Positions 1-62,778 of a stretch of 62,778 nucleotides of DNA are shown here, one piece after another. This DNA comes from Rhodocyclaceae bacterium. Its GTDB lineage: Bacteria > Pseudomonadota > Gammaproteobacteria > Burkholderiales > Rhodocyclaceae. Below the pieces are notes generated by a model. It did no database searches. It saw nothing but the letters and a program-made list of their open reading frames with translations, and was not told where the DNA came from. The stretch spans positions 1 to 62,778 of the forward strand of contig JAGRFY010000017.1 of NCBI GenBank assembly GCA_020445765.1. The letters run 5' to 3'. Position 1 is the stretch's first letter. Each line of letters begins with the position of its first letter. Made by a program: the position numbers and the translations under genes.

Positions 1-180
1 TTCCGCATCGCGCTTGTCGAGTCTCAGCGCAGAACCGGCGGCTTCGTGGAAATCGTCGCGGATGTAACGTGCTGGGCTGGGGATGTGCGCCAGAACGCCG
101 CCGAAGCGGCTTTGACCCCTTGGGCGCACGGGCGGGGCTCTGCCATGGCCCCGCGCCGTCGGGCCTCGCGGTGTGGTTGA
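1..180 (+). CDS. C-terminal fragment of an unidentified protein, cut by the window edge
   Basis: Frame 1 is open from the first base to a TGA at 178-180, giving about 59 residues with no start inside the window. The first ~40 residues look like ordinary globular sequence (FRIALVESQRRTGGFVEIVA), and the tail is arginine-rich. I do not recognise the family. It runs convergent to the CBS-domain gene that ends at 190, which fits the tail of a real gene, but 60 codons of open frame in GC-rich DNA could also arise by chance. Confidence 0.3.
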   Translation, partial: FRIALVESQRRTGGFVEIVADVTCWAGDVRQNAAEAALTPWAHGRGSAMAPRRRASRCG

Positions 181-189
181 ATTCGGTGC

Positions 190-633
190 CTAGGCGCCGA
201 GATCGCCGGAAATATAGCTTTCGAGGTGCTCGATCGTCGCCTGCTGTTCGGCAATGACGGCCTTTACGGCGTCGCCGATCGTGATGACGCCGACGATCGT
301 GCCCTTCTCGACGACAGGAATGTGGCGAATCCGATTCTCGGTCATCATCGCCATGACGTCGTCGATGGTCTGCGACGGCGAGATGGTCAGGACGTTGGCT
401 GTCATGACTTCGGATACCTTGACATCCTTTGACGCCTTGCCTTGCAGCGTGACCTTCCTGGCGTAGTCGCGCTCGGTGAAGATGCCGCGCAGTTGTGTGC
501 CCTCGGTAACCAGGACGCCGCCGATATCGTTGGCCTGCATGCATTGCAGAGCTTCGAGCACCGTTGCGTTGGGCGCAACGGCGAACACCGCGTCACCCTT
601 TCCATCGAGAATCTGTCTGACCGTCGTTGTCAT
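190..633 (-). CDS. CBS-domain pair protein
   Basis: The 147-residue protein is almost entirely two CBS domains, about residues 8-65 and 72-130. Each ends in the usual pattern of a hydrophobic strand plus acidic helix (GIFTERDYARKV; GVITIGDAVKAV). Stand-alone CBS pairs of this length are common in proteobacteria and bind adenosine nucleotides as energy sensors, but the partner is usually unknown. No membrane segment or extra catalytic domain is present, so it should be cytosolic. It is separated from panC by 121 bp and probably has its own promoter. The start is an ATG at 633 that begins directly before the first domain. The ligand and target cannot be told from the sequence. Confidence 0.88.
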   Translation of the reverse strand: MTTTVRQILDGKGDAVFAVAPNATVLEALQCMQANDIGGVLVTEGTQLRGIFTERDYARKVTLQGKASKDVKVSEVMTANVLTISPSQTIDDVMAMMTENRIRHIPVVEKGTIVGVITIGDAVKAVIAEQQATIEHLESYISGDLGA

Positions 634-754
634 CTACTCCCCCTGAGGTAAGTTGCGTTGTCGCTGGCGGGACGCCTCGGCCGGCGCCGACCCGCAAGCT
701 TAGCGCAAAATGCTCGAAAATCGGATGCGTCGATGCTGCGTGGATCGTGCCGCA

Positions 755-1591
755 TCAGATTTCGAGATTGTCTATCAAGCGTGTCGTGCCAAGACGAGCG
801 GCGGCGAGCACGACGCGGGCTTCTTTGGCGGCGGCGTCACTTGGCTGCAGGTCGGCGCGACGGCAGATGCGAACATACTCGGTCCGCCAGCCAGCGGAAT
901 CCAGGCGTTCGGCCGCCGATTCCTGCAGTCCGCCAAAATCGCGATGGCCGTCGCGGACGGCGTCCCGAATCCTGCGCAACTCTGCGTTCAATTGTGGTGC
1001 ACGTCTGCGTTCGTCTGTGCTGAGGTAGCCATTGCGCGACGATAGAGCGAGCCCATCCTGTGCGCGCACGGTCTCGCAGCCGACGACTTCGATCGGCATC
1101 GCAAACTGCGACACCATGTTCCTTAGCACCATCAACTGCTGGTAGTCCTTCTTGCCGAACAAGGCGATGTCCGGCTGTACGATCTGAAAAAGCTTCATGA
1201 CGACGGTTGCCACCCCTCGAAAGTGGCCAGCGCGGAATTCACCTTCGAGAACGCTGACCTGTTCGGTCGCTGGCTCGATGTGGTAGCTCTGGGGCGACGG
1301 GTACATTTCGTTCTCGTCGGGCGCGAACAGCACGCCGACACCAGCTTCCGCGAGTTGCGCGGCGTCTTCTGCCAGGGTCCGCGGATAGCGCTCGAAGTCT
1401 TCGGATGGGCCGAATTGCAGGCGATTTACGAAGATCGATGCGGCGATCTGATCCGTGTGCTCCCGGGCGGCCTGCACGAGCGAAATATGGCCAGCGTGAA
1501 CGTTGCCCATGGTCGGGACGAAAGCTAGGTGACCGAGCGTGGGACGTAGGGCACGAAATTCGGCGACGCTATGCACGATACGCATCGGCAT
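755..1591 (-). CDS. panC: Pantothenate synthetase
   Basis: PanC joins pantoate and beta-alanine using ATP, the last step of vitamin B5 synthesis. The 278-residue length is normal for the family. The HIGH-type nucleotide signature is at residues 26-35 (PTMGNVHAGH), and FGKKDYQQL and LSSRNGYLS are also conserved. The start is an ATG three bases after the panB stop, so the two genes form one operon and make the successive enzymes of the pathway. panD, the source of beta-alanine, is not next to panC here. The stop is at 755, followed by a 121-bp gap before the CBS gene. All key motifs appear intact. Confidence 0.97.
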   Translation of the reverse strand: MPMRIVHSVAEFRALRPTLGHLAFVPTMGNVHAGHISLVQAAREHTDQIAASIFVNRLQFGPSEDFERYPRTLAEDAAQLAEAGVGVLFAPDENEMYPSPQSYHIEPATEQVSVLEGEFRAGHFRGVATVVMKLFQIVQPDIALFGKKDYQQLMVLRNMVSQFAMPIEVVGCETVRAQDGLALSSRNGYLSTDERRRAPQLNAELRRIRDAVRDGHRDFGGLQESAAERLDSAGWRTEYVRICRRADLQPSDAAAKEARVVLAAARLGTTRLIDNLEI

Positions 1592-1594
1592 TCT

Positions 1595-2416
1595 TCAGTA
1601 ACAGTGCTCGGGGGCTGGAAAGGAACCGTCCTTGACGGCTTGCACATAGGCCGCGATGGCATCGTCGATGTCGTCGCGACCCTTCAGAAAATCCTTGACG
1701 AAACGTGGTCGGTAGCCCTTGAACACGCCGAGCATGTCATGGAGAACGAGCACCTGACCATCGCAATGGGGTCCGGCACCGATGCCGATGGTCGCCATCG
1801 AGTCGAGATTCGCGGTCAGTTTGGCGGCCAGGTCGGACGGGACCATCTCGAGCACGACCAGTGCGGCGCCGGCCTGCTGTAGCGCGATTGCGTCTTCCCG
1901 CAAGGCGCTTGCGCCTTCTTCCGTTCGTCCCTGGACACGGTAGCCACCGAGCTGGTGGACCGCCTGCGGCGTGAGGCCGATATGCGCGCATACCGGGATG
2001 CCGCGTTCGACCAGGAACGCGACGGTCGGCGCCATATGGCGGCCGCCTTCGACCTTGACCACCTGTGCGCCGGCGGCGAGCAGACGGGCGGCATTGCGCA
2101 TCGCCTGTTCGGGGGATTCCTGGTAGCTGCCGAAAGGCATGTCGGCGACGATCATGGGCAGCGTGCAACCCCGCGATACGCATTCGGTATGATAGATCAC
2201 CTGTTCCATGGTCACCGGCAGCGTCGTGCGGTGGCCCTGCAGGACATTGCCGAGTGAGTCGCCGATCAAAAGCAGGTCAACACCACAACGTTCGAGTGCC
2301 GCGGCGAAGCTCGCGTCGTAGCATGTCAGCATCGCGAGCTTCTCGCCGTCGGCCCGCATCTTTGCCAACGAGTGCAGGGTGGTCGGTTTTCGTGGCTGTT
2401 CAGTCAGATAGCTCAT
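1595..2416 (-). CDS. panB: 3-methyl-2-oxobutanoate hydroxymethyltransferase
   Basis: PanB transfers a hydroxymethyl group from 5,10-methylene-tetrahydrofolate to ketoisovalerate, giving ketopantoate, the committed step toward pantothenate. The 273-residue TIM-barrel protein carries the early motif [12 protein letters not shown] and the metal-binding segment [14 protein letters not shown], followed by MPFGSYQ and VKVEGG. The start is the ATG at 2416 (MSYLTEQP). It is cotranscribed with panC, whose start lies three bases downstream. The gene upstream in the same direction is a deoxynucleoside kinase, about 65 bp away, with a small palindrome between them. Confidence 0.97.
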
Positions 2417-2454
2417 TCATTGGCCCTTCCGCAGGCGGCAGTAGACTCCATTGA

Positions 2455-2474
2455 AGGCTTGCCGGCAAGCTTTT
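2455..2474. repeat. 14-bp perfect palindrome between kinase gene and panB
   Basis: Positions 2457-2470 read GCTTGCCGGCAAGC, a perfect palindrome, extended by A/T-rich flanks. It lies in the gap between the deoxynucleoside kinase stop and the panB start. Read on the plus strand it is followed by TTTT, but no plus-strand gene ends here. On the minus strand it has no T-tract, so it is not a convincing terminator for the kinase gene. It may be an operator-like site or a transcript-stabilising hairpin. Confidence 0.45.
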
Positions 2475-2481
2475 CCGGCGC

Positions 2482-3120
2482 TCAGGCGGCGTAGCCGAAG
2501 AACTCGCGGTATCCCCGCATCGCGCCGAGCCGTTCGATCAGCAGATCGAAATCCTCTTCCCGGTCAACCGGGTTCAGGACGTCGGTGTCGACGATGAACA
2601 ATGGGGACGCATCGAAATCGTAGAAATAACGCGCGTAGCAGTCGGAGACCCTGCCGATGTAGTCTTCGGTAATCGTCCGTTCGGCGTCGAGGCCGCGCTT
2701 GCGCACCCGATCGATCAGGGTCTCGCTCTTCGCCTGCAGGTAGATCACCAGATCCACCGAAGGCGGCTCGATCGGCTTCATCGCCGACAGTATCCGGTGG
2801 TACAGGGCCAATTCGTCTTTGCCGAGATTGAGTTCGGCAAACAGCGGGTCCTTGTCCAGCAGGAAGTCCGAGACGAAGGTCACGGCCTGTGGATTGGTTC
2901 CCAGTCCGGTCAGCAGGTCGATCCGCTGGTACAGAAACGACAACTGGGTCGCGAGCCCCCAGCGTTCCATGTCCTGGTAGAAGCGCGCCAGGAAGGGGTT
3001 GTCCTCAGGACGTTCGAGCAACAGCTGTGCCCCGAGCCGTTCGCTGAGGCGCCGCGCAAGCGACGTCTTGCCTGCGCCGATAGGTCCTTCGACTACAATG
3101 TGGCGCGCTCTTTCGAGCAT
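2482..3120 (-). CDS. Deoxynucleoside kinase family protein
   Basis: This 212-residue protein begins MLERARHIVVEGPIGAGKTS, with a Walker A loop (GPIGAGKT) near residue 13 typical of the deoxyguanosine/deoxyadenosine kinase family. It should phosphorylate deoxynucleosides with ATP for nucleotide salvage, although the exact substrate cannot be read from sequence. The frame stays open upstream to 3309, but that extension is arginine-rich and unlike the family, so I chose the ATG at 3120. It sits between pcnB and panB. In relatives I recall folK in this interval, and no folK-like sequence is present here. Confidence 0.88.
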   Translation of the reverse strand: MLERARHIVVEGPIGAGKTSLARRLSERLGAQLLLERPEDNPFLARFYQDMERWGLATQLSFLYQRIDLLTGLGTNPQAVTFVSDFLLDKDPLFAELNLGKDELALYHRILSAMKPIEPPSVDLVIYLQAKSETLIDRVRKRGLDAERTITEDYIGRVSDCYARYFYDFDASPLFIVDTDVLNPVDREEDFDLLIERLGAMRGYREFFGYAA

Positions 3121-3220
3121 GTCGACCCTCGGGGCGAAAGTGGATGCGGACCATGCCAAGCATACACAAGGCAGGCGCAATCGGTTCACCCGATTACGCT
3201 GTCTGCGGCAGCGACTGGTG

Positions 3221-4579
3221 TTACTGCGAGGCCGGGCTGTCTTCGTCGCCGGCTGGCTGATTCGAGGCCGCCTTGCGCCGTCTGCGGCGACGCTTCTTCG
3301 GCGCAGCACCCCCTTGCGATTGCAGCAGCGATTCGCGATCGACGGGGTTGGCGTGGGCGAAGTGACGCCACCACTCGGGCAGTTCCGCGTCCAGTTCCCC
3401 GGCTTCGGCCCGCAGGCGCAGGAAATCCCAGGCCGCCCGGTAACGCGGCTGTTCGATCAAGCGGTATGGGCCCTTGCCATTGCGGCGATCGAACCTCGGC
3501 TGCAGAGCCCAGATGTCCTTGATGTCGCCGGCGATCCGGCGCGTGATCGCGAGCTTCTCCGCCTGTTGGTCGAGTACCTCGTCCATCGCGGCGAAAAGCG
3601 CTGGATAGACGTGCTCGCCGGCATTCTTGCGCGCCTCCCAATTGACCAGCACCTCGTGCCACAACAGGGTGGCGAAGAGGAATCCCGGGGACACCGGCCG
3701 GCCGTTGCGAACGCGTTCGTCGGTATTCTCCAGCGACAGCCAGACAAAGCGTTCGCCGAGGGGCTGCTCGAGAATGACATCGAGCATCGGCAGCAAGCCG
3801 TGGTGCAGTCCCTCTTCGCGCAGTTGCTTGAGGCATTTCACGGCGTGGCCCGAGAACAGCAGCTTGAGCATCTCGTCGAACAGCCGTGCGGGCGGCACGT
3901 TTTCGAGCAGGCTGGCCATCTCGCGAATCGGACCCCGTGCCGCTGGATCGATGTTGAGGCCAAGCTTGGCACCGAGCCGCACGGCTCGCAGCATCCGAAC
4001 CGGATCTTCGCGGTAGCGGGTCCGCACCTCGCCGATCATGCGCAGCGTCTTTTGACGCAGATCGGCCACGCCGTGATGGTAATCGACGATCGTTTCGCTG
4101 CCTGGATCAAAATAGAGCGCGTTGACGGTGAAGTCGCGGCGGGTCGCGTCCTCGGCCATCGAACCGAACACGTTGTCGCGCAGAATCCGCCCGTGCGCGT
4201 CCGTTTCGGCCGATTCGGCATCCTGGCTGGCGCGGAAGGTCGAGACTTCGATGGTCTCCGGACCGCTCATGACATGCACGATGCGGAACCTTCGGCCAAT
4301 GATGCGGGAGCGACGGAATGCGGCCTTGACCTCTTCCGGCGTCGCGCTGGTGGCGACGTCGAAGTCCTTGGGTGTCTGGCCCGCCAGAAGATCGCGCACC
4401 GCGCCGCCGACCACGTAGGCCTTGTGCCCCTGCTCCTGCAGAACGGAACACACCTTGCGCGCGGCCGGCGAGATCTGGTCGCCGGTGAGGCCATGTTGGT
4501 CCACGCCGAGGACGGCGGGCTCATCGGAGGTAGGGGACGCGGCGCGCTTGAAGACACGGCGCAGCAACTTGCGGATCAT
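3221..4579 (-). CDS. pcnB: Poly(A) polymerase I
   Basis: PcnB adds 3' poly(A) tails that mark bacterial RNAs for decay. The 452-residue protein has the class II nucleotidyltransferase head (AYVVGGAVRDLL, then DFDVATSATPEEV, about residues 54-80) and the RRFRIVHV segment that distinguishes poly(A) polymerases from CCA-adding enzymes. An RNA-binding region follows (REDPVRMLRAVRLGAKL). The C-terminus is a strongly basic tail (KKRRRRRRK), as is usual in beta- and gammaproteobacterial PcnB. It heads toward the kinase and pan genes and lies 69 bp downstream of the HAD phosphatase gene on the same strand. Confidence 0.95.
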   Translation of the reverse strand: MIRKLLRRVFKRAASPTSDEPAVLGVDQHGLTGDQISPAARKVCSVLQEQGHKAYVVGGAVRDLLAGQTPKDFDVATSATPEEVKAAFRRSRIIGRRFRIVHVMSGPETIEVSTFRASQDAESAETDAHGRILRDNVFGSMAEDATRRDFTVNALYFDPGSETIVDYHHGVADLRQKTLRMIGEVRTRYREDPVRMLRAVRLGAKLGLNIDPAARGPIREMASLLENVPPARLFDEMLKLLFSGHAVKCLKQLREEGLHHGLLPMLDVILEQPLGERFVWLSLENTDERVRNGRPVSPGFLFATLLWHEVLVNWEARKNAGEHVYPALFAAMDEVLDQQAEKLAITRRIAGDIKDIWALQPRFDRRNGKGPYRLIEQPRYRAAWDFLRLRAEAGELDAELPEWWRHFAHANPVDRESLLQSQGGAAPKKRRRRRRKAASNQPAGDEDSPASQ

Positions 4580-4648
4580 CGAAGAATGCGGCGTTCGGTT
4601 GCAGAGTAAACCGCCCGATTCTATCCGATTGTGCGTCGGACCAGCCCG

Positions 4649-5320
4649 TCAGGTCTCGAACTGTAACGAGATGACCGGCCAGCCGCGGCTGATTGCGGTC
4701 TGCTCGAGGCTCGAATCCGGATCAACCGCGACCGGCGAAGTCACGTGCTCGAGCAGTGGCAGATCGTTGTGCGAGTCGCTGTAGAACCAGCTCCGCGCGA
4801 AGCTGCCGAAGTACAGGCCAAGGGATTCCAGCCAGGCCTCGACACGGGCGATCTTGCCGTCCTTGAAGGCCGGCAGCCCGCGTGGCTTGCCGGTGAATCG
4901 CCCGCCCTCCTGAGCCGGAACCGTGGCCACCAGGTGCGGGATGTCGAATTCGCGTGCGATCGGTCCGGTGACGAAGCTGTTGGTTGCCGTGACGATGGCG
5001 GTCAGCGCACCGTCCTGCCGGTGCCGCATGACCAGATCGCGGGCGGGGCGCCCGATCATCGGCATGACGCGACTTTGCATGAACTCGACGTGCCAGCGAT
5101 CCAGCGTCGCACGGTCGTGCCGGGCCAGTGGCGCGAGCTGGAAGTCGAGGAACTCGTGGATGTCGAGGGTGCCGGCCTTGTACTGGTCGAAGAAGCTCTG
5201 GTTGCGTGCCTCGTAGATTTCGCGGTCGAGCACCCCGCGCGAGATCAGATATTGCGCCCACTCGAAATCCGAGTCGCCTTGCAGCAGGGTGTTGTCGAGA
5301 TCGAACAGTACGAGGTCCAT
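4649..5320 (-). CDS. HAD-IB family phosphatase (SerB-like)
   Basis: The 223-residue protein starts with the HAD nucleophile motif FDLDNTLLQGDSD (Asp at residues 6 and 8). Motif II is TATNSF and motif III is SDSHNDLPLLEHV. The cap region and length match subfamily IB enzymes related to phosphoserine phosphatase. A homologue in this place, between hda and pcnB, is common in Betaproteobacteria, but its substrate is not settled and context does not point to serine synthesis. It starts 18 bases after the hda stop on the same strand, so the two are probably cotranscribed. Confidence 0.88.
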   Translation of the reverse strand: MDLVLFDLDNTLLQGDSDFEWAQYLISRGVLDREIYEARNQSFFDQYKAGTLDIHEFLDFQLAPLARHDRATLDRWHVEFMQSRVMPMIGRPARDLVMRHRQDGALTAIVTATNSFVTGPIAREFDIPHLVATVPAQEGGRFTGKPRGLPAFKDGKIARVEAWLESLGLYFGSFARSWFYSDSHNDLPLLEHVTSPVAVDPDSSLEQTAISRGWPVISLQFET

Positions 5321-5338
5321 GTCGGGCTCCGGCCAGGG

Positions 5339-6016
5339 CTAGATGTCCAGCCCGGACTGGACCAGGCTGCGCAGCAGAGGAAGGGTGATCGGGCGCTTGT
5401 TTTCGAGTGAGGCGCGGTCGAGCGCTTCGAACACCGACAGCAGGCTCGCCATGTCGCGGTTGCCGTGACGCAGCACGAAGCCGACCACTTCGCCGTCGAG
5501 GCGGATGCGACGCCGTTGCGCCAGGGATTCGATGATGCCACGGCGTACGTCATCGTCCGGCGGCCGGATCTCGAACACCAGGGCCTGCCCGATGCGCGTG
5601 CGAAGGTCCTCGCGCAGCACCAGGTCACGCGGGGGCGCGGAACCGGCCACGATCAGCGTCGATCGGCGCTCGCGGCAGGCGTTGAAGGCGTTGAACAGTG
5701 CGATCTGCTGTGCGGCGGTGAGATCATCGACGTCATCGACGATCAGCAGCGCCGGTGTCGGCAGGGCGTCGGCATCGCCGCTCGATGGCGCCGGCGGCAG
5801 CCGCCGGCTGGGGCGCCCGGCTTCGCGGGCGAGCGCCGCCGTCGCGGCCAGCAGGTGGCTCTTCCCGCTGCCATGGGGGCCCCACAGGTAGAGCGGATCG
5901 GAGCCCGCCAGTGCTGCTTCATGCAATGCGGCCAGCAGCGCCGCGTTGTCGCCCGCGACGAAATGCTCGAATCCGGCGGGCGCGCTGCAGTCGATGTCGA
6001 GAAGGAGCTGCTTCAA
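5339..6016 (-). CDS. hda: DnaA regulatory inactivator Hda
   Basis: Hda, with the DNA-loaded sliding clamp, stimulates ATP hydrolysis by DnaA and so limits re-initiation of replication. The ~225-residue protein opens with a clamp-binding-like segment (LKQLLLDI), followed by an AAA+ Walker A (LWGPHGSGKSHLL) and Walker B (LLIVDDVDDL). The frame stays open far upstream, but that part is antisense-like arginine-rich sequence. I place the start at a TTG at 6016, directly before the clamp motif. This start overlaps the stop of the upstream permease (TTGA), which implies translational coupling. The length agrees with known Hda proteins. Confidence 0.9.
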   Translation of the reverse strand: MKQLLLDIDCSAPAGFEHFVAGDNAALLAALHEAALAGSDPLYLWGPHGSGKSHLLAATAALAREAGRPSRRLPPAPSSGDADALPTPALLIVDDVDDLTAAQQIALFNAFNACRERRSTLIVAGSAPPRDLVLREDLRTRIGQALVFEIRPPDDDVRRGIIESLAQRRRIRLDGEVVGFVLRHGNRDMASLLSVFEALDRASLENKRPITLPLLRSLVQSGLDI

Positions 6017-7098
6017 GCCTGTTCGTCCCGGTACTCGTCGCCGAGGTAGACATGGCTGCCGAGGTAGGCCGTGCGCAGTTCGCGCAATCCGACCAGCAGT
6101 GCCGCGCTGACCGGCAGCGCAACCAGCATGCCGACGAAACCGAACAGCTGGCCGAAGGCCATCAACGCGAAGATCACGGCCAGTGGGTGCAGACCGATGC
6201 GCTCGCCGACGAGATAGGGCGTCAAGGCGAAGCTCTCGACCAGTTGGCCGATCAGGAACACCACGACGACGCCGGCGATCGGTTCCCAGCCGGCCTGCAA
6301 CGCCGCGGTCATCAGTGCAAGCAACAGTCCGGTGGTGAATCCGACATAGGGGATGAACACCAGCAGTCCTGTGATGATGCCGACCGGCAGCGCAAAGCGC
6401 AGGCCGGCAAGCCACAGGCCGACGCTGTAGTAGAGGGCCAGCAGGAACATCACCGAAAGTTGCCCGCGAAGGAACTCGGACAGTACCGAATCGATTTCGG
6501 CCATCAGTGCCATCGTCCGATCGTGCAGCGGCCTGGGGATGCTCTCCTCGATGTAGTCGAGGACCTTTGGCCACTCCTGCAGCAGGTAGAACATCACGAT
6601 CGGGATCAGGAACAAATTGCCGGCGATTGCCAGCGCGGCGATGCCGCTGGTCTTGGCGCGGGCCAGCACCAGCCCGAGTACATCCTGCGCGGTATCCCAG
6701 TTGCCGGCCAGCCACTTGCGCACCGCGCCGACGTCGAGCTGGACGACGACGCCGAACTGATCTTCGAGCCACGGACGTACCCGCAGATTGAGCAAGTCGA
6801 GCAGATCCGGCAGTCGCTGCGCCAGTGCGATGCCTTCCTTGTAGACCATCGGCGCCAGGATCAGAAACAGCAGCAGCAAGGCCAGACCGAGCGCCGAGAT
6901 CACCAGCAACACCGCCAGGGCCCGAGGTACACGGCGCGCGACCAGCCAATTGACGCCGGGGTCGCAGACGTAGGCAAATACCGCAGCGACGGCAAACGGA
7001 GTCAGGATCGGCGCCAGCAACCACATGATCCACAGCAGGATCGCCGCGGCGGCGAGCCAGCCTATGGTCTGCATGCGGTAGGCGCGGGCAATGGGCAT
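6013..7098 (-). CDS. AI-2E family transporter (PerM-like permease)
   Basis: The 361-residue inner-membrane protein has about seven to eight hydrophobic segments: two near the N-terminus (residues 10-60), one near residue 75, then a polar region (about 100-150), then a run of helices to residue 330. This is the architecture of the AI-2E/PerM exporter family. The conserved stretch FIPYVGFTTGLLLA and the C-terminal GFVGMLVALPVSA are visible. The substrate is unknown; only some members export AI-2 and others act in Na+/H+ exchange. Its stop overlaps the hda start by four bases, and its start faces purM across a 152-bp divergent gap. Confidence 0.9.
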   Translation of the reverse strand: MPIARAYRMQTIGWLAAAAILLWIMWLLAPILTPFAVAAVFAYVCDPGVNWLVARRVPRALAVLLVISALGLALLLLFLILAPMVYKEGIALAQRLPDLLDLLNLRVRPWLEDQFGVVVQLDVGAVRKWLAGNWDTAQDVLGLVLARAKTSGIAALAIAGNLFLIPIVMFYLLQEWPKVLDYIEESIPRPLHDRTMALMAEIDSVLSEFLRGQLSVMFLLALYYSVGLWLAGLRFALPVGIITGLLVFIPYVGFTTGLLLALMTAALQAGWEPIAGVVVVFLIGQLVESFALTPYLVGERIGLHPLAVIFALMAFGQLFGFVGMLVALPVSAALLVGLRELRTAYLGSHVYLGDEYRDEQA

Positions 7099-7250
7099 TT
7101 CGGTTAAGATCCGGGTCTGGCCGGCACTACGGATTCGCGCGGCACGGAGCCGCCCCGCGCCCGGGCCGAGCGCGACACTTTATCCGCTCGCGATGGCGCG
7201 CTCAACCAGCGCCCGGCGGCCTGACCCACTGAAACCCCGAAGGATTCGTC

Positions 7251-8297
7251 TTGAGCGCCAAATCCCCCTCGCTCTCCTATCGCGACGCCGGTGTCGATAT
7301 CGAAGCCGGCGATGCCCTGGTCGAACGCATCAAGCCGATGGCGCGTCGCACGCTCCGGCCCGAGGTGCTCGGCAACATCGGTGGCTTCGGCGCCCTGTTC
7401 GAACTTACCGGCAAGTATCGCGAACCGGTGCTGGTGTCGGGTACCGACGGCGTCGGCACCAAGCTCAAGCTCGCCTTCCAGTTGAACAAGCATGACACCG
7501 TCGGCCAGGATCTGGTGGCAATGAGTGTCAACGACATCCTCGTGCAGGGTGCCGAACCCCTGTTCTTCCTCGACTATTTCGCTTGCGGCCGGCTCGATGT
7601 GGATACCGCGGCGAGCGTCGTATCGGGCATCGCCCGTGGCTGCGAGCTCGCCGGTTGTGCCTTGATCGGCGGCGAGACCGCGGAGATGCCCGGCATGTAT
7701 CCGGACGGCGAATACGATCTCGCAGGCTTCGCGGTGGGCGCGGTCGAGAAATCCGAGATTGTCGACGGCGCCGGTATCGGCAAGGGAGACGTGCTGCTGG
7801 GGCTGGCTTCGAGTGGCGCACATTCCAATGGCTACTCGCTGATCCGCCGCATCATCGACGTCACCAAACCCAATCTCGACGGCAATTTCCATGGTCGCTC
7901 GCTGGGCGACGTGATCCTCGAGCCGACCCGGATCTACGTCAAATCAATGCTGGCGCTGATGCGGGCGATGCCCGGCGTGGTCAAGGGCATGGCGCACGTC
8001 ACCGGCGGCGGCATCACCGAGAACGTGCCGCGGATCCTCGGTGACAGGCTGCGCGCCCGGATCGACACCGCCAGCTGGCAGATGCCGTATCTGTTCCAGT
8101 GGCTGAAGGGGGCAGGCAACGTCGCCGACGACGAGATGTACCGGGTATTCAACTGCGGCATCGGCATGGTCGTCGTGGTTGCCGAGGATCAGGCCGACGC
8201 CGCGACCGCGCATCTGGTCGCGGCTGGCGAGACCGTGCACCGAATCGGCGGTATCGAACTGCGCGGCGAAGCAGGGCCGGCCGTGATCTACGGCTGA
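7251..8297 (+). CDS. purM: Phosphoribosylformylglycinamidine cyclo-ligase
   Basis: PurM closes the imidazole ring of AIR in the fifth step of de novo purine synthesis, using ATP. The 348-residue sequence has the family N-terminus ([15 protein letters not shown]), the segment [14 protein letters not shown], and the ATP-site motif [12 protein letters not shown]. The start is a TTG at 7251 (TTG AGC GCC AAA TCC), with no in-frame ATG before the conserved region. It lies across a divergent promoter region from the permease gene. purN is not adjacent; it is 11 kb away. Confidence 0.96.
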
Positions 8298-8406
8298 GGC
8301 ACGGCTCGGGCGGCGGCCTGCCCGCGGCACGGCGGGCGAACCGCCGCACGAGTGGTGCGGTCACAGTACGGGGGCGACGCTTCCCGCCCCGAGCGAGGTC
8401 GCACGC

Positions 8407-9516
8407 ATGTCATCGAGCAAGGTCGTGGTGGGCTTGTGTCTGGTCGGGCTGGCAGCACTCGCGGCCTATGCCTATCAGGCGCAAAGAACGCCCGCCGGGA
8501 CCGGGCCGGCAGCGAACGAGGCGAATCCGGCGGTCAAGGCGGCACCACGGCCAACTGCGGTGGAGGCGGCCGACGTACAACGGGTGGCGATGCCCGACGA
8601 ACTGTCGGCAGTCGGAACCCTCGCGTCGAGCCAGTCGGTGATCGTCCGACCGGAAATCGCCGGCCGCATTGCCGCCATCGGATTCGCCGACGGTGCCCGG
8701 GTCGCGCGCGGGGCACCGATGTTCCGCCTCGACGATGCAACCCAGAGGGCGGAACTCGCCCAGGCTCTGGCGGCGCTGGCACTGGCGCGCAGTGACGCCG
8801 CCCGTACCGAGGACCTGTTCCGGCGCAAGTTCGTCAGCGGCAGTGCCCGCGACCAGGCCAACGCCAATCTGCAGGTCGCCAGAGCGGCGGTCGAACTGGC
8901 ACGGGCGCGACTCGAGCGCAGCCGCATCAACGCGCCGTTTGCCGGCGTTGCGGGCATCCGCAAGGTCAGCGTCGGTGACTACGTCAAGGAGGGCGCGGAT
9001 CTGGTCAATCTGGAGGACCTGTCGAGTCTGAAGGTGGATTTCCGTGTGCCGGAATCCAATCTCGGGCAGATCCGCACGGGACAGTCGGTGGCGGTCAGTG
9101 TCGACGCCTGGCCATCCCGCAGCTTCGAAGCGGTGGTCGAGGCGATCGATCCGCAGATCGACGCACAAGGTCGGGCCGTGCTGCTGCGTGCGCGCATCGA
9201 CAACCGCGAGAACCTGCTGCGGCCGGGCCTGTTTGCCCGTGTGCGCCTGCTGCTCGAAGCGCGTCCGGCCGTCCTGTCGGTGCCGGAGGAGGCCCTGATT
9301 CCGACGGCCGAGGGCCAGTTCGTATTCGTCGTCGACGGTGACAGCGTGCGCCGGGTCGAGGTCGAGACCGGCATCCGCCGCGATACCCGGGTCGAGATCC
9401 GCCGCGGCCTCGAGGTCGGGATGACGGTGGTCACCGCCGGGCAGATCAAGCTTCGTGACGGCGCCCGTGTGACCATCGCCGAATCGCCGGCGCCGCGATC
9501 GACCGCGAGCCGGTAG
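8407..9516 (+). CDS. RND efflux periplasmic adaptor (membrane fusion protein)
   Basis: The 369-residue protein links an inner-membrane RND pump to an outer-membrane channel. An N-terminal hydrophobic anchor or signal (residues 6-23) is followed by the biotin-lipoyl-like half motif (IVRPEIAGRIAAIGFADGAR), an alpha-helical hairpin (about 100-165), the returning lipoyl half (RINAPFAGVAGIRKVSVGDY) and beta-barrel domains (about 200-345). No lipobox cysteine is seen. The pump gene starts ten bases downstream, so they form an operon. No TolC-type channel gene follows, so a channel encoded elsewhere must be used. Substrates cannot be inferred from the sequence. Confidence 0.94.
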   Translation: MSSSKVVVGLCLVGLAALAAYAYQAQRTPAGTGPAANEANPAVKAAPRPTAVEAADVQRVAMPDELSAVGTLASSQSVIVRPEIAGRIAAIGFADGARVARGAPMFRLDDATQRAELAQALAALALARSDAARTEDLFRRKFVSGSARDQANANLQVARAAVELARARLERSRINAPFAGVAGIRKVSVGDYVKEGADLVNLEDLSSLKVDFRVPESNLGQIRTGQSVAVSVDAWPSRSFEAVVEAIDPQIDAQGRAVLLRARIDNRENLLRPGLFARVRLLLEARPAVLSVPEEALIPTAEGQFVFVVDGDSVRRVEVETGIRRDTRVEIRRGLEVGMTVVTAGQIKLRDGARVTIAESPAPRSTASR

Positions 9517-9525
9517 GCACCCGGC

Positions 9526-12500
9526 ATGGTGATTTCCGAGATCTGCATTCGCCGGCCGGTGTTCGCCACCGTGCTGTCGCTGGCGGTGGTGCTGATCGGC
9601 CTGGTGTCCTGGACCCGGCTGACGATCCGCGAGTACCCCAATATCGACGAGCCGGTGGTGACGGTGCGCACCACTTACAAGGGGGCCAGTCCGGACATCA
9701 TCGAATCGCAGGTGACGAAGCCGATGGAGGATTCGCTGGCGGGCATCGAGGGGGTCGACGTACTGTCATCGATCAGCCGCCAGGAAGAGAGCCAGATCAC
9801 CATCAAGTTCCGCCTCGAACGCGACCCGGACGGCGCTGCGGCCGACGTGCGGGACCGCGTCTCGCGGGTCCGCAACCGGCTGCCCCAGGACGTCGAGGAG
9901 CCGGTCATCGCCAAGGTCGAGGCCGATGCCAATCCGATCATCTACCTCGCCTTCTCGTCCGACCGCCATTCGGCCCTCGAGGTCACCGATGTCGCCAGCC
10001 GGATCATCAAGCCGCGGCTGCAGACCCTGCCCGGCGCCGCCGACGTGCGGGTGTTCGGCGAGCGCAAGTACTCGATGCGGATCTGGCTCGACCGACAGCG
10101 CTTGGCCGCCTTCGGGCTGACACCGCAGGACGTCGAGGGCGCGCTGCGCAACCAGAATGTCGAAGTCCCGGCCGGCCGCATCGAGAGTGCCGACCGGGAG
10201 TTCTCGGTGGTCGCGCGCACCGATCTGACGACCCCCGAGCAGTTCGAGGCGGTGGTCGTGCGCGAGCCGCAAAGTGCCGACGGCTATCCCATCCGGATTC
10301 GCGACGTCGGCCGGGTCGAGATCGGCGCCGAATCCGAGCGTACCTCGGCCCGCTTCAAGGGGCGGCCCGCCGTCGCGCTCGGGCTGATCAAGCAGAGCAC
10401 CGCCAACCCGCTGACGCTGTCGCATGCGCTGCGTGCGGAGCTGTCGAACATCGTCGCCGATCTGCCCGAGGGCATGCGGGTGGACATCGCCAACGACTAC
10501 ACGGTGTTCATCGACCGCTCGATCAATGCGGTGTTCATGACGATCGGCGAGGCGGTGGCGCTGGTGGCGGTGATCATCTTCGTCTTCCTGCGCAACTGGC
10601 GGGCGATGTTGATCCCGATGGTGACGATTCCGGTGTCGCTGATCGGGGCCTTCGCATTGATGCTGGCCTTCGGTTTCTCGATCAACACGCTGACGCTGCT
10701 GGCACTGGTGCTGGCGGTCGGCATGGTGGTGGACGACGCCATCGTCGTGCTCGAGAACATCTACCGTCACGTCGAGGATGGCATGCCGCGGATCCAGGCG
10801 GCGCTGACCGGCGCCCGCGAGATCGGATTCGCCGTGGTGGCGATGACGATCACGCTGGCCGCGGTCTATGCGCCGGTGGCCTTCATGACCGGCCGCACCG
10901 GCAAACTGTTCACCGAATTCGCGCTGACGCTGGCCGGCGCAGTGATCGTCTCCGGGTTCGTCGCGCTGACCCTGTCGCCGATGATGTGCTCGGTGATGCT
11001 CCGCCACGAGGCGCGTCATGGCCGGCTCTACAATCTGGTCGAGCGCTTCTTCGACGGCATGACCCGCGGCTATCGGGCGCTGCTCGGACTTGCGCTGAAG
11101 GCCCGCTGGCTGGTGATGCTGGTGTTCGTCGGTGTCGCGGGCGCATCCTGGAGCCTGCTCGGCCTGCTCAAGACCGAGCTCGCTCCGGTCGAGGACCGCG
11201 GCTTCATCATCGGCGTCTTCAGCGGTCCGGAAGGGGCGACCCTCGACTTCATGGACCGCTACGCACGGCAGCTCGAGGACATCTACGCCGGCACGCCCGA
11301 GGTCACCCGCTATTTCATGGTATCGGGAAGCCCGACGGTGTCGCAGGGCATCTCCTTCGCCGGCCTGGCCGACTGGAGCGAGCGCGACATCCGGTCGACC
11401 CAGCTCGCCAAGCAGCTCTTTCCCAAGTTCGCATCGGTGCCCGGCGTGCTGGCCTTCCCGGTGACGCCGCCGTCACTCGGCCAGAGCGCGCGCAACCGAC
11501 CGATCAACTTCGTCATCGTGACCTCGGCGAGCTACCAGGAACTGCAGCAGTACACCGAGCGCCTGCTCGACGTGATCGCCGACAACCCCGGCCTGGTGGC
11601 GGTCGACACCGACCTCAAGCTGACCAAGCCGGAACTGGCGGTGAAGATCGATCGCGACAAGGCGACCGATCTCGGCGTCTCGGTCGAGGCGGTCGGTCGC
11701 ACCCTCGAGACCATGCTCGGCGGCCGGCAGGTCACGCGGTTCAAGCGCGATGCCGAGCAGTACGAGGTGATCGTGCAGGTCGCGCCCGGCGACCGCCGCG
11801 ACCCGCGGGACATTCGCGACATCTTCGTGCGCAACCGCGATGGCGAGATGCTGCCGCTGGCCGGCCTGCTGAAGGTGGATGAGACCGTCGCGCCGCGAGA
11901 ACTCAACCATTTCGCCCAGCGTCGCGCCGTGACGCTGACCGCCAACCTGGCACCCGAGTACACCATGGGCGAGGCGCTGGCCTTCCTCGAGGATGCCGCG
12001 GCCGGGCTGCTGCCGGCCGGCTACGCGGTCGATTACAACGGCCAGACGCGTGAATTCAAGACCACATCGGCCGGCCTGGCGCTGACCTTCGTGCTGGCGC
12101 TGGCCTTCATCTACCTGGTGCTGGCCGCCCAGTTCGAGAGTTTTCGCGATCCACTGATCATCATGTTGACGGTGCCGTTGTCGATGACCGGCGCCTTGGC
12201 CGCCCTCTATGTCACCGGTGGCACCCTCAACGTCTACAGCCAGATCGGCCTGGTCACCCTGGTCGGACTGATCACCAAGCATGGCATCCTGATCGTCGAA
12301 TTCGCGAATCAGCTGCGCGAGCAGGGCAGGGCACTGGCCGAAGCCGTGGTCGAGGCCGCCGTGCTGCGCTTGCGCCCGATCCTGATGACCACCGGCGCGA
12401 TGGTGCTCGGCGCCGTGCCGCTGGCGCTGGCGACCGGTGCCGGCGCCGAGAGCCGCCAGCAGATCGGCTGGGTGATCGTCGGTGGCATGCTGCTCGGCAC

Positions 12501-12600
12501 CTTGCTGACGCTGTTTGTCGTGCCCACCGTCTATACGCTGCTGGCGCGGCGCCAGCGCGAAGAATCGCCCGCGATCGGCGACGCAGCGAGCGCAGCCTGA
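9526..12600 (+). CDS. RND multidrug efflux transporter (HAE1 family)
   Basis: The 1024-residue inner-membrane pump drives substrate export by proton antiport together with the adaptor encoded just upstream. It has the family layout: TM1 directly at the N-terminus (ICIRRPVFATVLSLAVVLIG), a large periplasmic loop, TM2-6, then a second repeat with TM7 near residue 530 and TM8-12 near the C-terminus. The proton-relay acidic pair is present in TM4 (AVGMVVDDAIVVLENIYRH). Length and motifs are intact. The stop at 12600 is one base from the stop of the convergent metallophosphatase gene. Confidence 0.95.
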   Translation: MVISEICIRRPVFATVLSLAVVLIGLVSWTRLTIREYPNIDEPVVTVRTTYKGASPDIIESQVTKPMEDSLAGIEGVDVLSSISRQEESQITIKFRLERDPDGAAADVRDRVSRVRNRLPQDVEEPVIAKVEADANPIIYLAFSSDRHSALEVTDVASRIIKPRLQTLPGAADVRVFGERKYSMRIWLDRQRLAAFGLTPQDVEGALRNQNVEVPAGRIESADREFSVVARTDLTTPEQFEAVVVREPQSADGYPIRIRDVGRVEIGAESERTSARFKGRPAVALGLIKQSTANPLTLSHALRAELSNIVADLPEGMRVDIANDYTVFIDRSINAVFMTIGEAVALVAVIIFVFLRNWRAMLIPMVTIPVSLIGAFALMLAFGFSINTLTLLALVLAVGMVVDDAIVVLENIYRHVEDGMPRIQAALTGAREIGFAVVAMTITLAAVYAPVAFMTGRTGKLFTEFALTLAGAVIVSGFVALTLSPMMCSVMLRHEARHGRLYNLVERFFDGMTRGYRALLGLALKARWLVMLVFVGVAGASWSLLGLLKTELAPVEDRGFIIGVFSGPEGATLDFMDRYARQLEDIYAGTPEVTRYFMVSGSPTVSQGISFAGLADWSERDIRSTQLAKQLFPKFASVPGVLAFPVTPPSLGQSARNRPINFVIVTSASYQELQQYTERLLDVIADNPGLVAVDTDLKLTKPELAVKIDRDKATDLGVSVEAVGRTLETMLGGRQVTRFKRDAEQYEVIVQVAPGDRRDPRDIRDIFVRNRDGEMLPLAGLLKVDETVAPRELNHFAQRRAVTLTANLAPEYTMGEALAFLEDAAAGLLPAGYAVDYNGQTREFKTTSAGLALTFVLALAFIYLVLAAQFESFRDPLIIMLTVPLSMTGALAALYVTGGTLNVYSQIGLVTLVGLITKHGILIVEFANQLREQGRALAEAVVEAAVLRLRPILMTTGAMVLGAVPLALATGAGAESRQQIGWVIVGGMLLGTLLTLFVVPTVYTLLARRQREESPAIGDAASAA

Positions 12601-12601
12601 A

Positions 12602-13456
12602 TCAGGCGGCTTCGTCCTCGTCGAGGTCCGGCTCGATCTCGCGCCAGTGATTGTCGCGCTGGCGGCAGAAGTGGCGGCCGCTGACCCGACGGAAGCGCTC
12701 GGTATCCGGCGTCCGGCGCCACGGCGACAGCGTGATCGCATCCTCGCACAGGTCGACGCAGACGAAGGACTCGCCGGTCGTCTCGCAGCGCGGCGAGGTC
12801 GGCGTCGCCGCCACGCAGCCGACGATGCAGCGCAGGCCCTCGTTGTGCAGGATGCCGATTCGCGTCTGGTGAAGATGGCCACATAGCAGCAGATCCACGA
12901 GGCCTTCGGCGCACAGGATCTCGAGCGCGCGGCGGGCGCCACGCATGCCTTCGCGGCCGTCTTCGCTGAGGTCGTCGAACGGGTGGTGGGTGGCGACCAC
13001 CCGGATCTGGCCCGAATGGGCGCCCGCCAGAAATTCCGCTGCGGCGTTGGCCTGGGCGTCGGCGATGCGGCCGGAACGCCAGGCCGACGGGTCGGTGCTG
13101 TCGAGGAAGGCAATGCGCGCGAGATCGCTTTCGACCCGTGGTTCGGTATGGGCCGAGACAAAACGTCGGTAGTCCCTCAGCGGATCGATCAGACGACGCC
13201 ACGGCATCACCGGCAGATCGTGATTGCCGGGTGTCGCCAGCCACGGTACCTGAACACTGTCGAGAAACTCGCGTGCGGCGCGCAACTGTTCGGGCCGGCC
13301 GCGCTGAGTGAGATCGCCGGTGGTCACCAGCAGCGACGGATTGAGCGCACGCAAGGCCTCCCGCAGGGCGTCGAGGGCGCCGGCGGACTGGGCACCGAAG
13401 TGCAGGTCGGAAATGTGGATCAGGCGCAGATTCTGCGCCCGCGACTCCTGCTCCAT
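12602..13456 (-). CDS. Calcineurin-like metallophosphoesterase
   Basis: The 284-residue protein has the metallophosphoesterase signature in order: DLHFG near residue 17, TTGDLTQRG (GDxxxRG-like), GNHD (PWLATPGNHDLP), an ATHHP segment and GHLHQT near the C-terminal third. This set of Asp/His residues binds two metals for phosphoester cleavage. The family includes cAMP phosphodiesterases (CpdA) and many uncharacterised enzymes, and the substrate is not defined here. The frame runs upstream to 13531, but I prefer the ATG at 13456 (MEQESRAQ), just before the first strand. No signal peptide is seen, so it is likely cytosolic. Confidence 0.88.
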   Translation of the reverse strand: MEQESRAQNLRLIHISDLHFGAQSAGALDALREALRALNPSLLVTTGDLTQRGRPEQLRAAREFLDSVQVPWLATPGNHDLPVMPWRRLIDPLRDYRRFVSAHTEPRVESDLARIAFLDSTDPSAWRSGRIADAQANAAAEFLAGAHSGQIRVVATHHPFDDLSEDGREGMRGARRALEILCAEGLVDLLLCGHLHQTRIGILHNEGLRCIVGCVAATPTSPRCETTGESFVCVDLCEDAITLSPWRRTPDTERFRRVSGRHFCRQRDNHWREIEPDLDEDEAA

Positions 13457-13566
13457 CAAATGACTCCGGATCGGCGAATTGGCCGGTGGCGGGGAGAAGA
13501 CAATATTGGGGGCGCGACAGCGCATTTGCAACGGTGCGGAAGGTGGCCCGGCCTAAACTGTCGGGC

Positions 13567-14880
13567 ATGCAATCCCGAGTCGTCACCCGCGCTGCCGCAG
13601 CGCTGTTGATCCTGATGGCCTCTCTGGCTGCAGCGCATGGCGCGGGTGCGCCGGTTCCGGCCTGGCCGGCGGGGCTGGCGGCGTGGTCGGCCGGTGTCCT
13701 GCTGTGGCCGCGGCTCGATCCCCGTCAGCGCCGCCAGGTCGCGTGGCTGATCGGCATCGGCCTGCTGGCGCTGGTGATCGGGGCCACGCTCGGCGTGCGT
13801 GGCGCCTGGCTCGGCGTGCTGACCCAGAACAATGCCTTGCTCGGCATGCTGGTCGGTGTCAGTTTTCTGCAACTGGTCGGCCTGGGCAGTGACGAAGGGC
13901 GGCTGCCGCGCGGTCGCGGCGCGCTGTGGCGGACCCTGGCCGGTGTTCACCTGTTCGGCGCCGTGATCAACCTGTCAGCGGTATTCATCATGGGCGACCG
14001 CATGTCGGCAGGCGGCCGGCAGCTCGAGCTGCGACAGGCGGTGCTGCTGGTGCGGGGCTTTCTCGCCGCGGCGATGTGGTCGCCCTTCTTCGCCGCGGTG
14101 GCCGTCGCCCTGACCTACGCACCGGGCAGCACCTTGCTCGGCGTGGTTGCCGCAGGGGCGCCGTTCGCGCTGCTGCTGCTGGCGCTCGCGGGTTACCGGC
14201 TCGAGCGCGAGCTGGGTGCCGGGGTGACCGGGTTCGTCGGTTATCCGATGCACGTCGCGGCGTTGTGGCTGCCGGTGCTGCTGGCGGTGACGGTCGCGGC
14301 CGGCCGCCAGTGGCTGCCGGGCTGGACCGCGCTGGCGGTGATCACGGTGGCGGCGCCGGTGATCGCGGTGCTCGCCAGCCTGTTGCGGCATGGCCCGGTC
14401 GAAACGGTGCGGCGAGTCGGTGACCAGGCCGCCACCCGATTGCCGGCGATGTCCGGCGAACTCGCGTTGTTCCTGGCGGCCGCGGTCTTTGCCTCCGGTC
14501 TGCAATCCATGATCGCCGCCAGCGGCCACTGGCTGCCGTTCGCGCAATTCGGTGCCCTGCAGGCTGCGCTGGTACTGGGCGCGATGATCGGCGCGGCGTT
14601 GATCGGCGTCCACGCAGTGATCTCGATCTCGCTGGTGTCGGCCTGGCTGTCGCCGATTTCGCCCGATCCGGTCCTGCTGGCGACGATCTTCAGCCAGTCG
14701 TGGGCCGTCGGTCTGGCTGTCAGCCCGTTGTCGGGCATCCATCTGGCCTTGCAGGGACGCTACGGCCTGCCGGCGGCCGCTCTGGCGCGGGCCAACGCGG
14801 GCTATGGCCTGCGCGCCTACGGCCTCGCGGCGCTATGGCTCGCGGCGATCGCATGGTGGCGGGGCGTCGCCCTGTACTGA
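13567..14880 (+). CDS. Polytopic membrane protein of unknown function
   Basis: This protein of about 437 residues has roughly eleven or twelve hydrophobic segments spread over its whole length and very few charged residues. It therefore sits in the inner membrane, probably as a transporter. The C-terminal third contains a Gly/Ser/Pro-rich re-entrant-like stretch ([18 protein letters not shown]), which distantly recalls ion-transporter-superfamily carriers, but this is only a resemblance. I chose the ATG at 13567; the frame is open back to 13486. Its last 48 bases overlap the 3' end of miaA on the other strand. Nothing nearby indicates a substrate. Confidence 0.75.
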
Positions 14881-15828
14881 CTCGCAGGCGAAGCGCACGA
14901 CCGCGTCGGCGAAATCCGGTGCCAGGCAGTCGAACTCCCTGAGTTCCGGCCAGTCTTCGCGGAACTGGCGGAGCCAGGTGAGCTGGCGCTTGGCAAGCTG
15001 GCGGGTGGCGACGATGGCGCGCTCGCGCAGCGCCCGACGATCCAGCCGGCCTTCCAGGTGGTCCCAGGCCTGGCGATAGCCGACACAACGCATCGAGGGC
15101 AGTTCCGGCGCGAGCCGGTAGCGGCCGCGCAGCGCCTGCACCTCGTCCACCAGACCCGCGGACAGCATCGCGTCGAAACGCTCGGCAATGCGACGATGGA
15201 GCACTTCCCGGCGTGACGGGGCCAGCGCGATGGTGACGGGACGGAACGGCAGCGGGCGGTCGCTCCGACGGGCATAGGCGTCCGCCAGCGGGCGCCCGGT
15301 GAGCCGCACGATCTCGAGCGCGCGCTGGATGCGTTGCGCGTCGGTCGGCTGCAGGCGTGCGGCGGCGGCCGCATCGAGGCGCGCCAGTTGCGCGTGCATC
15401 GCGGGCCAGCCGTGGCGGGCCGCCTGCCGGTCGATTTCGCCGCGCAAGCCGGCGTCTGCCCGCGGCAGATCCGACAGGCCGTCGCGCAGGGCCTTGAAAT
15501 AGAGCATGGTGCCGCCGGCGAGCAGCGGAATGCGGCCGCGCCGGATAATCGCCTCGATCAGCGCCAGCGCGTCTTCGGCGAAGCGCGCTGCAGAGTAGCT
15601 GTCTTCGGGGCTTATGATGTCGATCAGGTGGTGCGGGCACAGGGCGCGCTCGGCCGCGCTGGGCTTGGCGGTGCCGATGTCCATGTCGCGATAGACCAGC
15701 GCCGAGTCCACGCTGACGATCTCCACCGGCAGCCGCGCTGCGATGGCCAGGGCGCAGGCGGTCTTGCCGCTTGCGGTGGGGCCGAGGACCAGCAGTGCGG
15801 CCGGGGGCGCGGAAGAGGGGGCGGGCAT
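14833..15828 (-). CDS. miaA: tRNA dimethylallyltransferase
   Basis: MiaA attaches a dimethylallyl group to A37 of tRNAs reading UNN codons, which aids decoding. The ~331-residue protein has the P-loop GPTASGKT near residue 17, the [18 protein letters not shown] segment, and the C-terminal [15 protein letters not shown] and [12 protein letters not shown] motifs. The frame is open upstream to 16320, but that part is antisense to the TraB-like gene; the true start is an ATG at 15828. This ATG shares the sequence CATG with the oppositely directed start of the neighbouring gene. The 3' end overlaps the convergent membrane protein gene by 48 bases. Confidence 0.95.
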
Positions 15829-16723
15829 GGCAAGGATTGTATCGGCGACACGAACATTGGTCGCAGTGCTGGCGAGCCTTGGCCTTTGGCACGCCGGCCC
15901 GGCGCTCGCCGACGGTCTGCTGTGGCAGGTGCGTGATCGCGACGGTGCGGTGTGCGGGCACCTGTTCGGCACGCTACACCTGTGCGACCGCGGCTGCTTT
16001 CCGCTGCCGCAGTCGGTGTTGTCGGCCTTTGACGAGGCCGGCATGCTGGTGCTCGAACTCGATCCGCAAGCGCCGGGATTGGGCGAGGCCTTGAGCGCCG
16101 CCGGCCGCCTGCCACCGGGCCAACGGCTCGACCGGCTGCTGCCGGCCGGCGACGCCGATCGCCTGGCGCAGGCTCTTGAAGTGGTCGGCATCGACCCGTC
16201 GCCGATGCAGGGCATGCGGCCGTGGCTGGCCGGAACCGTGCTTGCGGTGGCTGCGGCCTCGCGGGCCGGCTTCGACGCGCGCTTCGGCGTCGAACCGTGG
16301 CTGGCCGAACGAGCGCGCAAGCGGGGAATCGGATTGGTGCCGCTGGAAACGGTCGAGCGTCAGATTGCTGCCTTGTCCGGTTCCGGCTTGGCGGCCCAGG
16401 TCGAATCCCTGCGCCAGACCGTCGATATGATCATCGACGACGAGGTTCGCGACTATTTCGAGCGCATTCGCGATGCCTGGCGCACCGGTGATGCCGACGC
16501 CCTGCTGTCGCTGATGAACGAAGGCGCCGACCCGTCACTGATGGCGCCGATGACCGAAGCCGTGATCCATCGACGAAACCGGGAAATGGCGGACCGCATC
16601 GCCGGCTTTGGCTGCGGGCCTTCACCGTACTTCGCCGCGGTCGGCGGTGCCCACTTCGGCGGCGAGTTCAGCCTGGTGCGCGAGCTGGAGCGGGCGGGGC
16701 GGGTCGTCGTACAGATCCCGTAG
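15827..16723 (+). CDS. TraB/GumN family protein
   Basis: The ~298-residue protein starts with a likely signal peptide (residues 1-28, ending GPALA-DG). The family's first conserved motif follows, GTLHLCD near residue 49. The second motif, GGAHFGGEF, is close to the C-terminus. TraB/GumN/Tiki proteins share a fold with erythromycin esterase-like hydrolases. The eukaryotic Tiki members are metalloproteases, but bacterial roles are mostly unknown. The signal peptide suggests a periplasmic location. The start ATG at 15827-15829 overlaps the miaA start on the other strand, so each ribosome binding site must lie inside the other gene. Confidence 0.85.
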
Positions 16724-16734
16724 CGCGTCGGGCG

Positions 16735-18519
16735 CTACTGGCCCCGCATGAAGAAGCGGTCGAGCTCTGCCAGCGAGAAACGGGTCCAGGTCGGCCGCCC
16801 GTGGTTGCACTGGTCGGCGCGCTCAGTGTGTTCCATGTCGCGCAGCAGCGCGTTCATCTCCGGAATCGTGAGCTGACGATTGGCGCGCACGGCGCCGTGG
16901 CAGGCCATCGTCGCGAGCAATTCGTTGCGCCGCGCGGCGACGACTTCCGAGGCCGGGAAATCGTGCAGTTCCTCGAGCAGGGCGTGCATCAGCTCGCCCG
17001 CCGATGCACGTGCCAGCAGGGCCGGCACCGATCGCACGGCCAGTTCGGCGGGGCCGGCGGCGGCGACCTCGAAGCCCATCGACTGTAACGTCTCGTGATG
17101 GGCTTCGGCCGTCGCCATCTCGCGCGCGCTGGCGGAGAACACCGCCGGGATCAGCAGCCGCTGGACTGCCGGCGACCCGTCGAGCACCGTCTTCAGGCGC
17201 TCGTAGAGAATCCGCTCGTGGGCCGCATGCATGTCCACCAGCACCAGACCCTCCGCGTTCTGCGCGAGCACGTAGATGCCGTGCAACTGGGCCAGTGCGA
17301 ATCCGAGCGGTGGCGATTGGGTCGGATCGACGGCGGGCAGGGCGGGGCCGGGCCGCGACGCGTCGCCGCTCGCGGCGGCGGCGGCGAACTCGAAATACGA
17401 CCGGCTCGCCGAGTCCATCGCCAGCCGGGTCTGGCCCGTCGTCACCGGACGAATGCTCGACCAGGCGTCGCCGGCGGATGGCGGCAGCGCGTCGCCGGGC
17501 GGCGGCGGGCGTGCACCGAGGCCGGATGGTGGGGCGGCCGCCGTGCTGCCGGCGAGGGTGCGCCGCAGCGCGTGCAGCACGAATTGATGGACCGCGCGCG
17601 ATTCCCGGAATCGCACCTCGATCTTGGCGGGATGCACATTGACATCCACTGCCGACGGATCGAGCTCGAGGAACAGCACGAACGCCGGGTGGCGACTGCC
17701 GTGCAGAATGTCGGCGTAGGCCTCGCGCAACGCATGACTGATCAGCTTGTCGCGCACGAAGCGCCCATTGACGAAGAAGTATTGGGCGTCCCGGCTGCTG
17801 CGTGAATAGGCGGGCTGGGAGGCCATGCCGTGGAGTCGCAGTGGCCCGGCGTCGGCCTCGATCTCGCGCCCTTGTTCGACGAAATCGTCGCCCATCAGTG
17901 CGCGAACGCGCCGTGACGCGTCACCCGCCGCCAGGCGGTGGGTGACGCGGCCGTTGTGGGCGAGTTGCATCGCGAGTTCCGGGTGGGCCAGCGCGATCCG
18001 CCGGAAGGCTTCGTCGCAATGGGCATACTCGGTGGCGTCGGTCTTAAGGAACTTCCGTCGCGCAGGCGTGTTGTAGTAGAGGTCGGCAACGTCGACGACG
18101 GTGCCCTCGGTCAGCGCGGCCGGCTGCGCTTCGCGCCGGCCGGCCTCGATCTTCCAGGCGTGGGATTGACCGCGGGCCCGGCTGGTGATGGCAAGGCGCG
18201 TGACCCCGGCGATCGCCGCCAGCGCCTCGCCACGAAATCCCATCGTGCCGACGTGTTCGAGATCGTCGAGGCTCGCGATCTTCGAGGTTGCATGGCGCGC
18301 CAGCGCCAGCGGCAATTCTGCCGGCGGGATGCCGCAGCCGTCGTCGGCCACGCGAATCCGGCGCACGCCGCCCTGCTCGAGCTGGACTTCGATGCTGCGG
18401 CCGCCGGCGTCGACCGCATTCTCGAGCAATTCCTTCAATACCGAGGCCGGTCGCTCGACCACTTCTCCGGCGGCGATCTGGTTGATCAGGAGATCGGGAA
18501 GCTGCTGGATCGAGCGCAT
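16735..18519 (-). CDS. mutL: DNA mismatch repair protein MutL
   Basis: MutL couples mismatch recognition by MutS to strand incision and excision. The 594-residue protein has the GHKL ATPase head: INQIAAGEVVERPASVLKEL (residues 12-31), DDGCGIP, and MGFRGEALAAI. A proline- and alanine-rich linker spans roughly residues 325-400, followed by a C-terminal dimerisation domain. The latter contains DMHAAHERILYER, the DQHA(x)2E(x)4E-type metal site of endonuclease-active MutL with Gln replaced by Met, and ATMACHGAVRAN and HGRPT. This suggests a MutH-independent system, in which MutL itself nicks. The gene is divergent from the DedA gene. Confidence 0.97.
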   Translation of the reverse strand: MRSIQQLPDLLINQIAAGEVVERPASVLKELLENAVDAGGRSIEVQLEQGGVRRIRVADDGCGIPPAELPLALARHATSKIASLDDLEHVGTMGFRGEALAAIAGVTRLAITSRARGQSHAWKIEAGRREAQPAALTEGTVVDVADLYYNTPARRKFLKTDATEYAHCDEAFRRIALAHPELAMQLAHNGRVTHRLAAGDASRRVRALMGDDFVEQGREIEADAGPLRLHGMASQPAYSRSSRDAQYFFVNGRFVRDKLISHALREAYADILHGSRHPAFVLFLELDPSAVDVNVHPAKIEVRFRESRAVHQFVLHALRRTLAGSTAAAPPSGLGARPPPPGDALPPSAGDAWSSIRPVTTGQTRLAMDSASRSYFEFAAAAASGDASRPGPALPAVDPTQSPPLGFALAQLHGIYVLAQNAEGLVLVDMHAAHERILYERLKTVLDGSPAVQRLLIPAVFSASAREMATAEAHHETLQSMGFEVAAAGPAELAVRSVPALLARASAGELMHALLEELHDFPASEVVAARRNELLATMACHGAVRANRQLTIPEMNALLRDMEHTERADQCNHGRPTWTRFSLAELDRFFMRGQ

Positions 18520-18632
18520 CGCCAGATTATATCGCCGAGCGACCGCGCCTCCGCTGTTGCGCTGCGCAATTCCCGCGGTGCCCGCGGCGCTCTCGGGTAA
18601 AATACCCCATTCGACCTTACCGCCCCGATCGC
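18520..18632. promoter_or_regulatory. Divergent mutL / DedA promoter region
   Basis: This 113-bp gap separates two divergent genes, so it must hold both promoters. On the plus strand TAAAAT at 18598-18603 is a possible -10 box for the DedA gene, 29 bases before its ATG; no good -35 is seen. On the minus strand a perfect TATAAT occupies 18531-18526, only six bases before the mutL ATG. If used, this would start transcription at or next to the start codon, giving a nearly leaderless message. No convincing -35 lies at the right distance, so both are tentative. Confidence 0.35.
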
Positions 18633-19292
18633 ATGGAGCTACTCTCGCAATTCATCGACATCGTGCTGCATCTGGACAAGTACCTCGAGGTACTGCTGGC
18701 CCAGTACGGCACCTGGATCTATGCGATCCTGTTCCTGATCATCTTTTGCGAGACCGGTCTGGTGGTGACGCCGTTCCTGCCCGGTGATTCGCTGCTGTTC
18801 GTCTGTGGCGCCCTGGCGGCGACCGGTGGCATGGACATCGGCATCCTGTGTGCCGTGTTGCTGACCGCCGCAGTGCTCGGCGACAACACCAACTACTGGA
18901 TCGGTCGCTACATCGGACCGCGGGTCTTCCGCTGGGAGAATTCGCGCTTCTTCAACAAGTCCGCGTTCGATCGCACCCACCAGTTCTTCGAAACCCATGG
19001 CGGCAAGACCATCATCATCGCGCGCTTCCTGCCGTTGGTGCGGACCTTCGCGCCGTTCGTGGCCGGGGTCGCGGCCATGACCTACCCCCGCTTCGTCGCG
19101 CTCGACTTCCTCGGCGGCTGCATCTGGATCTTCTCGCTGACGCTGGCCGGGTACTGGTTCGGCAACCTGCCGCTGGTCAAGGAAAACCTGACCGCGGTGA
19201 TTCTCGTCATCATCGCCTTGTCGCTGACGCCGCTGGCGTGGGCCTGGCTGCGCCAGCGGTGGACCGCCCGAATCGGCGTGGAGCGCGGCTGA
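18633..19292 (+). CDS. DedA/VTT-domain inner membrane protein
   Basis: The 219-residue protein matches the DedA family, now regarded as lipid scramblases or flippases linked to undecaprenyl phosphate recycling and membrane homeostasis. Conserved motifs are FCETGLVVTPFLPGDSLLF (residues 38-56), with the family's acidic residue and PGD, and ARFLPLVRTFAPFVAG (about 130-145), with the two functional arginines. Several hydrophobic helices surround these. The start is ATG at 18633. It faces mutL across a divergent promoter region and precedes purN with a 60-bp gap. Confidence 0.92.
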   Translation: MELLSQFIDIVLHLDKYLEVLLAQYGTWIYAILFLIIFCETGLVVTPFLPGDSLLFVCGALAATGGMDIGILCAVLLTAAVLGDNTNYWIGRYIGPRVFRWENSRFFNKSAFDRTHQFFETHGGKTIIIARFLPLVRTFAPFVAGVAAMTYPRFVALDFLGGCIWIFSLTLAGYWFGNLPLVKENLTAVILVIIALSLTPLAWAWLRQRWTARIGVERG

Positions 19293-19352
19293 GATGTGCC
19301 GAAGACAGCCCTGGAACCCGGTCGGCGCGGAGCGCGCTGCAAAGGCCCAGAG

Positions 19353-20000
19353 ATGAGCCGCATCGTCATCCTGATCAGCGGGCGCGGTTCCAACATGCAG
19401 GCCATCGTCGATGCCCGCATCGCCGCTGCCGAGGTCGCCGCGGTGATCAGCAATCGGGCCGATGCCGCCGGGCTGGCATTCGCCCGCGAGCGCGGCATCG
19501 CGACAAGGGTCGTCGATCACAGGCGCTTTGCCACCAGGGCCGCATTCGATGCGGCCCTGGCCGACGAGATCGACGCCTTCGCCCCGGATCTGGTGGTGCT
19601 GGCCGGGTTCATGCGCGTGCTTACCGACGCCTTCGTCCTGCACTATCGCAACCGCCTGCTCAATGTCCATCCGTCGCTGCTGCCGGCTTTCAGTGGCCTC
19701 GACACCCACCGCAGGGCGCTCGAGGCGGGTGTACGTGTTCATGGCGCGACCGTTCACCTGGTCACGCCGCAACTCGATGCCGGGCCCATCGTCGCCCAGG
19801 CGGTGGTGCCGGTGCTGCCCGGCGACGATCCGGGCACGCTCGCGGCGCGCGTACTGCGGGAAGAGCATCGACTGTATCCGCAGGTGGTGCGCTGGTTCGT
19901 CGAGGGCCGGGTCGATATCGATCCGCAGGGCATCGTCCGGGTGCGCGGCGCCGCTTGCCGCGAGTCGACCATGTGTGTCCCCCAGCTCGATGTCGGGTGA
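19353..20000 (+). CDS. purN: Phosphoribosylglycinamide formyltransferase
   Basis: PurN transfers a formyl group from 10-formyl-tetrahydrofolate to GAR in purine synthesis. The 215-residue protein begins MSRIVILISGRGSNMQAIVD with the phosphate-binding GRGSN loop. The folate-site region is visible as VLAGFMRVL and NVHPSLLPAFSGLDTHRRAL, including the catalytic Asn/His pair, with a later GATVHLVTPQLDAGPI segment. The ATG at 19353 was chosen over an upstream in-frame start because the family begins at this point. The last 11 bases overlap the DUF3108 gene, so purN, DUF3108, rsmB and the PLD-like gene look like one operon. Confidence 0.96.
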   Translation: MSRIVILISGRGSNMQAIVDARIAAAEVAAVISNRADAAGLAFARERGIATRVVDHRRFATRAAFDAALADEIDAFAPDLVVLAGFMRVLTDAFVLHYRNRLLNVHPSLLPAFSGLDTHRRALEAGVRVHGATVHLVTPQLDAGPIVAQAVVPVLPGDDPGTLAARVLREEHRLYPQVVRWFVEGRVDIDPQGIVRVRGAACRESTMCVPQLDVG

Positions 20001-20799
20001 TGCCTTCAGTTCCCGGCGAAGAGGCCTGCTGGCGCTGGCCGGCCTCGGCATGATCGCGCCGGTGCCCCTGGTTCGCGCGGTGGTGGCCAAGCAGGGCGGG
20101 CCGTTGGCGGCGCCGGCGTCCGCGGTACGTGCCTGGGCGCGTGGCGGACGGGTCGATTACGAAGTGCTGTACGGCAGGATGGCGTTGCCGCTCGGTCGTG
20201 CGCGGCACCGCTGGTCGCACGACGGCGAGCACTACCGGATGAGTTCCGAAGCGCGAGCGACTGGTCTGTTGTCGGCGATCGACGGGCTGAGCTACGTGCA
20301 GCGCAGCGAGGGCCGCATCCGAGCCTGGGGCCTGCAGCCGGAGCACTTCGAGGTCGAGCGCGGCGGACGTCGCCGGGAATGGTCCGAGTTCGACTGGGGC
20401 AGTGGCGACGTGGCGCTGTACCGCGATGGCGAGGCGCGCCATGCGCCGCTGCGCAGCGGCGACCAGGACGTGCTCAGCCTGTGGCACCAGATCGGCATGG
20501 TCGAGCCGTGGGCGGGTGAGGTCTCGCTGACCGTCGTCACCGGCAAGTCGGCGGCCCCGAGCCGGCTCGACTACCTGCCCGACGAGATCGTCGAGGTTCC
20601 GGCCGGTCGCATCGATGCCCGCCATCTTCGGGCTGCCGCGCTCGATGGCAGCCTGGTGCTCGAAGTCTGGCTGGCCAAGGAATCCGAGCATGTGCCGGTC
20701 CGCATCCTGATGGTGGACAAGAAGGGCGAGACCCTCGACCAGCGTGCGCAGCGCATCCAGGTGGGCAGTGCCGACGATGCCGTGGAGCGGAACCGTTGA
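19990..20799 (+). CDS. DUF3108 domain exported protein
   Basis: The ~269-residue protein starts with SSRRRGLLALAGLGMIAPV, a twin-arginine-like or otherwise basic signal sequence, so it is probably exported to the periplasm. The remainder (FDWGSGDVALYRDGEA, VLSLWHQIGMV, VRILMVDKKGETLDQ) fits DUF3108, a beta-rich domain of unknown function. In Betaproteobacteria this gene commonly sits beside purN, as here. The ATG at 19990 overlaps the end of purN by 11 bases. Its TGA overlaps the TTG start of rsmB (TTGA). The role is not known. Confidence 0.8.
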   Translation: MSGDAFSSRRRGLLALAGLGMIAPVPLVRAVVAKQGGPLAAPASAVRAWARGGRVDYEVLYGRMALPLGRARHRWSHDGEHYRMSSEARATGLLSAIDGLSYVQRSEGRIRAWGLQPEHFEVERGGRRREWSEFDWGSGDVALYRDGEARHAPLRSGDQDVLSLWHQIGMVEPWAGEVSLTVVTGKSAAPSRLDYLPDEIVEVPAGRIDARHLRAAALDGSLVLEVWLAKESEHVPVRILMVDKKGETLDQRAQRIQVGSADDAVERNR

Positions 20800-22076
20800 G
20801 CGGCGTCGTCGAGGCGCCGATTTCGCGGGCCGTGCTCGATCAGGCGGTGCAGGTGCTGGGCAGCGTGCTCGGCTTCCGCTATCCGGCCGACAGCGTGCTG
20901 TCGAGCCATTTTCGCGAGCAACGCCGGCTCGGCCAGCGCGACCGGGCCTTCATCGCCGAAACGGCATACGCCGTGCTGCGGCGCCTGCGCTGGCTGCGGC
21001 GCCTCGCCGGTCACCATGCCACCCCGAGACAGCTCTTGCTGACCTGGCTGGTGCGCGGCGAGGGCATGTCGCTGCGACGCCTGCACGAGGTGCTGAAGCC
21101 GCAGGAGCGAGAGTGGCTGGCTGAAATCCGCGGTCGATCGATCGTCGACGAGACCCTGGGCGAACGCTGCGACTTGCCGGACTGGCTGGTCGAGCGGCTG
21201 CTCCCGTCGTTCGGCGAGGATGCCCTGCTGGCACTCGCACGCAGTCTCAACTGCCCGGCGCCGCTCGACCTGCGCATCAACCCGTTGCGGGCCGATCGCG
21301 ACTCGGTGCGCACGGCGCTGGCCGACGACGGACTGGTCGCCGAGCCGTGCCGCTTCTCGCCGCTGGCGCTCCGCCTCCGGCAGAAGCCCGCGCTTGCGCG
21401 TCACCCGCTGTTCCTCGACGGCAAGATCGAGGTACAGGACGAAGGCAGCCAACTGCTGGCGATGCTGGTGGCGCCGAAGCGCGGAGAACTGGTCATCGAC
21501 TTCTGCGCCGGCGCGGGCGGCAAGACCCTGCACCTCGGCGCGCTGATGCGGAACACCGGCCGCCTGTATGCCTACGACGTCTCCGAGCAACGGCTTGCGC
21601 GCCTCAAACCACGGCTCGCCCGGGCCGGGCTGTCGAACGTGCATCCGGTGGTGATCTCGAGCGAGAACGACGCCCGCATCAAGCGACTCGCGGGCAAGGC
21701 CGATCGCGTACTGGTCGATGCGCCTTGCAGCGGCCTCGGGACCTTGCGCCGCAATCCGGACCTGAAATGGCGAAATTCGCCGGAGTCGATCGCCGAACTC
21801 ACCGCCAAGCAGGCTGCGATCCTGGCCGCGGCCGCGCGCTTGCCGAAGCCGGGGGGGCGACTGGTCTACGCGACCTGCAGCCTGCTGCGCGAAGAGAACG
21901 ATGCGATCGTCGACGCCTTCCTCGCCGCGAACCCGACGTACCGCGAACTGTCTACCGAGACGATCCTGCGTGAGCAGGGCGTGTCGATCGACTGCGGCGG
22001 GCGATTGCGCCTGCAGCCGGATCGGCACGATTGCGACGGATTCTTTGCGGCGGTGATGGAACGATGCATCGATTGA
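20796..22076 (+). CDS. rsmB: RsmB/NOP family 16S rRNA m5C methyltransferase
   Basis: The 426-residue enzyme should make 5-methylcytosine in 16S rRNA (C967 in E. coli numbering). The N-terminal ~140 residues are helical and NusB-like. The SAM-binding core begins near VIDFCAGAGGKTLHLGAL (about residue 232). Both active-site cysteines are present: DAPCSGLGTLRRNPDLKW (motif IV, near residue 310) and VYATCSLLREEN (motif VI). The start is a TTG at 20796 overlapping the DUF3108 stop. RsmB is the best guess from its NusB-like N-terminus and length, but another NOP-family member is possible. Confidence 0.87.
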   Translation: MSGVVEAPISRAVLDQAVQVLGSVLGFRYPADSVLSSHFREQRRLGQRDRAFIAETAYAVLRRLRWLRRLAGHHATPRQLLLTWLVRGEGMSLRRLHEVLKPQEREWLAEIRGRSIVDETLGERCDLPDWLVERLLPSFGEDALLALARSLNCPAPLDLRINPLRADRDSVRTALADDGLVAEPCRFSPLALRLRQKPALARHPLFLDGKIEVQDEGSQLLAMLVAPKRGELVIDFCAGAGGKTLHLGALMRNTGRLYAYDVSEQRLARLKPRLARAGLSNVHPVVISSENDARIKRLAGKADRVLVDAPCSGLGTLRRNPDLKWRNSPESIAELTAKQAAILAAAARLPKPGGRLVYATCSLLREENDAIVDAFLAANPTYRELSTETILREQGVSIDCGGRLRLQPDRHDCDGFFAAVMERCID

Positions 22077-22633
22077 TCGCGGCGGTGCTGCTGTCGATCG
22101 GCTGCATCGCGGTCGCCGACGCCGGTGTGGCGATGCCGTCGCGGGGCAGCGTGGAAGTCGCGTTCGCGCCTCATGACGATGCGGAGCAGGCGATCGTCGG
22201 CGTCATCGACGACGCTCGGCGTGAGGTTCTGGTGCAGATCTATATCTTCACCAGCCGACCGATCGCCCGCGCGCTGCTGCGTGCCGCGGCGCGTGGGGTC
22301 CGGGTGGCGGTGCTGGCCGATGGCAACATGCACAAGCGGCCCAAGGGCAATGCGCTGCCAATGCTGATCGACGGCGGCATCCAGGTGGCGCTCGAGACCG
22401 AGTTCGCGGCGGCCCACAACAAGGTGCTGATCGTCGATGCGGGTGGCGCGCGGCCGACGGTCGTCACCGGGTCCTACAACTTCACCTGGTCGGCGCGGCA
22501 CAAGAACGCCGAGAATCTGCTGATATTGCGCGACAACGCTGAACTGGCCCGTGCCTATGCCGATAACTGGCACAGACACCGGCGCCTGGCGCGCCCGGTG
22601 GCCAGCCCGGCAGCGCTCCGGCAAGGCGGCTGA
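22064..22633 (+). CDS. Phospholipase D-like endonuclease with signal peptide
   Basis: The 189-residue protein has an N-terminal signal peptide (MHRLIAAVLLSIGCIAVADA) and a single HKD active site: HNKVLIVD followed by TGSYNFTWSARHKNAENL. One HKD motif per chain and this small size match the Nuc/PLD-like endonuclease group, which dimerises to form one active site and often cleaves DNA without sequence preference. Export suggests nucleic acid degradation in the periplasm or outside the cell. The ATG at 22064 overlaps the rsmB stop by 13 bases, so it is likely the last gene of the purN operon. Confidence 0.88.
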   Translation: MHRLIAAVLLSIGCIAVADAGVAMPSRGSVEVAFAPHDDAEQAIVGVIDDARREVLVQIYIFTSRPIARALLRAAARGVRVAVLADGNMHKRPKGNALPMLIDGGIQVALETEFAAAHNKVLIVDAGGARPTVVTGSYNFTWSARHKNAENLLILRDNAELARAYADNWHRHRRLARPVASPAALRQGG

Positions 22634-22730
22634 TCCGTCGCGGTCGCGCGCTGGCGGCCCATCAGTGATTCACATACACTGCGGCGACAACGACGACAAG
22701 ACACACCTCATACCAAGGATTCGTTTCACC

Positions 22731-23891
22731 ATGTTCGGAATATTCGGAGATCTCCCCTGGTGGGGATTCATCGTGGCGGCACTGGTGCTGACCCACGTCA
22801 CGATTGCCTCGGTCACGATCTTTCTGCATCGGCACCAGGCCCACCGATCCCTCGACCTGCATTGGCTGCCCAGTCAATTCTTCCGCTTCTGGTTGTGGCT
22901 GACCACCGGCATGGTGACGCGCGAGTGGGCGGCAATCCATCGCAAGCACCACGCCAAGTGCGAGACCGAGGAGGATCCACACAGTCCGCAGGTGCTGGGC
23001 ATCAATCGCGTGCTGTGGGGCGGCGTCCTGCTGTACTGGAAGGAGCGCAGGAATCGCGAGACGATCGAGCGCTACGGGCACGGCGCACCCGACGACTGGA
23101 TCGAGCGCCACCTCTATGCCCGTTACAACCAGTACGGCATCGTGCTGATGCTGGTGATCGACATGCTGCTGTTCGGCTGGCCCGGCGTCGCGATCTGGGC
23201 GGTGCAGATGGCCTGGATTCCGTTCTGGGCGGCCGGCGTGATCAACGGGCTTGGTCACTTCTGGGGCTATCGCAACTTCGACTGCGAAGATGCCTCGACC
23301 AACCTCGTGCCGTGGGGCATCCTGATCGGCGGCGAGGAGCTGCACAACAACCACCATGCCTTCGCCACCTCGGCCAAGCTGTCCGCCCACTGGTACGAGT
23401 TCGACATCGGCTGGATGTACATCCGAATGCTCGAACTGCTCGGGCTCGCGAGGGTCCGCAAGGTGATACCGAAGCCTCGCTTCGGCAGCGTGCGCACGGT
23501 GGCCGACGCCGAAATGCTGCAGGCGATCATCACCCACCGCTACGACGTGATGCGACGCTACATGGCTTCGCTGCGCCAGGTGCTGCGCGAAGAGGCGGTA
23601 CGCCTGAAGGGCCGCGGCATCGAACCGTCCGCGATGATGCGTTTCGTGACGCGCGGTGGCGATGCCCTCAGTGACGGTCAGAAACAGGCCTGCCAGCGCG
23701 CCGCCCAGTCGATCCCGCGAATTGCGCTGCTGCTGCGCCTGCGCGATGAACTTTCGGCCCTGTGGGCGCGATCAAGCGCGAGCAGCGAGCAACTGCTGAA
23801 GGACCTGCACGACTGGCTGCAGCGCGCAGAGCAGAGCGGCATCGAACAACTCACGGAGTTTTCGCGGCGGCTGCGCAGCTACGCGCTGTGA
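22731..23891 (+). CDS. Acyl-CoA/acyl-lipid fatty acid desaturase
   Basis: The 386-residue membrane enzyme has the three histidine boxes of the delta-9 desaturase family: HRHQAH (near residue 34), HRKHH (near 71) and HNNHH (near 204), which bind the di-iron centre. Hydrophobic segments lie around residues 8-30, 45-62 and 138-180. The last ~130 residues form a helical, charged cytoplasmic extension (about 260-386) that is longer than in a minimal desaturase. It probably introduces a cis double bond into membrane acyl chains to control fluidity. The ATG at 22731 follows a 97-bp gap after the nuclease gene, so it likely has its own promoter. Confidence 0.93.
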   Translation: MFGIFGDLPWWGFIVAALVLTHVTIASVTIFLHRHQAHRSLDLHWLPSQFFRFWLWLTTGMVTREWAAIHRKHHAKCETEEDPHSPQVLGINRVLWGGVLLYWKERRNRETIERYGHGAPDDWIERHLYARYNQYGIVLMLVIDMLLFGWPGVAIWAVQMAWIPFWAAGVINGLGHFWGYRNFDCEDASTNLVPWGILIGGEELHNNHHAFATSAKLSAHWYEFDIGWMYIRMLELLGLARVRKVIPKPRFGSVRTVADAEMLQAIITHRYDVMRRYMASLRQVLREEAVRLKGRGIEPSAMMRFVTRGGDALSDGQKQACQRAAQSIPRIALLLRLRDELSALWARSSASSEQLLKDLHDWLQRAEQSGIEQLTEFSRRLRSYAL

Positions 23892-23898
23892 GTGGCAC

Positions 23899-24402
23899 TC
23901 AGGGCAGCTTTGCCGGATGGGTGAAGACGTAGTCGTTGTCCTTGACCGGCAGATGACAGCCGAAGCACTGCTGGACAAAGCTGGCGTCGTCGCCGAAGGG
24001 CTTCTGGTCCATGCCTATCCAGCGCGCGAAACCCCAGCCGCCGGTGTCGGCATAGCGCTTGCTGTCCTTGATCATGAATTCGGCATGAACGAATTCTTCG
24101 GGAACGATGGCAGATTCCCAGGCGGCATGGCGGCCATCCTTCCACACCAGCTTGGCGAGAATGCTGCCGTCCGGCCACGGATTGGTGTTGCCGGCTCGCG
24201 CGGCGGCGATTGCCGCGTCATTGCCGAGGATCACCCGCAGGGTCTTGTTGTCCTCCCGGTGCGACGAGGCGATGACCCGCCAGTCGCGATAGTCGGCGGG
24301 AAGCTCGATGCCGTTGGGGGCGGCTGCGACTTCGGCGGCGGCCGGCATCGCCGGCAGCAGCGCGGCGGCAAGGCTGATCGTGGCAAGGGTGGAACGGTTC
24401 AT
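23899..24402 (-). CDS. Cytochrome P460 family protein
   Basis: The 167-residue protein has a signal peptide (MNRSTLATISLAAALLPAMPAAA) and a single C-terminal haem-binding motif CFGCH within FVQQCFGCHLPVKDNDYVF, near residue 150. The middle part (YRDWRVIASSHREDNKTLRVILGNDAA, here in separate conserved blocks) is typical of cytochrome P460. Family members in ammonia and methane oxidisers oxidise hydroxylamine or nitric oxide through a haem-lysine crosslink; others are only predicted. It should be periplasmic. No ammonia-oxidation genes are nearby, so a role in NO or hydroxylamine detoxification is only a guess. It is convergent with the desaturase gene. Confidence 0.87.
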   Translation of the reverse strand: MNRSTLATISLAAALLPAMPAAAEVAAAPNGIELPADYRDWRVIASSHREDNKTLRVILGNDAAIAAARAGNTNPWPDGSILAKLVWKDGRHAAWESAIVPEEFVHAEFMIKDSKRYADTGGWGFARWIGMDQKPFGDDASFVQQCFGCHLPVKDNDYVFTHPAKLP

Positions 24403-24520
24403 CGTGATCTCCTGGTGGCGGTTCGACAAGGGTGCTTGGCAAGCACGGTGCCGATGAAACAGTCGGCAGGTCGATGATATTCCATTCGCTTGTGCAGACT
24501 GTCGCCCCCCGGGATCTGCG

Positions 24521-25105
24521 GTGGCACGCCTGATCCTGTTCAACAAACCGTTCGGCGTCATCTGTCAGTTCAGTCGCGACGGCGAACGACCGTGCCTGAA
24601 GGACTACGTCGCCACCGACCATGTCTATCCGGCCGGACGCCTCGATACCGACAGCGAGGGCTTGCTGCTGTTGACCGACGATGGCCAACTGCAGCACCGC
24701 ATCACCGATCCGCGCCACAAGTTGCCGAAGACCTACCTGGTGCAGGTCGAGGGCGATGCCAGTGCCGCGGCCTGTGCCGAACTCGCGCGCGGCGTGGTGC
24801 TCAGGGACGGCGCGACCCGGCCCTGCCGGGCGAGGATCATCCCCGAACCGGAGTGGCTGTGGCCGCGGACGCCGCCGGTGCGCTTTCGCAAGCACGTGCC
24901 CACCAGCTGGCTCGAGATCCAGTTGCGCGAAGGGCGGAATCGACAGGTCCGCCGCATGACCGCCGCAGTCGGACTGCCGACCTTGCGGCTGCTGCGCGTT
25001 GCGGTCGGGCGCTGGCAACTGGCGGGGCTGGCACCCGGCGAGTGGCGCGAGGTCGCAACGCCGGCGGCAGCGGAGCGGCGCGTCCGCAAGGACATCTCCT
25101 TATAA
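24521..25105 (+). CDS. rluE: RluE-like 23S rRNA pseudouridine synthase
   Basis: The 194-residue protein lacks the S4 domain and consists of the RsuA-family catalytic core, as in RluE. The N-terminus LILFNKPFGVICQF is typical, the catalytic aspartate lies in PAGRLDTDSEGLLLL (residues 37-51), and REGRNRQVRRM is the conserved C-terminal block. RluE modifies U2457 of 23S rRNA in E. coli. RluE is the closest match by size and domain content, but related RsuA/RluB/F enzymes have the same core. The start is a GTG at 24521. It precedes a DUF192 gene, an arrangement I recall in Betaproteobacteria. Confidence 0.85.
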   Translation: MARLILFNKPFGVICQFSRDGERPCLKDYVATDHVYPAGRLDTDSEGLLLLTDDGQLQHRITDPRHKLPKTYLVQVEGDASAAACAELARGVVLRDGATRPCRARIIPEPEWLWPRTPPVRFRKHVPTSWLEIQLREGRNRQVRRMTAAVGLPTLRLLRVAVGRWQLAGLAPGEWREVATPAAAERRVRKDISL

Positions 25106-25106
25106 T
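25101..25106 (+). promoter_or_regulatory. Possible -10 box upstream of the DUF192 gene
   Basis: A perfect TATAAT overlaps the stop codon of the pseudouridine synthase gene and lies 26 bases before the ATG of the DUF192 gene. This places a predicted transcription start near 25113. No strong -35 element is seen about 17 bases upstream, so the call rests on the -10 alone. Confidence 0.4.
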
Positions 25107-25132
25107 CGCCTTTTGGGCAGTGTGATCGCGCA

Positions 25133-25582
25133 ATGAAATCGAGACTGTTGGCCGGGCTGCTGGTCGCGGCCGCGAGCGGGGTGGCGTTCGCCGACTTCCC
25201 GCACGTCGAACTATCGGTCGGCATGCACAGGATCGACGCGGAATTCGCGGGGGACATGCCAGCCCGTGCCCGCGGACTGATGCATCGTCGCGAGATGGCA
25301 CCACAGCAGGGCATGCTGTTCGCCTTTCCGCAGGATGCTCGACACTGCATGTGGATGCGCAACACGCTGATCCCGTTGTCGGTCGCCTTCCTCGATGCGC
25401 AGGGACGCATTCTGAACATCGAACAGATGGCGCCGCGAACCGAGGACAGCCACTGTGCGCTTGCGCCTGCCCGCTTCGCGCTCGAAATGAATCAGGGCTG
25501 GTTTGCCAGCCGCGGCCTCGAGCCCGGCACCCTGATTCGCGGTGTCGCCCGCCTGCGCGCTGCCGACGCCGCCGACCGCTGA
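25133..25582 (+). CDS. DUF192 family exported protein
   Basis: The 149-residue protein has a signal peptide (MKSRLLAGLLVAAASGVAFA) and then the DUF192 domain: ARARGLMHRREMAPQQGMLF, MWMRNTLIPLSVAFLD and ALEMNQGWFASRGLEPG. These conserved Met/Trp/Asn residues define the family, whose function is not established. It should be periplasmic. The gene is followed after ten bases by a strong intrinsic terminator, so its transcript ends before flhB. Confidence 0.9.
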   Translation: MKSRLLAGLLVAAASGVAFADFPHVELSVGMHRIDAEFAGDMPARARGLMHRREMAPQQGMLFAFPQDARHCMWMRNTLIPLSVAFLDAQGRILNIEQMAPRTEDSHCALAPARFALEMNQGWFASRGLEPGTLIRGVARLRAADAADR

Positions 25583-25592
25583 ACCCGAATTG

Positions 25593-25614
25593 GCGGCAAT
25601 TGTTGCCGCTTTTT
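25593..25614 (+). terminator. Rho-independent terminator after the DUF192 gene
   Basis: The arms GCGGCAA and TTGCCGC (25593-25599 and 25603-25609) pair perfectly around a three-base TTG loop. Five T residues follow directly (25610-25614). It lies ten bases after the DUF192 stop and 60 bases before flhB, so it separates the two transcripts. Confidence 0.85.
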
Positions 25615-25673
25615 CGTCGCTCGCCAGCCCGCTGCGCCCGCGATAATCCGCAGGGTCAGCGGAGTACCGGCGC

Positions 25674-26837
25674 ATGGCCGAAGATAGCGATCTCGAAAAG
25701 ACGGAAGACCCTACCCCCAGGCGACTGAGCCAGGCCCGCGAAGAAGGGCAGGTGCCCCAGTCGCGTGAGCTGTCGACCTTCCTCGTGACGATGACTGGCG
25801 TGGCGTCGATCTGGGTGCTCGGTGACTGGCTGTCGGAACGCATGTTCGGCATCGTCCGGCGCGCTTTCACGCTGAGCCGCGAAGAGGTCTTCGATGCCAC
25901 CGAGATGGGCGTCATGCTCGGCCGGCTCGGCAGCGAGGCGATGATCACCTTGTCGCCATTGTTCGGCGTACTGCTGCTGGCATCGGTCGCCGGCCCGCTG
26001 ATGCTCGGCGGCTTCGTCGTCGCGCCGAAAGTGCTGCGTCTCGATCCGACCCGCCTCGACCCGCTGAAGGGGCTCGAACGGATGTTCTCGGTGCACGGAC
26101 TCGCCGAACTGGTCAAGGCGGTGATGAAGGCGGTGCTGGTCGGCGGCGTCGGCAGCTGGGTGATGTGGCTGCAGAGCGACATGTTGTTCTCGCTGCTCAG
26201 TCAGCCCCTGCAGAGCGGCATGGACAGTTTCGCGAAGCTGGTGCTGGTGTCCGCGCTGCTGATCACCGCCAGTCTCGCATTGCTGGCATTGCTCGATGTC
26301 CCCTTCCAGCTCTGGCAATACCATCGGCGCCTGCGCATGAGCAAGGAGGAGGTGCGCAAGGAAGCCAAGGAAACCGAGGGCGACCCGCAGATCAAGGCGC
26401 GCATCCGCGGTATGCAGCGGGAGATGGCGCGACGCCGGATGATGACCCAGGTGCCCACTGCCGACGTCGTGATCACCAACCCGACCCATTTCTCGGTCGC
26501 CCTCAAGTACGACTCCGATCGCCACGGCGCGCCGGTGGTGGTGGCCAAGGGCCGCAACGGGATCGCACTGAAGATCCGGGAACTGGCCGCCGAAAACGGC
26601 GTACCGATGCTCGAGGCACCGCCGCTGGCGCGTGCGCTCTACCACCACTGCGATCTTGAGCAGGCCGTGCCGACCGCCCTCTATGCAGCGGTCGCCGAAG
26701 TCATGGCCTACGTCTATCAGCTCAACAGCTTCCATGCCGGCGCCGCCGTCGCACCAATGCGGCCCGACGACATCCGCGTGCCGCCCGACATGGACCCGGG
26801 CAGTCCTGACGAACCCGACCACCGGAGTCTTGCATGA
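25674..26837 (+). CDS. flhB: Flagellar export switch protein FlhB
   Basis: FlhB is part of the flagellar type III export gate and changes export from rod/hook to filament substrates. The 387-residue protein begins with the family's charged N-terminus (DLEKTEDPTPRRLSQAREEG), has four hydrophobic segments (about residues 35-55, 85-110, 140-160 and 180-205), and then a cytoplasmic domain with the autocleavage motif NPTH in VITNPTHFSVALKYD, near residue 270. NPTH argues for the flagellar or injectisome switch protein family. The start overlap with flhA is ATGA. A tail of about 35 residues beyond the family core is rich in Pro and Asp. Confidence 0.96.
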   Translation: MAEDSDLEKTEDPTPRRLSQAREEGQVPQSRELSTFLVTMTGVASIWVLGDWLSERMFGIVRRAFTLSREEVFDATEMGVMLGRLGSEAMITLSPLFGVLLLASVAGPLMLGGFVVAPKVLRLDPTRLDPLKGLERMFSVHGLAELVKAVMKAVLVGGVGSWVMWLQSDMLFSLLSQPLQSGMDSFAKLVLVSALLITASLALLALLDVPFQLWQYHRRLRMSKEEVRKEAKETEGDPQIKARIRGMQREMARRRMMTQVPTADVVITNPTHFSVALKYDSDRHGAPVVVAKGRNGIALKIRELAAENGVPMLEAPPLARALYHHCDLEQAVPTALYAAVAEVMAYVYQLNSFHAGAAVAPMRPDDIRVPPDMDPGSPDEPDHRSLA

Positions 26838-28927
26838 ACGACACCCTCGACCTGCGCCAGCTGCTTGCGCCGGAAAACCTGCGCCAGTTGGCGGCACCGA
26901 TGCTGATCATCATGGTGCTGTCGATGATGGTGCTGCCGCTGCCGGTGTTCCTGCTCGACCTCTTCTTCACCTTCAACATCGCGATGTCGGTGATGGTGAT
27001 GCTGGTGGCGATGTATACCCGCAAGCCGCTCGACTTCTCGGTGTTCCCGACCGTGCTGCTGGTGACCACCCTGCTGCGCCTGTCGCTGAACGTCGCCTCG
27101 ACGCGTGTCGTGCTGCTGGAAGGCCACACCGGCCCGGATGCCGCCGGCAAGGTGATCCAGGCGTTCGGACATTTCCTGGTCGGCGGCAACACGGCGGTCG
27201 GCATCGTCGTCTTCGTGATCCTGACGGTGATCAACTTCGTGGTCATCACCAAGGGTGCCGGTCGCATCGCCGAGGTCGGCGCACGGTTCACGCTGGACGC
27301 GATGCCGGGCAAGCAGATGGCGATCGATGCGGACCTCAACGCCGGCCTGATCGACGACAAGGAGGCCAAGCGGCGGCGCGCGGAAATCGCTTCGGAATCG
27401 GATTTCTACGGTGCCATGGACGGTGCCTCGAAATTCGTCCGGGGCGATGCGGTGGCCGGCATCCTGATCCTGATCATCAACGTCATCGGCGGCCTCGTCG
27501 TCGGCGTCGCCCAGCACGGGATGGACGTCGGCGAGGCCGGACAGCGCTACACCCTGCTGACCATCGGCGACGGCCTGGTCGCGCAGATCCCGGCCCTGAT
27601 CATCTCGGTGGCAGCCGGTCTGGTGGTATCACGGGTCGGCGACGAAGGTGACATCGGCGGCCAGGTCGCCGGGCAGGTGTTCAACAATCCGCAGGTGATC
27701 ATGCTGACCGCCGCCATCATCGGCATCCTCGGCCTGATTCCCGGCATGCCCAACCTGGTGTTCCTGCTGCTGGCAAGCGGCCTGGGGACGCTGGCCTGGT
27801 GGAAGCGCCGGCAACTGCGCACGACGCCGGTGCCGAGTGCCGCCGAGCGCGCTGCCGAGACCACCGCCGAGGTGCCGCCGGAGATGCAGGAGGCGAGCTG
27901 GAACGACGTCCAGCCGGTCGACGTGCTCGGGCTCGAAGTGGGCTATCGGCTGATCCCGATGGTGGACAAGGCCCAGGACGGCGAGCTGCTCAAGCGAATC
28001 CGCGGCCTGCGCAAGAAGTTCGCCCAGGAGGTCGGCTTCCTGGCCTCGCCGGTGCACATCCGGGACAATCTCGAACTCAAGCCGAACGCCTACAGGATCA
28101 CCCTGAAAGGGGTCGAAATCGGTGCCGGCGAGGCCTTCCCCGGCCAGTTCCTGGCGATCAACCCCGGTCGCGTCGCCGGTCCCCTCGGGGGGCGCGAGAC
28201 GCGCGATCCGGCCTTTGGCCTGCAGGCCTTCTGGATCGACCCGAACCAGCGCGAACAAGCCCATGCCCTGGGCTACACGGTGGTCGACGCCAGTACCGTG
28301 GTGGCCACCCACCTCAACCAGCTGGTGCTCGACCACGCGGCCGAACTGCTCGGTCGTCAGGAAACCCAGGCCCTGCTCGACCATATCGGACGCGATCAAC
28401 CGAAGATGGTCGAGGAACTGGTGCCGAAGCAGCTGCCGCTCGGCACCTTGCAGCGGGTATTGCAGAACCTGCTGGAAGAGGGCATCAACATCCGCGACAT
28501 GCGTACCGTGATCGAAGTGCTGGCCGACAATGCCGGCCGTGTCACCGATGCCAGCGAGCTCACCGCGCTGGTGCGCACCGGCCTCGGTCGCTCGATCATG
28601 CAGAGCCTGTTCCCGGGGCAGGCCGAGGTCCAGGTGATGGCCCTCGATCCGCAGCTCGAGCGAATCCTGCTGCAGGCGGTCAGCGGTGGCAGCGACGGCA
28701 GCGCGATCGAGCCGGGGCTGGCGGACGGCCTGCTCAGGAAGACCGCTGAGCTGGCACAGCGTCAGGAGGACATGGGCCTGCCGCCGGTGCTGCTGGTCCC
28801 GGCCCAGCTGCGCATGCTGCTGTCGCGATTCCTGCGGCGGGCGGTGCCCAGCCTGAAGGTCGTGGCGAATTCGGAAGTGCCTGAGAACCGCACGATCCGG
28901 GTCACGGGGCTGGTCGGCGCGAACTGA
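26834..28927 (+). CDS. flhA: Flagellar export gate protein FlhA
   Basis: FlhA forms the nonameric export gate of the flagellar secretion apparatus and binds chaperone-substrate complexes. The 697-residue protein has about eight N-terminal membrane helices (residues 20-320), including the conserved loop RIAEVGARFTLDAMPGKQMAIDADLNAG (given here only as the FHIPEP-region core DAMPGKQMAIDADL), and then the cytoplasmic domain from about residue 345. Length and motifs are normal. It starts four bases inside flhB, so the two are translated together. No flhF, fleN or fliA follows; instead a convergent gene overlaps the last 26 bases. Confidence 0.97.
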   Translation: MNDTLDLRQLLAPENLRQLAAPMLIIMVLSMMVLPLPVFLLDLFFTFNIAMSVMVMLVAMYTRKPLDFSVFPTVLLVTTLLRLSLNVASTRVVLLEGHTGPDAAGKVIQAFGHFLVGGNTAVGIVVFVILTVINFVVITKGAGRIAEVGARFTLDAMPGKQMAIDADLNAGLIDDKEAKRRRAEIASESDFYGAMDGASKFVRGDAVAGILILIINVIGGLVVGVAQHGMDVGEAGQRYTLLTIGDGLVAQIPALIISVAAGLVVSRVGDEGDIGGQVAGQVFNNPQVIMLTAAIIGILGLIPGMPNLVFLLLASGLGTLAWWKRRQLRTTPVPSAAERAAETTAEVPPEMQEASWNDVQPVDVLGLEVGYRLIPMVDKAQDGELLKRIRGLRKKFAQEVGFLASPVHIRDNLELKPNAYRITLKGVEIGAGEAFPGQFLAINPGRVAGPLGGRETRDPAFGLQAFWIDPNQREQAHALGYTVVDASTVVATHLNQLVLDHAAELLGRQETQALLDHIGRDQPKMVEELVPKQLPLGTLQRVLQNLLEEGINIRDMRTVIEVLADNAGRVTDASELTALVRTGLGRSIMQSLFPGQAEVQVMALDPQLERILLQAVSGGSDGSAIEPGLADGLLRKTAELAQRQEDMGLPPVLLVPAQLRMLLSRFLRRAVPSLKVVANSEVPENRTIRVTGLVGAN

Positions 28928-29714
28928 ACGCGTCATCGACGTCTGCGTCGATGGCGCTGTCGCGGAAATCGAAGACCAGGGTCGGTGCGTCGCGGCCTTC
29001 GCCCGCTCGCAGGACGCGCGCGAGGTCGCCGTTGAGCCGCATCTCGACCCGATACGATGTCGGCATCGTGCGCGCCCAGTTCGGCAGTACCTGTGCCAGG
29101 TAGTCGTACTGGGCCTGCGGGTCGATGATCAGGCCGAGGGTCTCGAGCAGGCTCAGCTTGGGCCAGCTTTCGCCGCCCGGCCGGCCGTAGGTGACGACAC
29201 TCATGAAGCGGCCGAGCGCCTCGAAATGGGGGCTTGCTTCGTCGATTCCCTTGCCGTTGGAGTAGACCGCATCCATGAAGATCGTCAGCATCCGATCGTG
29301 CGGCGGGCGCCGCGACCACTGCAGCAGGATTTCGTGCCAGGTTGTCGACAGACACAATTCGAGATGGCCGCCGACCGACAGGATGCGTCGATCGGGCACC
29401 GCGAAGGCCAGTTCCCCGCCCTCGGAATGCACCCGGTAATCGGCTGCGCAGTCGTCGGTGAAGTAGCTCTCGGGCGGTCCGTCGTCCTGCAGCTGGACGA
29501 CCGGCAGGCCCGCGGCGCGGGCATGGGCGATGGCGGCGTCGATACCTGGCTTGGTGACCAGCCGCGGGTCGTGAACCCTGCTTGCGTGAGTCACGATCAA
29601 TGCCTCGGGCGCCTGCAGCCTGACGCCGGACGGCGATATCGGCTCGGCCGGCGGGCAGGCCGCGGCAGCCATGATCGGCAATAGAAGCAATGGCAGGACC
29701 GCCCATCCAGACAT
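28902..29714 (-). CDS. Exported protein of unknown function
   Basis: The ~270-residue protein starts with a signal sequence (MSGWAVLPLLLLPIMAAAAC). The cysteine at the end could be a lipobox (MAAAAC), so it may be a lipoprotein; a longer frame begins at 29768. The mature part has no motif I can name. It contains segments such as PPESYFTDDCAADYRVHSEG and HDRMLTIFMDAVYSNGKG, which suggests a globular alpha/beta protein. It lies between flhA (convergent, 26-base overlap) and glnS on the same strand. No function is proposed. Confidence 0.65.
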   Translation of the reverse strand: MSGWAVLPLLLLPIMAAAACPPAEPISPSGVRLQAPEALIVTHASRVHDPRLVTKPGIDAAIAHARAAGLPVVQLQDDGPPESYFTDDCAADYRVHSEGGELAFAVPDRRILSVGGHLELCLSTTWHEILLQWSRRPPHDRMLTIFMDAVYSNGKGIDEASPHFEALGRFMSVVTYGRPGGESWPKLSLLETLGLIIDPQAQYDYLAQVLPNWARTMPTSYRVEMRLNGDLARVLRAGEGRDAPTLVFDFRDSAIDADVDDAFSSRRPAP

Positions 29715-29809
29715 CGGCAATGCTCGCGGCACCGCGATTCGCGGTGCGCCGATTATGCCGGGGTGCACCGGTCGGCGCCATGGCCGATCGGTGGGTTCGC
29801 CGGATCCGA

Positions 29810-31585
29810 CTAGCGACTCAGTTTCGCCCAGGAATCCTTGAGCGTGACCGTCCGGTTGAAGACCGGGCGGCCCTCGTGCGAGTCGACCCGGTCGGCGACG
29901 AAGTAGCCATGGCGCTCGAACTGGAACCGATCCTCGGCCTTCGCATCGCGCAGCGACGGTTCGAGCTGTGCTTCGACGACGACGCGGGATTCCGAATTGA
30001 GGTCGTCGAGGAAGCTGCGTGTCGATTCCGGCGGATCACCTTCGCGGCGGGCGCCGGGTGCCGGTACCGCAAACAGCCGATCGAACAGCCGGACGTCGCA
30101 CGGATAGGCGTGGGCAGCCGATACCCAGTGCAGATTGCCCTTGACCTTGTAGTTGTCGGCCCCCGGCGTACCCGACTTGGAGTCGGGCAGGTACTCGCAA
30201 TGGACCGCGACGACATTGCCGTCGGCGTCCTTGTCGCAGCCGGTGCACTTGACGACGTAGCCATAGCGCAGGCGCGCCATGTTCCCGGGGTAGAGGCGGT
30301 GGTACTTCTTCGGCGGATCTTCCATGAAGTCCTCGCGCTCGATCCACAACTCGCGTCCCAGCGGCATCGGACGCTTGCCGAGTTCGGGCCGGAGCGGATG
30401 GTTCGGGGCGAGGCATTCCTCGGTCTGGTCGGCCGGAAAGTTGTCGATGATCAGCTTGAGAGGGTCGAGCACGGCGACCCGTCGCTCGGCGGCGTCGTTG
30501 AGCACGTCGCGCATGCATTCCTCGAGCACGGAATACTCAATCAACGAGTCTGCCTTGGATACGCCGATTCGATCCGCGAACAGGCGGAATCCTTCCGCGG
30601 GATATCCCCGCCGGCGCCCGCCGGCCAGGGTCGGCAGGCGGGGGTCGTCCCAGCCGCTGACATGCCCTTCGTCGACGAGCTGGATCAGCTTGCGCTTGGA
30701 CAGCACGACGTAGCTCAGATTCAGGCGTGAGAATTCGATCTGCTGCGGCGGCGGGCTCGGGAAGAAGCCGCCGGCATACAGCTGTTCCAGCAGCCAGTCG
30801 TAGAACGGGCGCTGGTCCTCGAATTCGAGCGTGCAGAACGAGTGGGTGATGTTCTCGAGGGCGTCTTCGATCGGGTGGGCGTAGGTGTACATCGGATAGA
30901 TGCACCAGTCGTCGCCGGTCCGGTGGTGGTGCGCGTGGCGGATGCGGTAGATCGCCGGGTCGCGCAGATTGATGTTGGGCGACGCCATGTCGATCCGTGC
31001 CCGCAGCACATGGCTGCCGTCGGGGAATTCGCCGGCACGCATCCGTCTGAAGATGTCGAGGTTCTCGTCGACGCTGCGATTTCGGTACGGGCTGTCCTTG
31101 CCAGGCTCGGTCAGGGTGCCGCGGTAGGCCCGCATTTCGTCGGCCGACAGCGAATCGACATAAGCCTTGCCGCTGCCGATCAGGTACTCGGCGAACTCGT
31201 ACATCCGCGCGAAATAGTCGGACGCGAAGAACTGATTGTCGCCCCAGTCGAATCCCAGCCACCTGACCGCGTCGATGATCGCGTCGACGTACTCCTGCTC
31301 TTCCTTGGTCGGGTTGGTGTCGTCGAAGCGAAGGTGGCAGGCCCCGCCGAACTCTTCGGCCAGACCGAAATTGAGGCAGATCGACTTGGCGTGGCCGAAG
31401 TGCAGATACCCGTTGGGTTCCGGCGGGAATCGAGTGCGCACCGGCTGGACGTCGGCGCGCGGCCGGTAGCGCCCGCTGTCGAGGTCGGCTTCGATCGCGG
31501 TACGCAGGAAATTCGAGGCTGCGGCGGGTTCTTTGGGCGAAAGGGTCACGATGCTCGCTTGCTCCGGCGGCTGCTGCTGAGCCAA
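29810..31585 (-). CDS. glnS: Glutaminyl-tRNA synthetase
   Basis: GlnS charges tRNA-Gln with glutamine. The 591-residue class I synthetase has the HIGH-type motif in TRFPPEPNGYLHFGHAKSI (about residues 50-68) and the KMSKS counterpart VVLSKRKL (near residue 290). DDTNPTKEEQEYVDAI and the C-terminal anticodon-binding beta-barrels follow. The N-terminal ~35 residues precede the core. I place the start at a TTG at 31585 because no in-frame ATG precedes the conserved region. Presence of glnS means this lineage uses direct charging, as is usual in beta- and gammaproteobacteria. Confidence 0.97.
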   Translation of the reverse strand: MAQQQPPEQASIVTLSPKEPAAASNFLRTAIEADLDSGRYRPRADVQPVRTRFPPEPNGYLHFGHAKSICLNFGLAEEFGGACHLRFDDTNPTKEEQEYVDAIIDAVRWLGFDWGDNQFFASDYFARMYEFAEYLIGSGKAYVDSLSADEMRAYRGTLTEPGKDSPYRNRSVDENLDIFRRMRAGEFPDGSHVLRARIDMASPNINLRDPAIYRIRHAHHHRTGDDWCIYPMYTYAHPIEDALENITHSFCTLEFEDQRPFYDWLLEQLYAGGFFPSPPPQQIEFSRLNLSYVVLSKRKLIQLVDEGHVSGWDDPRLPTLAGGRRRGYPAEGFRLFADRIGVSKADSLIEYSVLEECMRDVLNDAAERRVAVLDPLKLIIDNFPADQTEECLAPNHPLRPELGKRPMPLGRELWIEREDFMEDPPKKYHRLYPGNMARLRYGYVVKCTGCDKDADGNVVAVHCEYLPDSKSGTPGADNYKVKGNLHWVSAAHAYPCDVRLFDRLFAVPAPGARREGDPPESTRSFLDDLNSESRVVVEAQLEPSLRDAKAEDRFQFERHGYFVADRVDSHEGRPVFNRTVTLKDSWAKLSR

Positions 31586-31850
31586 AAGCGAAAATTCTAA
31601 CGCGTCAGTCGGTCGCCTGCGCCATCTGCGCGCGTCGCGTCGCTCGCAGTGCCTGCGGCGGTGCCCGATTTGCCTTCGTGTCTCTTCGTGACTCCAGTCG
31701 CGCGAAGGCGCTCTGCCGCCTCAAGAAGGACGCTGTCCTGCCGTTCATCACACGCTGGAACGGTCGCCCGGGACAGCGTTCCGGGGGCGGGCATCGACGG
31801 CACCCGGGCGGCGTGTCGCCGACCAAGACAAAAAGCAATACGGACACCTT

Positions 31851-33890
31851 ATGAATATGAGATCGCTCGCAAACCTGCTGTTGGCCTTGCTTGCCGGTCC
31901 GGCGCTGGCGGACGGAGATCTGACCAGCATGAGCCTCGAGGATCTGTCGCGCATGGAGGTCACGACGGTTTCGCGGAAGGTTCAGCGCCTGTCCGATACC
32001 TCGGCCGCAGTGTCCGTGGTCACAGCCGAGGACATTGCCCGTATGGGCGCACGCTCGATTCCCGAAGCGCTGCGACACGTGCCCGGCGTGCATGCCGCCC
32101 AGATTGCCCCCGGTCAGTGGGCCTTGAGCATTCGCGGCTTCAACGGCCGCTTCTCCAACAAGCTGCTGGTGCAGATCGACGGCCGGACGATCTACACGCC
32201 GTTCTTTGCCGGCGTCTTCTAGGAAGCCCAGCAGCTGATGATGGAAGACATCGAACGGATCGAGGTGGTTCGTGGTCCCGGCGCCTCGTTGTGGGGTGCC
32301 AACGCAGTCAATGGCGTCGTCAATATCGTGACGCGGCGCGCGTCGGCGACCGTCGGTACGCTGGCCTGGGTCGAGGCAGACGACGACGGCCGTCTGCAGG
32401 TGGGTGCCCGCCATGGCTTCGCCAACGATCGGGATGTATCTGCCCGTGTCTATGCACGATCGATCGGCCTCGGCGAGTTCGACGACCAGGGTGGAAACGG
32501 CCTGGGCAATGCCCAGCATGGCTGGCAGGCCGGCTTCCGGGCCGATCTCGGTCTCGGCGCCAACGCCGGCTGGAGTCTGCAGGGCGGCACCTACCGGCTG
32601 CGGGCCCCGGAACAGCTCGAATTCCCCGGTGTCGCGCTCGGGTTCGGCGTCGACGCCGCCCTCGGCTTCGAATACGAGGGCGGGCACCTGATGCTGACCG
32701 GCCGCTGGCCAACCGCTGCCGGCGAGGCGGAACTGCGTACCTATGTCGACCACCTCGAGGTCGGGGTCGCCGGGACCGCTGGCGGCGACATCGATACCGT
32801 CGACACTGACTTCCAGCACCGGCTCGATCCATTCGGCCGGCACGAAGTGATCTGGGGCCTCGGTGCCCGCTACACCGCGTTCGCGTTCGAAGCGGCCGCA
32901 CCGGTGCTGGCCTTCACGCGGGACGACGGACGCGAACACATCATCAGTGCGTTCGTCCAGGACGAGATCAGCCTGCAGCCGCGGCGCTGGAAGCTGACGT
33001 TGGGAACGCGCGTCGAGAACAATTCGCTGTCTGGCGGGACGGAGTGGCAGCCGAACATCCGGCTGCTATGGACGCCGAGCGATCGGGACAGCATCTGGGC
33101 GCATGTTTCCAGGGCCTCCCGTACGCCGTCGCTGGGCGAGCAATATGCGAAGATCGTCGCCGGTCTGGCGCCGCTGCCGCAGCAGCCACCGCAATGTGTG
33201 CAATTCCAGCTGACCTGTTCCAGCGTGATCATCTCGCGTACGGCGCTCGATCGCGATCTGGAGGCCGAGCATCTCACGGCCTTCGAACTGGGCTACAGGC
33301 GCCAGATCGGCGCCGGCAGCGTCGAGGCCGTGGCCTACCGGCATCAGTTCAAGGATCTGTTCGCCAACACGCTGGGCGCCACTGCGGTTCCCGGCTCGCT
33401 GCCGTTCCCGATCGTCGCCGATCAGTACATCGATCGTCGCAACGGCGGCAAGGCGCACGTGGTCGGTCTCGAGACCAGCTTCGAGATGCCGATCGACACG
33501 GCGATGCGGCTGTTCGGCGCCTACGCCATTCAAAATCTCGACGAGTCTGCCGGCGATCCCGCCCTGCAAACCACCAGCGCCTACGAGGCGGTGCTTCCGC
33601 ACCAGATGGCAAGCCTGCGTGCCTCGTTCGACATCGCAGAGTCCCACGAACTCGACCTGATGTGGCGCCATGTCGGGGCGCTCGGCGACTCGCGCTTCGG
33701 CACGACGATTCCGTCCTATCAGGCCAGCGACCTGAATTATCGCTGGCGCGTCACGCGCGAATTCGAACTGGCACTCTACATACAGAACCTGTTCGACCAG
33801 GGCCATGCGGAGTTCGCGCCCGATTTCTTCCCGGCGCCGCTCGGCTACGCGCCGCGGCGGGCATTCCTCAAGGGCATCGCGAGATTCTAG
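31851..33890 (+). pseudogene. TonB-dependent outer membrane receptor interrupted by an in-frame TAG
   Basis: Two open segments in the same frame (31851-32222 and 32223-33890) together encode a complete receptor of about 679 residues. They comprise a signal peptide (residues 1-21), a plug domain with LSIRGFNGRFSNKLLVQIDG and ERIEVVRGPGASLWGANAVN, and a long beta-barrel ending in phenylalanine (GIARF). A TAG at 32220-32222 interrupts the plug where family members commonly have Trp (GVFWEAQ-like), so a single TGG-to-TAG change explains it. The rest of the gene shows no other damage. TAG is used as an ordinary stop elsewhere here. The gene heads a cluster with a YfiR-like protein, a hybrid kinase and an EAL protein, so an intact version likely sensed or imported a signal for them. 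Confidence 0.85.
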
Positions 33891-33957
33891 GACATGGCTG
33901 CGCCGATGCTTGCGACCTTCCTGCCGGTTTGCAACCCGACCTGAGCGCCGAATCGCG

Positions 33958-34503
33958 ATGAAGCGCCGACTGGTCGCGTTCTTCTCGAGTCTGGTCCTCG
34001 CGCTGGCGACGGCTCAGCCGGCCCGTGCCGAATTGACCGAATACCAACTGAAGGCGGTATTCCTGCTCAATTTCGCCCGCTACGTCGAATGGCCCGTGGA
34101 CAAGTTGCCCGATGGGGCGGAGATCGAACTGTGCGTACTTGGCCGCGACCCCTTTGGCGGGGCGCTGGCCGCGATCGACGGCAAGCAGGCGCAGGGACAT
34201 GTCGTCCGCGTCAGGCTGCTGGCCTTGCCCGATCAGGGCGAAGCCTGTCATCTTGTGTTCCTTGCCGGATCCGAGGAGCGGCGAATGGGGGCCGCGCTGC
34301 GGGCACTGGGCGAACTCCCGGTGTTGACGGTCAGCGACATCGACGGATTTGCCGAGGCCGGCGGTGGAATTGGATTCGCGATGGTCGACGACCGGGTACG
34401 CTTCGATGTCAATGCCCGGGCGCTGGAAGAGTCCCGCCTGAAGGCGAGCGCACAGCTGATGAAGATTGCGCGCACGGTGATCGGGCTCGGAGGGGCACGG
34501 TGA
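33958..34503 (+). CDS. YfiR/DUF4154 family periplasmic protein
   Basis: The 181-residue protein has a signal peptide ([24 protein letters not shown]) and the DUF4154 signature: [18 protein letters not shown] near the start, CVLGRDPFG, and the C-terminal [25 protein letters not shown]. YfiR of Pseudomonas aeruginosa holds the membrane diguanylate cyclase YfiN in check from the periplasm. Here the next gene is a hybrid kinase whose periplasmic sensor belongs to the same CHASE8-like type as YfiN, so this protein probably controls that kinase. The stop overlaps the kinase start by one base (TGATG). The ATG at 33958 is chosen over the longer frame because it starts the signal peptide. Confidence 0.88.
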
Positions 34504-37262
34504 TGGTGGAATCGACGGGTATCGCATACAGGCTGAGGCGCATCCTGATCATCTGCCTCGGCATCGCGCTGGCATTGGCGACGATGATCATGCTCGGTGC
34601 CGAGATTCGCGAGGAAACGGCCCGCGTCGAGCACGAGGTCACGACGCTGGCGGAACTGGTGATCGAGAATGCAGCCGCATCGATCCGTTTCGAAGACAAG
34701 AACACCGCCAGTCAACTGCTGCAATCGCTGCGTCACCTCGACAACGTCGCGCGGGCGTCGCTGCTGCGGCCGAACCGCGAAGTCTTTGCCAGCTACCGCA
34801 CGGGAGCCGACCAGGATTCGATCGACCCGCCCGAATTCGCCCTGCCGGTCGATGGCTTGCCTCAGTGGCGTGGCCTCCAGGTCTATCTGGTACGTTCGAT
34901 CCGCGCCGACGGTGAATTGGTGGGCTATGTCGCCCTCGCGCTCGACCTGTCCGAGCGGGCGTGGGACATTGCGGCCAGGGCCCTGGTGTCGCTGGTCGCG
35001 GTGACCTTGGCGGCGGCCGTCGCGATCGCACTGCTGAAACGGTTGGTACAGTCGATCCTCGGACCGCTGCAGTCGCTCGCCGAGACGGTGCGCAAGATCG
35101 GCGCCACGCGTCGCTACGACATTCGCGTCCCCGGCGGCGGCCAGGGCGAAGTCGGCGAAGTGATCGCGGGCGTCAATGCCATGCTCGGCGAGATCGAGCA
35201 GCGTGACCGGGAACTGGAGCAACACCGTGATCGCCTCGAAGTGGAGGTCGCCGAGCGCACGGCCGAGCTGGTCCAGGCCAAGGATCAGGCCGAAAGCGCC
35301 AACCGCGCCAAGAGCCTGTTCCTGGCCAACATGAGCCACGAGATCCGAACGCCGCTCAACGGTATCCTCGGCATGACCGACCTGATGCGCGACACCCAGC
35401 TCGACAGCCGCCAGCAACGCCTCGTGAATATGCTTCAGGGATCGGGTGAGTCGCTGCTGAGCATCATTTCGGATATCCTCGACTTCTCGAAGATCGAAGC
35501 TGGCAAGCTCGACCTCGAGGCGGTCGAGTTCTCACCAGCCCGGGTGGTTGAAGACGTCGTCGCGCTGTTTGCCGATCAGGCCGAAGCCAAGAAGCTCGAG
35601 CTCGCCGCCGTGGTTTCGTCGAACGTACCCGAGCGCGTCAAGGGCGACCCGCACCGATTCCGACAGGTGGTCGGCAATCTGGTCTCCAATGCGGTCAAGT
35701 TCACAGCGTCCGGCGAGATCAGAATCGATCTCGAAGCGATCGCAGAAGCGGACCAACCGGGGCACTGTGCCTTGAGGGCCGCAATCTCGGACACCGGCAT
35801 CGGTGTGCCTGCCGACGCGCGCGGCGTTCTGTTCGAATCGTTTTCGCAGGCTGACAGTTCGATGGCCCGTCGATTCGGCGGTAGCGGGCTCGGTCTGGCC
35901 ATTGCACGCCAGCTTGCCCGCTGCATGGGGGGCGAGCTCGAATACCGGCCGGGAGACATATCCGGTTCGGTGTTCTCCGCCCGCTTCTCGTTCGAGACGG
36001 TCGCCGATGCGGACGCGCGGCCGGCTGCAAATCCCGGCATGCGTGTTGCCGTGCTGTCGTCGAGCGCACTGTTGCGCGAATCGATCTGTACGACGGGCAG
36101 GGGGTACGGATGGGAGATGCGAGAAGCGTCGCGACTGGGTGAACTGCTGGTCGGCGATGCCGCCAGCGCCTGCGATTGGATCGTGGTCGATCGATCCGTC
36201 GACGATGCAGACAACCTGGCTGCGATCTCGAGCCTGACCCGCGCCGGCCGCCGCGTCGCGGCACTGACGCGCATCAACGGTGCGATCGACGCGGAAGAGG
36301 CGAACCGCGCCGGGGCGCGCCTGGCCCTGCCCAAGCCGGTGATGCGACGTGACCTGCTGCGACTGGCGGACGAATCGGGTCAGTCGTCCGACACACCGCA
36401 GTCGCCGCTCGAGCGCTTCAATGTTCGCGTGCTGCTGGCTGAGGATCATCTCGTGAATCTCGAGATCGCCAGCGCGATCCTGCGTTCCCTCGGATGCCGA
36501 GTCACGGCCGCCGCCAACGGGCAGCAGGCGGTACATTTCGCATCGATGGAATCCTTCGATCTGATCCTGATGGATCTGCAGATGCCGATCATGGACGGCC
36601 TGACGGCGACCAGCATGATTCGCGAGGCGGAACGCAGCGGCGCGCGCAAGCGGGTACCGATCGTGGCGCTGACCGCAAACGCATTGAAGGACGACCGCGA
36701 CGCATGCATCGCTGCCGGCATGGACGATTATCTGACCAAGCCGGTCAGCCGGGATCGTATCGCGGCCGCGCTGAAGCGCCTGCTGCCCGAGGCGGCAACC
36801 GCCCAAGTGGCGAGCATTGAGCCCGAGCCACGCACCTTGTCGCCGAGCGAACGGATCGAGGCCCCGAGTGGTCGCGTGCCGGCCTTTTCGTGGGAGCCGC
36901 TGCTGACGCTGCCCGGCGTCAACGGCAATCGCGAGGCGCCGTTGCTGCCCAGGGTCACCAGCATGTTCATCGATGAAACCGGGCCGTCGCTGCGGATCGC
37001 GCGGCTGCGTGCCGACGCCGGTGACTGGGAGGAGGTCCGCAAGATCGCCCACAAGACCAAGTCTGCGGCGGCGTCGGTCGGTGCACTGCGGCTCTCGGCA
37101 CTGGCGACCGAATTGGACGCGATGGTCAAGGCCGGGCGCCAGGACGCGGCCGAGGGCCTGCCGATCCGGATGGAAGCGGCCTTTCGCGATTACCTCAGGG
37201 CCTTGCTGCGGGAAGGGCTGGTGGACGAGGCCAGCCTCGCCGACTGGAGGTTCGAGAAATGA
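34503..37262 (+). CDS. Hybrid histidine kinase with CHASE8-type sensor, receivers and HPt
   Basis: The 919-residue inner-membrane kinase has TM1 (14-33), a periplasmic CHASE8-like domain ([20 protein letters not shown]), TM2 (about 156-178), HAMP, a coiled coil, and HisKA with His279 in [15 protein letters not shown]. An ATPase domain ([17 protein letters not shown]) follows. Next come a degenerate receiver-like region (about 510-625), a true receiver with Asp691 ([13 protein letters not shown]) and TKPV lysine, and a C-terminal HPt with His850 ([12 protein letters not shown]). This is a full internal phosphorelay. A GTG at 34500 is an alternative start. The downstream REC-EAL gene overlaps by four bases and is a likely output. 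Confidence 0.93.
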
Positions 37263-39412
37263 GCGAGGCGGTGCCGCCGCGCGTGCTCCTGGTCGACGAC
37301 GACGCGACCACTCGGATGCTGACGGCAGCCGCGCTGGCCAATGCCGGCCTTGACGTGGTCGAGGCAGCCGGGGGCAAGGCGGCGCTGACCGAATTCGAAC
37401 GCTGGCTGCCGGATCTCGTGCTGCTCGACGTGATGATGCCGGATCTGGATGGATTCTCGGTGTGCCGGGCGATCCGCTCGAGTCGTCGGGGCGCCCATGT
37501 GCCGGTGATCATGCTGACCGGGCTCGAGGGCAGCGAATCGATCGACGAAGCCTACGAGGCGGGTGCGACCGATTACATCTCGAAGCCGATCAACTGGACC
37601 CTGTTGAGCCATCGCGTGCGCTACGTGCTGCGCGCGGCGGCCACCCGCCAAGCGCTGGCAGTCAGTGAGGAACGGCTGGTAGAGGCCCAGCGTGTGGCGC
37701 GCATGGGCAGCTGGAACTGGCATGCCGAGTCCGCCCGACTGGAATTCTCCCAGACCTACCCCGAATTGTTCGGAGTCGATCGCGACCGTTTTGGTCATCG
37801 CCTCGAAGCGCCGCTGTCCCATGTTCATCCCGCCGATCGCGAGGCGCTCGAACAGGCGCTGCAACGCCTGCACCACGGTGAGGCCTATCAGCTCGAGTAT
37901 CGTACGGTCTGGCCGGACGGATCGGCTCACACACTGCGTGACATCGCGGTACCGGACCTCGACGCCGGAGGCTCGGTGGCCGGCGCCCACGGCATCGTGC
38001 AGGACGTGACCGAGCAGGTGGAGGCCGAACGCCGCATCCGGTATCTCGCCTATTTCGATGCACTGACCGGCCTGCCCAATCGACATGCGTTCAGCGAAGC
38101 GCTGGATGCGATGCTGGTGCGCGCGGGGCGGCTGGGCGAGCAGGTGGTCGTGCTGTTGCTCGACCTTCACCGTTTCGGCCTGCTCAATGACAGTCTCGGG
38201 CGTGATGCCGCCGACCACGTGCTGCAGGTCGTGGCCGCTCGTGTGCGCGAGTTCGCAAGCGCCGTGCTCGGCTCCGGCGACGTCACCGACGACACCGAAC
38301 TGGCGGTGGCCGCTCGTCTGGGCTCCGATCAGTTCGCCGTGATGCTGGGTGGCGCCCAGGCTGCCGACGACAAGGCGATCCTGGCACGCGTCGATGACTT
38401 GCGGGCGGCCGTGGGCGCACCGATCGGCGTGCTGCGCCACTCGCTGGTGATGCAGGTCAGCATCGGCATGGCCCGATTCCCGCTGCATGCCAGTGATGCC
38501 GAATCTGCCCTCAAGTGCGCGGAGACGGCATTGCGGCAGGCCAAGCTCGACCCGGCTCGCGGCGCTGTCCTCGAATATTCGGCCAGCATGCGCGAGAGTT
38601 CGGTGAGTCGGCTGCAGCTCGAGAGCGCATTGCGCTCCGCGCTCGAACTCGACGTCGGGCTGTACATGCACTTCCAGCCCAAGGTCGATCTGGCGAGTCG
38701 ACGCGTGATCGGTGCCGAGGCACTGCTGCGGTGGCGGGATGCGAACCTGGGCGACATTTCCCCGGGCGATTTCGTCCCGCTCGCCGAAGAGATGGGGCTG
38801 ATCATCCAGCTCTCCGAGTGGGTCATCGAAGCCGTGTGTGAGCAAGTCGCCCGCTGGCGCGACCAGGGATTGCCGCGCCGCAGCGTCGCGATCAACCTTT
38901 CGGCGGCGCATTTTCGATTTGCCGGTCTGGTCGACACCGTCACCGGCGTGCTCGACCGCTACGGGCTGGACGGCCAGGATATCGAATTCGAACTGACCGA
39001 AAGCGCGCTGCTCGGGGATCCGGAACTCGCCAGCCAGATCCTGGCGGACCTGCATCGACGCCAGCTGCGTGTCGCCGTGGACGATTTCGGTACCGGCTAC
39101 TCCTCGCTCGCCTACCTCAAGCGCTTCAAACTCAATACCCTGAAGATCGATCGTTCGTTCGTGCGCGATATGGAAGTGGACCGTTCGGATGTCGCGATCA
39201 TCTCGTCGATCGTCGCGATGGCCCAGACCCTCGGGCTTGGCCTGGTCGCCGAAGGGGTCGAGACGATCAACCAGGCGCGGCACCTGATGAGCGTCGGTTG
39301 CCACGTCATGCAGGGTTATCTGTTTGCGCCGGCGCTGCCGCCCGATGCCTACGCCGCCATGCTCAGCGGAAAGCTCGATACGCTGACTGCCTTGCCGCCG
39401 ATCGAAGCCTGA
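37259..39412 (+). CDS. REC-PAS-GGDEF(degenerate)-EAL response regulator
   Basis: The 717-residue cytosolic protein has a receiver domain (acidic pair VDDDA, phosphoacceptor Asp57 in [15 protein letters not shown] lysine), a PAS domain (about 145-255), a GGDEF domain (about 260-430) and an EAL domain (about 440-700). The cyclase signature is GSDQF, lacking the GGDEF catalytic residues, so cyclase activity is unlikely. The EAL side keeps [35 protein letters not shown] and AEGVE. It should therefore hydrolyse c-di-GMP, probably controlled by phosphorylation from the upstream kinase. Its start overlaps that kinase's stop (ATGA). It ends at 39412, immediately abutting the convergent DUF3379 gene. 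Confidence 0.93.
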
Positions 39413-40126
39413 TCAGATCCGCCACGACACCCGCCGCTGCAGCAGCGCATCGATCGCGTCCCGTGACTGCGGCGACTCGGTGACGATGGCATACCATCCG
39501 GCGCCGGCCTTGCGCGCAGTCGCGGCAAAGCCGCGCAGGCGGGCCTCGACGCTGCCTGCCGACCGGTCGCGCCCGGGAATCAGCAGCAGGGTGGCGGTGC
39601 CGTGCTCGGTATCGAGCACGATGTGCCAACCGGTGCCGCCCGGTACCGGACACAGCTTCATGTACCGGACCCTGCCGACCGGCGCCTGGAGTTCGCCGCC
39701 GAATCGTGCCAGCACCGTGCCGAATTCACGCGGATCGGCGAGCCGATGGCTGCTCAGCGCTTCGGGCTCGTGCAGCACGTGCTCGATTGCGAAGCGCGCG
39801 TAGTCCTGATGCGCGGCAGGTAGCCAGGTCTTCAGGCCGAGGCCGATGCTGAGCACCACGGTTGCCGCGACCGCCAACAGGCGCCAGGCGGGGCGCAGCC
39901 GCCGGGCACGCGCCCGCAGCAACACCCGCTCGGCCAGGCCCTCCGGCACCGGCACCTGGAGCGCCGCCGCGATCCGCTTGTCGTCGGCATCCACCTTTCG
40001 AGCGAAATCCTGGCAGGCGCGACAAGCCGCCAGATGCCTCCTTGCCTCGCCCGGGAGCCGGGTGGGATCGGCCAGTTTCGTCCGTCGGAAATCGAGGCAG
40101 TGGCAAGTGGCCTTTGCATCATCCAC
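39413..40126 (-). CDS. DUF3379 protein, probable zinc-finger anti-sigma factor
   Basis: The 237-residue protein has an N-terminal zinc-finger-like stretch (CHCLDFRRTKL and HLAACRACQDFARKV) with the HxxxCxxC pattern of anti-sigma factors. A single membrane helix follows (about residues 84-102, LLAVAATVVLSIGLGLKTWL) and then a periplasmic domain. DUF3379 genes regularly accompany ECF sigma genes. It starts eight bases inside the upstream ECF sigma gene. The inferred role is to hold that sigma factor at the membrane until a periplasmic signal arrives; the signal is unknown. Confidence 0.85.
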   Translation of the reverse strand: MDDAKATCHCLDFRRTKLADPTRLPGEARRHLAACRACQDFARKVDADDKRIAAALQVPVPEGLAERVLLRARARRLRPAWRLLAVAATVVLSIGLGLKTWLPAAHQDYARFAIEHVLHEPEALSSHRLADPREFGTVLARFGGELQAPVGRVRYMKLCPVPGGTGWHIVLDTEHGTATLLLIPGRDRSAGSVEARLRGFAATARKAGAGWYAIVTESPQSRDAIDALLQRRVSWRI

Positions 40127-40634
40127 GGTCGTTTCCCCTTTGCCGGCGCGCGGGTGCGTCGCCGCCGGCGACCAGCCCGCGAAGCGCTTGCCGCGCGCGC
40201 GTCAGCCGAACCATCGCCGCCCCTTCGCTGATCTCCAGCTGTTCGGCGATCTCCGCGCAGGTAAAGCCGCCGAGCGTCTGCAGCAGAAAGGGTTCGCGCA
40301 GGCTCAGCGGCAGGGCGTCGATCAGCTGCCCGATCTCGAATTCCTCCGCCAGACTGCGGTTGTCGGAAATGGCCAGATCTTCGATTTCCTCGTCGCAGTA
40401 GTCGAGTCGCTTGCGCTCGTACAGGCGTGCATGCTCGTTGCGCAGGATGCGCATCAGCCAGGGCTTCGGATTGCCGGGATCGCGCAGACTCTCCCAGGCG
40501 TTCCAGGCTCGCGAAAAGGTCTCCTGCACGAGTTCTTCCGCGACGAATCGGTCACGGCTGAGCCACAGCGCAAAACGAAACAGATCCGCGCTGAATGCTC
40601 GCACGGTATGCTCGAAAGTCCTTTGTTTCCCCAT
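40119..40634 (-). CDS. ECF-type RNA polymerase sigma factor
   Basis: The ~171-residue protein has sigma region 2 (FALWLSRDRFVAEELVQETFSRAW, residues about 18-42, shown here as the core AEELVQETFSRAW) and region 4 with a helix-turn-helix (FTCAEIAEQLEISEGAAMVRLTRARQAL, core CAEIAEQLEISEGAAMVRL). No region 1.1 or 3 is present, as is normal for ECF factors. The ATG at 40634 starts the conserved part; the frame is open to 40739. It overlaps the DUF3379 gene by eight bases, and the pair is divergent from crcB-hrpA. Target promoters cannot be named from this window. Confidence 0.92.
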   Translation of the reverse strand: MGKQRTFEHTVRAFSADLFRFALWLSRDRFVAEELVQETFSRAWNAWESLRDPGNPKPWLMRILRNEHARLYERKRLDYCDEEIEDLAISDNRSLAEEFEIGQLIDALPLSLREPFLLQTLGGFTCAEIAEQLEISEGAAMVRLTRARQALRGLVAGGDAPARRQRGNDRG

Positions 40635-40743
40635 CGATAGCAGCAATGGCCGGTCCTCCTGATGCGTCGACCCGAATGTGGCCCCGATCCTTACGTTGCG
40701 GCAGCCGCCGAATCGGCTTGCCGGCTGGTTGCGGTGCAACCGT

Positions 40744-40749
40744 TACAAT
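40744..40749 (+). promoter_or_regulatory. Possible -10 box upstream of crcB
   Basis: TACAAT lies 30 bases before the crcB ATG in the divergent gap with the ECF sigma gene. No good -35 stands at the usual distance; TTGCCG at 40718-40723 is 20 bases away, which is long. Confidence 0.3.
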
Positions 40750-40779
40750 CAGCGCCTGATCGACTATCGACAAGCCGTG

Positions 40780-41163
40780 ATGAATGCTGCCGCATTTCTT
40801 GCCGTTGGCCTCGGTGCCGCCTGTGGGGCCTGGATTCGCTGGTGGCTGGGTACGCGACTGAATCCCCTGCTGGCCCATCTGCCGCTCGGAACGCTGGTCG
40901 CCAACCTGTCCGGCGGCTACCTGATCGGCGTGGCGCTGGCCCTGTTCACCGTACATCATGGCTTGCCCCATGAACTGCGCCTGTTCGTGATCACCGGTTT
41001 TCTCGGTGCGCTGACCACCTTTTCGACCTTCTCGGCCGAGGTCGTGCAGCTCTTTCATGCCGCCCATTACGGCTGGGCGGTACTCACCGCCAGCGTTCAT
41101 CTGGCCGGCTCGCTGGCGATGACCGCACTCGGCTTCTGGACGATCGCCCGCCTGCAGGCCTGA
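40780..41163 (+). CDS. crcB: Fluoride ion channel CrcB/Fluc
   Basis: The 127-residue protein has four membrane helices and the Fluc hallmarks: GLGAACGAWIRWWLG, the TLVANLSGGYLIG pore helix with its Asn, and GFLGALTTFSTFSAE with the Phe-box residues. Fluc dimers let fluoride leave the cell. It overlaps hrpA by one base (TGATG), so they are probably cotranscribed. No fluoride riboswitch consensus was found in the 145 bases upstream. A GTG at 40777 is an alternative start. Confidence 0.94.
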   Translation: MNAAAFLAVGLGAACGAWIRWWLGTRLNPLLAHLPLGTLVANLSGGYLIGVALALFTVHHGLPHELRLFVITGFLGALTTFSTFSAEVVQLFHAAHYGWAVLTASVHLAGSLAMTALGFWTIARLQA

Positions 41164-44100
41164 TGTCGCAAAGCCCGCATGCCCTGCTCGACGACTGCCT
41201 CAGCGCCGACCGGCCGCGGCTCGCCAAGCGGCTGCGCGGTCTGAAGCGCAGGCCGGCGTCGCTGGACGAACTGCCGCAACCGCTGCGAGCCGATCTCGAA
41301 AGCTCGGCCGCAAAGTGCGCGACGCGACGCGCACAGTTGCCGCGTCCGACCTTTCCCGACGAACTGCCGGTCAATCAGCGTCGCGCAGAGATCGCCGAGA
41401 CGATTCGTCGCCACCAGGTGGTGATCGTCTGCGGCGAGACCGGCTCCGGCAAGACCACGCAGTTGCCCAAGATCTGCCTGTCGATCGGCCGCGGCGCGGC
41501 CGGTCTGATTGGCCATACGCAGCCGCGGCGGCTGGCGGCACGTGCGACCGCCACTCGCATCGCGCAGGAACTGGGTTGCGATATCGGCGAGGCGGTCGGC
41601 TACAAGATCCGCTTCACCGATCGCCTGTCGTCGGCCACCCATGTCAAGCTGATGACCGACGGCATCCTGCTCGCCGAGACCCAGGGCGATCCCAGCCTGA
41701 CGGCCTACGACACCCTGATCCTGGACGAGGCGCACGAGCGCAGCCTGAACATCGATTTCCTGTTGGGCTATCTCCGGCGGCTGCTGCCGCGACGACCGGA
41801 TCTGAAGCTGATCGTGACCTCGGCAACCCTCGACGCGGATCGCTTTGCCGGCCATTTCGCCGACCGCGACGGGCGGCCGGCGCCGATCGTCGAGGTCTCC
41901 GGCCGCCTGTTCCCGATCGAAATCCGCCATCGGCCAATCGAGGCGCCCGCCGCCGGAAGCGGGCTGCGCAGCCAGCGTCGCAAGGGCGATGACCTCTACG
42001 ACGCCGTGGTCGATGCGGTGGACGAGGCCCAGCGATGCGGACCCGGAGACGTGCTGGTGTTCCTGCCGGGCGAGCGCGAGATTCGCGAGGCTGCCGAAGC
42101 CTTGCGCAAGTCGCAGCACGCGACCGGCACCGAGATATTGCCTTTGTTTGCCCGCCAGTCCGCGGCGGAGCAGGCCCGCGTGTTTTCTCCGAGCCGGGGA
42201 CGGCGGGTGGTGCTGGCCACCAACGTGGCCGAGACGTCGCTGACCGTACCCGGCATCCGCTATGTCGTCGACAGCGGCCTGGCGCGGGTCAAGCGCTACT
42301 CGCCACGCACCAAGGTCGAGCAGTTGCAGGTGGAGAAGGTCGCCCGCTCGGCGGCGAACCAGCGCGCTGGGCGTTGTGGTCGGGTGGCCGACGGTGTCTG
42401 CCTGCGACTCTATGACGAGGACGACTTCGGTGCACGGCTCGCCCATACCGAACCGGAACTGCTGCGATCGTCGCTGGCCGGTGTGATCCTGCGCATGAAG
42501 TCGCTGCAGCTCGGCGACGTGGCGGATTTCCCGTTCATCGACCGGCCGGCCGACAAGCTGGTCGCCGACGGCTTCAACCTGCTGTCGGAACTCGGCGCCG
42601 TGGATGACGGGCCATCGCACGCGCTGACCCGAATCGGCAGCGAACTCGCCCGTTTGCCGCTGGATCCGAAGATCGGCCGCATGATCCTCGCCGCGCGCGA
42701 CCTCGAATGCCTCGCCGAGGTGCTGGTCATCGCTTCGGCCCTGTCGGTGCAGGATCCCCGCGAGCGGCCGTCGGATGCCGCGGCGGCGGCCGACCAGGCC
42801 CACGCCCTGTTCCGCGGCGGTGAACAGGACCGGCGCTCGGAATTCCTGTGGTTCGTGCACCTCTGGAAGGCCTGGGGCGAGGTCCAGCGCCACCAGAGTG
42901 CGAGCAAGCAGAAAGCCTGGTGTCGGCAGCATTTCCTGTCATGGCTGCGTCTTCGCGAATGGCGCGACGTTCACAACCAGCTCCACGTCCTGTGCACCGA
43001 GCACGGCTGGCGGGAGAACCGGCTGCCGGCCACCTACGAACAGATCCACAAGGCGCTGCTCGGCGGACTGCTCGGCAACGTCGGTTGCCGAATCGAGGAC
43101 GCCAGCGGCCCCCAGGCCGGTGCCTTCCTCGGTGCCCGAGGCATCAAGTTCTGGCCGCATCCGGGCTCGAGCCTCGCCCGCAAGGCCGCCAAATGGCTCG
43201 TTGCCGCCGAACTGGTGGAGACGTCGCGACTGTTCGGGCGCTGTCTCGCGCGCATCGAGCCGGAGTGGCTCGAGCAAGTCGGCGCGCATCTCGTCCGGCA
43301 CCACGTATTCGATCCGCACTGGGAAAAGTCCCACGGTGCGGTCAGGGCCTGGGAGCGCGGCACGATGTTTGGCCTAGTGCTCTATCCGCGGCGCGCGGTG
43401 GCCTATACCCAGGTCGATCCGGCGCTGTGCCGCGAGCTGCTGATCCGCGACGGCCTGATCGGTGGCGAGATCGCCGAAGCTGCGGCAAGGTCGATGGCCT
43501 TTCTGCGTCACAACCGGCGGCTGGTCGCGGAGATCGAGCGACTTGAGCACAAGTCGCGACGACCGGACGTGCTGGTGGACGAAGCCCTGATCTTCGCCTT
43601 CTACGATGCCAAGCTGCCGCAATCCGCGGTCGACATTCGCAGCTTCGAGGCCTGGCGACGGGAGGCCGAGCGCGATGAACCGCAATTGCTGTTCCTGTCG
43701 CGCGACCAATTGATGCGCCACGAAGCGGAGGGAATCACCACCGACCGCTTCCCGGCCGGCATGCTGGTGCTCGGTCAGTCACTGAAACTCGCCTACCTGC
43801 ACGCACCGGGCGAGGCCGACGACGGCGTGACGATGACCGTTCCGCTCGAAATGCTGAACCAGGTGCCCGCCAACCGCTGCGAGTGGTTGGTGCCCGGACT
43901 GCTCGAAGAGAAAGTGACGGCGCTGCTGCGCACGGTGCCGCAGAAGCATCGACACCGGCTGCAGCCGATCGCGGACAGCACCGCCGATTTTCTTGCCGCC
44001 GTCGAGCGCGGCGAGATTTCCCGGGACGAGCCGCTGACGCGGGCGCTGCAGCAGTTCGTCGAGAGCCGGGTCGGCCTCGCCCTGCCGATCGAGAGTTTTC

Positions 44101-45179
44101 GCCCCGAGAATCTGAAGTCCCATTGCTTCATGAACTTCCGGGTCATCGACGCGCACGGCCGGATGCTCGGACAGTCACGCAACCTGGCCGAATTGCGGGC
44201 ACGATTCCACGGCAGCATCGCTGCCGCCTTCCGCGCAGCCAGGATCGACCCGGCATCGCTGCCGGCGCCGGCAGACGATTCAGCCGACATCGTTCCGGTG
44301 GAGAGTGGACGGCCCGCGGCCGAGGAACTGTCGGGATTGACGGCATGGACCTTCGGCGAGATGCCCGAACTGCTCGAGATTCGCATCGGCAATCGCGAGG
44401 TGGTCGGTTTTCCGGCGCTGCACGATGACGGCGACTCCGTCAGCCTGCGGCCGTACGACACCCCGGAAGAGGCTGCACGGATCCATCGGCAAGGGCTGAC
44501 CCGGCTGTTCGCGCTGACCCTGAAGGATCAGGTCAGGGCGATCGAGCGGCTCCCGGGCATCCGTGAACTGGCGCTGAGATTCGTCGCGTTCGGGACCGAA
44601 GCCGAACTGAAATCGCAATTGGTGTCAGCGGCGATCACGCGTGCCTGTCTCGGCGAGCCGCTGCCACAGACCGATGCCGAATTTGCGACACGTTGTGGCG
44701 AAGCCAAACCGCGCCTGAGCCTGATCGCACAGGAACTGATGCGGCTCGCCGGCGAGCTGCTCGAACTCTCCGCCAACGTGCGCAAGCGACTGGCCCAGTT
44801 GAAGTCCTTTCCCGAGGTGGCGGACGATCTGCAACAGCAGCTCGACGCGCTGATGTCGAAGCGATTCCTGCTCGAGCAGCCGTGGCCCCGCTTGAGTCAC
44901 TACCCGCGCTACCTGAAGGCCGTGATCGCCCGCATCGAGAAGCTGCGCAACAATCCCGCGCGCGACGCCGAACTGATGGCCGACTGGCGGCGCCTGGCGC
45001 AACCGTGGCAGCGGGAACTGATTGCCAAGCACCGGGCCGGCGTCGACGATCCGTCGCTCGACGAGTTTCGCTGGCTGCTCGAAGAACTGCGTGTCGGGCT
45101 GTTCGCCCAGGAACTGAAGACACCGATGCCGGTGAGCGTCAAGCGACTGACGCGGATCTGGGAGAGCAGGCCGCGCTGA
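41163..45179 (+). CDS. hrpA: ATP-dependent RNA helicase HrpA
   Basis: HrpA is a DEAH-box helicase of about 1300 residues that acts on mRNA and stalled or collided ribosomes. The 1338-residue protein has Walker A (GETGSGKTTQLPKI, near residue 92), the DEAH box (LILDEAHERSLN), motif III (LIVTSATLDADRF) and motif VI (QRAGRCGRVADG). Helicase-associated and DUF3418 C-terminal regions follow, covering about residues 700-1330. The start at 41163 overlaps the crcB stop by one base. The size is normal and no motif is missing. Confidence 0.97.
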   Translation: MSQSPHALLDDCLSADRPRLAKRLRGLKRRPASLDELPQPLRADLESSAAKCATRRAQLPRPTFPDELPVNQRRAEIAETIRRHQVVIVCGETGSGKTTQLPKICLSIGRGAAGLIGHTQPRRLAARATATRIAQELGCDIGEAVGYKIRFTDRLSSATHVKLMTDGILLAETQGDPSLTAYDTLILDEAHERSLNIDFLLGYLRRLLPRRPDLKLIVTSATLDADRFAGHFADRDGRPAPIVEVSGRLFPIEIRHRPIEAPAAGSGLRSQRRKGDDLYDAVVDAVDEAQRCGPGDVLVFLPGEREIREAAEALRKSQHATGTEILPLFARQSAAEQARVFSPSRGRRVVLATNVAETSLTVPGIRYVVDSGLARVKRYSPRTKVEQLQVEKVARSAANQRAGRCGRVADGVCLRLYDEDDFGARLAHTEPELLRSSLAGVILRMKSLQLGDVADFPFIDRPADKLVADGFNLLSELGAVDDGPSHALTRIGSELARLPLDPKIGRMILAARDLECLAEVLVIASALSVQDPRERPSDAAAAADQAHALFRGGEQDRRSEFLWFVHLWKAWGEVQRHQSASKQKAWCRQHFLSWLRLREWRDVHNQLHVLCTEHGWRENRLPATYEQIHKALLGGLLGNVGCRIEDASGPQAGAFLGARGIKFWPHPGSSLARKAAKWLVAAELVETSRLFGRCLARIEPEWLEQVGAHLVRHHVFDPHWEKSHGAVRAWERGTMFGLVLYPRRAVAYTQVDPALCRELLIRDGLIGGEIAEAAARSMAFLRHNRRLVAEIERLEHKSRRPDVLVDEALIFAFYDAKLPQSAVDIRSFEAWRREAERDEPQLLFLSRDQLMRHEAEGITTDRFPAGMLVLGQSLKLAYLHAPGEADDGVTMTVPLEMLNQVPANRCEWLVPGLLEEKVTALLRTVPQKHRHRLQPIADSTADFLAAVERGEISRDEPLTRALQQFVESRVGLALPIESFRPENLKSHCFMNFRVIDAHGRMLGQSRNLAELRARFHGSIAAAFRAARIDPASLPAPADDSADIVPVESGRPAAEELSGLTAWTFGEMPELLEIRIGNREVVGFPALHDDGDSVSLRPYDTPEEAARIHRQGLTRLFALTLKDQVRAIERLPGIRELALRFVAFGTEAELKSQLVSAAITRACLGEPLPQTDAEFATRCGEAKPRLSLIAQELMRLAGELLELSANVRKRLAQLKSFPEVADDLQQQLDALMSKRFLLEQPWPRLSHYPRYLKAVIARIEKLRNNPARDAELMADWRRLAQPWQRELIAKHRAGVDDPSLDEFRWLLEELRVGLFAQELKTPMPVSVKRLTRIWESRPR

Positions 45180-45305
45180 GTGGGCAAGGAACCGGGCCTG
45201 CGGTCGGCAGCGACCGCCGCCGAAACGCAACTCGCGATATGATGAGACAATTTTTCGCTTGGTCGGCCGCGCGGGCGGCTGCCGGTTTTCGCATTCACCG
45301 TTCCG

Positions 45306-47969
45306 ATGACGACCACTGCAAGCGACGGTTCCGCAAAGGATCGATCGGCCCAGGCAGGTAGCGACGACGCGCCACGCGTGCTGCTGCCGCACAAGGCAAT
45401 GATCTTCGTCGCCGCAGGCGTGTGCGTGTCGGTGCTGCTGGCGATCTTCGGCTACGACTACTACCTGACCCGCGGGCAACAGCTCCAGGGCGGTCGCCGG
45501 CAGGCGGCCGATTACGGGCACATTTTCGCGGAGCATGCGGCGCGCAGCTTCTATGCGGTCGATGCGATCGCCAATGAGATGCGCCTTGCCATCCAGACCG
45601 CCGGCGACTGGCAGACCTGGGACGAAGCGCGCGGTCATGAAGTGCTTTCCCGGCGCAAGACCAGTGCGCTGCCGCAGCTGCGCGACTTCATCGTGTTCGA
45701 CGCCAGCGGCGCCCAGCGATTCCACTCCTCGCTGTTTCCGGCGCCGGTGCTCAATGTTGCCTCGCGTCCGTACTTCCAGGCGCTGGCCGGCGGCTTGCAG
45801 CGGTTGCGCTGGGGACCGTTCATCGGCGGCAACAGCGGCCGCCTGACCTATGCCTTGACCCTGCGCATCAACGACGCCGCCGGTGCGTTTGCCGGCGTCA
45901 TGTTCTCGGCGATCGAGCCGGGCTACTTCGACACCTTGTGCGACAAGGTCCACCTTGCCCACGACTTCGAAATCGCGTTGGCCAACGACGAGGGCAAGAT
46001 CATCGCGGCCTGCAACCTGCCGCCAGACGCCAGCGCGACGCGCGTCCGCTACGTCGGCGAGGCACTGGCCGGCGGCCGCTTCGATCGAAGCTGGCAGGCG
46101 CGCGGCTGGCAACATGCCGACGACTATTTCTTCGAGCGGCTTCCGGTGCCGGGCTTTCCCGAGCTGGCGGTGTTCTCGGCGGTCTCCGAGCGCTCTCTGC
46201 TGACCGATTGGGACGAGCGCCAGCAACGACTGACGATGATGATGGCCGCATCAGTGGTGGTCATCCTGTTCTGCTTCTATCTCGTGTTCATCCAGTATTC
46301 GCGGATCGAGGCGGTATCGCGCGAGCATCGCGAGACGCTCGAATCGCGGGTCCGGCGGGCGACGTCGGCCCTGCAGCAGAAGATCCGCGAGGCAGAGGCC
46401 GCCAACCAGGCGAAGACGGCATTCCTTGCCAACATGAGCCACGAGATCCGGACGCCGATGAACAGCGTACTGGGGATGGCTCATCTGGCGTTGAATACCT
46501 CGTTGTCGCCGGCCCAGCGGGACTATCTCGAGAAGATCCGGATCTCCGGTGAGCACTTGCTCGGCATCATCGACGACATTCTCGACTTCTCGAAGATCGA
46601 GGCCGGCAAGCTGACGATCGAGCAGACGCCGTTCACCATCAAGGAATTGAGCGAAGGCCTGATGATGATGCTGGCGCCGCGCGCCGAGGCCAAGGGTCTG
46701 GTGTTCGAGGTCGACGTCGCCGAGAGCGTTCCGCGGCGCCTGCGTGGCGATCTGCTGCGGGTCAGCCAGGTGCTGCTGAACTACGCCAACAACGCGGTCA
46801 AGTTCACCGACAGTGGGTCGGTCACCGTGTGCATCCTGCCGCTCGCCCGCCGCAACAATCAGGTGCAGTTGAGATTCGAGGTGATCGACACCGGAATCGG
46901 CATGCAGCGCGGTGACATCGCACGTCTGTTCCAGCCTTTCCATCAGGCCGACACGTCAACCACGCGGCGCTTCGGTGGTACCGGCCTGGGCCTTGCGATC
47001 AGCAAGCAACTGGTCGAGCTGATGGAAGGCGAGGTCGGCGTCGATAGCGTCCCTGGCGCGGGTTCGACCTTCTGGTTCAGTTGCTGGATGGAAGAGGACG
47101 CCAGCGACGGCGATGGCGCCGCCGGCGGGCCGGCGGCGGACGAGTCGGTGCCGTCGCTGACAACCCTGAGCGGGCGGCGGGTGCTGCTCGCCGAGGACAA
47201 CGAGTTCAACCAGCAGGTGGCCGCCGAAATGCTCGAGCAGGCGGGTATCGTCGTATTCCTGGCCCGCAACGGCCAGGAGGCGCTCGACCTGCTGCGTCGC
47301 GAGAAGATCGATTGCGTGCTGATGGACGTCCAGATGCCGGTGATGGACGGATACAAGGCGAGCCGCGAGATTCGTGCCGACCCTGCATTCGACGGACTGA
47401 GGGTGATCGCGATGACCGCCAATGCCAGCAATGATGATCGACAGGCCTGCCTGGATGCCGGCATGGACGACTTCCTGACCAAGCCGATTCGCCCGGAGCA
47501 GTTGTATCGTGCGCTCGGACGCTGGATCGGCCGTGGCGCCGGGATGGTCGATGCCTCCGATGAGCCCGCGGCACGCGAGGGGAATCGTCCGCCGACGCCG
47601 GCCGTCGGCAGTGGCGAGGTCGATCCAGCCGCATTCGAGCGGCTCGGCCTCGGCGATCCCCAGAAGTCGCGGCGGTTTGCGGAAGCGTTTCTGAAGAGCG
47701 TCGGTGACGCCATCGAAGAATGCGATCGCGGCCTTGCCAAGTCCGACCTGGCGCTGCTGCGCGAGGTCGGACACCGGATCAAGTCCACCGCGCGCTGGGT
47801 CGAGGCGGAATCCCTCGCGCGCGCCTGCGAGGCGCTGGAGCGCGCGTGTACCGATGGCGCTCGGGACGATGCGCTGGCGCTGGCGGCCGCATTGCGCGTC
47901 CGCCTGCAAGGTGCGATGGGCCGGGTGCGGGCGACGCTGCCGGACACCGACACGGCCGGCCGTGGCTGA
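45306..47969 (+). CDS. Hybrid histidine kinase with Cache-type sensor, receiver and HPt
   Basis: The 887-residue kinase has TM1 (about 32-50), a ~240-residue periplasmic PDC/dCache-like sensor ([20 protein letters not shown]), TM2 (about 306-326), a short coiled coil and HisKA with His379 ([15 protein letters not shown]). The ATPase domain follows ([16 protein letters not shown]), then a receiver with Asp674 ([13 protein letters not shown]) and TKPI lysine, and an HPt with His823 ([18 protein letters not shown]). All phosphorelay residues are intact. It stands alone, with no adjacent response regulator on its strand, so its output may be shared with other regulators. It is preceded by a 126-bp gap and is convergent with pxpA. 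Confidence 0.93.
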
Positions 47970-47996
47970 CGCCGAAGCCGGCCGACGGGCACTCGT

Positions 47997-48767
47997 TCAG
48001 GCGCCGATCACCGTTCGCAGGCCGGCCAGCCGATGGCCGCGGGCAAGCAGGTGCTGGCGCAAGCGCATGGCGGTCACGACGGCTTGTGGGCCGTCGCCAT
48101 GGACGCAGATGCTGTGAATCTCGCTGGCGACTCGTTGGCCGTCGTGACTGAGCAGGCTGCCGGCCTCGAGCATGGCGTCGACATGACGGATGCACTCGTC
48201 GGCATCGTGGATCACCGCACCGGCTTCGCTGCGAGGCTGGAGCCGGCCGTCGGCAAGGTATCGGCGATCCGCGAATACCTCGAGGGCCACCGGCAGTCCC
48301 TGGTCGCGGCCAGCTTCGGCCAGCACCGAGGCTGCCGGTGCGAGCAGGATCAGGCCCGGATCGACGGCGTGGATCGCGCGCGCGATCGCCGCGGCCAGGT
48401 CGCGATCGACACAGGCCTGGTTGTTCAGGGCACCATGGGGCTTGACGTGGGTCAGCGAAGCGCCTTCCGCCGAGGCGAATGCGGACAGGGCACCGACCTG
48501 GTAGATCACCAGCGCCTCGACCTCGTGGGCTTCGAAGTGCATGGTACGGCGACCGAAGCCCTGCAGGTCCGGATACGACGGGTGAGCCCCGGTTTCGACG
48601 CCGGCCGCGAGTGCGTGCCGGAGCGTCGTGCGCATGACTCCGGGATCGCCCGCATGGAAGCCGCAGGCGATGCTGGCGGAATCGATCAGCGGCAACAGGG
48701 CGGTGTCGTCGCCCATGCGCCAGGCGCCGAAGGATTCGCCGAGATCGGCATTCAGGTTGATCATCAT
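47997..48767 (-). CDS. pxpA: 5-oxoprolinase subunit PxpA (LamB/YcsF family)
   Basis: PxpA works with PxpB and PxpC to open 5-oxoproline to glutamate using ATP. The 256-residue protein begins [20 protein letters not shown], the family signature, and contains [20 protein letters not shown] and [11 protein letters not shown], which supply metal- and substrate-binding residues. The start is ATG at 48767 (a second ATG follows at once) and overlaps the end of pxpC (ATGATGA). Gene order is pxpB-pxpC-pxpA with four-base overlaps, so all three subunits come from one message. Confidence 0.94.
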
Positions 48768-49813
48768 GATGGGCTCCAGGTGCTCGGATCCAGCGCGTTG
48801 ACCGCGCAGCCTGCGATATTGGCACGGCCGAGGTCTGCCTCGGCAGCGATGAAGTCGCCGCGGCACTCGACGATTGTGCGCAGCAAGGCCGCAAGGCGGT
48901 CGGCGCGGGCGCGGGCGACGGCCTGGGCCGTGGCGACGTCGACCCAGGCGAATCGCACCGCGCTGCCCGGCCTCAGCGTGCCGATGCGCGGCAGGTCGGC
49001 GGTGATCACCGTGGCGATCTTGGGATAACCGCCGGCGGTCTGACCGTCGGCCAGCAGCACGATCGGAAGCCCGTTGCCCGGCACTTGCACACTACCGGGC
49101 ACGGTGGCGTCCGAGACGATTTCGCGACTGGCTGCGTCGCGGTGTGCCAGGGTTGGCCCGGCCAGTCGCATCCCCATCCGGTCGGCATCGCTTCCGATCC
49201 GATATTCCTCCGACGTCAGCCGGCCCAGCGCGGCGGACGCGAAATGATCGTCCTGGGGGCCGGCGACGATGCGGATCGGACCGGCTTCCGGCGTGGGCGC
49301 CTGCTGCAGTCGTCGTTCGAGGTGCCCGTCGGCCGGTGTCGCCGGCACCAGGTCTCCGGCTTCGAGATTGCGACCGTCGATGCCGCCGAGTCCGGCGCGA
49401 ACGTAGGTCGACGCGCTGCCGAGCTGGTTCGGAACGACGATGCCGGCAATCGCGATGGTGACGCAGCGCTGCTCGCCGATGCAGGTGAGCAGCCGGATCT
49501 CCTCGCCCTCGGCCAGCAGATGACTGCGCCAGGGTGCCAGCGGACACCGACCGTCGGCGCCACGGCGCTCGGCTGTCACGCTGCCGACCAGCGCCAGCCT
49601 GAATGCGCCGCCTTCTGCGCGCAGATGCAGGCCGCCGTCAAAGGCCTCCAGAACCGGTGCATCGGTGGCGTTGCCGACCAGTCGGTTGGCAATCTGCATC
49701 GCCACCGGGTCGAGGACGCCGGATGCCGGTACGCCGAGGTGGCGCCAGCCGTGCCGTCCGAGGTCCTGGATCGAGGTCATCGCGCCCGCAGCGACGACGC
49801 GCAGGCCGATCAT
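48764..49813 (-). CDS. pxpC: 5-oxoprolinase subunit PxpC (biotin-dependent carboxylase-like)
   Basis: The 349-residue protein belongs to the KipA/AHS2 family, the C half of urea-amidolyase-like enzymes. Typical segments are SIQDLGRHGWRHLGVPASGVLD, given as the core QDLGRHGWRHLGVP near residue 17, PNQLGSASTY, and near the C-terminus LLADGQTAGGYPKIATV. The frame is open into pxpB, but that part is antisense-like; the ATG at 49813 overlaps the pxpB stop by four bases. It acts with PxpA and PxpB in cleaving 5-oxoproline. Confidence 0.93.
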   Translation of the reverse strand: MIGLRVVAAGAMTSIQDLGRHGWRHLGVPASGVLDPVAMQIANRLVGNATDAPVLEAFDGGLHLRAEGGAFRLALVGSVTAERRGADGRCPLAPWRSHLLAEGEEIRLLTCIGEQRCVTIAIAGIVVPNQLGSASTYVRAGLGGIDGRNLEAGDLVPATPADGHLERRLQQAPTPEAGPIRIVAGPQDDHFASAALGRLTSEEYRIGSDADRMGMRLAGPTLAHRDAASREIVSDATVPGSVQVPGNGLPIVLLADGQTAGGYPKIATVITADLPRIGTLRPGSAVRFAWVDVATAQAVARARADRLAALLRTIVECRGDFIAAEADLGRANIAGCAVNALDPSTWSPS

Positions 49814-50568
49814 GCCGTCTCCCCAGACACCGCGTCGTGCCACTCCGAAGGCACCAGTCCGCCGTCCGCGATACGCTGTTCGATCGCCGCGAAGCGATCC
49901 GGCGGGATGTCGAAGAATCGCACCCGATCGCCGGGCGCCAGCAGTGCCGGTCTTGGGCGCGCCGGGTCGAACAGGGGCAGCGGGCAGCGGCCGATCAGAT
50001 GCCAGCCGCCCGGGCTCTCCCACGGATAGATTGCGGTGAGCGGGCCGGCGATGGCGACGCTGCCGGACGGCACCCGCAGGCGGGGATCGACGCGACGCGG
50101 CAGGCGCAGACTCGGTGCGACGCCGTCCATGAACGGGAATCCCGGCAGAAAGCCCAGCATGGCCACTCGGTAATGGCCGGCGGCGTGCAGCGCGCCGACC
50201 GCTTCCGGGGCGAATCGGGTGGCTTCGGCGACGGCGGTCAGATCGGGTCCGAAGATTCCGCCGTAGCATACCGGCAGGCGCCACGACTTCCCCGCCGGCC
50301 CGCTGTCGGGCCGCACGCCGGCCTGTACTTCGGCGATGCCGGCGGAGATCTCCGCCAGCGTGGCAACCAGTGGATCGTAGCGCAGCGTCACCGAACGGAA
50401 GGTCTGCACCACGTCGAGGATGCCGGGCAGGCGGCCACTGCTCGCCGCCTCGCGCAGCGCCGCGGACAGGGCTTCGACCCGGGCCAGCACCTGCTGATCG
50501 ATCACGTCGCCCAGCTCGATCGTGACCGCCCCGTCCCCGCATGGCAACAGGCGCATGGCGTCATTCAT
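49810..50568 (-). CDS. pxpB: 5-oxoprolinase subunit PxpB (KipI/AHS1 family)
   Basis: The 252-residue protein has the AHS1 domain. The N-terminal part (LLPCGDGAVTIELGD) is followed by the conserved core LPVCYGG, LGFLPGFPFMDG, and YPWESPGGWHLIGRCP. These residues form part of the cyclophilin-like fold shared with PxpC. It is the first gene of pxpBCA and is divergent from the EI24 membrane protein gene with a 167-bp gap that should carry the operon promoter. Confidence 0.94.
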   Translation of the reverse strand: MNDAMRLLPCGDGAVTIELGDVIDQQVLARVEALSAALREAASSGRLPGILDVVQTFRSVTLRYDPLVATLAEISAGIAEVQAGVRPDSGPAGKSWRLPVCYGGIFGPDLTAVAEATRFAPEAVGALHAAGHYRVAMLGFLPGFPFMDGVAPSLRLPRRVDPRLRVPSGSVAIAGPLTAIYPWESPGGWHLIGRCPLPLFDPARPRPALLAPGDRVRFFDIPPDRFAAIEQRIADGGLVPSEWHDAVSGETA

Positions 50569-50735
50569 GACGATGCGCCCGGTGACGACGCCGGCCCGGC
50601 CGCGCCACAGGAACTTGCCTTTCGCAGGCCGGCGGCGGCGAACCTCGGCGCAAGTCGCCTGTCAGCTGTAGATCGGCAGCCGAGGCGTTCCGGCTGCTCG
50701 CGATAGAATGTGTCGCAGGAGGTCATTCACGCAAT

Positions 50736-51488
50736 ATGTCACCGGTCATTCAAGCACTCGTCCGCGCGTTTCGCAGCCTCACGCGGGGGGACGTCATCTG
50801 GCATCTGGTCTGGCCCGGGCTCGCTTCCCTGGCGATCTGGGCGATCATGGCAACGATGTTCTGGGGCTCGCTGGTCGGCGGAGTCATGGGCTGGCTCGAC
50901 GGCTGGGACTGGCTCGGCTCGTGGATGAGCGATTCCGAACTCGGTGCCGGTTTCATCATGGTGCTGGTGCATATCGTCATCGGCCTGCTCCTGCTGCCGC
51001 TGGTCTATGTGACGGCGGCGCTGATCGTCGCCGCAGTGTCGCTGCCGATGATGCTCGAAAAAGTGGCCGCCACCGACTACGCGGACATCGAGCAGCGGGC
51101 CGGCGGCACCCAGGTCGGCAGTGTCACCAACGCCCTGCGCGCAGGTGCGCTGTTCGTTGTCGCCATGCTGCTGTCGCTGCCGCTGTGGCTGATACCCGGT
51201 CTGGGCTTACTGATACCGCTGCTGCTGACCGCATGGCTCAACCGCGAGGCGTTTCGCTACGACGCCCTGATGATGCACGCAGACCGCGACGAAATGAAGC
51301 TGGTCCCGCAAAAGAACGCGAGTGGCCTGATGATGCTCGGCGTCGGCTGCGCCGCGCTCGGATACGTGCCGGTGTTGAACCTGTTCGCGCCGGCATTCTG
51401 TGGTCTGGCCTTCGTGCATTACCTGCTCGAAGCGCTGCAGCAGCACCGCCAGTCCGCCGGCTGGGTGGTGCTGGACAAGGCTTCCTGA
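50736..51488 (+). CDS. EI24 domain membrane protein (CysZ-like)
   Basis: The 250-residue protein has about four to five hydrophobic segments (residues 22-45, 70-108, 138-165, 195-225) with the EI24/CysZ layout, including LPLWLIPGLGLLIPLLLTAWLNREAFRYDAL, given here as the core IPLLLTAWLNREAFRYDA. E. coli CysZ is a sulfate transporter, but many EI24 proteins lack a known role and no sulfur genes are nearby. The following gene starts nine bases after its stop, so the two are cotranscribed; this pairing is common in Betaproteobacteria. Confidence 0.82.
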   Translation: MSPVIQALVRAFRSLTRGDVIWHLVWPGLASLAIWAIMATMFWGSLVGGVMGWLDGWDWLGSWMSDSELGAGFIMVLVHIVIGLLLLPLVYVTAALIVAAVSLPMMLEKVAATDYADIEQRAGGTQVGSVTNALRAGALFVVAMLLSLPLWLIPGLGLLIPLLLTAWLNREAFRYDALMMHADRDEMKLVPQKNASGLMMLGVGCAALGYVPVLNLFAPAFCGLAFVHYLLEALQQHRQSAGWVVLDKAS

Positions 51489-51497
51489 GGTGGCGAG

Positions 51498-52247
51498 ATG
51501 GCCTTCGGCGCATTGATCATCGGTGACGAGATTCTGTCCGGGCGGCGCCAGGACCGGCACCTGGCGAAACTGATCGAACTGCTCGCCGCGCGTGGGCTGC
51601 GCCTTGCCTGGGCGCGCTATGCGGGCGACGAGCCGGTCCGCCTGGCGGCAACGCTGCGCGACAGCTTCTCGACCGGCGACCACGTGTTTTCGTTCGGTGG
51701 CATCGGCGCCACCCCGGATGACCAGACGCGCCAGTGTGCGGCCGCGGCGCTCGGCAGGGAGCTGGCGCTGCATCCCGACGCCGAGCGTGAGATCCGCATC
51801 CAGTTCGGCGACGACACCACCGAGCATCGATTGCGCATGGGGGTCTTCCCGAAGGGCAGTGAAATCATTCCCAACCCGTACAACCGGATCCCCGGCTTCT
51901 CGGTGTCCAGGCATTACTTCGTCCCCGGCTTTCCGGTGATGGCCTGGCCGATGGTCGAATGGGTGCTGGACCACTGGCTCGCCGATCTGCACAACCGCGA
52001 CGACTACACCGAAAGCGCGATCGTCGTCTGGGAAGCGATGGAAGGACGGCTGGTCGACCTGATGGAACGGATCAGTGAAGAACATCCTGCGCTGACCCTG
52101 TTCAGCCTGCCGACATTCGCCGAAGGCGGGCAGCGCCGCTCGCTGGAACTCGGCCTCAAGGGGGCATGTGCCGAAGTCGCGCAGGCGATGGACGAACTGC
52201 GCGCCGAAGTGAGCCGACGCGGCTACGAATGGCAGGACAAGTCCTGA
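51498..52247 (+). CDS. Molybdopterin-binding domain protein (MoaB/CinA-like)
   Basis: The 249-residue protein has a MoCF/molybdopterin-binding domain over its first ~170 residues: GALIIGDEILSGRRQDRHL at the start, and FSFGGIGATPDDQTRQ, the counterpart of the GGTGPTxDD motif with Ala in place of Pro. The domain is close to the N-terminal half of CinA, but the CinA deamidase half is missing. The catalytic or cofactor role is uncertain, and no molybdenum cofactor genes are in the window. It follows the EI24 gene in an operon. Confidence 0.85.
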   Translation: MAFGALIIGDEILSGRRQDRHLAKLIELLAARGLRLAWARYAGDEPVRLAATLRDSFSTGDHVFSFGGIGATPDDQTRQCAAAALGRELALHPDAEREIRIQFGDDTTEHRLRMGVFPKGSEIIPNPYNRIPGFSVSRHYFVPGFPVMAWPMVEWVLDHWLADLHNRDDYTESAIVVWEAMEGRLVDLMERISEEHPALTLFSLPTFAEGGQRRSLELGLKGACAEVAQAMDELRAEVSRRGYEWQDKS

Positions 52248-52255
52248 GGTCCGGC

Positions 52256-52639
52256 TCAGTCGTCGCGCGCGAGACCCAGGGCCGCGAGTTCCTCGGCCGA
52301 CAGCCGGGAGAGCGCCTGCGCCCGCAATTCGTCCTTTCGCATCTTGTGCTGGAAGTCCACGTCGACCGCGATCAGCGGATCGGAAGGATCGCCGAGTCGG
52401 TAGGCCTCTTGGGCATCGAGGTTGATCAGCACCCGGATCTCACGCACCTCGGCGAGGTCATGGGCGCCTGCCGCCTGCCGCGCATAGGCGCGCGCATCCG
52501 CTTCGCGGGTGAATACACCCTTGAGATGGTCCTTGTTGAGCAGCCGCAGCCACACGCCCCAGACGTTGGCGATGCGGGCACGGAATGGCGAGTCGATGGT
52601 CTGCGTCGCACGATGCGTGGCGGTTTCGATGCGGCTCAT
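52256..52639 (-). CDS. Small protein of unknown function
   Basis: The ~127-residue protein has no motif I recognise. It has mixed charge, no membrane segment and no signal peptide. It contains VWGVWLRLLNKDHLKGVF, an acidic middle and a C-terminal helical tail (RAQALSRLSAEELAALGLA). A GTG at 52648 would extend it by three residues. It is convergent with the molybdopterin-binding-like gene and divergent from the YgjP-like gene. Codon use matches its neighbours, so it is probably real. Confidence 0.65.
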   Translation of the reverse strand: MSRIETATHRATQTIDSPFRARIANVWGVWLRLLNKDHLKGVFTREADARAYARQAAGAHDLAEVREIRVLINLDAQEAYRLGDPSDPLIAVDVDFQHKMRKDELRAQALSRLSAEELAALGLARDD

Positions 52640-52692
52640 CTGAATCACGTAGCGAACGAGGTGGCTGCATTATCATCCGGGACGAGGCTGCG

Positions 52693-53475
52693 TTGAAAGT
52701 GCGTGGGCGCGGATCGGAATTCCGTCACGGAGAACCCGAGCATCATGTCGTTTCGGTCGATGGGCTGGCGCTCACGGTATTGCTCAGGCGTGGCGCGCGC
52801 AGGACACTGAGTCTGCGCGTCGACGAGCGAGGGACGCGCGTCGATGCACCGCGTGGCGCAGCGATCGACAGCATCGAGGGGTTCGTCCGTGAGCACGCCG
52901 ACTGGATTCAACGGCATGTGGCCCGCATTGCGCAGGCGCGAACCGAAGCCGCGATCGAGATCGCCGATGGCATCCGCCTCGACTTGTTTGGCGAGTCGTG
53001 CGTCGTGCGACTCGTGGCGGGGCGCCGGACTGCAGGCTGGGGCGACGACGAGATGGCGATATTGCTGCTGCCGGCGGCAAGTCCGCTGCCGGCACTGGAG
53101 CGGGCGGTTCGAAATCACGCGCGGCAATGGTTCGAGCGGCGCGTTCGATTTCATTGCGAGCGCTTGGGCGAGCCGTCGCCCCCGGTTGCACTCAGTTCGG
53201 CGCGACGACGGTGGGGCAGTTGCAGCCGCCGCAGCGGCATCCGCCTGCACTGGAAGCTGGCCCTGCTGCCGGTGGCGCTGGCCGACTACGTCGTTGCCCA
53301 CGAGGTCGCGCACCTGCGCGAAATGAATCATTCGAGCCGATTCTGGGCGTTGGTCGCAGGCTTGTATCCGGATTGGCGTGCCGCACGTGCGGCCTTGCGC
53401 GCACGCGCCGGGTGCCTGCCCGAATTCGTCACCGCCGCCGATACCGGTGGCATGCCGGGAGTGGAGTCACGATGA
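52693..53475 (+). CDS. YgjP-like (DUF45/M48-type) metal-dependent hydrolase
   Basis: The ~260-residue protein has the zinc-protease-like motif [16 protein letters not shown] near residue 203 (HExxH, with the third ligand His in NHS) after [17 protein letters not shown] (WGSC motif). Both are the signature of the DUF45/YgjP family (M48-like). An N-terminal [19 protein letters not shown] block is also typical. I place the start at a TTG at 52693, since no in-frame ATG precedes the conserved part; a GTG at 52699 is possible. Its stop overlaps the start of the glyoxalase gene (ATGA). The substrate is unknown. Confidence 0.83.
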
Positions 53476-53858
53476 GACTGTTGCATACGATGTTGCGGGT
53501 CGGCAATCTGGATCGATCGATCGCCTTCTATACCGAGGTGCTGGGTATGCGTCTGCTCAGGCGAAAGGACTATCCGGAGGGGAAATTCACGCTCGCCTTC
53601 GTCGGCTATCGACCCGAGAGCGAGGCGGCGGTGCTGGAACTGACCCACAACTGGGACACGACCGAATATGCGCTCGGTGACGGCTATGGCCACATCGCAC
53701 TCGAGGTGCCCGACGCCTATCGCGCCTGCGACGAGATCCGCGCACGCGGTGGCAAGGTGGTCAGGGAGGCCGGGCCGATGAAGCACGGCAGCACCGTCAT
53801 CGCCTTTGTCGAGGATCCTGACGGCTACAAGATCGAGCTGATCCAGAGTCAGGCCTGA
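53472..53858 (+). CDS. gloA: Lactoylglutathione lyase (glyoxalase I)
   Basis: GloA converts the methylglyoxal-glutathione adduct to S-lactoylglutathione. The 128-residue protein has the full family sequence pattern: [20 protein letters not shown] near the start with the first metal His (LHTMLRV), LELTHNWDT with the Glu ligand, GYGHIALEV with the second His, and [14 protein letters not shown] with the last Glu. The size is normal for a Ni-type enzyme. The ATG at 53472 overlaps the YgjP-like stop. Its last 10 bases overlap the tail of the third hybrid kinase on the other strand. Confidence 0.95.
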
Positions 53859-56800
53859 TGGGCTGCACTGCCGCTGGTGGATTTCTCGTGCAGCCGCTTG
53901 CCGAGGGCCGCGGCGAGGGTGTCCATCTCGGACCAAAGCGCCTTGAGATCGTCCTCCATCCCCTTGGCATTGCCGGCGCGGCAGCGCTTCTCGACCCGTG
54001 AGACGGCCGACAGCGTGGCCTCGGCCATGAAGCTGCCGACCGAACCGCCAATCGCATGAACGGCCGAATGGGCCGCGTGAAGGTCGCCCAGGGCGGCGGC
54101 TTCGCGCAGCCGCATGCGAAGGGACAGATCGCTATCGAGGTAGACGTGGATCAGCTGGTCGAGCAGGTCCTCGTCATGGTCGAGGTATTGAAGCGCCTTC
54201 CCCTCGTCGAACACCTTCAGGGTCGAGCCGCCCGTACTGCTCTGGCGTACGGCAGTCTCCTCGCGTGGCAACGCGCCCTGTGAGTACTTGCCGATCACAC
54301 CGACCAGCGCCGCGACGTTGAGCGGCAGATCGAGCGTCTGGGTTGCGCCGGCCGACTCCAGCGACATCGCCATTTCGGTGTGGCCTGACGGGACCAGCGC
54401 AATGATCGGCAGATCGACGGCGGTGGCGCTGTCCGAGGCGCGCAGCCGGACCAGCACCGTGACCGCATCGGGAGATCCGAGCAACGCGTCGATGATGATC
54501 AGGTCGAAATGGGCGGCATGGCAGGATTCGACCGCTTCGACACCGTTGCCGACCCAGTGGACGACGTGGCCGAGCGCCTCGAGCGGCGCGACGACGTCCT
54601 TGCCGCTGTCGTGGGTTGCCACCAGGATCTGCAGGCTGCGGCGCTTCTCACGCAGGCTGTGGCGGGTGATCAGGTTTTCGGCACGGCGGTTGCCGAGCGC
54701 GAGCATGACCGCGTCGAGCAGGTCGAGCGACTTGAACGGTCGCGTCAGGTAGGCGTTGACGCCGATCTGCCGGCACTGGGCGGCGTCGCCGCGCTGTCCG
54801 GAAGAAGCGGCCAGCACCACGACAGGTTGATGGATCGTCGGATCACGCCTCAGGTTGCGGGCCAGTTCGAAGGCGTCCATGTCCTTCAGCCGATCGCTCA
54901 GCACTACCGCATGGAACGGTGAACCATTGCTCGAGCTCTGGCGCAGGCGCGCCAGCACGCGGATGCCCATGTGCTCGACTTCGGGCCGCAACTGCCATTC
55001 GGCCAGGGCATCGGTCAGGTGCGAGGTCTCGTAGCCGGATTCGCCCGCAACCATGAGCCGCAGGGAATCCAGCGCGAACTCGTCGCTGTCGTCGATGCTT
55101 TCCGGTTGGCGGGGCAGGCGGACCGTGAATGTGAATGTGCTGCCGACGCCGGGTTCGCTGTCGAGCTCCAGACGGCCACCCATGCGATCCACCAGCCGGC
55201 TCGCGATCGCCAGTCCGAGTCCGGTGCCGCCGAAGCGACGGGTGGCGGACTCGTCGGCCTGGGTGAAGGCTTCGAATATGCGCTCCCGCTGCTCGGGCGC
55301 GATGCCGATGCCGGTATCCTCGATCGCGAAGCACAGTGTGCATTCCGAGTCGTCCACCTGCTCTGCCGTGACGCGGGCGACGACGTGACCCGATTCGGTG
55401 AACTTGATGGCGTTGTCCACGAGGTTGTGCAACACCTGTCTCAGGCGATGCGGGTCGCCCTCCAGATTGTCGGGCACGGTCGGATCGATGCGGTATTCGA
55501 GCAGCAGGTTCCTGTCGACCGCGTCCGCCCGCAGGGTGGCGAAGGACTGCTCGACGCAGTCGCGCAGTCCGAACGGAAGCTGCTCGAAATCAAGACGTCC
55601 AGATTCGATCTTCGAGAAGTCCAGGATTTCGTTGATGATCGCCAGCAGGCGCTCGGCCGATGTCCGCACTTGGCGCATGAACTCGGCCTGCTCCTCGTTG
55701 AGCCCGGATTCGAGGGCCAGGTCGGTCATGCCGATGATGGCATTCATCGGCGTTCGCAGTTCGTGGCTCATGTTCGCAAGGAACGAACTCTTGGTGCGGT
55801 TGGCTTCCTCGGCCATCTCCTTGCCTTCGACAAGGCCCAGCTCGTTCTGCTTGTGCGCGGTGATATCCGCTGCCGAACCCGAATAGCCCAGCAGCAATCC
55901 GTCTTCGATGCGCGGACGGATCCGGACGTTGAACCATTGCGGAGAACCCCGTTCGTCTTCGATACGGATTTCCAGCGCTTCGTCCGCGTTGCCGCGATCG
56001 GCGAGATCCTGCAGGGCGTCGATCAGTTGTTCGACCTCCGCGGCAGAGCTGCAAAGTAGGCTGGCCAGCGGCTGCCCGATCATCTGCTCGATGCCACGGC
56101 TGATGAACCTCTGCCATGCCGGGTTCAGGTATTCGACATGAAAATCCGCGTCGACTTCGAAGGCCAGTTCCCGCAGGTTGTCGAGCATCCATCTGAAGCG
56201 CCGCTCGCTCTTCGCGAGCGACTCACGGTCGTGCTTGAGACGCCGGGCGGTGTCGTTGAGCACGCGCTCGAGCCGAACCAGCTCGGCCGAGCGGTCGTCG
56301 ATCCGAAGCCCGTCCTCGGCATCGCCCAGGCGCTCCGCGAAATCCGCAATCTGCGACAACGAACGCATCGGCTTCGACAGCGCCAGCAGCGCACATCCGG
56401 CGCCCAGCAGCAACAGCAGGACACCGACGAGGGCCGAATCTTCGACCAGGTGAGCCCGTGCCTCCCGCGCCGGCACGTTGTCCATCTCGACCCGCAACCA
56501 TTCGCTGGAGACGAAGCCCGGCGCCAGCGGAATCCATGCCGACACGTGGGCGTCGTGGCTGAGGGTCGTGGGCGCCGGCACCGACGGCACGCTGCGACGC
56601 CCGTCGCCGGACACGCCGTCGTCGGCGCCCAGCAGTCTGGCTCGGACGCTGCCGTTTGGACGCACCAGTTCCACCGAGAGCAGGCCGCTGCTACGCGCGT
56701 GACGATTCAGTTGGGCGATCAACGCGCTAGAGCGTTCGGTGATCTGTGCGCGACCGTCGCGGGCGGCGAGATCGTCGGCAATCAGCCTGGCGACGACGGT

Positions 56801-56947
56801 GGCCTGGTTGCGAATCAGGTCTTCGACGAATGCGGTCTGCTCGAAGGCAGTGTACGCGGTGTATGCCGCGAGCACGGCCAACAGCAGGCTGCCGATCAGT
56901 GCGGCCAGCCGGAAGCGAAAGGACTTGATCAGGGCTCGCACCGACAT
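53849..56947 (-). CDS. Hybrid histidine kinase with PAS, two degenerate receivers and HPt
   Basis: The ~1032-residue kinase has TM1 (14-34), a periplasmic region, TM2 (about 175-195), HAMP, a PAS domain (about 265-375), HisKA with His395 ([15 protein letters not shown]), and an ATPase domain ([20 protein letters not shown]). Two receiver-like domains follow (about 640-760 and 770-890). The first lacks the acidic pair and has TRPF for TKPF. The second keeps IIIDALLG but has lost the lysine (DLPL). A C-terminal HPt ([11 protein letters not shown]) is intact. Phosphate transfer through the fused receivers may be impaired. The ATG at 56947 overlaps the HD-GYP gene's stop by one base. Confidence 0.92.
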
Positions 56948-57981
56948 CAGTCCTCGCCGAATCGCTCGCGGATCGCGAGCACCTGTTGCCACGCGCCGAG
57001 AAAGGCGTCGATGCAGGCCGGGTCGAAGTGGTTGCCCCGGCCGGAAATGAGGTGCGCACGCGCGTCTTCGAGACTCCAGGCCTTCTTGTAGGGACGGCTC
57101 GAGGTGAGGGCGTCGAACACGTCGGCGACGGCGACGATGCGCCCTTCGAGGGGAATGTCCTCACCGGCCAGCGCGCGCGGGTAGCCCGCGCCGTCGAATC
57201 GTTCATGGTGCGAAAGCGCAATGCTGGCAGCCAACTGGATCACTGGCGAACTCGACTCGTTGAGGATGTCGAAGCCGTGCTTGGGATGCCCCTTCATGAT
57301 CTCGAATTCTTCGGTTGTCAGGCGGCCCGGCTTGAGCAGGATGCTGTCGGGGATTCCGAGCTTGCCGACATCGTGCATCGGCGCGGCCAGCAGAATGCCT
57401 TCCTGGTATTCCCGGTCGACCTCGAGCCGAGCGGCGATCAGCTCGGAATAGTGGGACATGCGCTGGATATGGGCACCGGTCTCGGGGTCGCGGAATTCGG
57501 CGGCCCGGGCAAGTCGGGTGACCATCTCCCGCTCCCGGGCGAGAATCTCCCGGGTCGCATGGGCCACCTCGTCCGCCAGCAAGCGGGCGCGCTCGCGGGT
57601 CGCCAGGTGGGCGCGCCGCAGCGCGAGCATGTTGCGCACGCGTGGCAGGAATTCGTGGCGATCGATCGGCTTGTTCAAGAAGTCCGTGGCGCCACCCTGC
57701 AGTGCGTCGTATCGGGTCTGCTTCTCGTGGTCCGCCGTCACCATCAGGATCGGCACGTCTTCGTGTGTCGGGATGGCCTTGAATCGCTTGATGAATTCGA
57801 TGCCGTCGATGATCGGCATCATGTAGTCCACGATCAACAGATCCAGTTGGTGCATCGCACACCACTCGATCGCGTCGCGTGGATCGGAAAAGGTTACCGG
57901 CTCGCAGTCCACGAGTTTGCCGATCAACGTCTGCATGAGCGTGAGGTTGAGCGGCGTGTCGTCGACGATGAGAACCTTCAT
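56947..57981 (-). CDS. Receiver-HD-GYP c-di-GMP phosphodiesterase
   Basis: The 344-residue protein has an N-terminal receiver (VDD at 6-8, Asp52 in LLIVDYMMPIIDG, Lys104 in LNKP), a coiled-coil linker (about 120-155) and an HD-GYP domain: GAHIQRMSHYS, APMHDVGKLGIPDSILLKPG (core HDVGKLGIPD), MKGHPKHG and SHHERFDGAGYP. All metal ligands and the GYP motif are present, so it should cleave c-di-GMP to GMP. Its receiver is intact, unlike those of the kinase encoded directly downstream, so it is the natural phosphoacceptor for that kinase. The ATG at 57981 begins MKVLIVDD. Confidence 0.95.
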   Translation of the reverse strand: MKVLIVDDTPLNLTLMQTLIGKLVDCEPVTFSDPRDAIEWCAMHQLDLLIVDYMMPIIDGIEFIKRFKAIPTHEDVPILMVTADHEKQTRYDALQGGATDFLNKPIDRHEFLPRVRNMLALRRAHLATRERARLLADEVAHATREILAREREMVTRLARAAEFRDPETGAHIQRMSHYSELIAARLEVDREYQEGILLAAPMHDVGKLGIPDSILLKPGRLTTEEFEIMKGHPKHGFDILNESSSPVIQLAASIALSHHERFDGAGYPRALAGEDIPLEGRIVAVADVFDALTSSRPYKKAWSLEDARAHLISGRGNHFDPACIDAFLGAWQQVLAIRERFGED

Positions 57982-58522
57982 GGACCGTCCGGTGTTGCCA
58001 GCTTTGCGATGGTCCTTTAACGGCAGCAATCACAGGGAATTGATGGCTTGGGCCGGGAGCAGCCCGCCGTCTTGGCCGTCGATGTGCAATATTTCGCGTC
58101 GAGGCCGGAACGGGATCGGTCGGTCCGGCCGACGGCGACAGGCGCGTGCCGCGCGCCGGCTCGTGGTGCGACTGCGGCAGGCGCTTGCGTACCGCCATGC
58201 CCAGCGCGTGCTTGCCCGGCTAGCACTTCGGCTTCCGCCTGGCCCCAGGTCAATGGCGTGAATAGTGAGCCATCGCGGACGGCCGCGCGGGATGCGCGGC
58301 CGTCGGGGATGGCGGGTTCGACTGGCAGCCTTGAGATTGCTTGGCCGCGACGGGATCTTCCGCCCTGCGGGTGGAATTGTGCGTCTGAGGCTGTGATCGC
58401 TTGGGCGTCGTGAATGGCTCCAAGCGTCCGCAGTCTCGGCCATGCTTGGCTACATGGTGGCCACACGCAGCAATTTCACGCGGCCCTCATGCCGCCTTCC
58501 TCATCCTAAGGAATTGATTCTA
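57982..58522. other. 541-bp region without a convincing gene, at the island boundary
   Basis: Reading frames on both strands (for example 58017-58466 minus and 58030-58443 minus) are arginine-, alanine- and serine-rich with no recognisable motif, so I do not call a gene. The part near 57982 should carry the promoter of the HD-GYP-kinase operon. The rest may be decayed sequence next to the integrated element. No repeat or RNA gene was found here. Confidence 0.5.
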
Positions 58523-58569
58523 TGGTGGGCCCTGCGGGACTCGAACCCGCAACCAACGGATTATGAGTC
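58523..58569 (-). other. 3' tRNA fragment (anticodon CAU), attachment site
   Basis: On the minus strand 58569 to 58523 matches the 3' half of a tRNA: anticodon loop CTCATAA, variable region, T arm GCGGG-TTCGAGT-CCCGC, an acceptor 3' strand AGGGCCC, and A plus an encoded CCA. The 5' half (D arm, TAGCTCAG) is absent; upstream bases differ from just before the anticodon. This is the duplicate att site left by integration into a tRNA 3' end. The anticodon CAU cannot by itself separate Met from the Ile tRNA that is read after C34 is modified to lysidine. Confidence 0.8.
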
Positions 58570-58645
58570 AGCGTGAAACGCCATTTCCCCGCCCGTTGAA
58601 ACCTATTCCGAGAAGTCCCCAATTCGCCTGAAATCCCAGTGAATA

Positions 58646-58658
58646 CACGGAATCCGTG
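58646..58658. repeat. 13-bp palindrome between att and integrase
   Basis: CACGGA-A-TCCGTG is a perfect palindrome with a single central base. The octamer TACACGGA that overlaps its left arm (58644-58651) recurs at 58727-58734, just before the integrase start. They may be operator or recombinase arm-binding sites for the integrase region. This is suggestive only. Confidence 0.4.
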
Positions 58659-58743
58659 CATGTAAGCCCGGAAGTGGTTGTTGATTTCTATTCCCTCGTG
58701 TTCCATCATACTGCTTACAAAGTGCGTACACGGAGCGGTGGCA

Positions 58744-60066
58744 ATGGCACGGGTGAAGCTGACGCAGGGAAGGGTTCAGGGGTTCGAGTGCCCAGCCGAG
58801 CGCGGGCAGGCGTTCTTGTGGGATAGCGAAGCGCCGGGGCTGGCGGTGCGGGCGACGCGCAGCGCGCAGGCGTACGTCTGGCAGGGCAAGCTGCGCGGTC
58901 GAGACGTGCGGATCACGTTGGGCAGCGTGGCGGCCTGGACCCTGGAGGATGCGCGACGGCAGGCGCGAGAGCTTCAACGCATGGTGGACCAAGGCAAAGA
59001 CCCCCGCGACCTGAAGCGCTCCGAAGCCGAGAAGCACGCCGCCACGCTGGCAGCCGAGGCCGCCGCACAGAAGGAGCGGGCGGAGGCGGGCAAATGGACC
59101 TTGCGCCGGCTGTGCAGCACGTACTGTGACCACCTGACCGCTCGCGGCAAGGGCCGCAGCGCTGCCGACGCCGAAAGCCTGTTCCGCTGCCATCTACCCA
59201 ACGACGTGGCCGACCTGCCGGCACGCGACGTGACTCCCCGCCAGCTTGCCGAGGCTGTGCGCAAGGTCGTCGAGGCGAACAAGGAGCGCACCGCTGGCAA
59301 GATGCGCAGCTACCTGTTCGCCGCGTACAAGGCCGCGCAGCGGGCACCCTACGACGCTCGACTGCCGGCCGACTTCATCGGCTTCGCGGTCGAGTCAAAC
59401 CCGGTCGAGCCACTGCCGCCGATCGAGGTCAAGGCCGGCCATCGGACGCTGGACGATGCCGAGCTTCGCGAGTACCTGGGCAGGCTGACCGACGCCGCGG
59501 CCGATCGGCTGCTGCTGGTGGCCCTGCTGGCCGGCGGGCAGCGACTGCAACAGCTTGGCCGCGCTACCTTGGCCGACTTCAATGCTCAGGCCGGGACGCT
59601 GCGGCTGTGGGATGCCAAGGGCAAGCGGAAGGAACCACGCGAGCATGTGCTGCCGCTTGGGGCGCGTGCGCTGGCCGAAGTCGAGCAACTGGCCGCACAG
59701 GCGCGGGAGCGGGGCAGCGAGCACTTGTTTTCGCACTCCGGGCGCGTGCCTGTTCGCCTGGAGACCATCAGCAAGCGCGTGACCGAGATCGCCAAGGCAA
59801 TGGCCGGCAAGCCGTTCCAAGGCCGCGACCTGCGCCGCACCTGCGAAACGATGCTCGCCGCGATGGGCATCAGCCGTGACGTGCGGGCGCAACTGCTGTC
59901 CCACGGGCTCGGAGGCGTCCAGCAGGCGCACTACGACAGACACAGCTACATGGACGAGAAGCGGGCCGCCCTGGAGGCTTGGGAAGGCCGCATCGCTGCC
60001 ATCGAGAAGGGCGAGACCGCACCGGCGAACGTGCGGGTGCTGCGCAAGAGCGTTACCGCCGCCTGA
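58744..60066 (+). CDS. Tyrosine recombinase (DUF4102, P4-type integrase)
   Basis: The 440-residue protein has a DUF4102 N-terminal domain (about 5-85, with FLWDSEAPGLAVRATRSAQA and RDVRITLGSVAAWTLEDAR), a core-binding region (about 120-215) and the catalytic domain. Active-site residues visible are Arg in AGGQRLQQLGRATLADF, the segment GRDLRRTCETMLAAMG, in which the usual box-II His before DLR is Arg, the His in LSHGLGGVQ, and Tyr in AHYDRHSY. The ATG at 58744 has GGAG eight bases upstream; an upstream ATG at 58678 would add 22 atypical residues. It sits next to the att site and integrates or excises the island. Confidence 0.93.
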   Translation: MARVKLTQGRVQGFECPAERGQAFLWDSEAPGLAVRATRSAQAYVWQGKLRGRDVRITLGSVAAWTLEDARRQARELQRMVDQGKDPRDLKRSEAEKHAATLAAEAAAQKERAEAGKWTLRRLCSTYCDHLTARGKGRSAADAESLFRCHLPNDVADLPARDVTPRQLAEAVRKVVEANKERTAGKMRSYLFAAYKAAQRAPYDARLPADFIGFAVESNPVEPLPPIEVKAGHRTLDDAELREYLGRLTDAAADRLLLVALLAGGQRLQQLGRATLADFNAQAGTLRLWDAKGKRKEPREHVLPLGARALAEVEQLAAQARERGSEHLFSHSGRVPVRLETISKRVTEIAKAMAGKPFQGRDLRRTCETMLAAMGISRDVRAQLLSHGLGGVQQAHYDRHSYMDEKRAALEAWEGRIAAIEKGETAPANVRVLRKSVTAA

Positions 60067-60145
60067 CGGCTTCAGGCAAGCGGGGCACTCCCGGCGCAGC
60101 AACGCAGGGGGCCCCTTCCCACAATTGCCTACATTGGAGGCAACC

Positions 60146-60466
60146 ATGAGCAAAGACAGTATCCCAGAAACCCAGCAGGCTAGGACGGTAGCGACGGCCG
60201 CAGAATACGAGCGATGCGAACACCGCGAGATGGTTTCCAAGGTCCGGCAGGCCGTGCTCATTGGCCTGTCGGCGTTCGGAGAGTTGAAGCGTATGAGGGA
60301 CGACGCAGACGCTGCCGAACGAATGGGGCGTCCTTACCCAAGAGGAATGCGCCCGATTGATGTATGCGGCGACCCAAACGCGATCCTGAACTTCAGCGAG
60401 GCACTCCAGTTCTTGGAGCACGTCGAGGAAATGCCCCTTGTGATGCATGACGGGCGCATAGTCTGA
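60146..60466 (+). CDS. Small island protein of unknown function
   Basis: The 106-residue protein follows a clear ribosome binding site (GGAGG, seven bases before the ATG at 60146). It has a charged N-terminus (AEYERCEHREMVSKVRQAV) and a predicted helical middle (VLIGLSAFGELKRMRDDADAAE), shown here as two blocks. No motif I recognise is present, and no membrane segment is visible. It lies 79 bp after the integrase gene in the same direction and precedes a long hairpin. A regulatory or excision-related role would be a guess. Confidence 0.7.
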   Translation: MSKDSIPETQQARTVATAAEYERCEHREMVSKVRQAVLIGLSAFGELKRMRDDADAAERMGRPYPRGMRPIDVCGDPNAILNFSEALQFLEHVEEMPLVMHDGRIV

Positions 60467-60491
60467 TGTTCTGAGAAGCCGACCTAAGATC

Positions 60492-60553
60492 ATGCCGCCC
60501 CTAGCCTTTGGCCGGGCGAAAAGCCGGACACCTTCGCCGGCCTGGGGCGGCAT
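60492..60553. repeat. Long inverted repeat upstream of an island gene
   Basis: ATGCCGCCCC at 60492-60501 pairs perfectly with GGGGCGGCAT at 60544-60553. Inside it GGCCGG (60510-60515) pairs with CCGGCC (60537-60542), with a CCGG-containing loop of about 21 bases. The resulting long hairpin ends 29 bases before the next gene's ATG and starts 26 bases after the previous stop. It has no T-tract. It could control translation of the next gene, act in termination/antitermination, or serve as a replication or recombination structure. Confidence 0.6.
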
Positions 60554-60582
60554 CCCGACGAAGGGCGCCTGAAGGAAGCGCT

Positions 60583-61341
60583 ATGCCTCAGATCGACCGA
60601 TCCAAAGATCGATCGGGACCGTTGATCCCGATCGAGCAAGCCGCAACGGAAGCCGGATGCACGGTTGCAGACTTGCTCCTGCTCGCCGAGGACGGAAAAC
60701 TTCGCCTCTACATGGCATTGCACGGATACTCCGCCCAGAGTGCAAACACGATGGGCGAGAAACATCCGTTTTTCCGCAGTCATGGCTGCCCCGCAGGAAG
60801 CGACGAGTACCTATTGCCGGCCTACGCACGCCACTTGCATCGATTTGGCAAGACGACCGTAACGCACCTCATCGCTGAGAACATGCCGGCGATTGATGGT
60901 GACGATTTGTGGTATTGGAGGCTGGAAGAGCCGCAAGAAGTCACGGTCGAACAGATTTTCATTTCGAGAGGGCACGTCGTCGCGGACGCCGGCGGACAGA
61001 AGAAGCAGGCGGGTCGCCCGCGCGAGGCCTGGAAACGTGACCTGGCCGCAGATCTGCTCGACAAGCTCCTTGTGGCGTACGGCTACGAGCCCGGGCGCAA
61101 ATCCCCTTGGACCGCCGACACCGTGCATGACGGGATGCAGTCGATCGAGAAGGCCGTCACCGGCTGCAATCGTGTCTTCAGCATCAAAACCAAGACCCTA
61201 CGCGTTTGGCTGCCGGATCTCTTCCCCGCCAAAAACCGGAAGCAACTTCCGCGACGCGGGGAAGCCTCGAAGCTGCATGCAGTGACTGCGCAAACTACCG
61301 AAGAATATTTCACCTCCGACTATTGGCAATCTGCCGAATAG
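60583..61341 (+). CDS. Island protein of unknown function
   Basis: The 252-residue protein starts at an ATG with GAAGGA upstream. The N-terminal part contains IPIEQAATEAGCTVADLLLLAEDGKL, like a short HTH-type region that selects a DNA-binding helix (residues about 17-40; the core is EQAATEAGCTVADLL). The C-terminal part has AGRPREAWKRDLAADLLDKLLVAYGYE and a WTADTVHDGMQSIEKAVTG block. I do not recognise the family. The gene follows a 62-bp hairpin and is followed by a terminator-like repeat. It may be a regulator or a replication-associated protein of the island. Confidence 0.7.
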   Translation: MPQIDRSKDRSGPLIPIEQAATEAGCTVADLLLLAEDGKLRLYMALHGYSAQSANTMGEKHPFFRSHGCPAGSDEYLLPAYARHLHRFGKTTVTHLIAENMPAIDGDDLWYWRLEEPQEVTVEQIFISRGHVVADAGGQKKQAGRPREAWKRDLAADLLDKLLVAYGYEPGRKSPWTADTVHDGMQSIEKAVTGCNRVFSIKTKTLRVWLPDLFPAKNRKQLPRRGEASKLHAVTAQTTEEYFTSDYWQSAE

Positions 61342-61362
61342 CCGCGCCACTACTGGAAGTTG

Positions 61363-61400
61363 ACTGCCGCCTAATTCCGTTTGCATTGATCGGCAGTTTT
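61363..61400 (+). terminator. Terminator-like inverted repeat after the 252-residue gene
   Basis: ACTGCCG at 61363-61369 pairs with CGGCAGT at 61391-61397, followed by T residues to 61400. The loop of 21 bases is long, so this is a weaker terminator than a compact hairpin. It lies 22 bases after the stop of the preceding gene, before the next island operon. The gap continues to 61457 and should carry the promoter of the HTH genes; I see no clear promoter boxes in it. Confidence 0.45.
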
Positions 61401-61456
61401 CTCAGTGGCGGCAATTGCCCATCGTTCCACCGTCACATTCCGACGAGGCCCGAACG

Positions 61457-61678
61457 ATGGCAACCACTACCACCCCGACGCCGCCGCCGCGCTGCTACGC
61501 CACCAAGACTGCAGCGCGCATTCTGGACCGCGCTCCGCATACGCTCCGCAAAGCCCACTGCGAGCTTGGGCACTACTGCGGGGTGACTCCCAAGAAACTG
61601 CCGACTGGGGGTTTGCTCTGGCCCGCTGAGGAAATCGACGCCCTGGCGATGGGGCGTTCGCCGAAGCAGGCCGCGTGA
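61457..61678 (+). CDS. Small excisionase/AlpA-like DNA-binding protein
   Basis: The 73-residue protein has a short N-terminal Thr/Pro tail, then YATKTAARILDRAPHTLRKA, which fits a helix-turn-helix of the MerR/AlpA/excisionase type, and LLWPAEEIDALAM at the C-terminus, where the wing and recognition part usually lies. Such proteins control integrase genes or direct excision of mobile elements. Its stop overlaps the start of the next gene by one base. The exact family is not certain. Confidence 0.65.
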   Translation: MATTTTPTPPPRCYATKTAARILDRAPHTLRKAHCELGHYCGVTPKKLPTGGLLWPAEEIDALAMGRSPKQAA

Positions 61679-61986
61679 TGCCGGGCCCCCGAAAAAGCGA
61701 CGCCCGGCGGCAACCGGGCGAGGCGGGAATTGCTACAGCGACACGCCGCCATTCTAGCACCGCTACAGAAGCCCAGCGGGCGCGCCTCCTGGACATGCTG
61801 CGGGAAGGCCCGCGGAGCACGCTTGATTTTCGCGCGGCCGGAATCATGCAATCGGCGACCCGCATTTTCGAGTTGCGGGCGCGGGGTTACGACATTGCGA
61901 CGGTTGCGCGCGCGGCACTCGCAGATGGCCACGGATTCCGCCATGTCGGGGTGGCCGTCTATGCGCTCTTGGGAGAGCGGCGTTGA
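61678..61986 (+). CDS. Helix-turn-helix domain protein
   Basis: The 102-residue protein (a GTG at 61675 would add one residue) has a basic N-terminus and then QRARLLDMLREGPRSTLDFRAAGIMQSATRIFELRARGYDI. The latter matches the small winged HTH domain found in many phage and island proteins, shown here as the core LLDMLREGPRSTLDFRAAG and ATRIFELRARGYDI. It overlaps the previous stop (TGATG) and abuts the next start, so it is the middle gene of a three-gene operon. The likely role is transcription or replication control of the island. Confidence 0.75.
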   Translation: MPGPRKSDARRQPGEAGIATATRRHSSTATEAQRARLLDMLREGPRSTLDFRAAGIMQSATRIFELRARGYDIATVARAALADGHGFRHVGVAVYALLGERR

Positions 61987-62607
61987 ATGGGCCGCGATCA
62001 AAGAAAGCGCGGCGTCGCCGTAGTTGGTGCCTGGCTGCCCGTTTCGCTGGATTTCCTTCGAAGCAGGGCATGCGCCGAACTGTCGCCAATGGCGGCGAAG
62101 CTACTCTTCGATGTGCTGTCGATGCTGGGCACGAATGCCAGCAGGAACGGCGACATCTGCCTAACGCCGAAACTCATGCGGGTGCGCGGCTGGTCAGGCC
62201 GGGAGAGCCTGGGAGCGGCCATCCGGGAGTTGCTGGAGCACGGATTGCTGGTGCGCACTCGGCAGGGCTCAAGGCTCGACTGCAGCCTCTTCGCATGCTC
62301 GCTCTATCCGCTGGACTGCGACCTGTCGAAGTTGGACGTTGCGCCGGGCAGCTATCGGACGACCGACTACATGGGCGATGGGGCAGCGCTTGCGAGCCCA
62401 CCCACCGAGTCCAAGCCGGCGACGTGGCGGCGCTCTCGCAAGGGGACTGCAACGGGGCACCGCAAGGCCGGGAAAACGCAAACGCTAGCCCCGCCCCGGG
62501 ACGAAGTTGTAGCCAAACGTCCCGCCCCGGGACGAACGGCGAGCACGAAAGCGCCGAAAAAGGCGAGTTCGTCCCGCCCCGGGACAAAACCCCCCGTTCT
62601 CACGTAG
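61987..62607 (+). CDS. Winged-helix protein, possible island replication initiator
   Basis: The 206-residue protein starts directly after the previous stop. Residues about 20-100 form a winged-helix region: AWLPVSLDFLRSRACAELSPMAAKLLFDVLSMLG, then GDICLTPKLMRVRGWSGRESLGAAIRELLEHGLLVRT, given here as GDICLTPKLMRVRGWSGRES. This resembles phage replication-protein N-termini and plasmid initiator domains, though I cannot name the family. The C-terminal ~80 residues are basic, low-complexity and partly encoded by three copies of a GC-rich repeat. Rep-like genes beside iterons are typical of plasmids and satellites. An alternative frame (61983-62777) overlaps but reads as shadow sequence. Confidence 0.7.
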   Translation: MGRDQRKRGVAVVGAWLPVSLDFLRSRACAELSPMAAKLLFDVLSMLGTNASRNGDICLTPKLMRVRGWSGRESLGAAIRELLEHGLLVRTRQGSRLDCSLFACSLYPLDCDLSKLDVAPGSYRTTDYMGDGAALASPPTESKPATWRRSRKGTATGHRKAGKTQTLAPPRDEVVAKRPAPGRTASTKAPKKASSSRPGTKPPVLT

Positions 62608-62627
62608 GTGAGCGTCCCGCCCCGGGT
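62489..62627 (+). repeat. Four iteron-like GC-rich repeats
   Basis: The 11-bp core CCCGCCCCGGG occurs at 62490-62500, 62521-62531, 62573-62583 and 62616-62626. The second copy has the complete unit CGTCCCG-CCC-CGGGACG, a 7-bp inverted repeat. The third lacks only the last base, the first is degenerate on its left arm and the fourth on its right. Start-to-start distances are 31, 52 and 43 bp, near 3, 5 and 4 helical turns, so all copies would face nearly the same side of the DNA. Three lie inside the end of the winged-helix gene, the fourth just after it. Confidence 0.75.
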
Positions 62628-62778
62628 CACCTATTTAGATTTGCCATCTGTATGGGTGCTGCGAATCTCCCCTGCCTGAGTGCAGGAGGCGCGCGCGGCG
62701 CTTCGCGGCACCAGCCCCTTCGCCCCGCTGCCGAGCCCAAAAGGCCGGCTCCTACTACAGATTCCACCCCAACGTGAC
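62628..62778. other. Island sequence after the repeats, cut by the window edge
   Basis: The first part is AT-richer than its surroundings (CTATTTAGATTTGCCATCTG at 62631-62650), as at a replication-origin unwinding region or a promoter. A small hairpin CCTGC-CTGAGT-GCAGG lies at 62671-62686. No gene can be called in what remains. Confidence 0.4.

Follow-up and report, generated by a model that had tools for sequence, protein, structure and literature searches.

At the right end of the window, by which we mean the whole stretch of 62,778 nucleotides of Rhodocyclaceae bacterium DNA analyzed here, a short sequence is repeated four times around the 3' end of a gene for a small protein, and the question is what these repeats do. 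The initial annotation, made from the letters alone, had read them as the iterons of a replication origin in a chromosomally integrated island, with low-complexity coding sequence as one alternative.

Organization of the repeat array

Exactly four copies of CCCGCCCCGGG were found in the window, starting at 62490, 62521, 62573 and 62616, all on the + strand. The start-to-start spacings were 31, 52 and 43 bp, and recounting of the exact positions bore out the copy number and spacings given before. Only 0.19 copies were expected by chance, and none of 100 dinucleotide shuffles gave four. The full repeat unit was a 15-bp dyad, GTCCCG-CCC-CGGGAC, and the four dyads span 62488-62628. Copies 2 and 3 were perfect; a single change was present in the left arm of copy 1 and in the right arm of copy 4, so that the outermost half-sites of the array are its weak ones. 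The repeats and the gene were arranged as follows:

61987-62607, + strand: winged-helix replication initiator of 206 aa, predicted from structure model, family profile and fold search
62488-62502, + strand: iteron 1, GCCCCGCCCCGGGAC, left arm degenerate
62519-62533, + strand: iteron 2, GTCCCGCCCCGGGAC, perfect dyad
62571-62585, + strand: iteron 3, GTCCCGCCCCGGGAC, perfect dyad
62614-62628, + strand: iteron 4, GTCCCGCCCCGGGTC, right arm degenerate, 3' of the stop codon

Iterons 1-3 were located inside the open reading frame and iteron 4 beyond its stop, as expected if the candidate rep gene ends within the repeats. Since all three spacings equal 1 modulo 3, the copies lie in three different frames and therefore encode no repeated peptide. 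Expressed in turns of 10.5 bp the spacings were 2.95, 4.95 and 4.10, and helical phasing judged from the window alone was not significant (P 0.08); it became significant only once relatives were added. A second array in the same genome was also considered. The 13-mer CCCGCCCCGGGAC occurs once more, on contig C76, as a solitary copy that was judged to be a chance match.

Predicted initiator protein

In the predicted structure of the 206-residue protein, residues from about 18 to 107 formed a winged helix with fair confidence, while the rest was mostly of low confidence. The window protein had no match in Pfam or NCBIfam, and none in PHROG at E 0.1. Members of its family matched the PHROG groups 'replication initiation O-like' (best 1.4e-5), 'DnaD-like helicase loader' and 'replication initiation protein', each of these replication families being matched by at most 6 of 18 members. 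A profile built from 12 members matched four RepA (RepA_N) initiator structures, the best being 4pta with an E value of 5.8e-4, and otherwise just two designed proteins (E 0.49 and 0.93). When Foldseek was run with the initiator model, RepA initiator domains took ranks 1 and 2 (E 0.08), with CodY and other winged-helix regulators close behind. Neither the RepA_N model of Pfam (PF06970) nor the phage O replication families of Pfam gave a match among the 18 members scanned, which included the window protein. Because of the PHROG, RepA profile, structure and Foldseek results, the earlier assignment of 61987-62607 as a candidate rep gene is well supported by these comparisons, though the predicted protein lies outside Pfam RepA_N.

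No helicase- or primase-recruiting domain was recognized in the initiator. Furthermore, no conserved C-terminal recruitment domain was found in the family, as the tails of the relatives vary, stop early or are missing. In the phage collection the window initiator matched one record, which was recovered again with the protein of a relative; in the plasmid collection the window initiator had no match and the initiator of a relative matched one record.

Conservation of the array in close relatives

Close relatives were collected from the family, where 28 of 395 genomes, counting the window's own, had a match, and also from the species genome collection and from viral contigs. Their proteins were 47-71% identical to that of the window over the aligned part, and for L057 and L058 the identity was 53-55% over the best segment. 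The 31/52/43 geometry was kept within 1 bp in 12 of the 13 close relatives, eight of them measured together and L011, L016, L018 and L057 in the dyad-array test described below; the thirteenth, L017, ends inside the gene. The encoded C-terminal tails of these relatives had differing end points or different sequences. Aligning homologues, a check proposed in the initial annotation, therefore showed that the spacing is kept despite changing tails.

Among the 12 proteins compared, that of the window included, eight went with GTCCCG/CGGGAC iterons and four with GTTCCG/CGGAAC iterons. The centre of the dyad in close relatives was mostly CCC, CCA or GGG. In the GTTCCG kind the inner copies carried the change in both arms, apart from single departures, and copies 1 and 4 carried it in their inward arms. 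The outermost arms (62488-62493 and 62623-62628 in the window) were degenerate alike in both kinds and did not follow the inner change.

In a weakly supported tree of the initiators the two kinds interchange four times (three to four times in bootstrap trees), and the supported branches alone are compatible with a single origin of the GTTCCG kind. The two kinds were separated in 12 of 12 proteins by residue 73, located where the predicted recognition helix begins: it was E or S in proteins with one kind of iteron and A or N in those with the other. Residue 124 separated them equally. Of the 495 label sets tried in an exhaustive relabelling, 5 did equally well within the six residues around 73, and 15 did so when the whole domain was considered. 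Residue 73 might thus be a specificity determinant, a lead from the alignment and not proof.

At the DNA level, mean pairwise identity among 11 sequences including the window was 0.79 in iteron 3, 0.74 in iteron 4 and 0.76 in the AT-rich element that follows it. The spacer between the two iterons was conserved as well:

62587-62606, + strand: conserved spacer between iterons 3 and 4, AAACCCCCNGTTTT-like or AAACCCCCTGTTTT-like, mean pairwise identity 0.70 in the same 11 sequences

The conserved part runs beyond the stop codon, and identity falls to 0.1-0.4 right after the AT-rich element. Since it collapses there, the module ends at about 62646. By eye, the counterpart of the spacer in several relatives could pair CCCC with GGGG around a T-rich loop, and a T tract occupies the spacer position in several loci of the 33/33/45 geometry class.

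Iterons and spacing in distant homologues

A search of 398 genomes of the phylum gave 18 with a match, the window's own among them. The dyad-array test was carried out on 57 loci in all, drawn from genomes, viral contigs, one phage record and one plasmid record. Rows removed beforehand were L013 (the same record as L006), L008 (the window), L034 and L035 (no tblastn match), L064, L065, L067 and L068 (no initiator), and L070 and L071 (copies of L056 and L066).

Each locus was compared with 20 shuffles of its region, and 38 of the 57 scored above the best shuffle. In the strict test, which required at least four strong dyads, arrays were found in 36 of the 57 homologous loci compared to 3 of 200 random regions. 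Among the 21 loci failing the strict test, L021, L029, L075 and L089 still had full phased four-copy arrays, and L073 had four repeats in another geometry (22, 24, 24). Three copies were present in L023 (32/77), L074 (43/42), L077 (22/54), L083 (32/79) and L086 (54/57), where the spacings 57, 77 and 79 are not whole turns unless an intervening copy was lost. Three weak repeats at other spacings were seen in L037, L082 and L090, and no array was detected in these tests in 8 of the 57 loci (L017, L022, L032, L036, L076, L081, L084 and L085). Homologues that keep the gene without phased repeats had been named at the outset as evidence against an origin; absent or partial arrays do occur in some distant homologues, and these are a minority only.

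The iteron sequences were of about 20 kinds, some of them alike, and differed widely between loci, examples being TGTCCAGAAACTGGACA (L056), GGTACAGAAACTGTACC (phage record vB_Pae_U1) and GTTCAGAAACTGAAC (L088). The spacings of the main arrays were 21-24, 30-35, 42-45, 52-54 and 74 bp, and five other values (18, 28, 36, 55 and 68) stem from extra weak sites. For nine geometry classes with 28 spacings, from which single extra weak sites in 10 loci had been omitted by eye (as they were for the RCCA counts below), the best period was 10.4 bp with R 0.81, a value reached in none of 20,000 random draws. P was 0.001 on unique class values and 0.05 on all unique values with the extra sites kept; these P values are guides, as the classes share ancestry and were merged by the analyst. 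The classes differ from each other by about whole turns, for example with a first gap of 31 or of 21-23. Spacing by nearly whole turns is shared by loci with about 20 different iteron sequences. The phasing suggested before is thus supported across relatives and is not significant for the window taken alone.

DnaA boxes were searched for in 19 loci; one had a perfect box (L057) and one a box with a mismatch (L014). The perfect box, TTATCCACA, lies between iterons 2 and 3 of L057 at 1044-1052 on the minus strand.

AT-rich element

The AT-richer stretch reported next to the repeats is real but short, with 79% AT at 62629-62642 versus 32% in the surrounding 420-bp region. The conserved sequence around it is:

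62629-62652, + strand: conserved AT-rich element ACCTATTTAGATTT-GCCA-TCTGTA, probable unwinding region, at a constant position after iteron 4

Up to its RCCA motif the window element reads ACCTATTTAGATTT-GCCA (62629-62646). In each of 16 loci, a set that leaves out L011, L016 and L057, the core beginning with CTAT was located 16-17 bp downstream of the first base of iteron 4. In 35 of 36 arrays, L057 being the exception, the last dyad was followed by 9-22 nt (median AT 0.71) and then by RCCA, a motif present in 0.37 of random 36-nt windows from the same regions. A similar element, CCTATCTAGATATGCCATCTATA, stands beside different iterons in L056. Because L056 and L066 were both found by the element pattern, their elements are not independent evidence.

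Two further properties of the element were considered and rejected. A shared hairpin did not hold up: pairing across the middle of the element was possible in L006, L011, L056 and L020, was absent in L066, and the window element folds otherwise. As a stand-alone search pattern, the element gave six exact matches in viral contigs; the module was present in two of these (L056 and L066), and the other four (L064, L065, L067 and L068) were AT-rich DNA without repeats. The exact pattern was found in none of 369 genomes of the class, and it does not fit the window's own version either.

Island context

Upstream of the initiator the window contains the following features:

58523-58570, - strand: tRNA-like 3' part ending in CCA, recognized by its sequence, probable attachment-site end of the island
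58678-60066, + strand: tyrosine integrase with arm-binding domain (Pfam Phage_integrase 3e-11, Arm-DNA-bind_3 3.9e-10; PHROG integrase 4.5e-33)
60494-60565, + strand: int-alpA RNA (Rfam RF02996, 61.9 bits versus a gathering score of 35.8)
60583-61341, + strand: gene of unknown family at the alpA position, an open frame with no Pfam match
61675-61986, + strand: small winged helix-turn-helix protein (Pfam HTH_39, 1.6e-9), directly upstream of the initiator

ARAGORN found no intact tRNA at 58523-58570. Even when up to 3 mismatches were allowed, the assembly contained just one copy of the 32-base core of the tRNA-like end, so the partner end of the island is not assembled. The window contig stops at 62778, which is 126 bp past the last conserved base of the AT-rich element, and neither the rest of the island nor its other attachment end was found in the assembly. 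The int-alpA RNA stands between the integrase and a gene whose protein has no AlpA match in Pfam. In at least 22 of the 57 loci an HTH_39 homologue was found no more than about 310 bp upstream of the initiator, a lower bound since some loci are incomplete.

Other loci extend further downstream. L056 carries genes for integrase, AlpA, HTH_39 protein, initiator, large terminase, HNH protein, major head protein, protease and portal, and its large terminase gene begins 288 bp after the AT-rich element. L066 carries capsid, portal and terminase genes and an AlpA candidate without a match, and head genes were recognized in L007 by eye only. Judging from their genes, the islands carrying the module include satellite-like elements with their own head genes. 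L040 and L041, which are longer stretches around L010 and L011, have other downstream genes by eye; in L040 type I restriction-modification-like genes follow the initiator at 13471-16643, again by eye.

Two database records deserve mention. PP003913.1 (Pseudomonas phage vB_Pae_U1; L038 and L072) is recorded as a complete phage genome. Annotated on it are an integrase, an O-like initiator, a primase and Rhs genes, but no genes for heads or tails; in this analysis its initiator was found to carry four iterons, and the record looks like an island or satellite. The large conjugative plasmid NZ_CP032520.1 of Cupriavidus oxalaticus (L073) contains a satellite-like insertion that encodes an integrase, a toprim protein, a relative of the initiator, a helicase and a major capsid protein. 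Its repeats of other geometry follow the initiator, by eye without an AT-rich RCCA element. In L017 and L022 the initiator or the array is interrupted, by eye by insertion sequences, and some copies of the replicon are thus broken.

Proposed origin

Several specifically spaced repeats beside an initiator gene, with an adjacent AT-rich region in 35 of 36 arrays, are what is expected of an iteron origin. Starting from what is seen directly, namely the repeats, their dyad symmetry and near-whole-turn spacing, their linkage to one gene family, the joint change of the inner arms and the constant position of the AT-rich stretch, we consider that 62488-62652 is in all likelihood the replication origin of an integrated mobile island, whose initiator would bind the iterons so that the AT-rich element melts. 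The kept geometry, the initiator family, the AT-rich element with its RCCA and the integrase context all favour the iteron-controlled origin first proposed for this island.

The initiator encoded at 61987-62607 would bind the four palindromic iterons, most likely as one dimer per site. Since they are spaced by whole helical turns, the iterons would sit on about one face of the DNA. The resulting nucleoprotein complex would strain and melt the short AT-rich element just past iteron 4, and replication proteins of the host (or of a helper) would enter there, the AT-rich element thereby serving as a presumed unwinding and entry site. Binding, melting, recruitment, and the excision and replication of the island are steps that we infer.

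Alternative explanations

The dyads could instead form an operator array through which the winged-helix protein switches the downstream head or cargo genes, the AT-rich element being part of a promoter. Winged-helix proteins of this size are often regulators, weak MarR_2 matches were obtained for 7 of 18 relatives (best 0.0026), and regulators stood near the RepA domains in the fold search. The array also lies between an early gene and the downstream genes, and L066 has a ribosome-binding-like sequence and an ATG directly after the element. However, the array is found at the 3' end of the protein's own gene and not at that gene's promoter, and no promoter-like site overlaps the AT-rich element. 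The downstream genes vary (head genes in L056, L066 and, by eye, L007; others in L040 and L041) while the array is constant, and the best PHROG and PDB profile matches were to replication proteins. We therefore regard an operator as unlikely.

Packaging is a still weaker candidate, and it is very improbable that the array is a cos or pac site bound by a winged-helix protein resembling a small terminase. Several carriers are satellite-like with head genes of their own, and the large terminase gene of L056 starts close to the element. In L007 and L057, however, putative terminase genes (by eye) are kilobases away from the array, the protein family matches initiators and not terminases, and about 20 array sequences at near-constant geometry suit an initiator/iteron pair better.

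It is hardly credible that the repeats are merely low-complexity coding sequence, or that they act as RNA hairpins in the rep mRNA: although the region is GC-rich, each unit could form a 6-bp RNA hairpin and some arm changes (in copy 4 of L006 and L007) would allow G-U pairing, other arm changes, those of copy 1 among them, leave the arms unpaired, whole-turn spacing has no reason in RNA, no Rfam family was found at the array at gathering threshold, and the low-complexity reading raised in the initial annotation is contradicted by the three frames, the joint change of facing arms and the conservation past the stop codon to about 62646 followed by collapse. Chance or low-complexity repeats were ruled out by the shuffles, the frames, the conservation, the arrays of relatives and the phasing. 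The repeats do encode the tail of the protein, as had been stated. The number of iterons inside the open reading frame ranges from none to all among the loci, and there are precedents in lambda O and pSK41 rep, so that coding of the tail by the repeats looks incidental.

Comparison with known origins

The replication origin proposed for 62488-62652 is of a known type. What is new is a very small initiator, a near-constant geometry under changing iterons, and the RCCA element. In the open-licence literature no paper was found that describes this module.

In pSK41, four Rep boxes lie inside rep and the stretch that they encode is described as dispensable (PMC5703833). RepA_N iterons are mostly inverted repeats according to PMC7145576, which also describes RepA_N as rare in Proteobacteria. 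The window family resembles these systems in that the RepA_N winged-helix N-terminal domain was its best sequence-profile match and its top, though weak, structural match. It differs in having no Pfam RepA_N match, in occurring in Proteobacteria, in lacking a conserved C-terminal domain akin to the primase-binding one of pSK41 Rep, and in placing the array at or past the 3' end of the gene. A further difference is that the window iterons have CCC and not an A tract at their centre; several relatives do have AAA centres.

The four iterons of lambda are imperfect inverted repeats located centrally in the O gene, with an AT-rich tract after them, and the inner iterons are reported to be bound first (PMC7466680). 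Four dyad iterons with an AT-rich tract after them are also present here, and here it is the outermost half-sites that are degenerate. Unlike lambda O, the family has no Pfam phage O match, and PHROG O-like matches were obtained only for some relatives. The AT-rich stretch is just 9-22 nt long and ends in RCCA, and the iterons are mostly 21-54 bp apart. No gene P (helicase-loader) partner was recognized in the window, where the contig ends early.

The PLE satellite of Vibrio cholerae has a RepA_N-type initiator and semi-palindromic iterons, and its initiator domain and origin are reported to covary (PMC7145576, PMC8263062). In the same reports the PLE origin is placed in a separate non-coding region with three iterons of about 30 bp, RepA is given a C-terminal domain, and a large serine recombinase is used. 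The window module resembles PLE in its possibly RepA_N-like initiator and its palindromic iterons, and some of its carriers are satellite-like; in contrast to PLE, the array overlaps the initiator gene and the island has a tyrosine integrase.

In PICIs of the EcCICFT073 type the origin, with iterons and an AT-rich region, is described immediately 3' of the initiator gene, and E. coli PICI origins have one iteron set on either side of the AT-rich region and come with a Pri-Rep protein (PMC6092414). The window origin differs by one iteron set on one side and an initiator in which no primase domain was found. The cf-PICIs are reported to make their own capsids (PMC10803314). L056, with integrase, AlpA and its own head genes, resembles them; the window contig ends before the head-gene position.

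The origin in the window could also represent something broader, a widespread and unrecognized class of proteobacterial satellite or island replicons. These would be built on a fixed scaffold of four one-face dyads and an AT-rich/RCCA entry site, with a minimal initiator and about 20 initiator/iteron versions. We consider this a serious possibility that falls somewhat short of an even chance. In such replicons the initiator would be little more than a DNA-binding domain, and recruitment would therefore reside in the DNA element or in a partner, for example the HTH_39 protein.

Implications

The repeats are very probably the start site for copying the DNA of a small mobile island. The module gives a sequence rule by which proteobacterial phage satellites and islands lacking an annotated replicon can be searched for their origins, and helical phasing, which is often asserted for single origins, becomes testable over many. 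It also poses the question of how an initiator without a recognized recruitment domain starts replication. The loci form a natural series of iteron sequences at near-constant geometry, with which one can ask directly how an initiator and its origin stay matched while changing; the same four-repeat spacing with a changed repeat sequence would allow origin and initiator to be re-matched over time.
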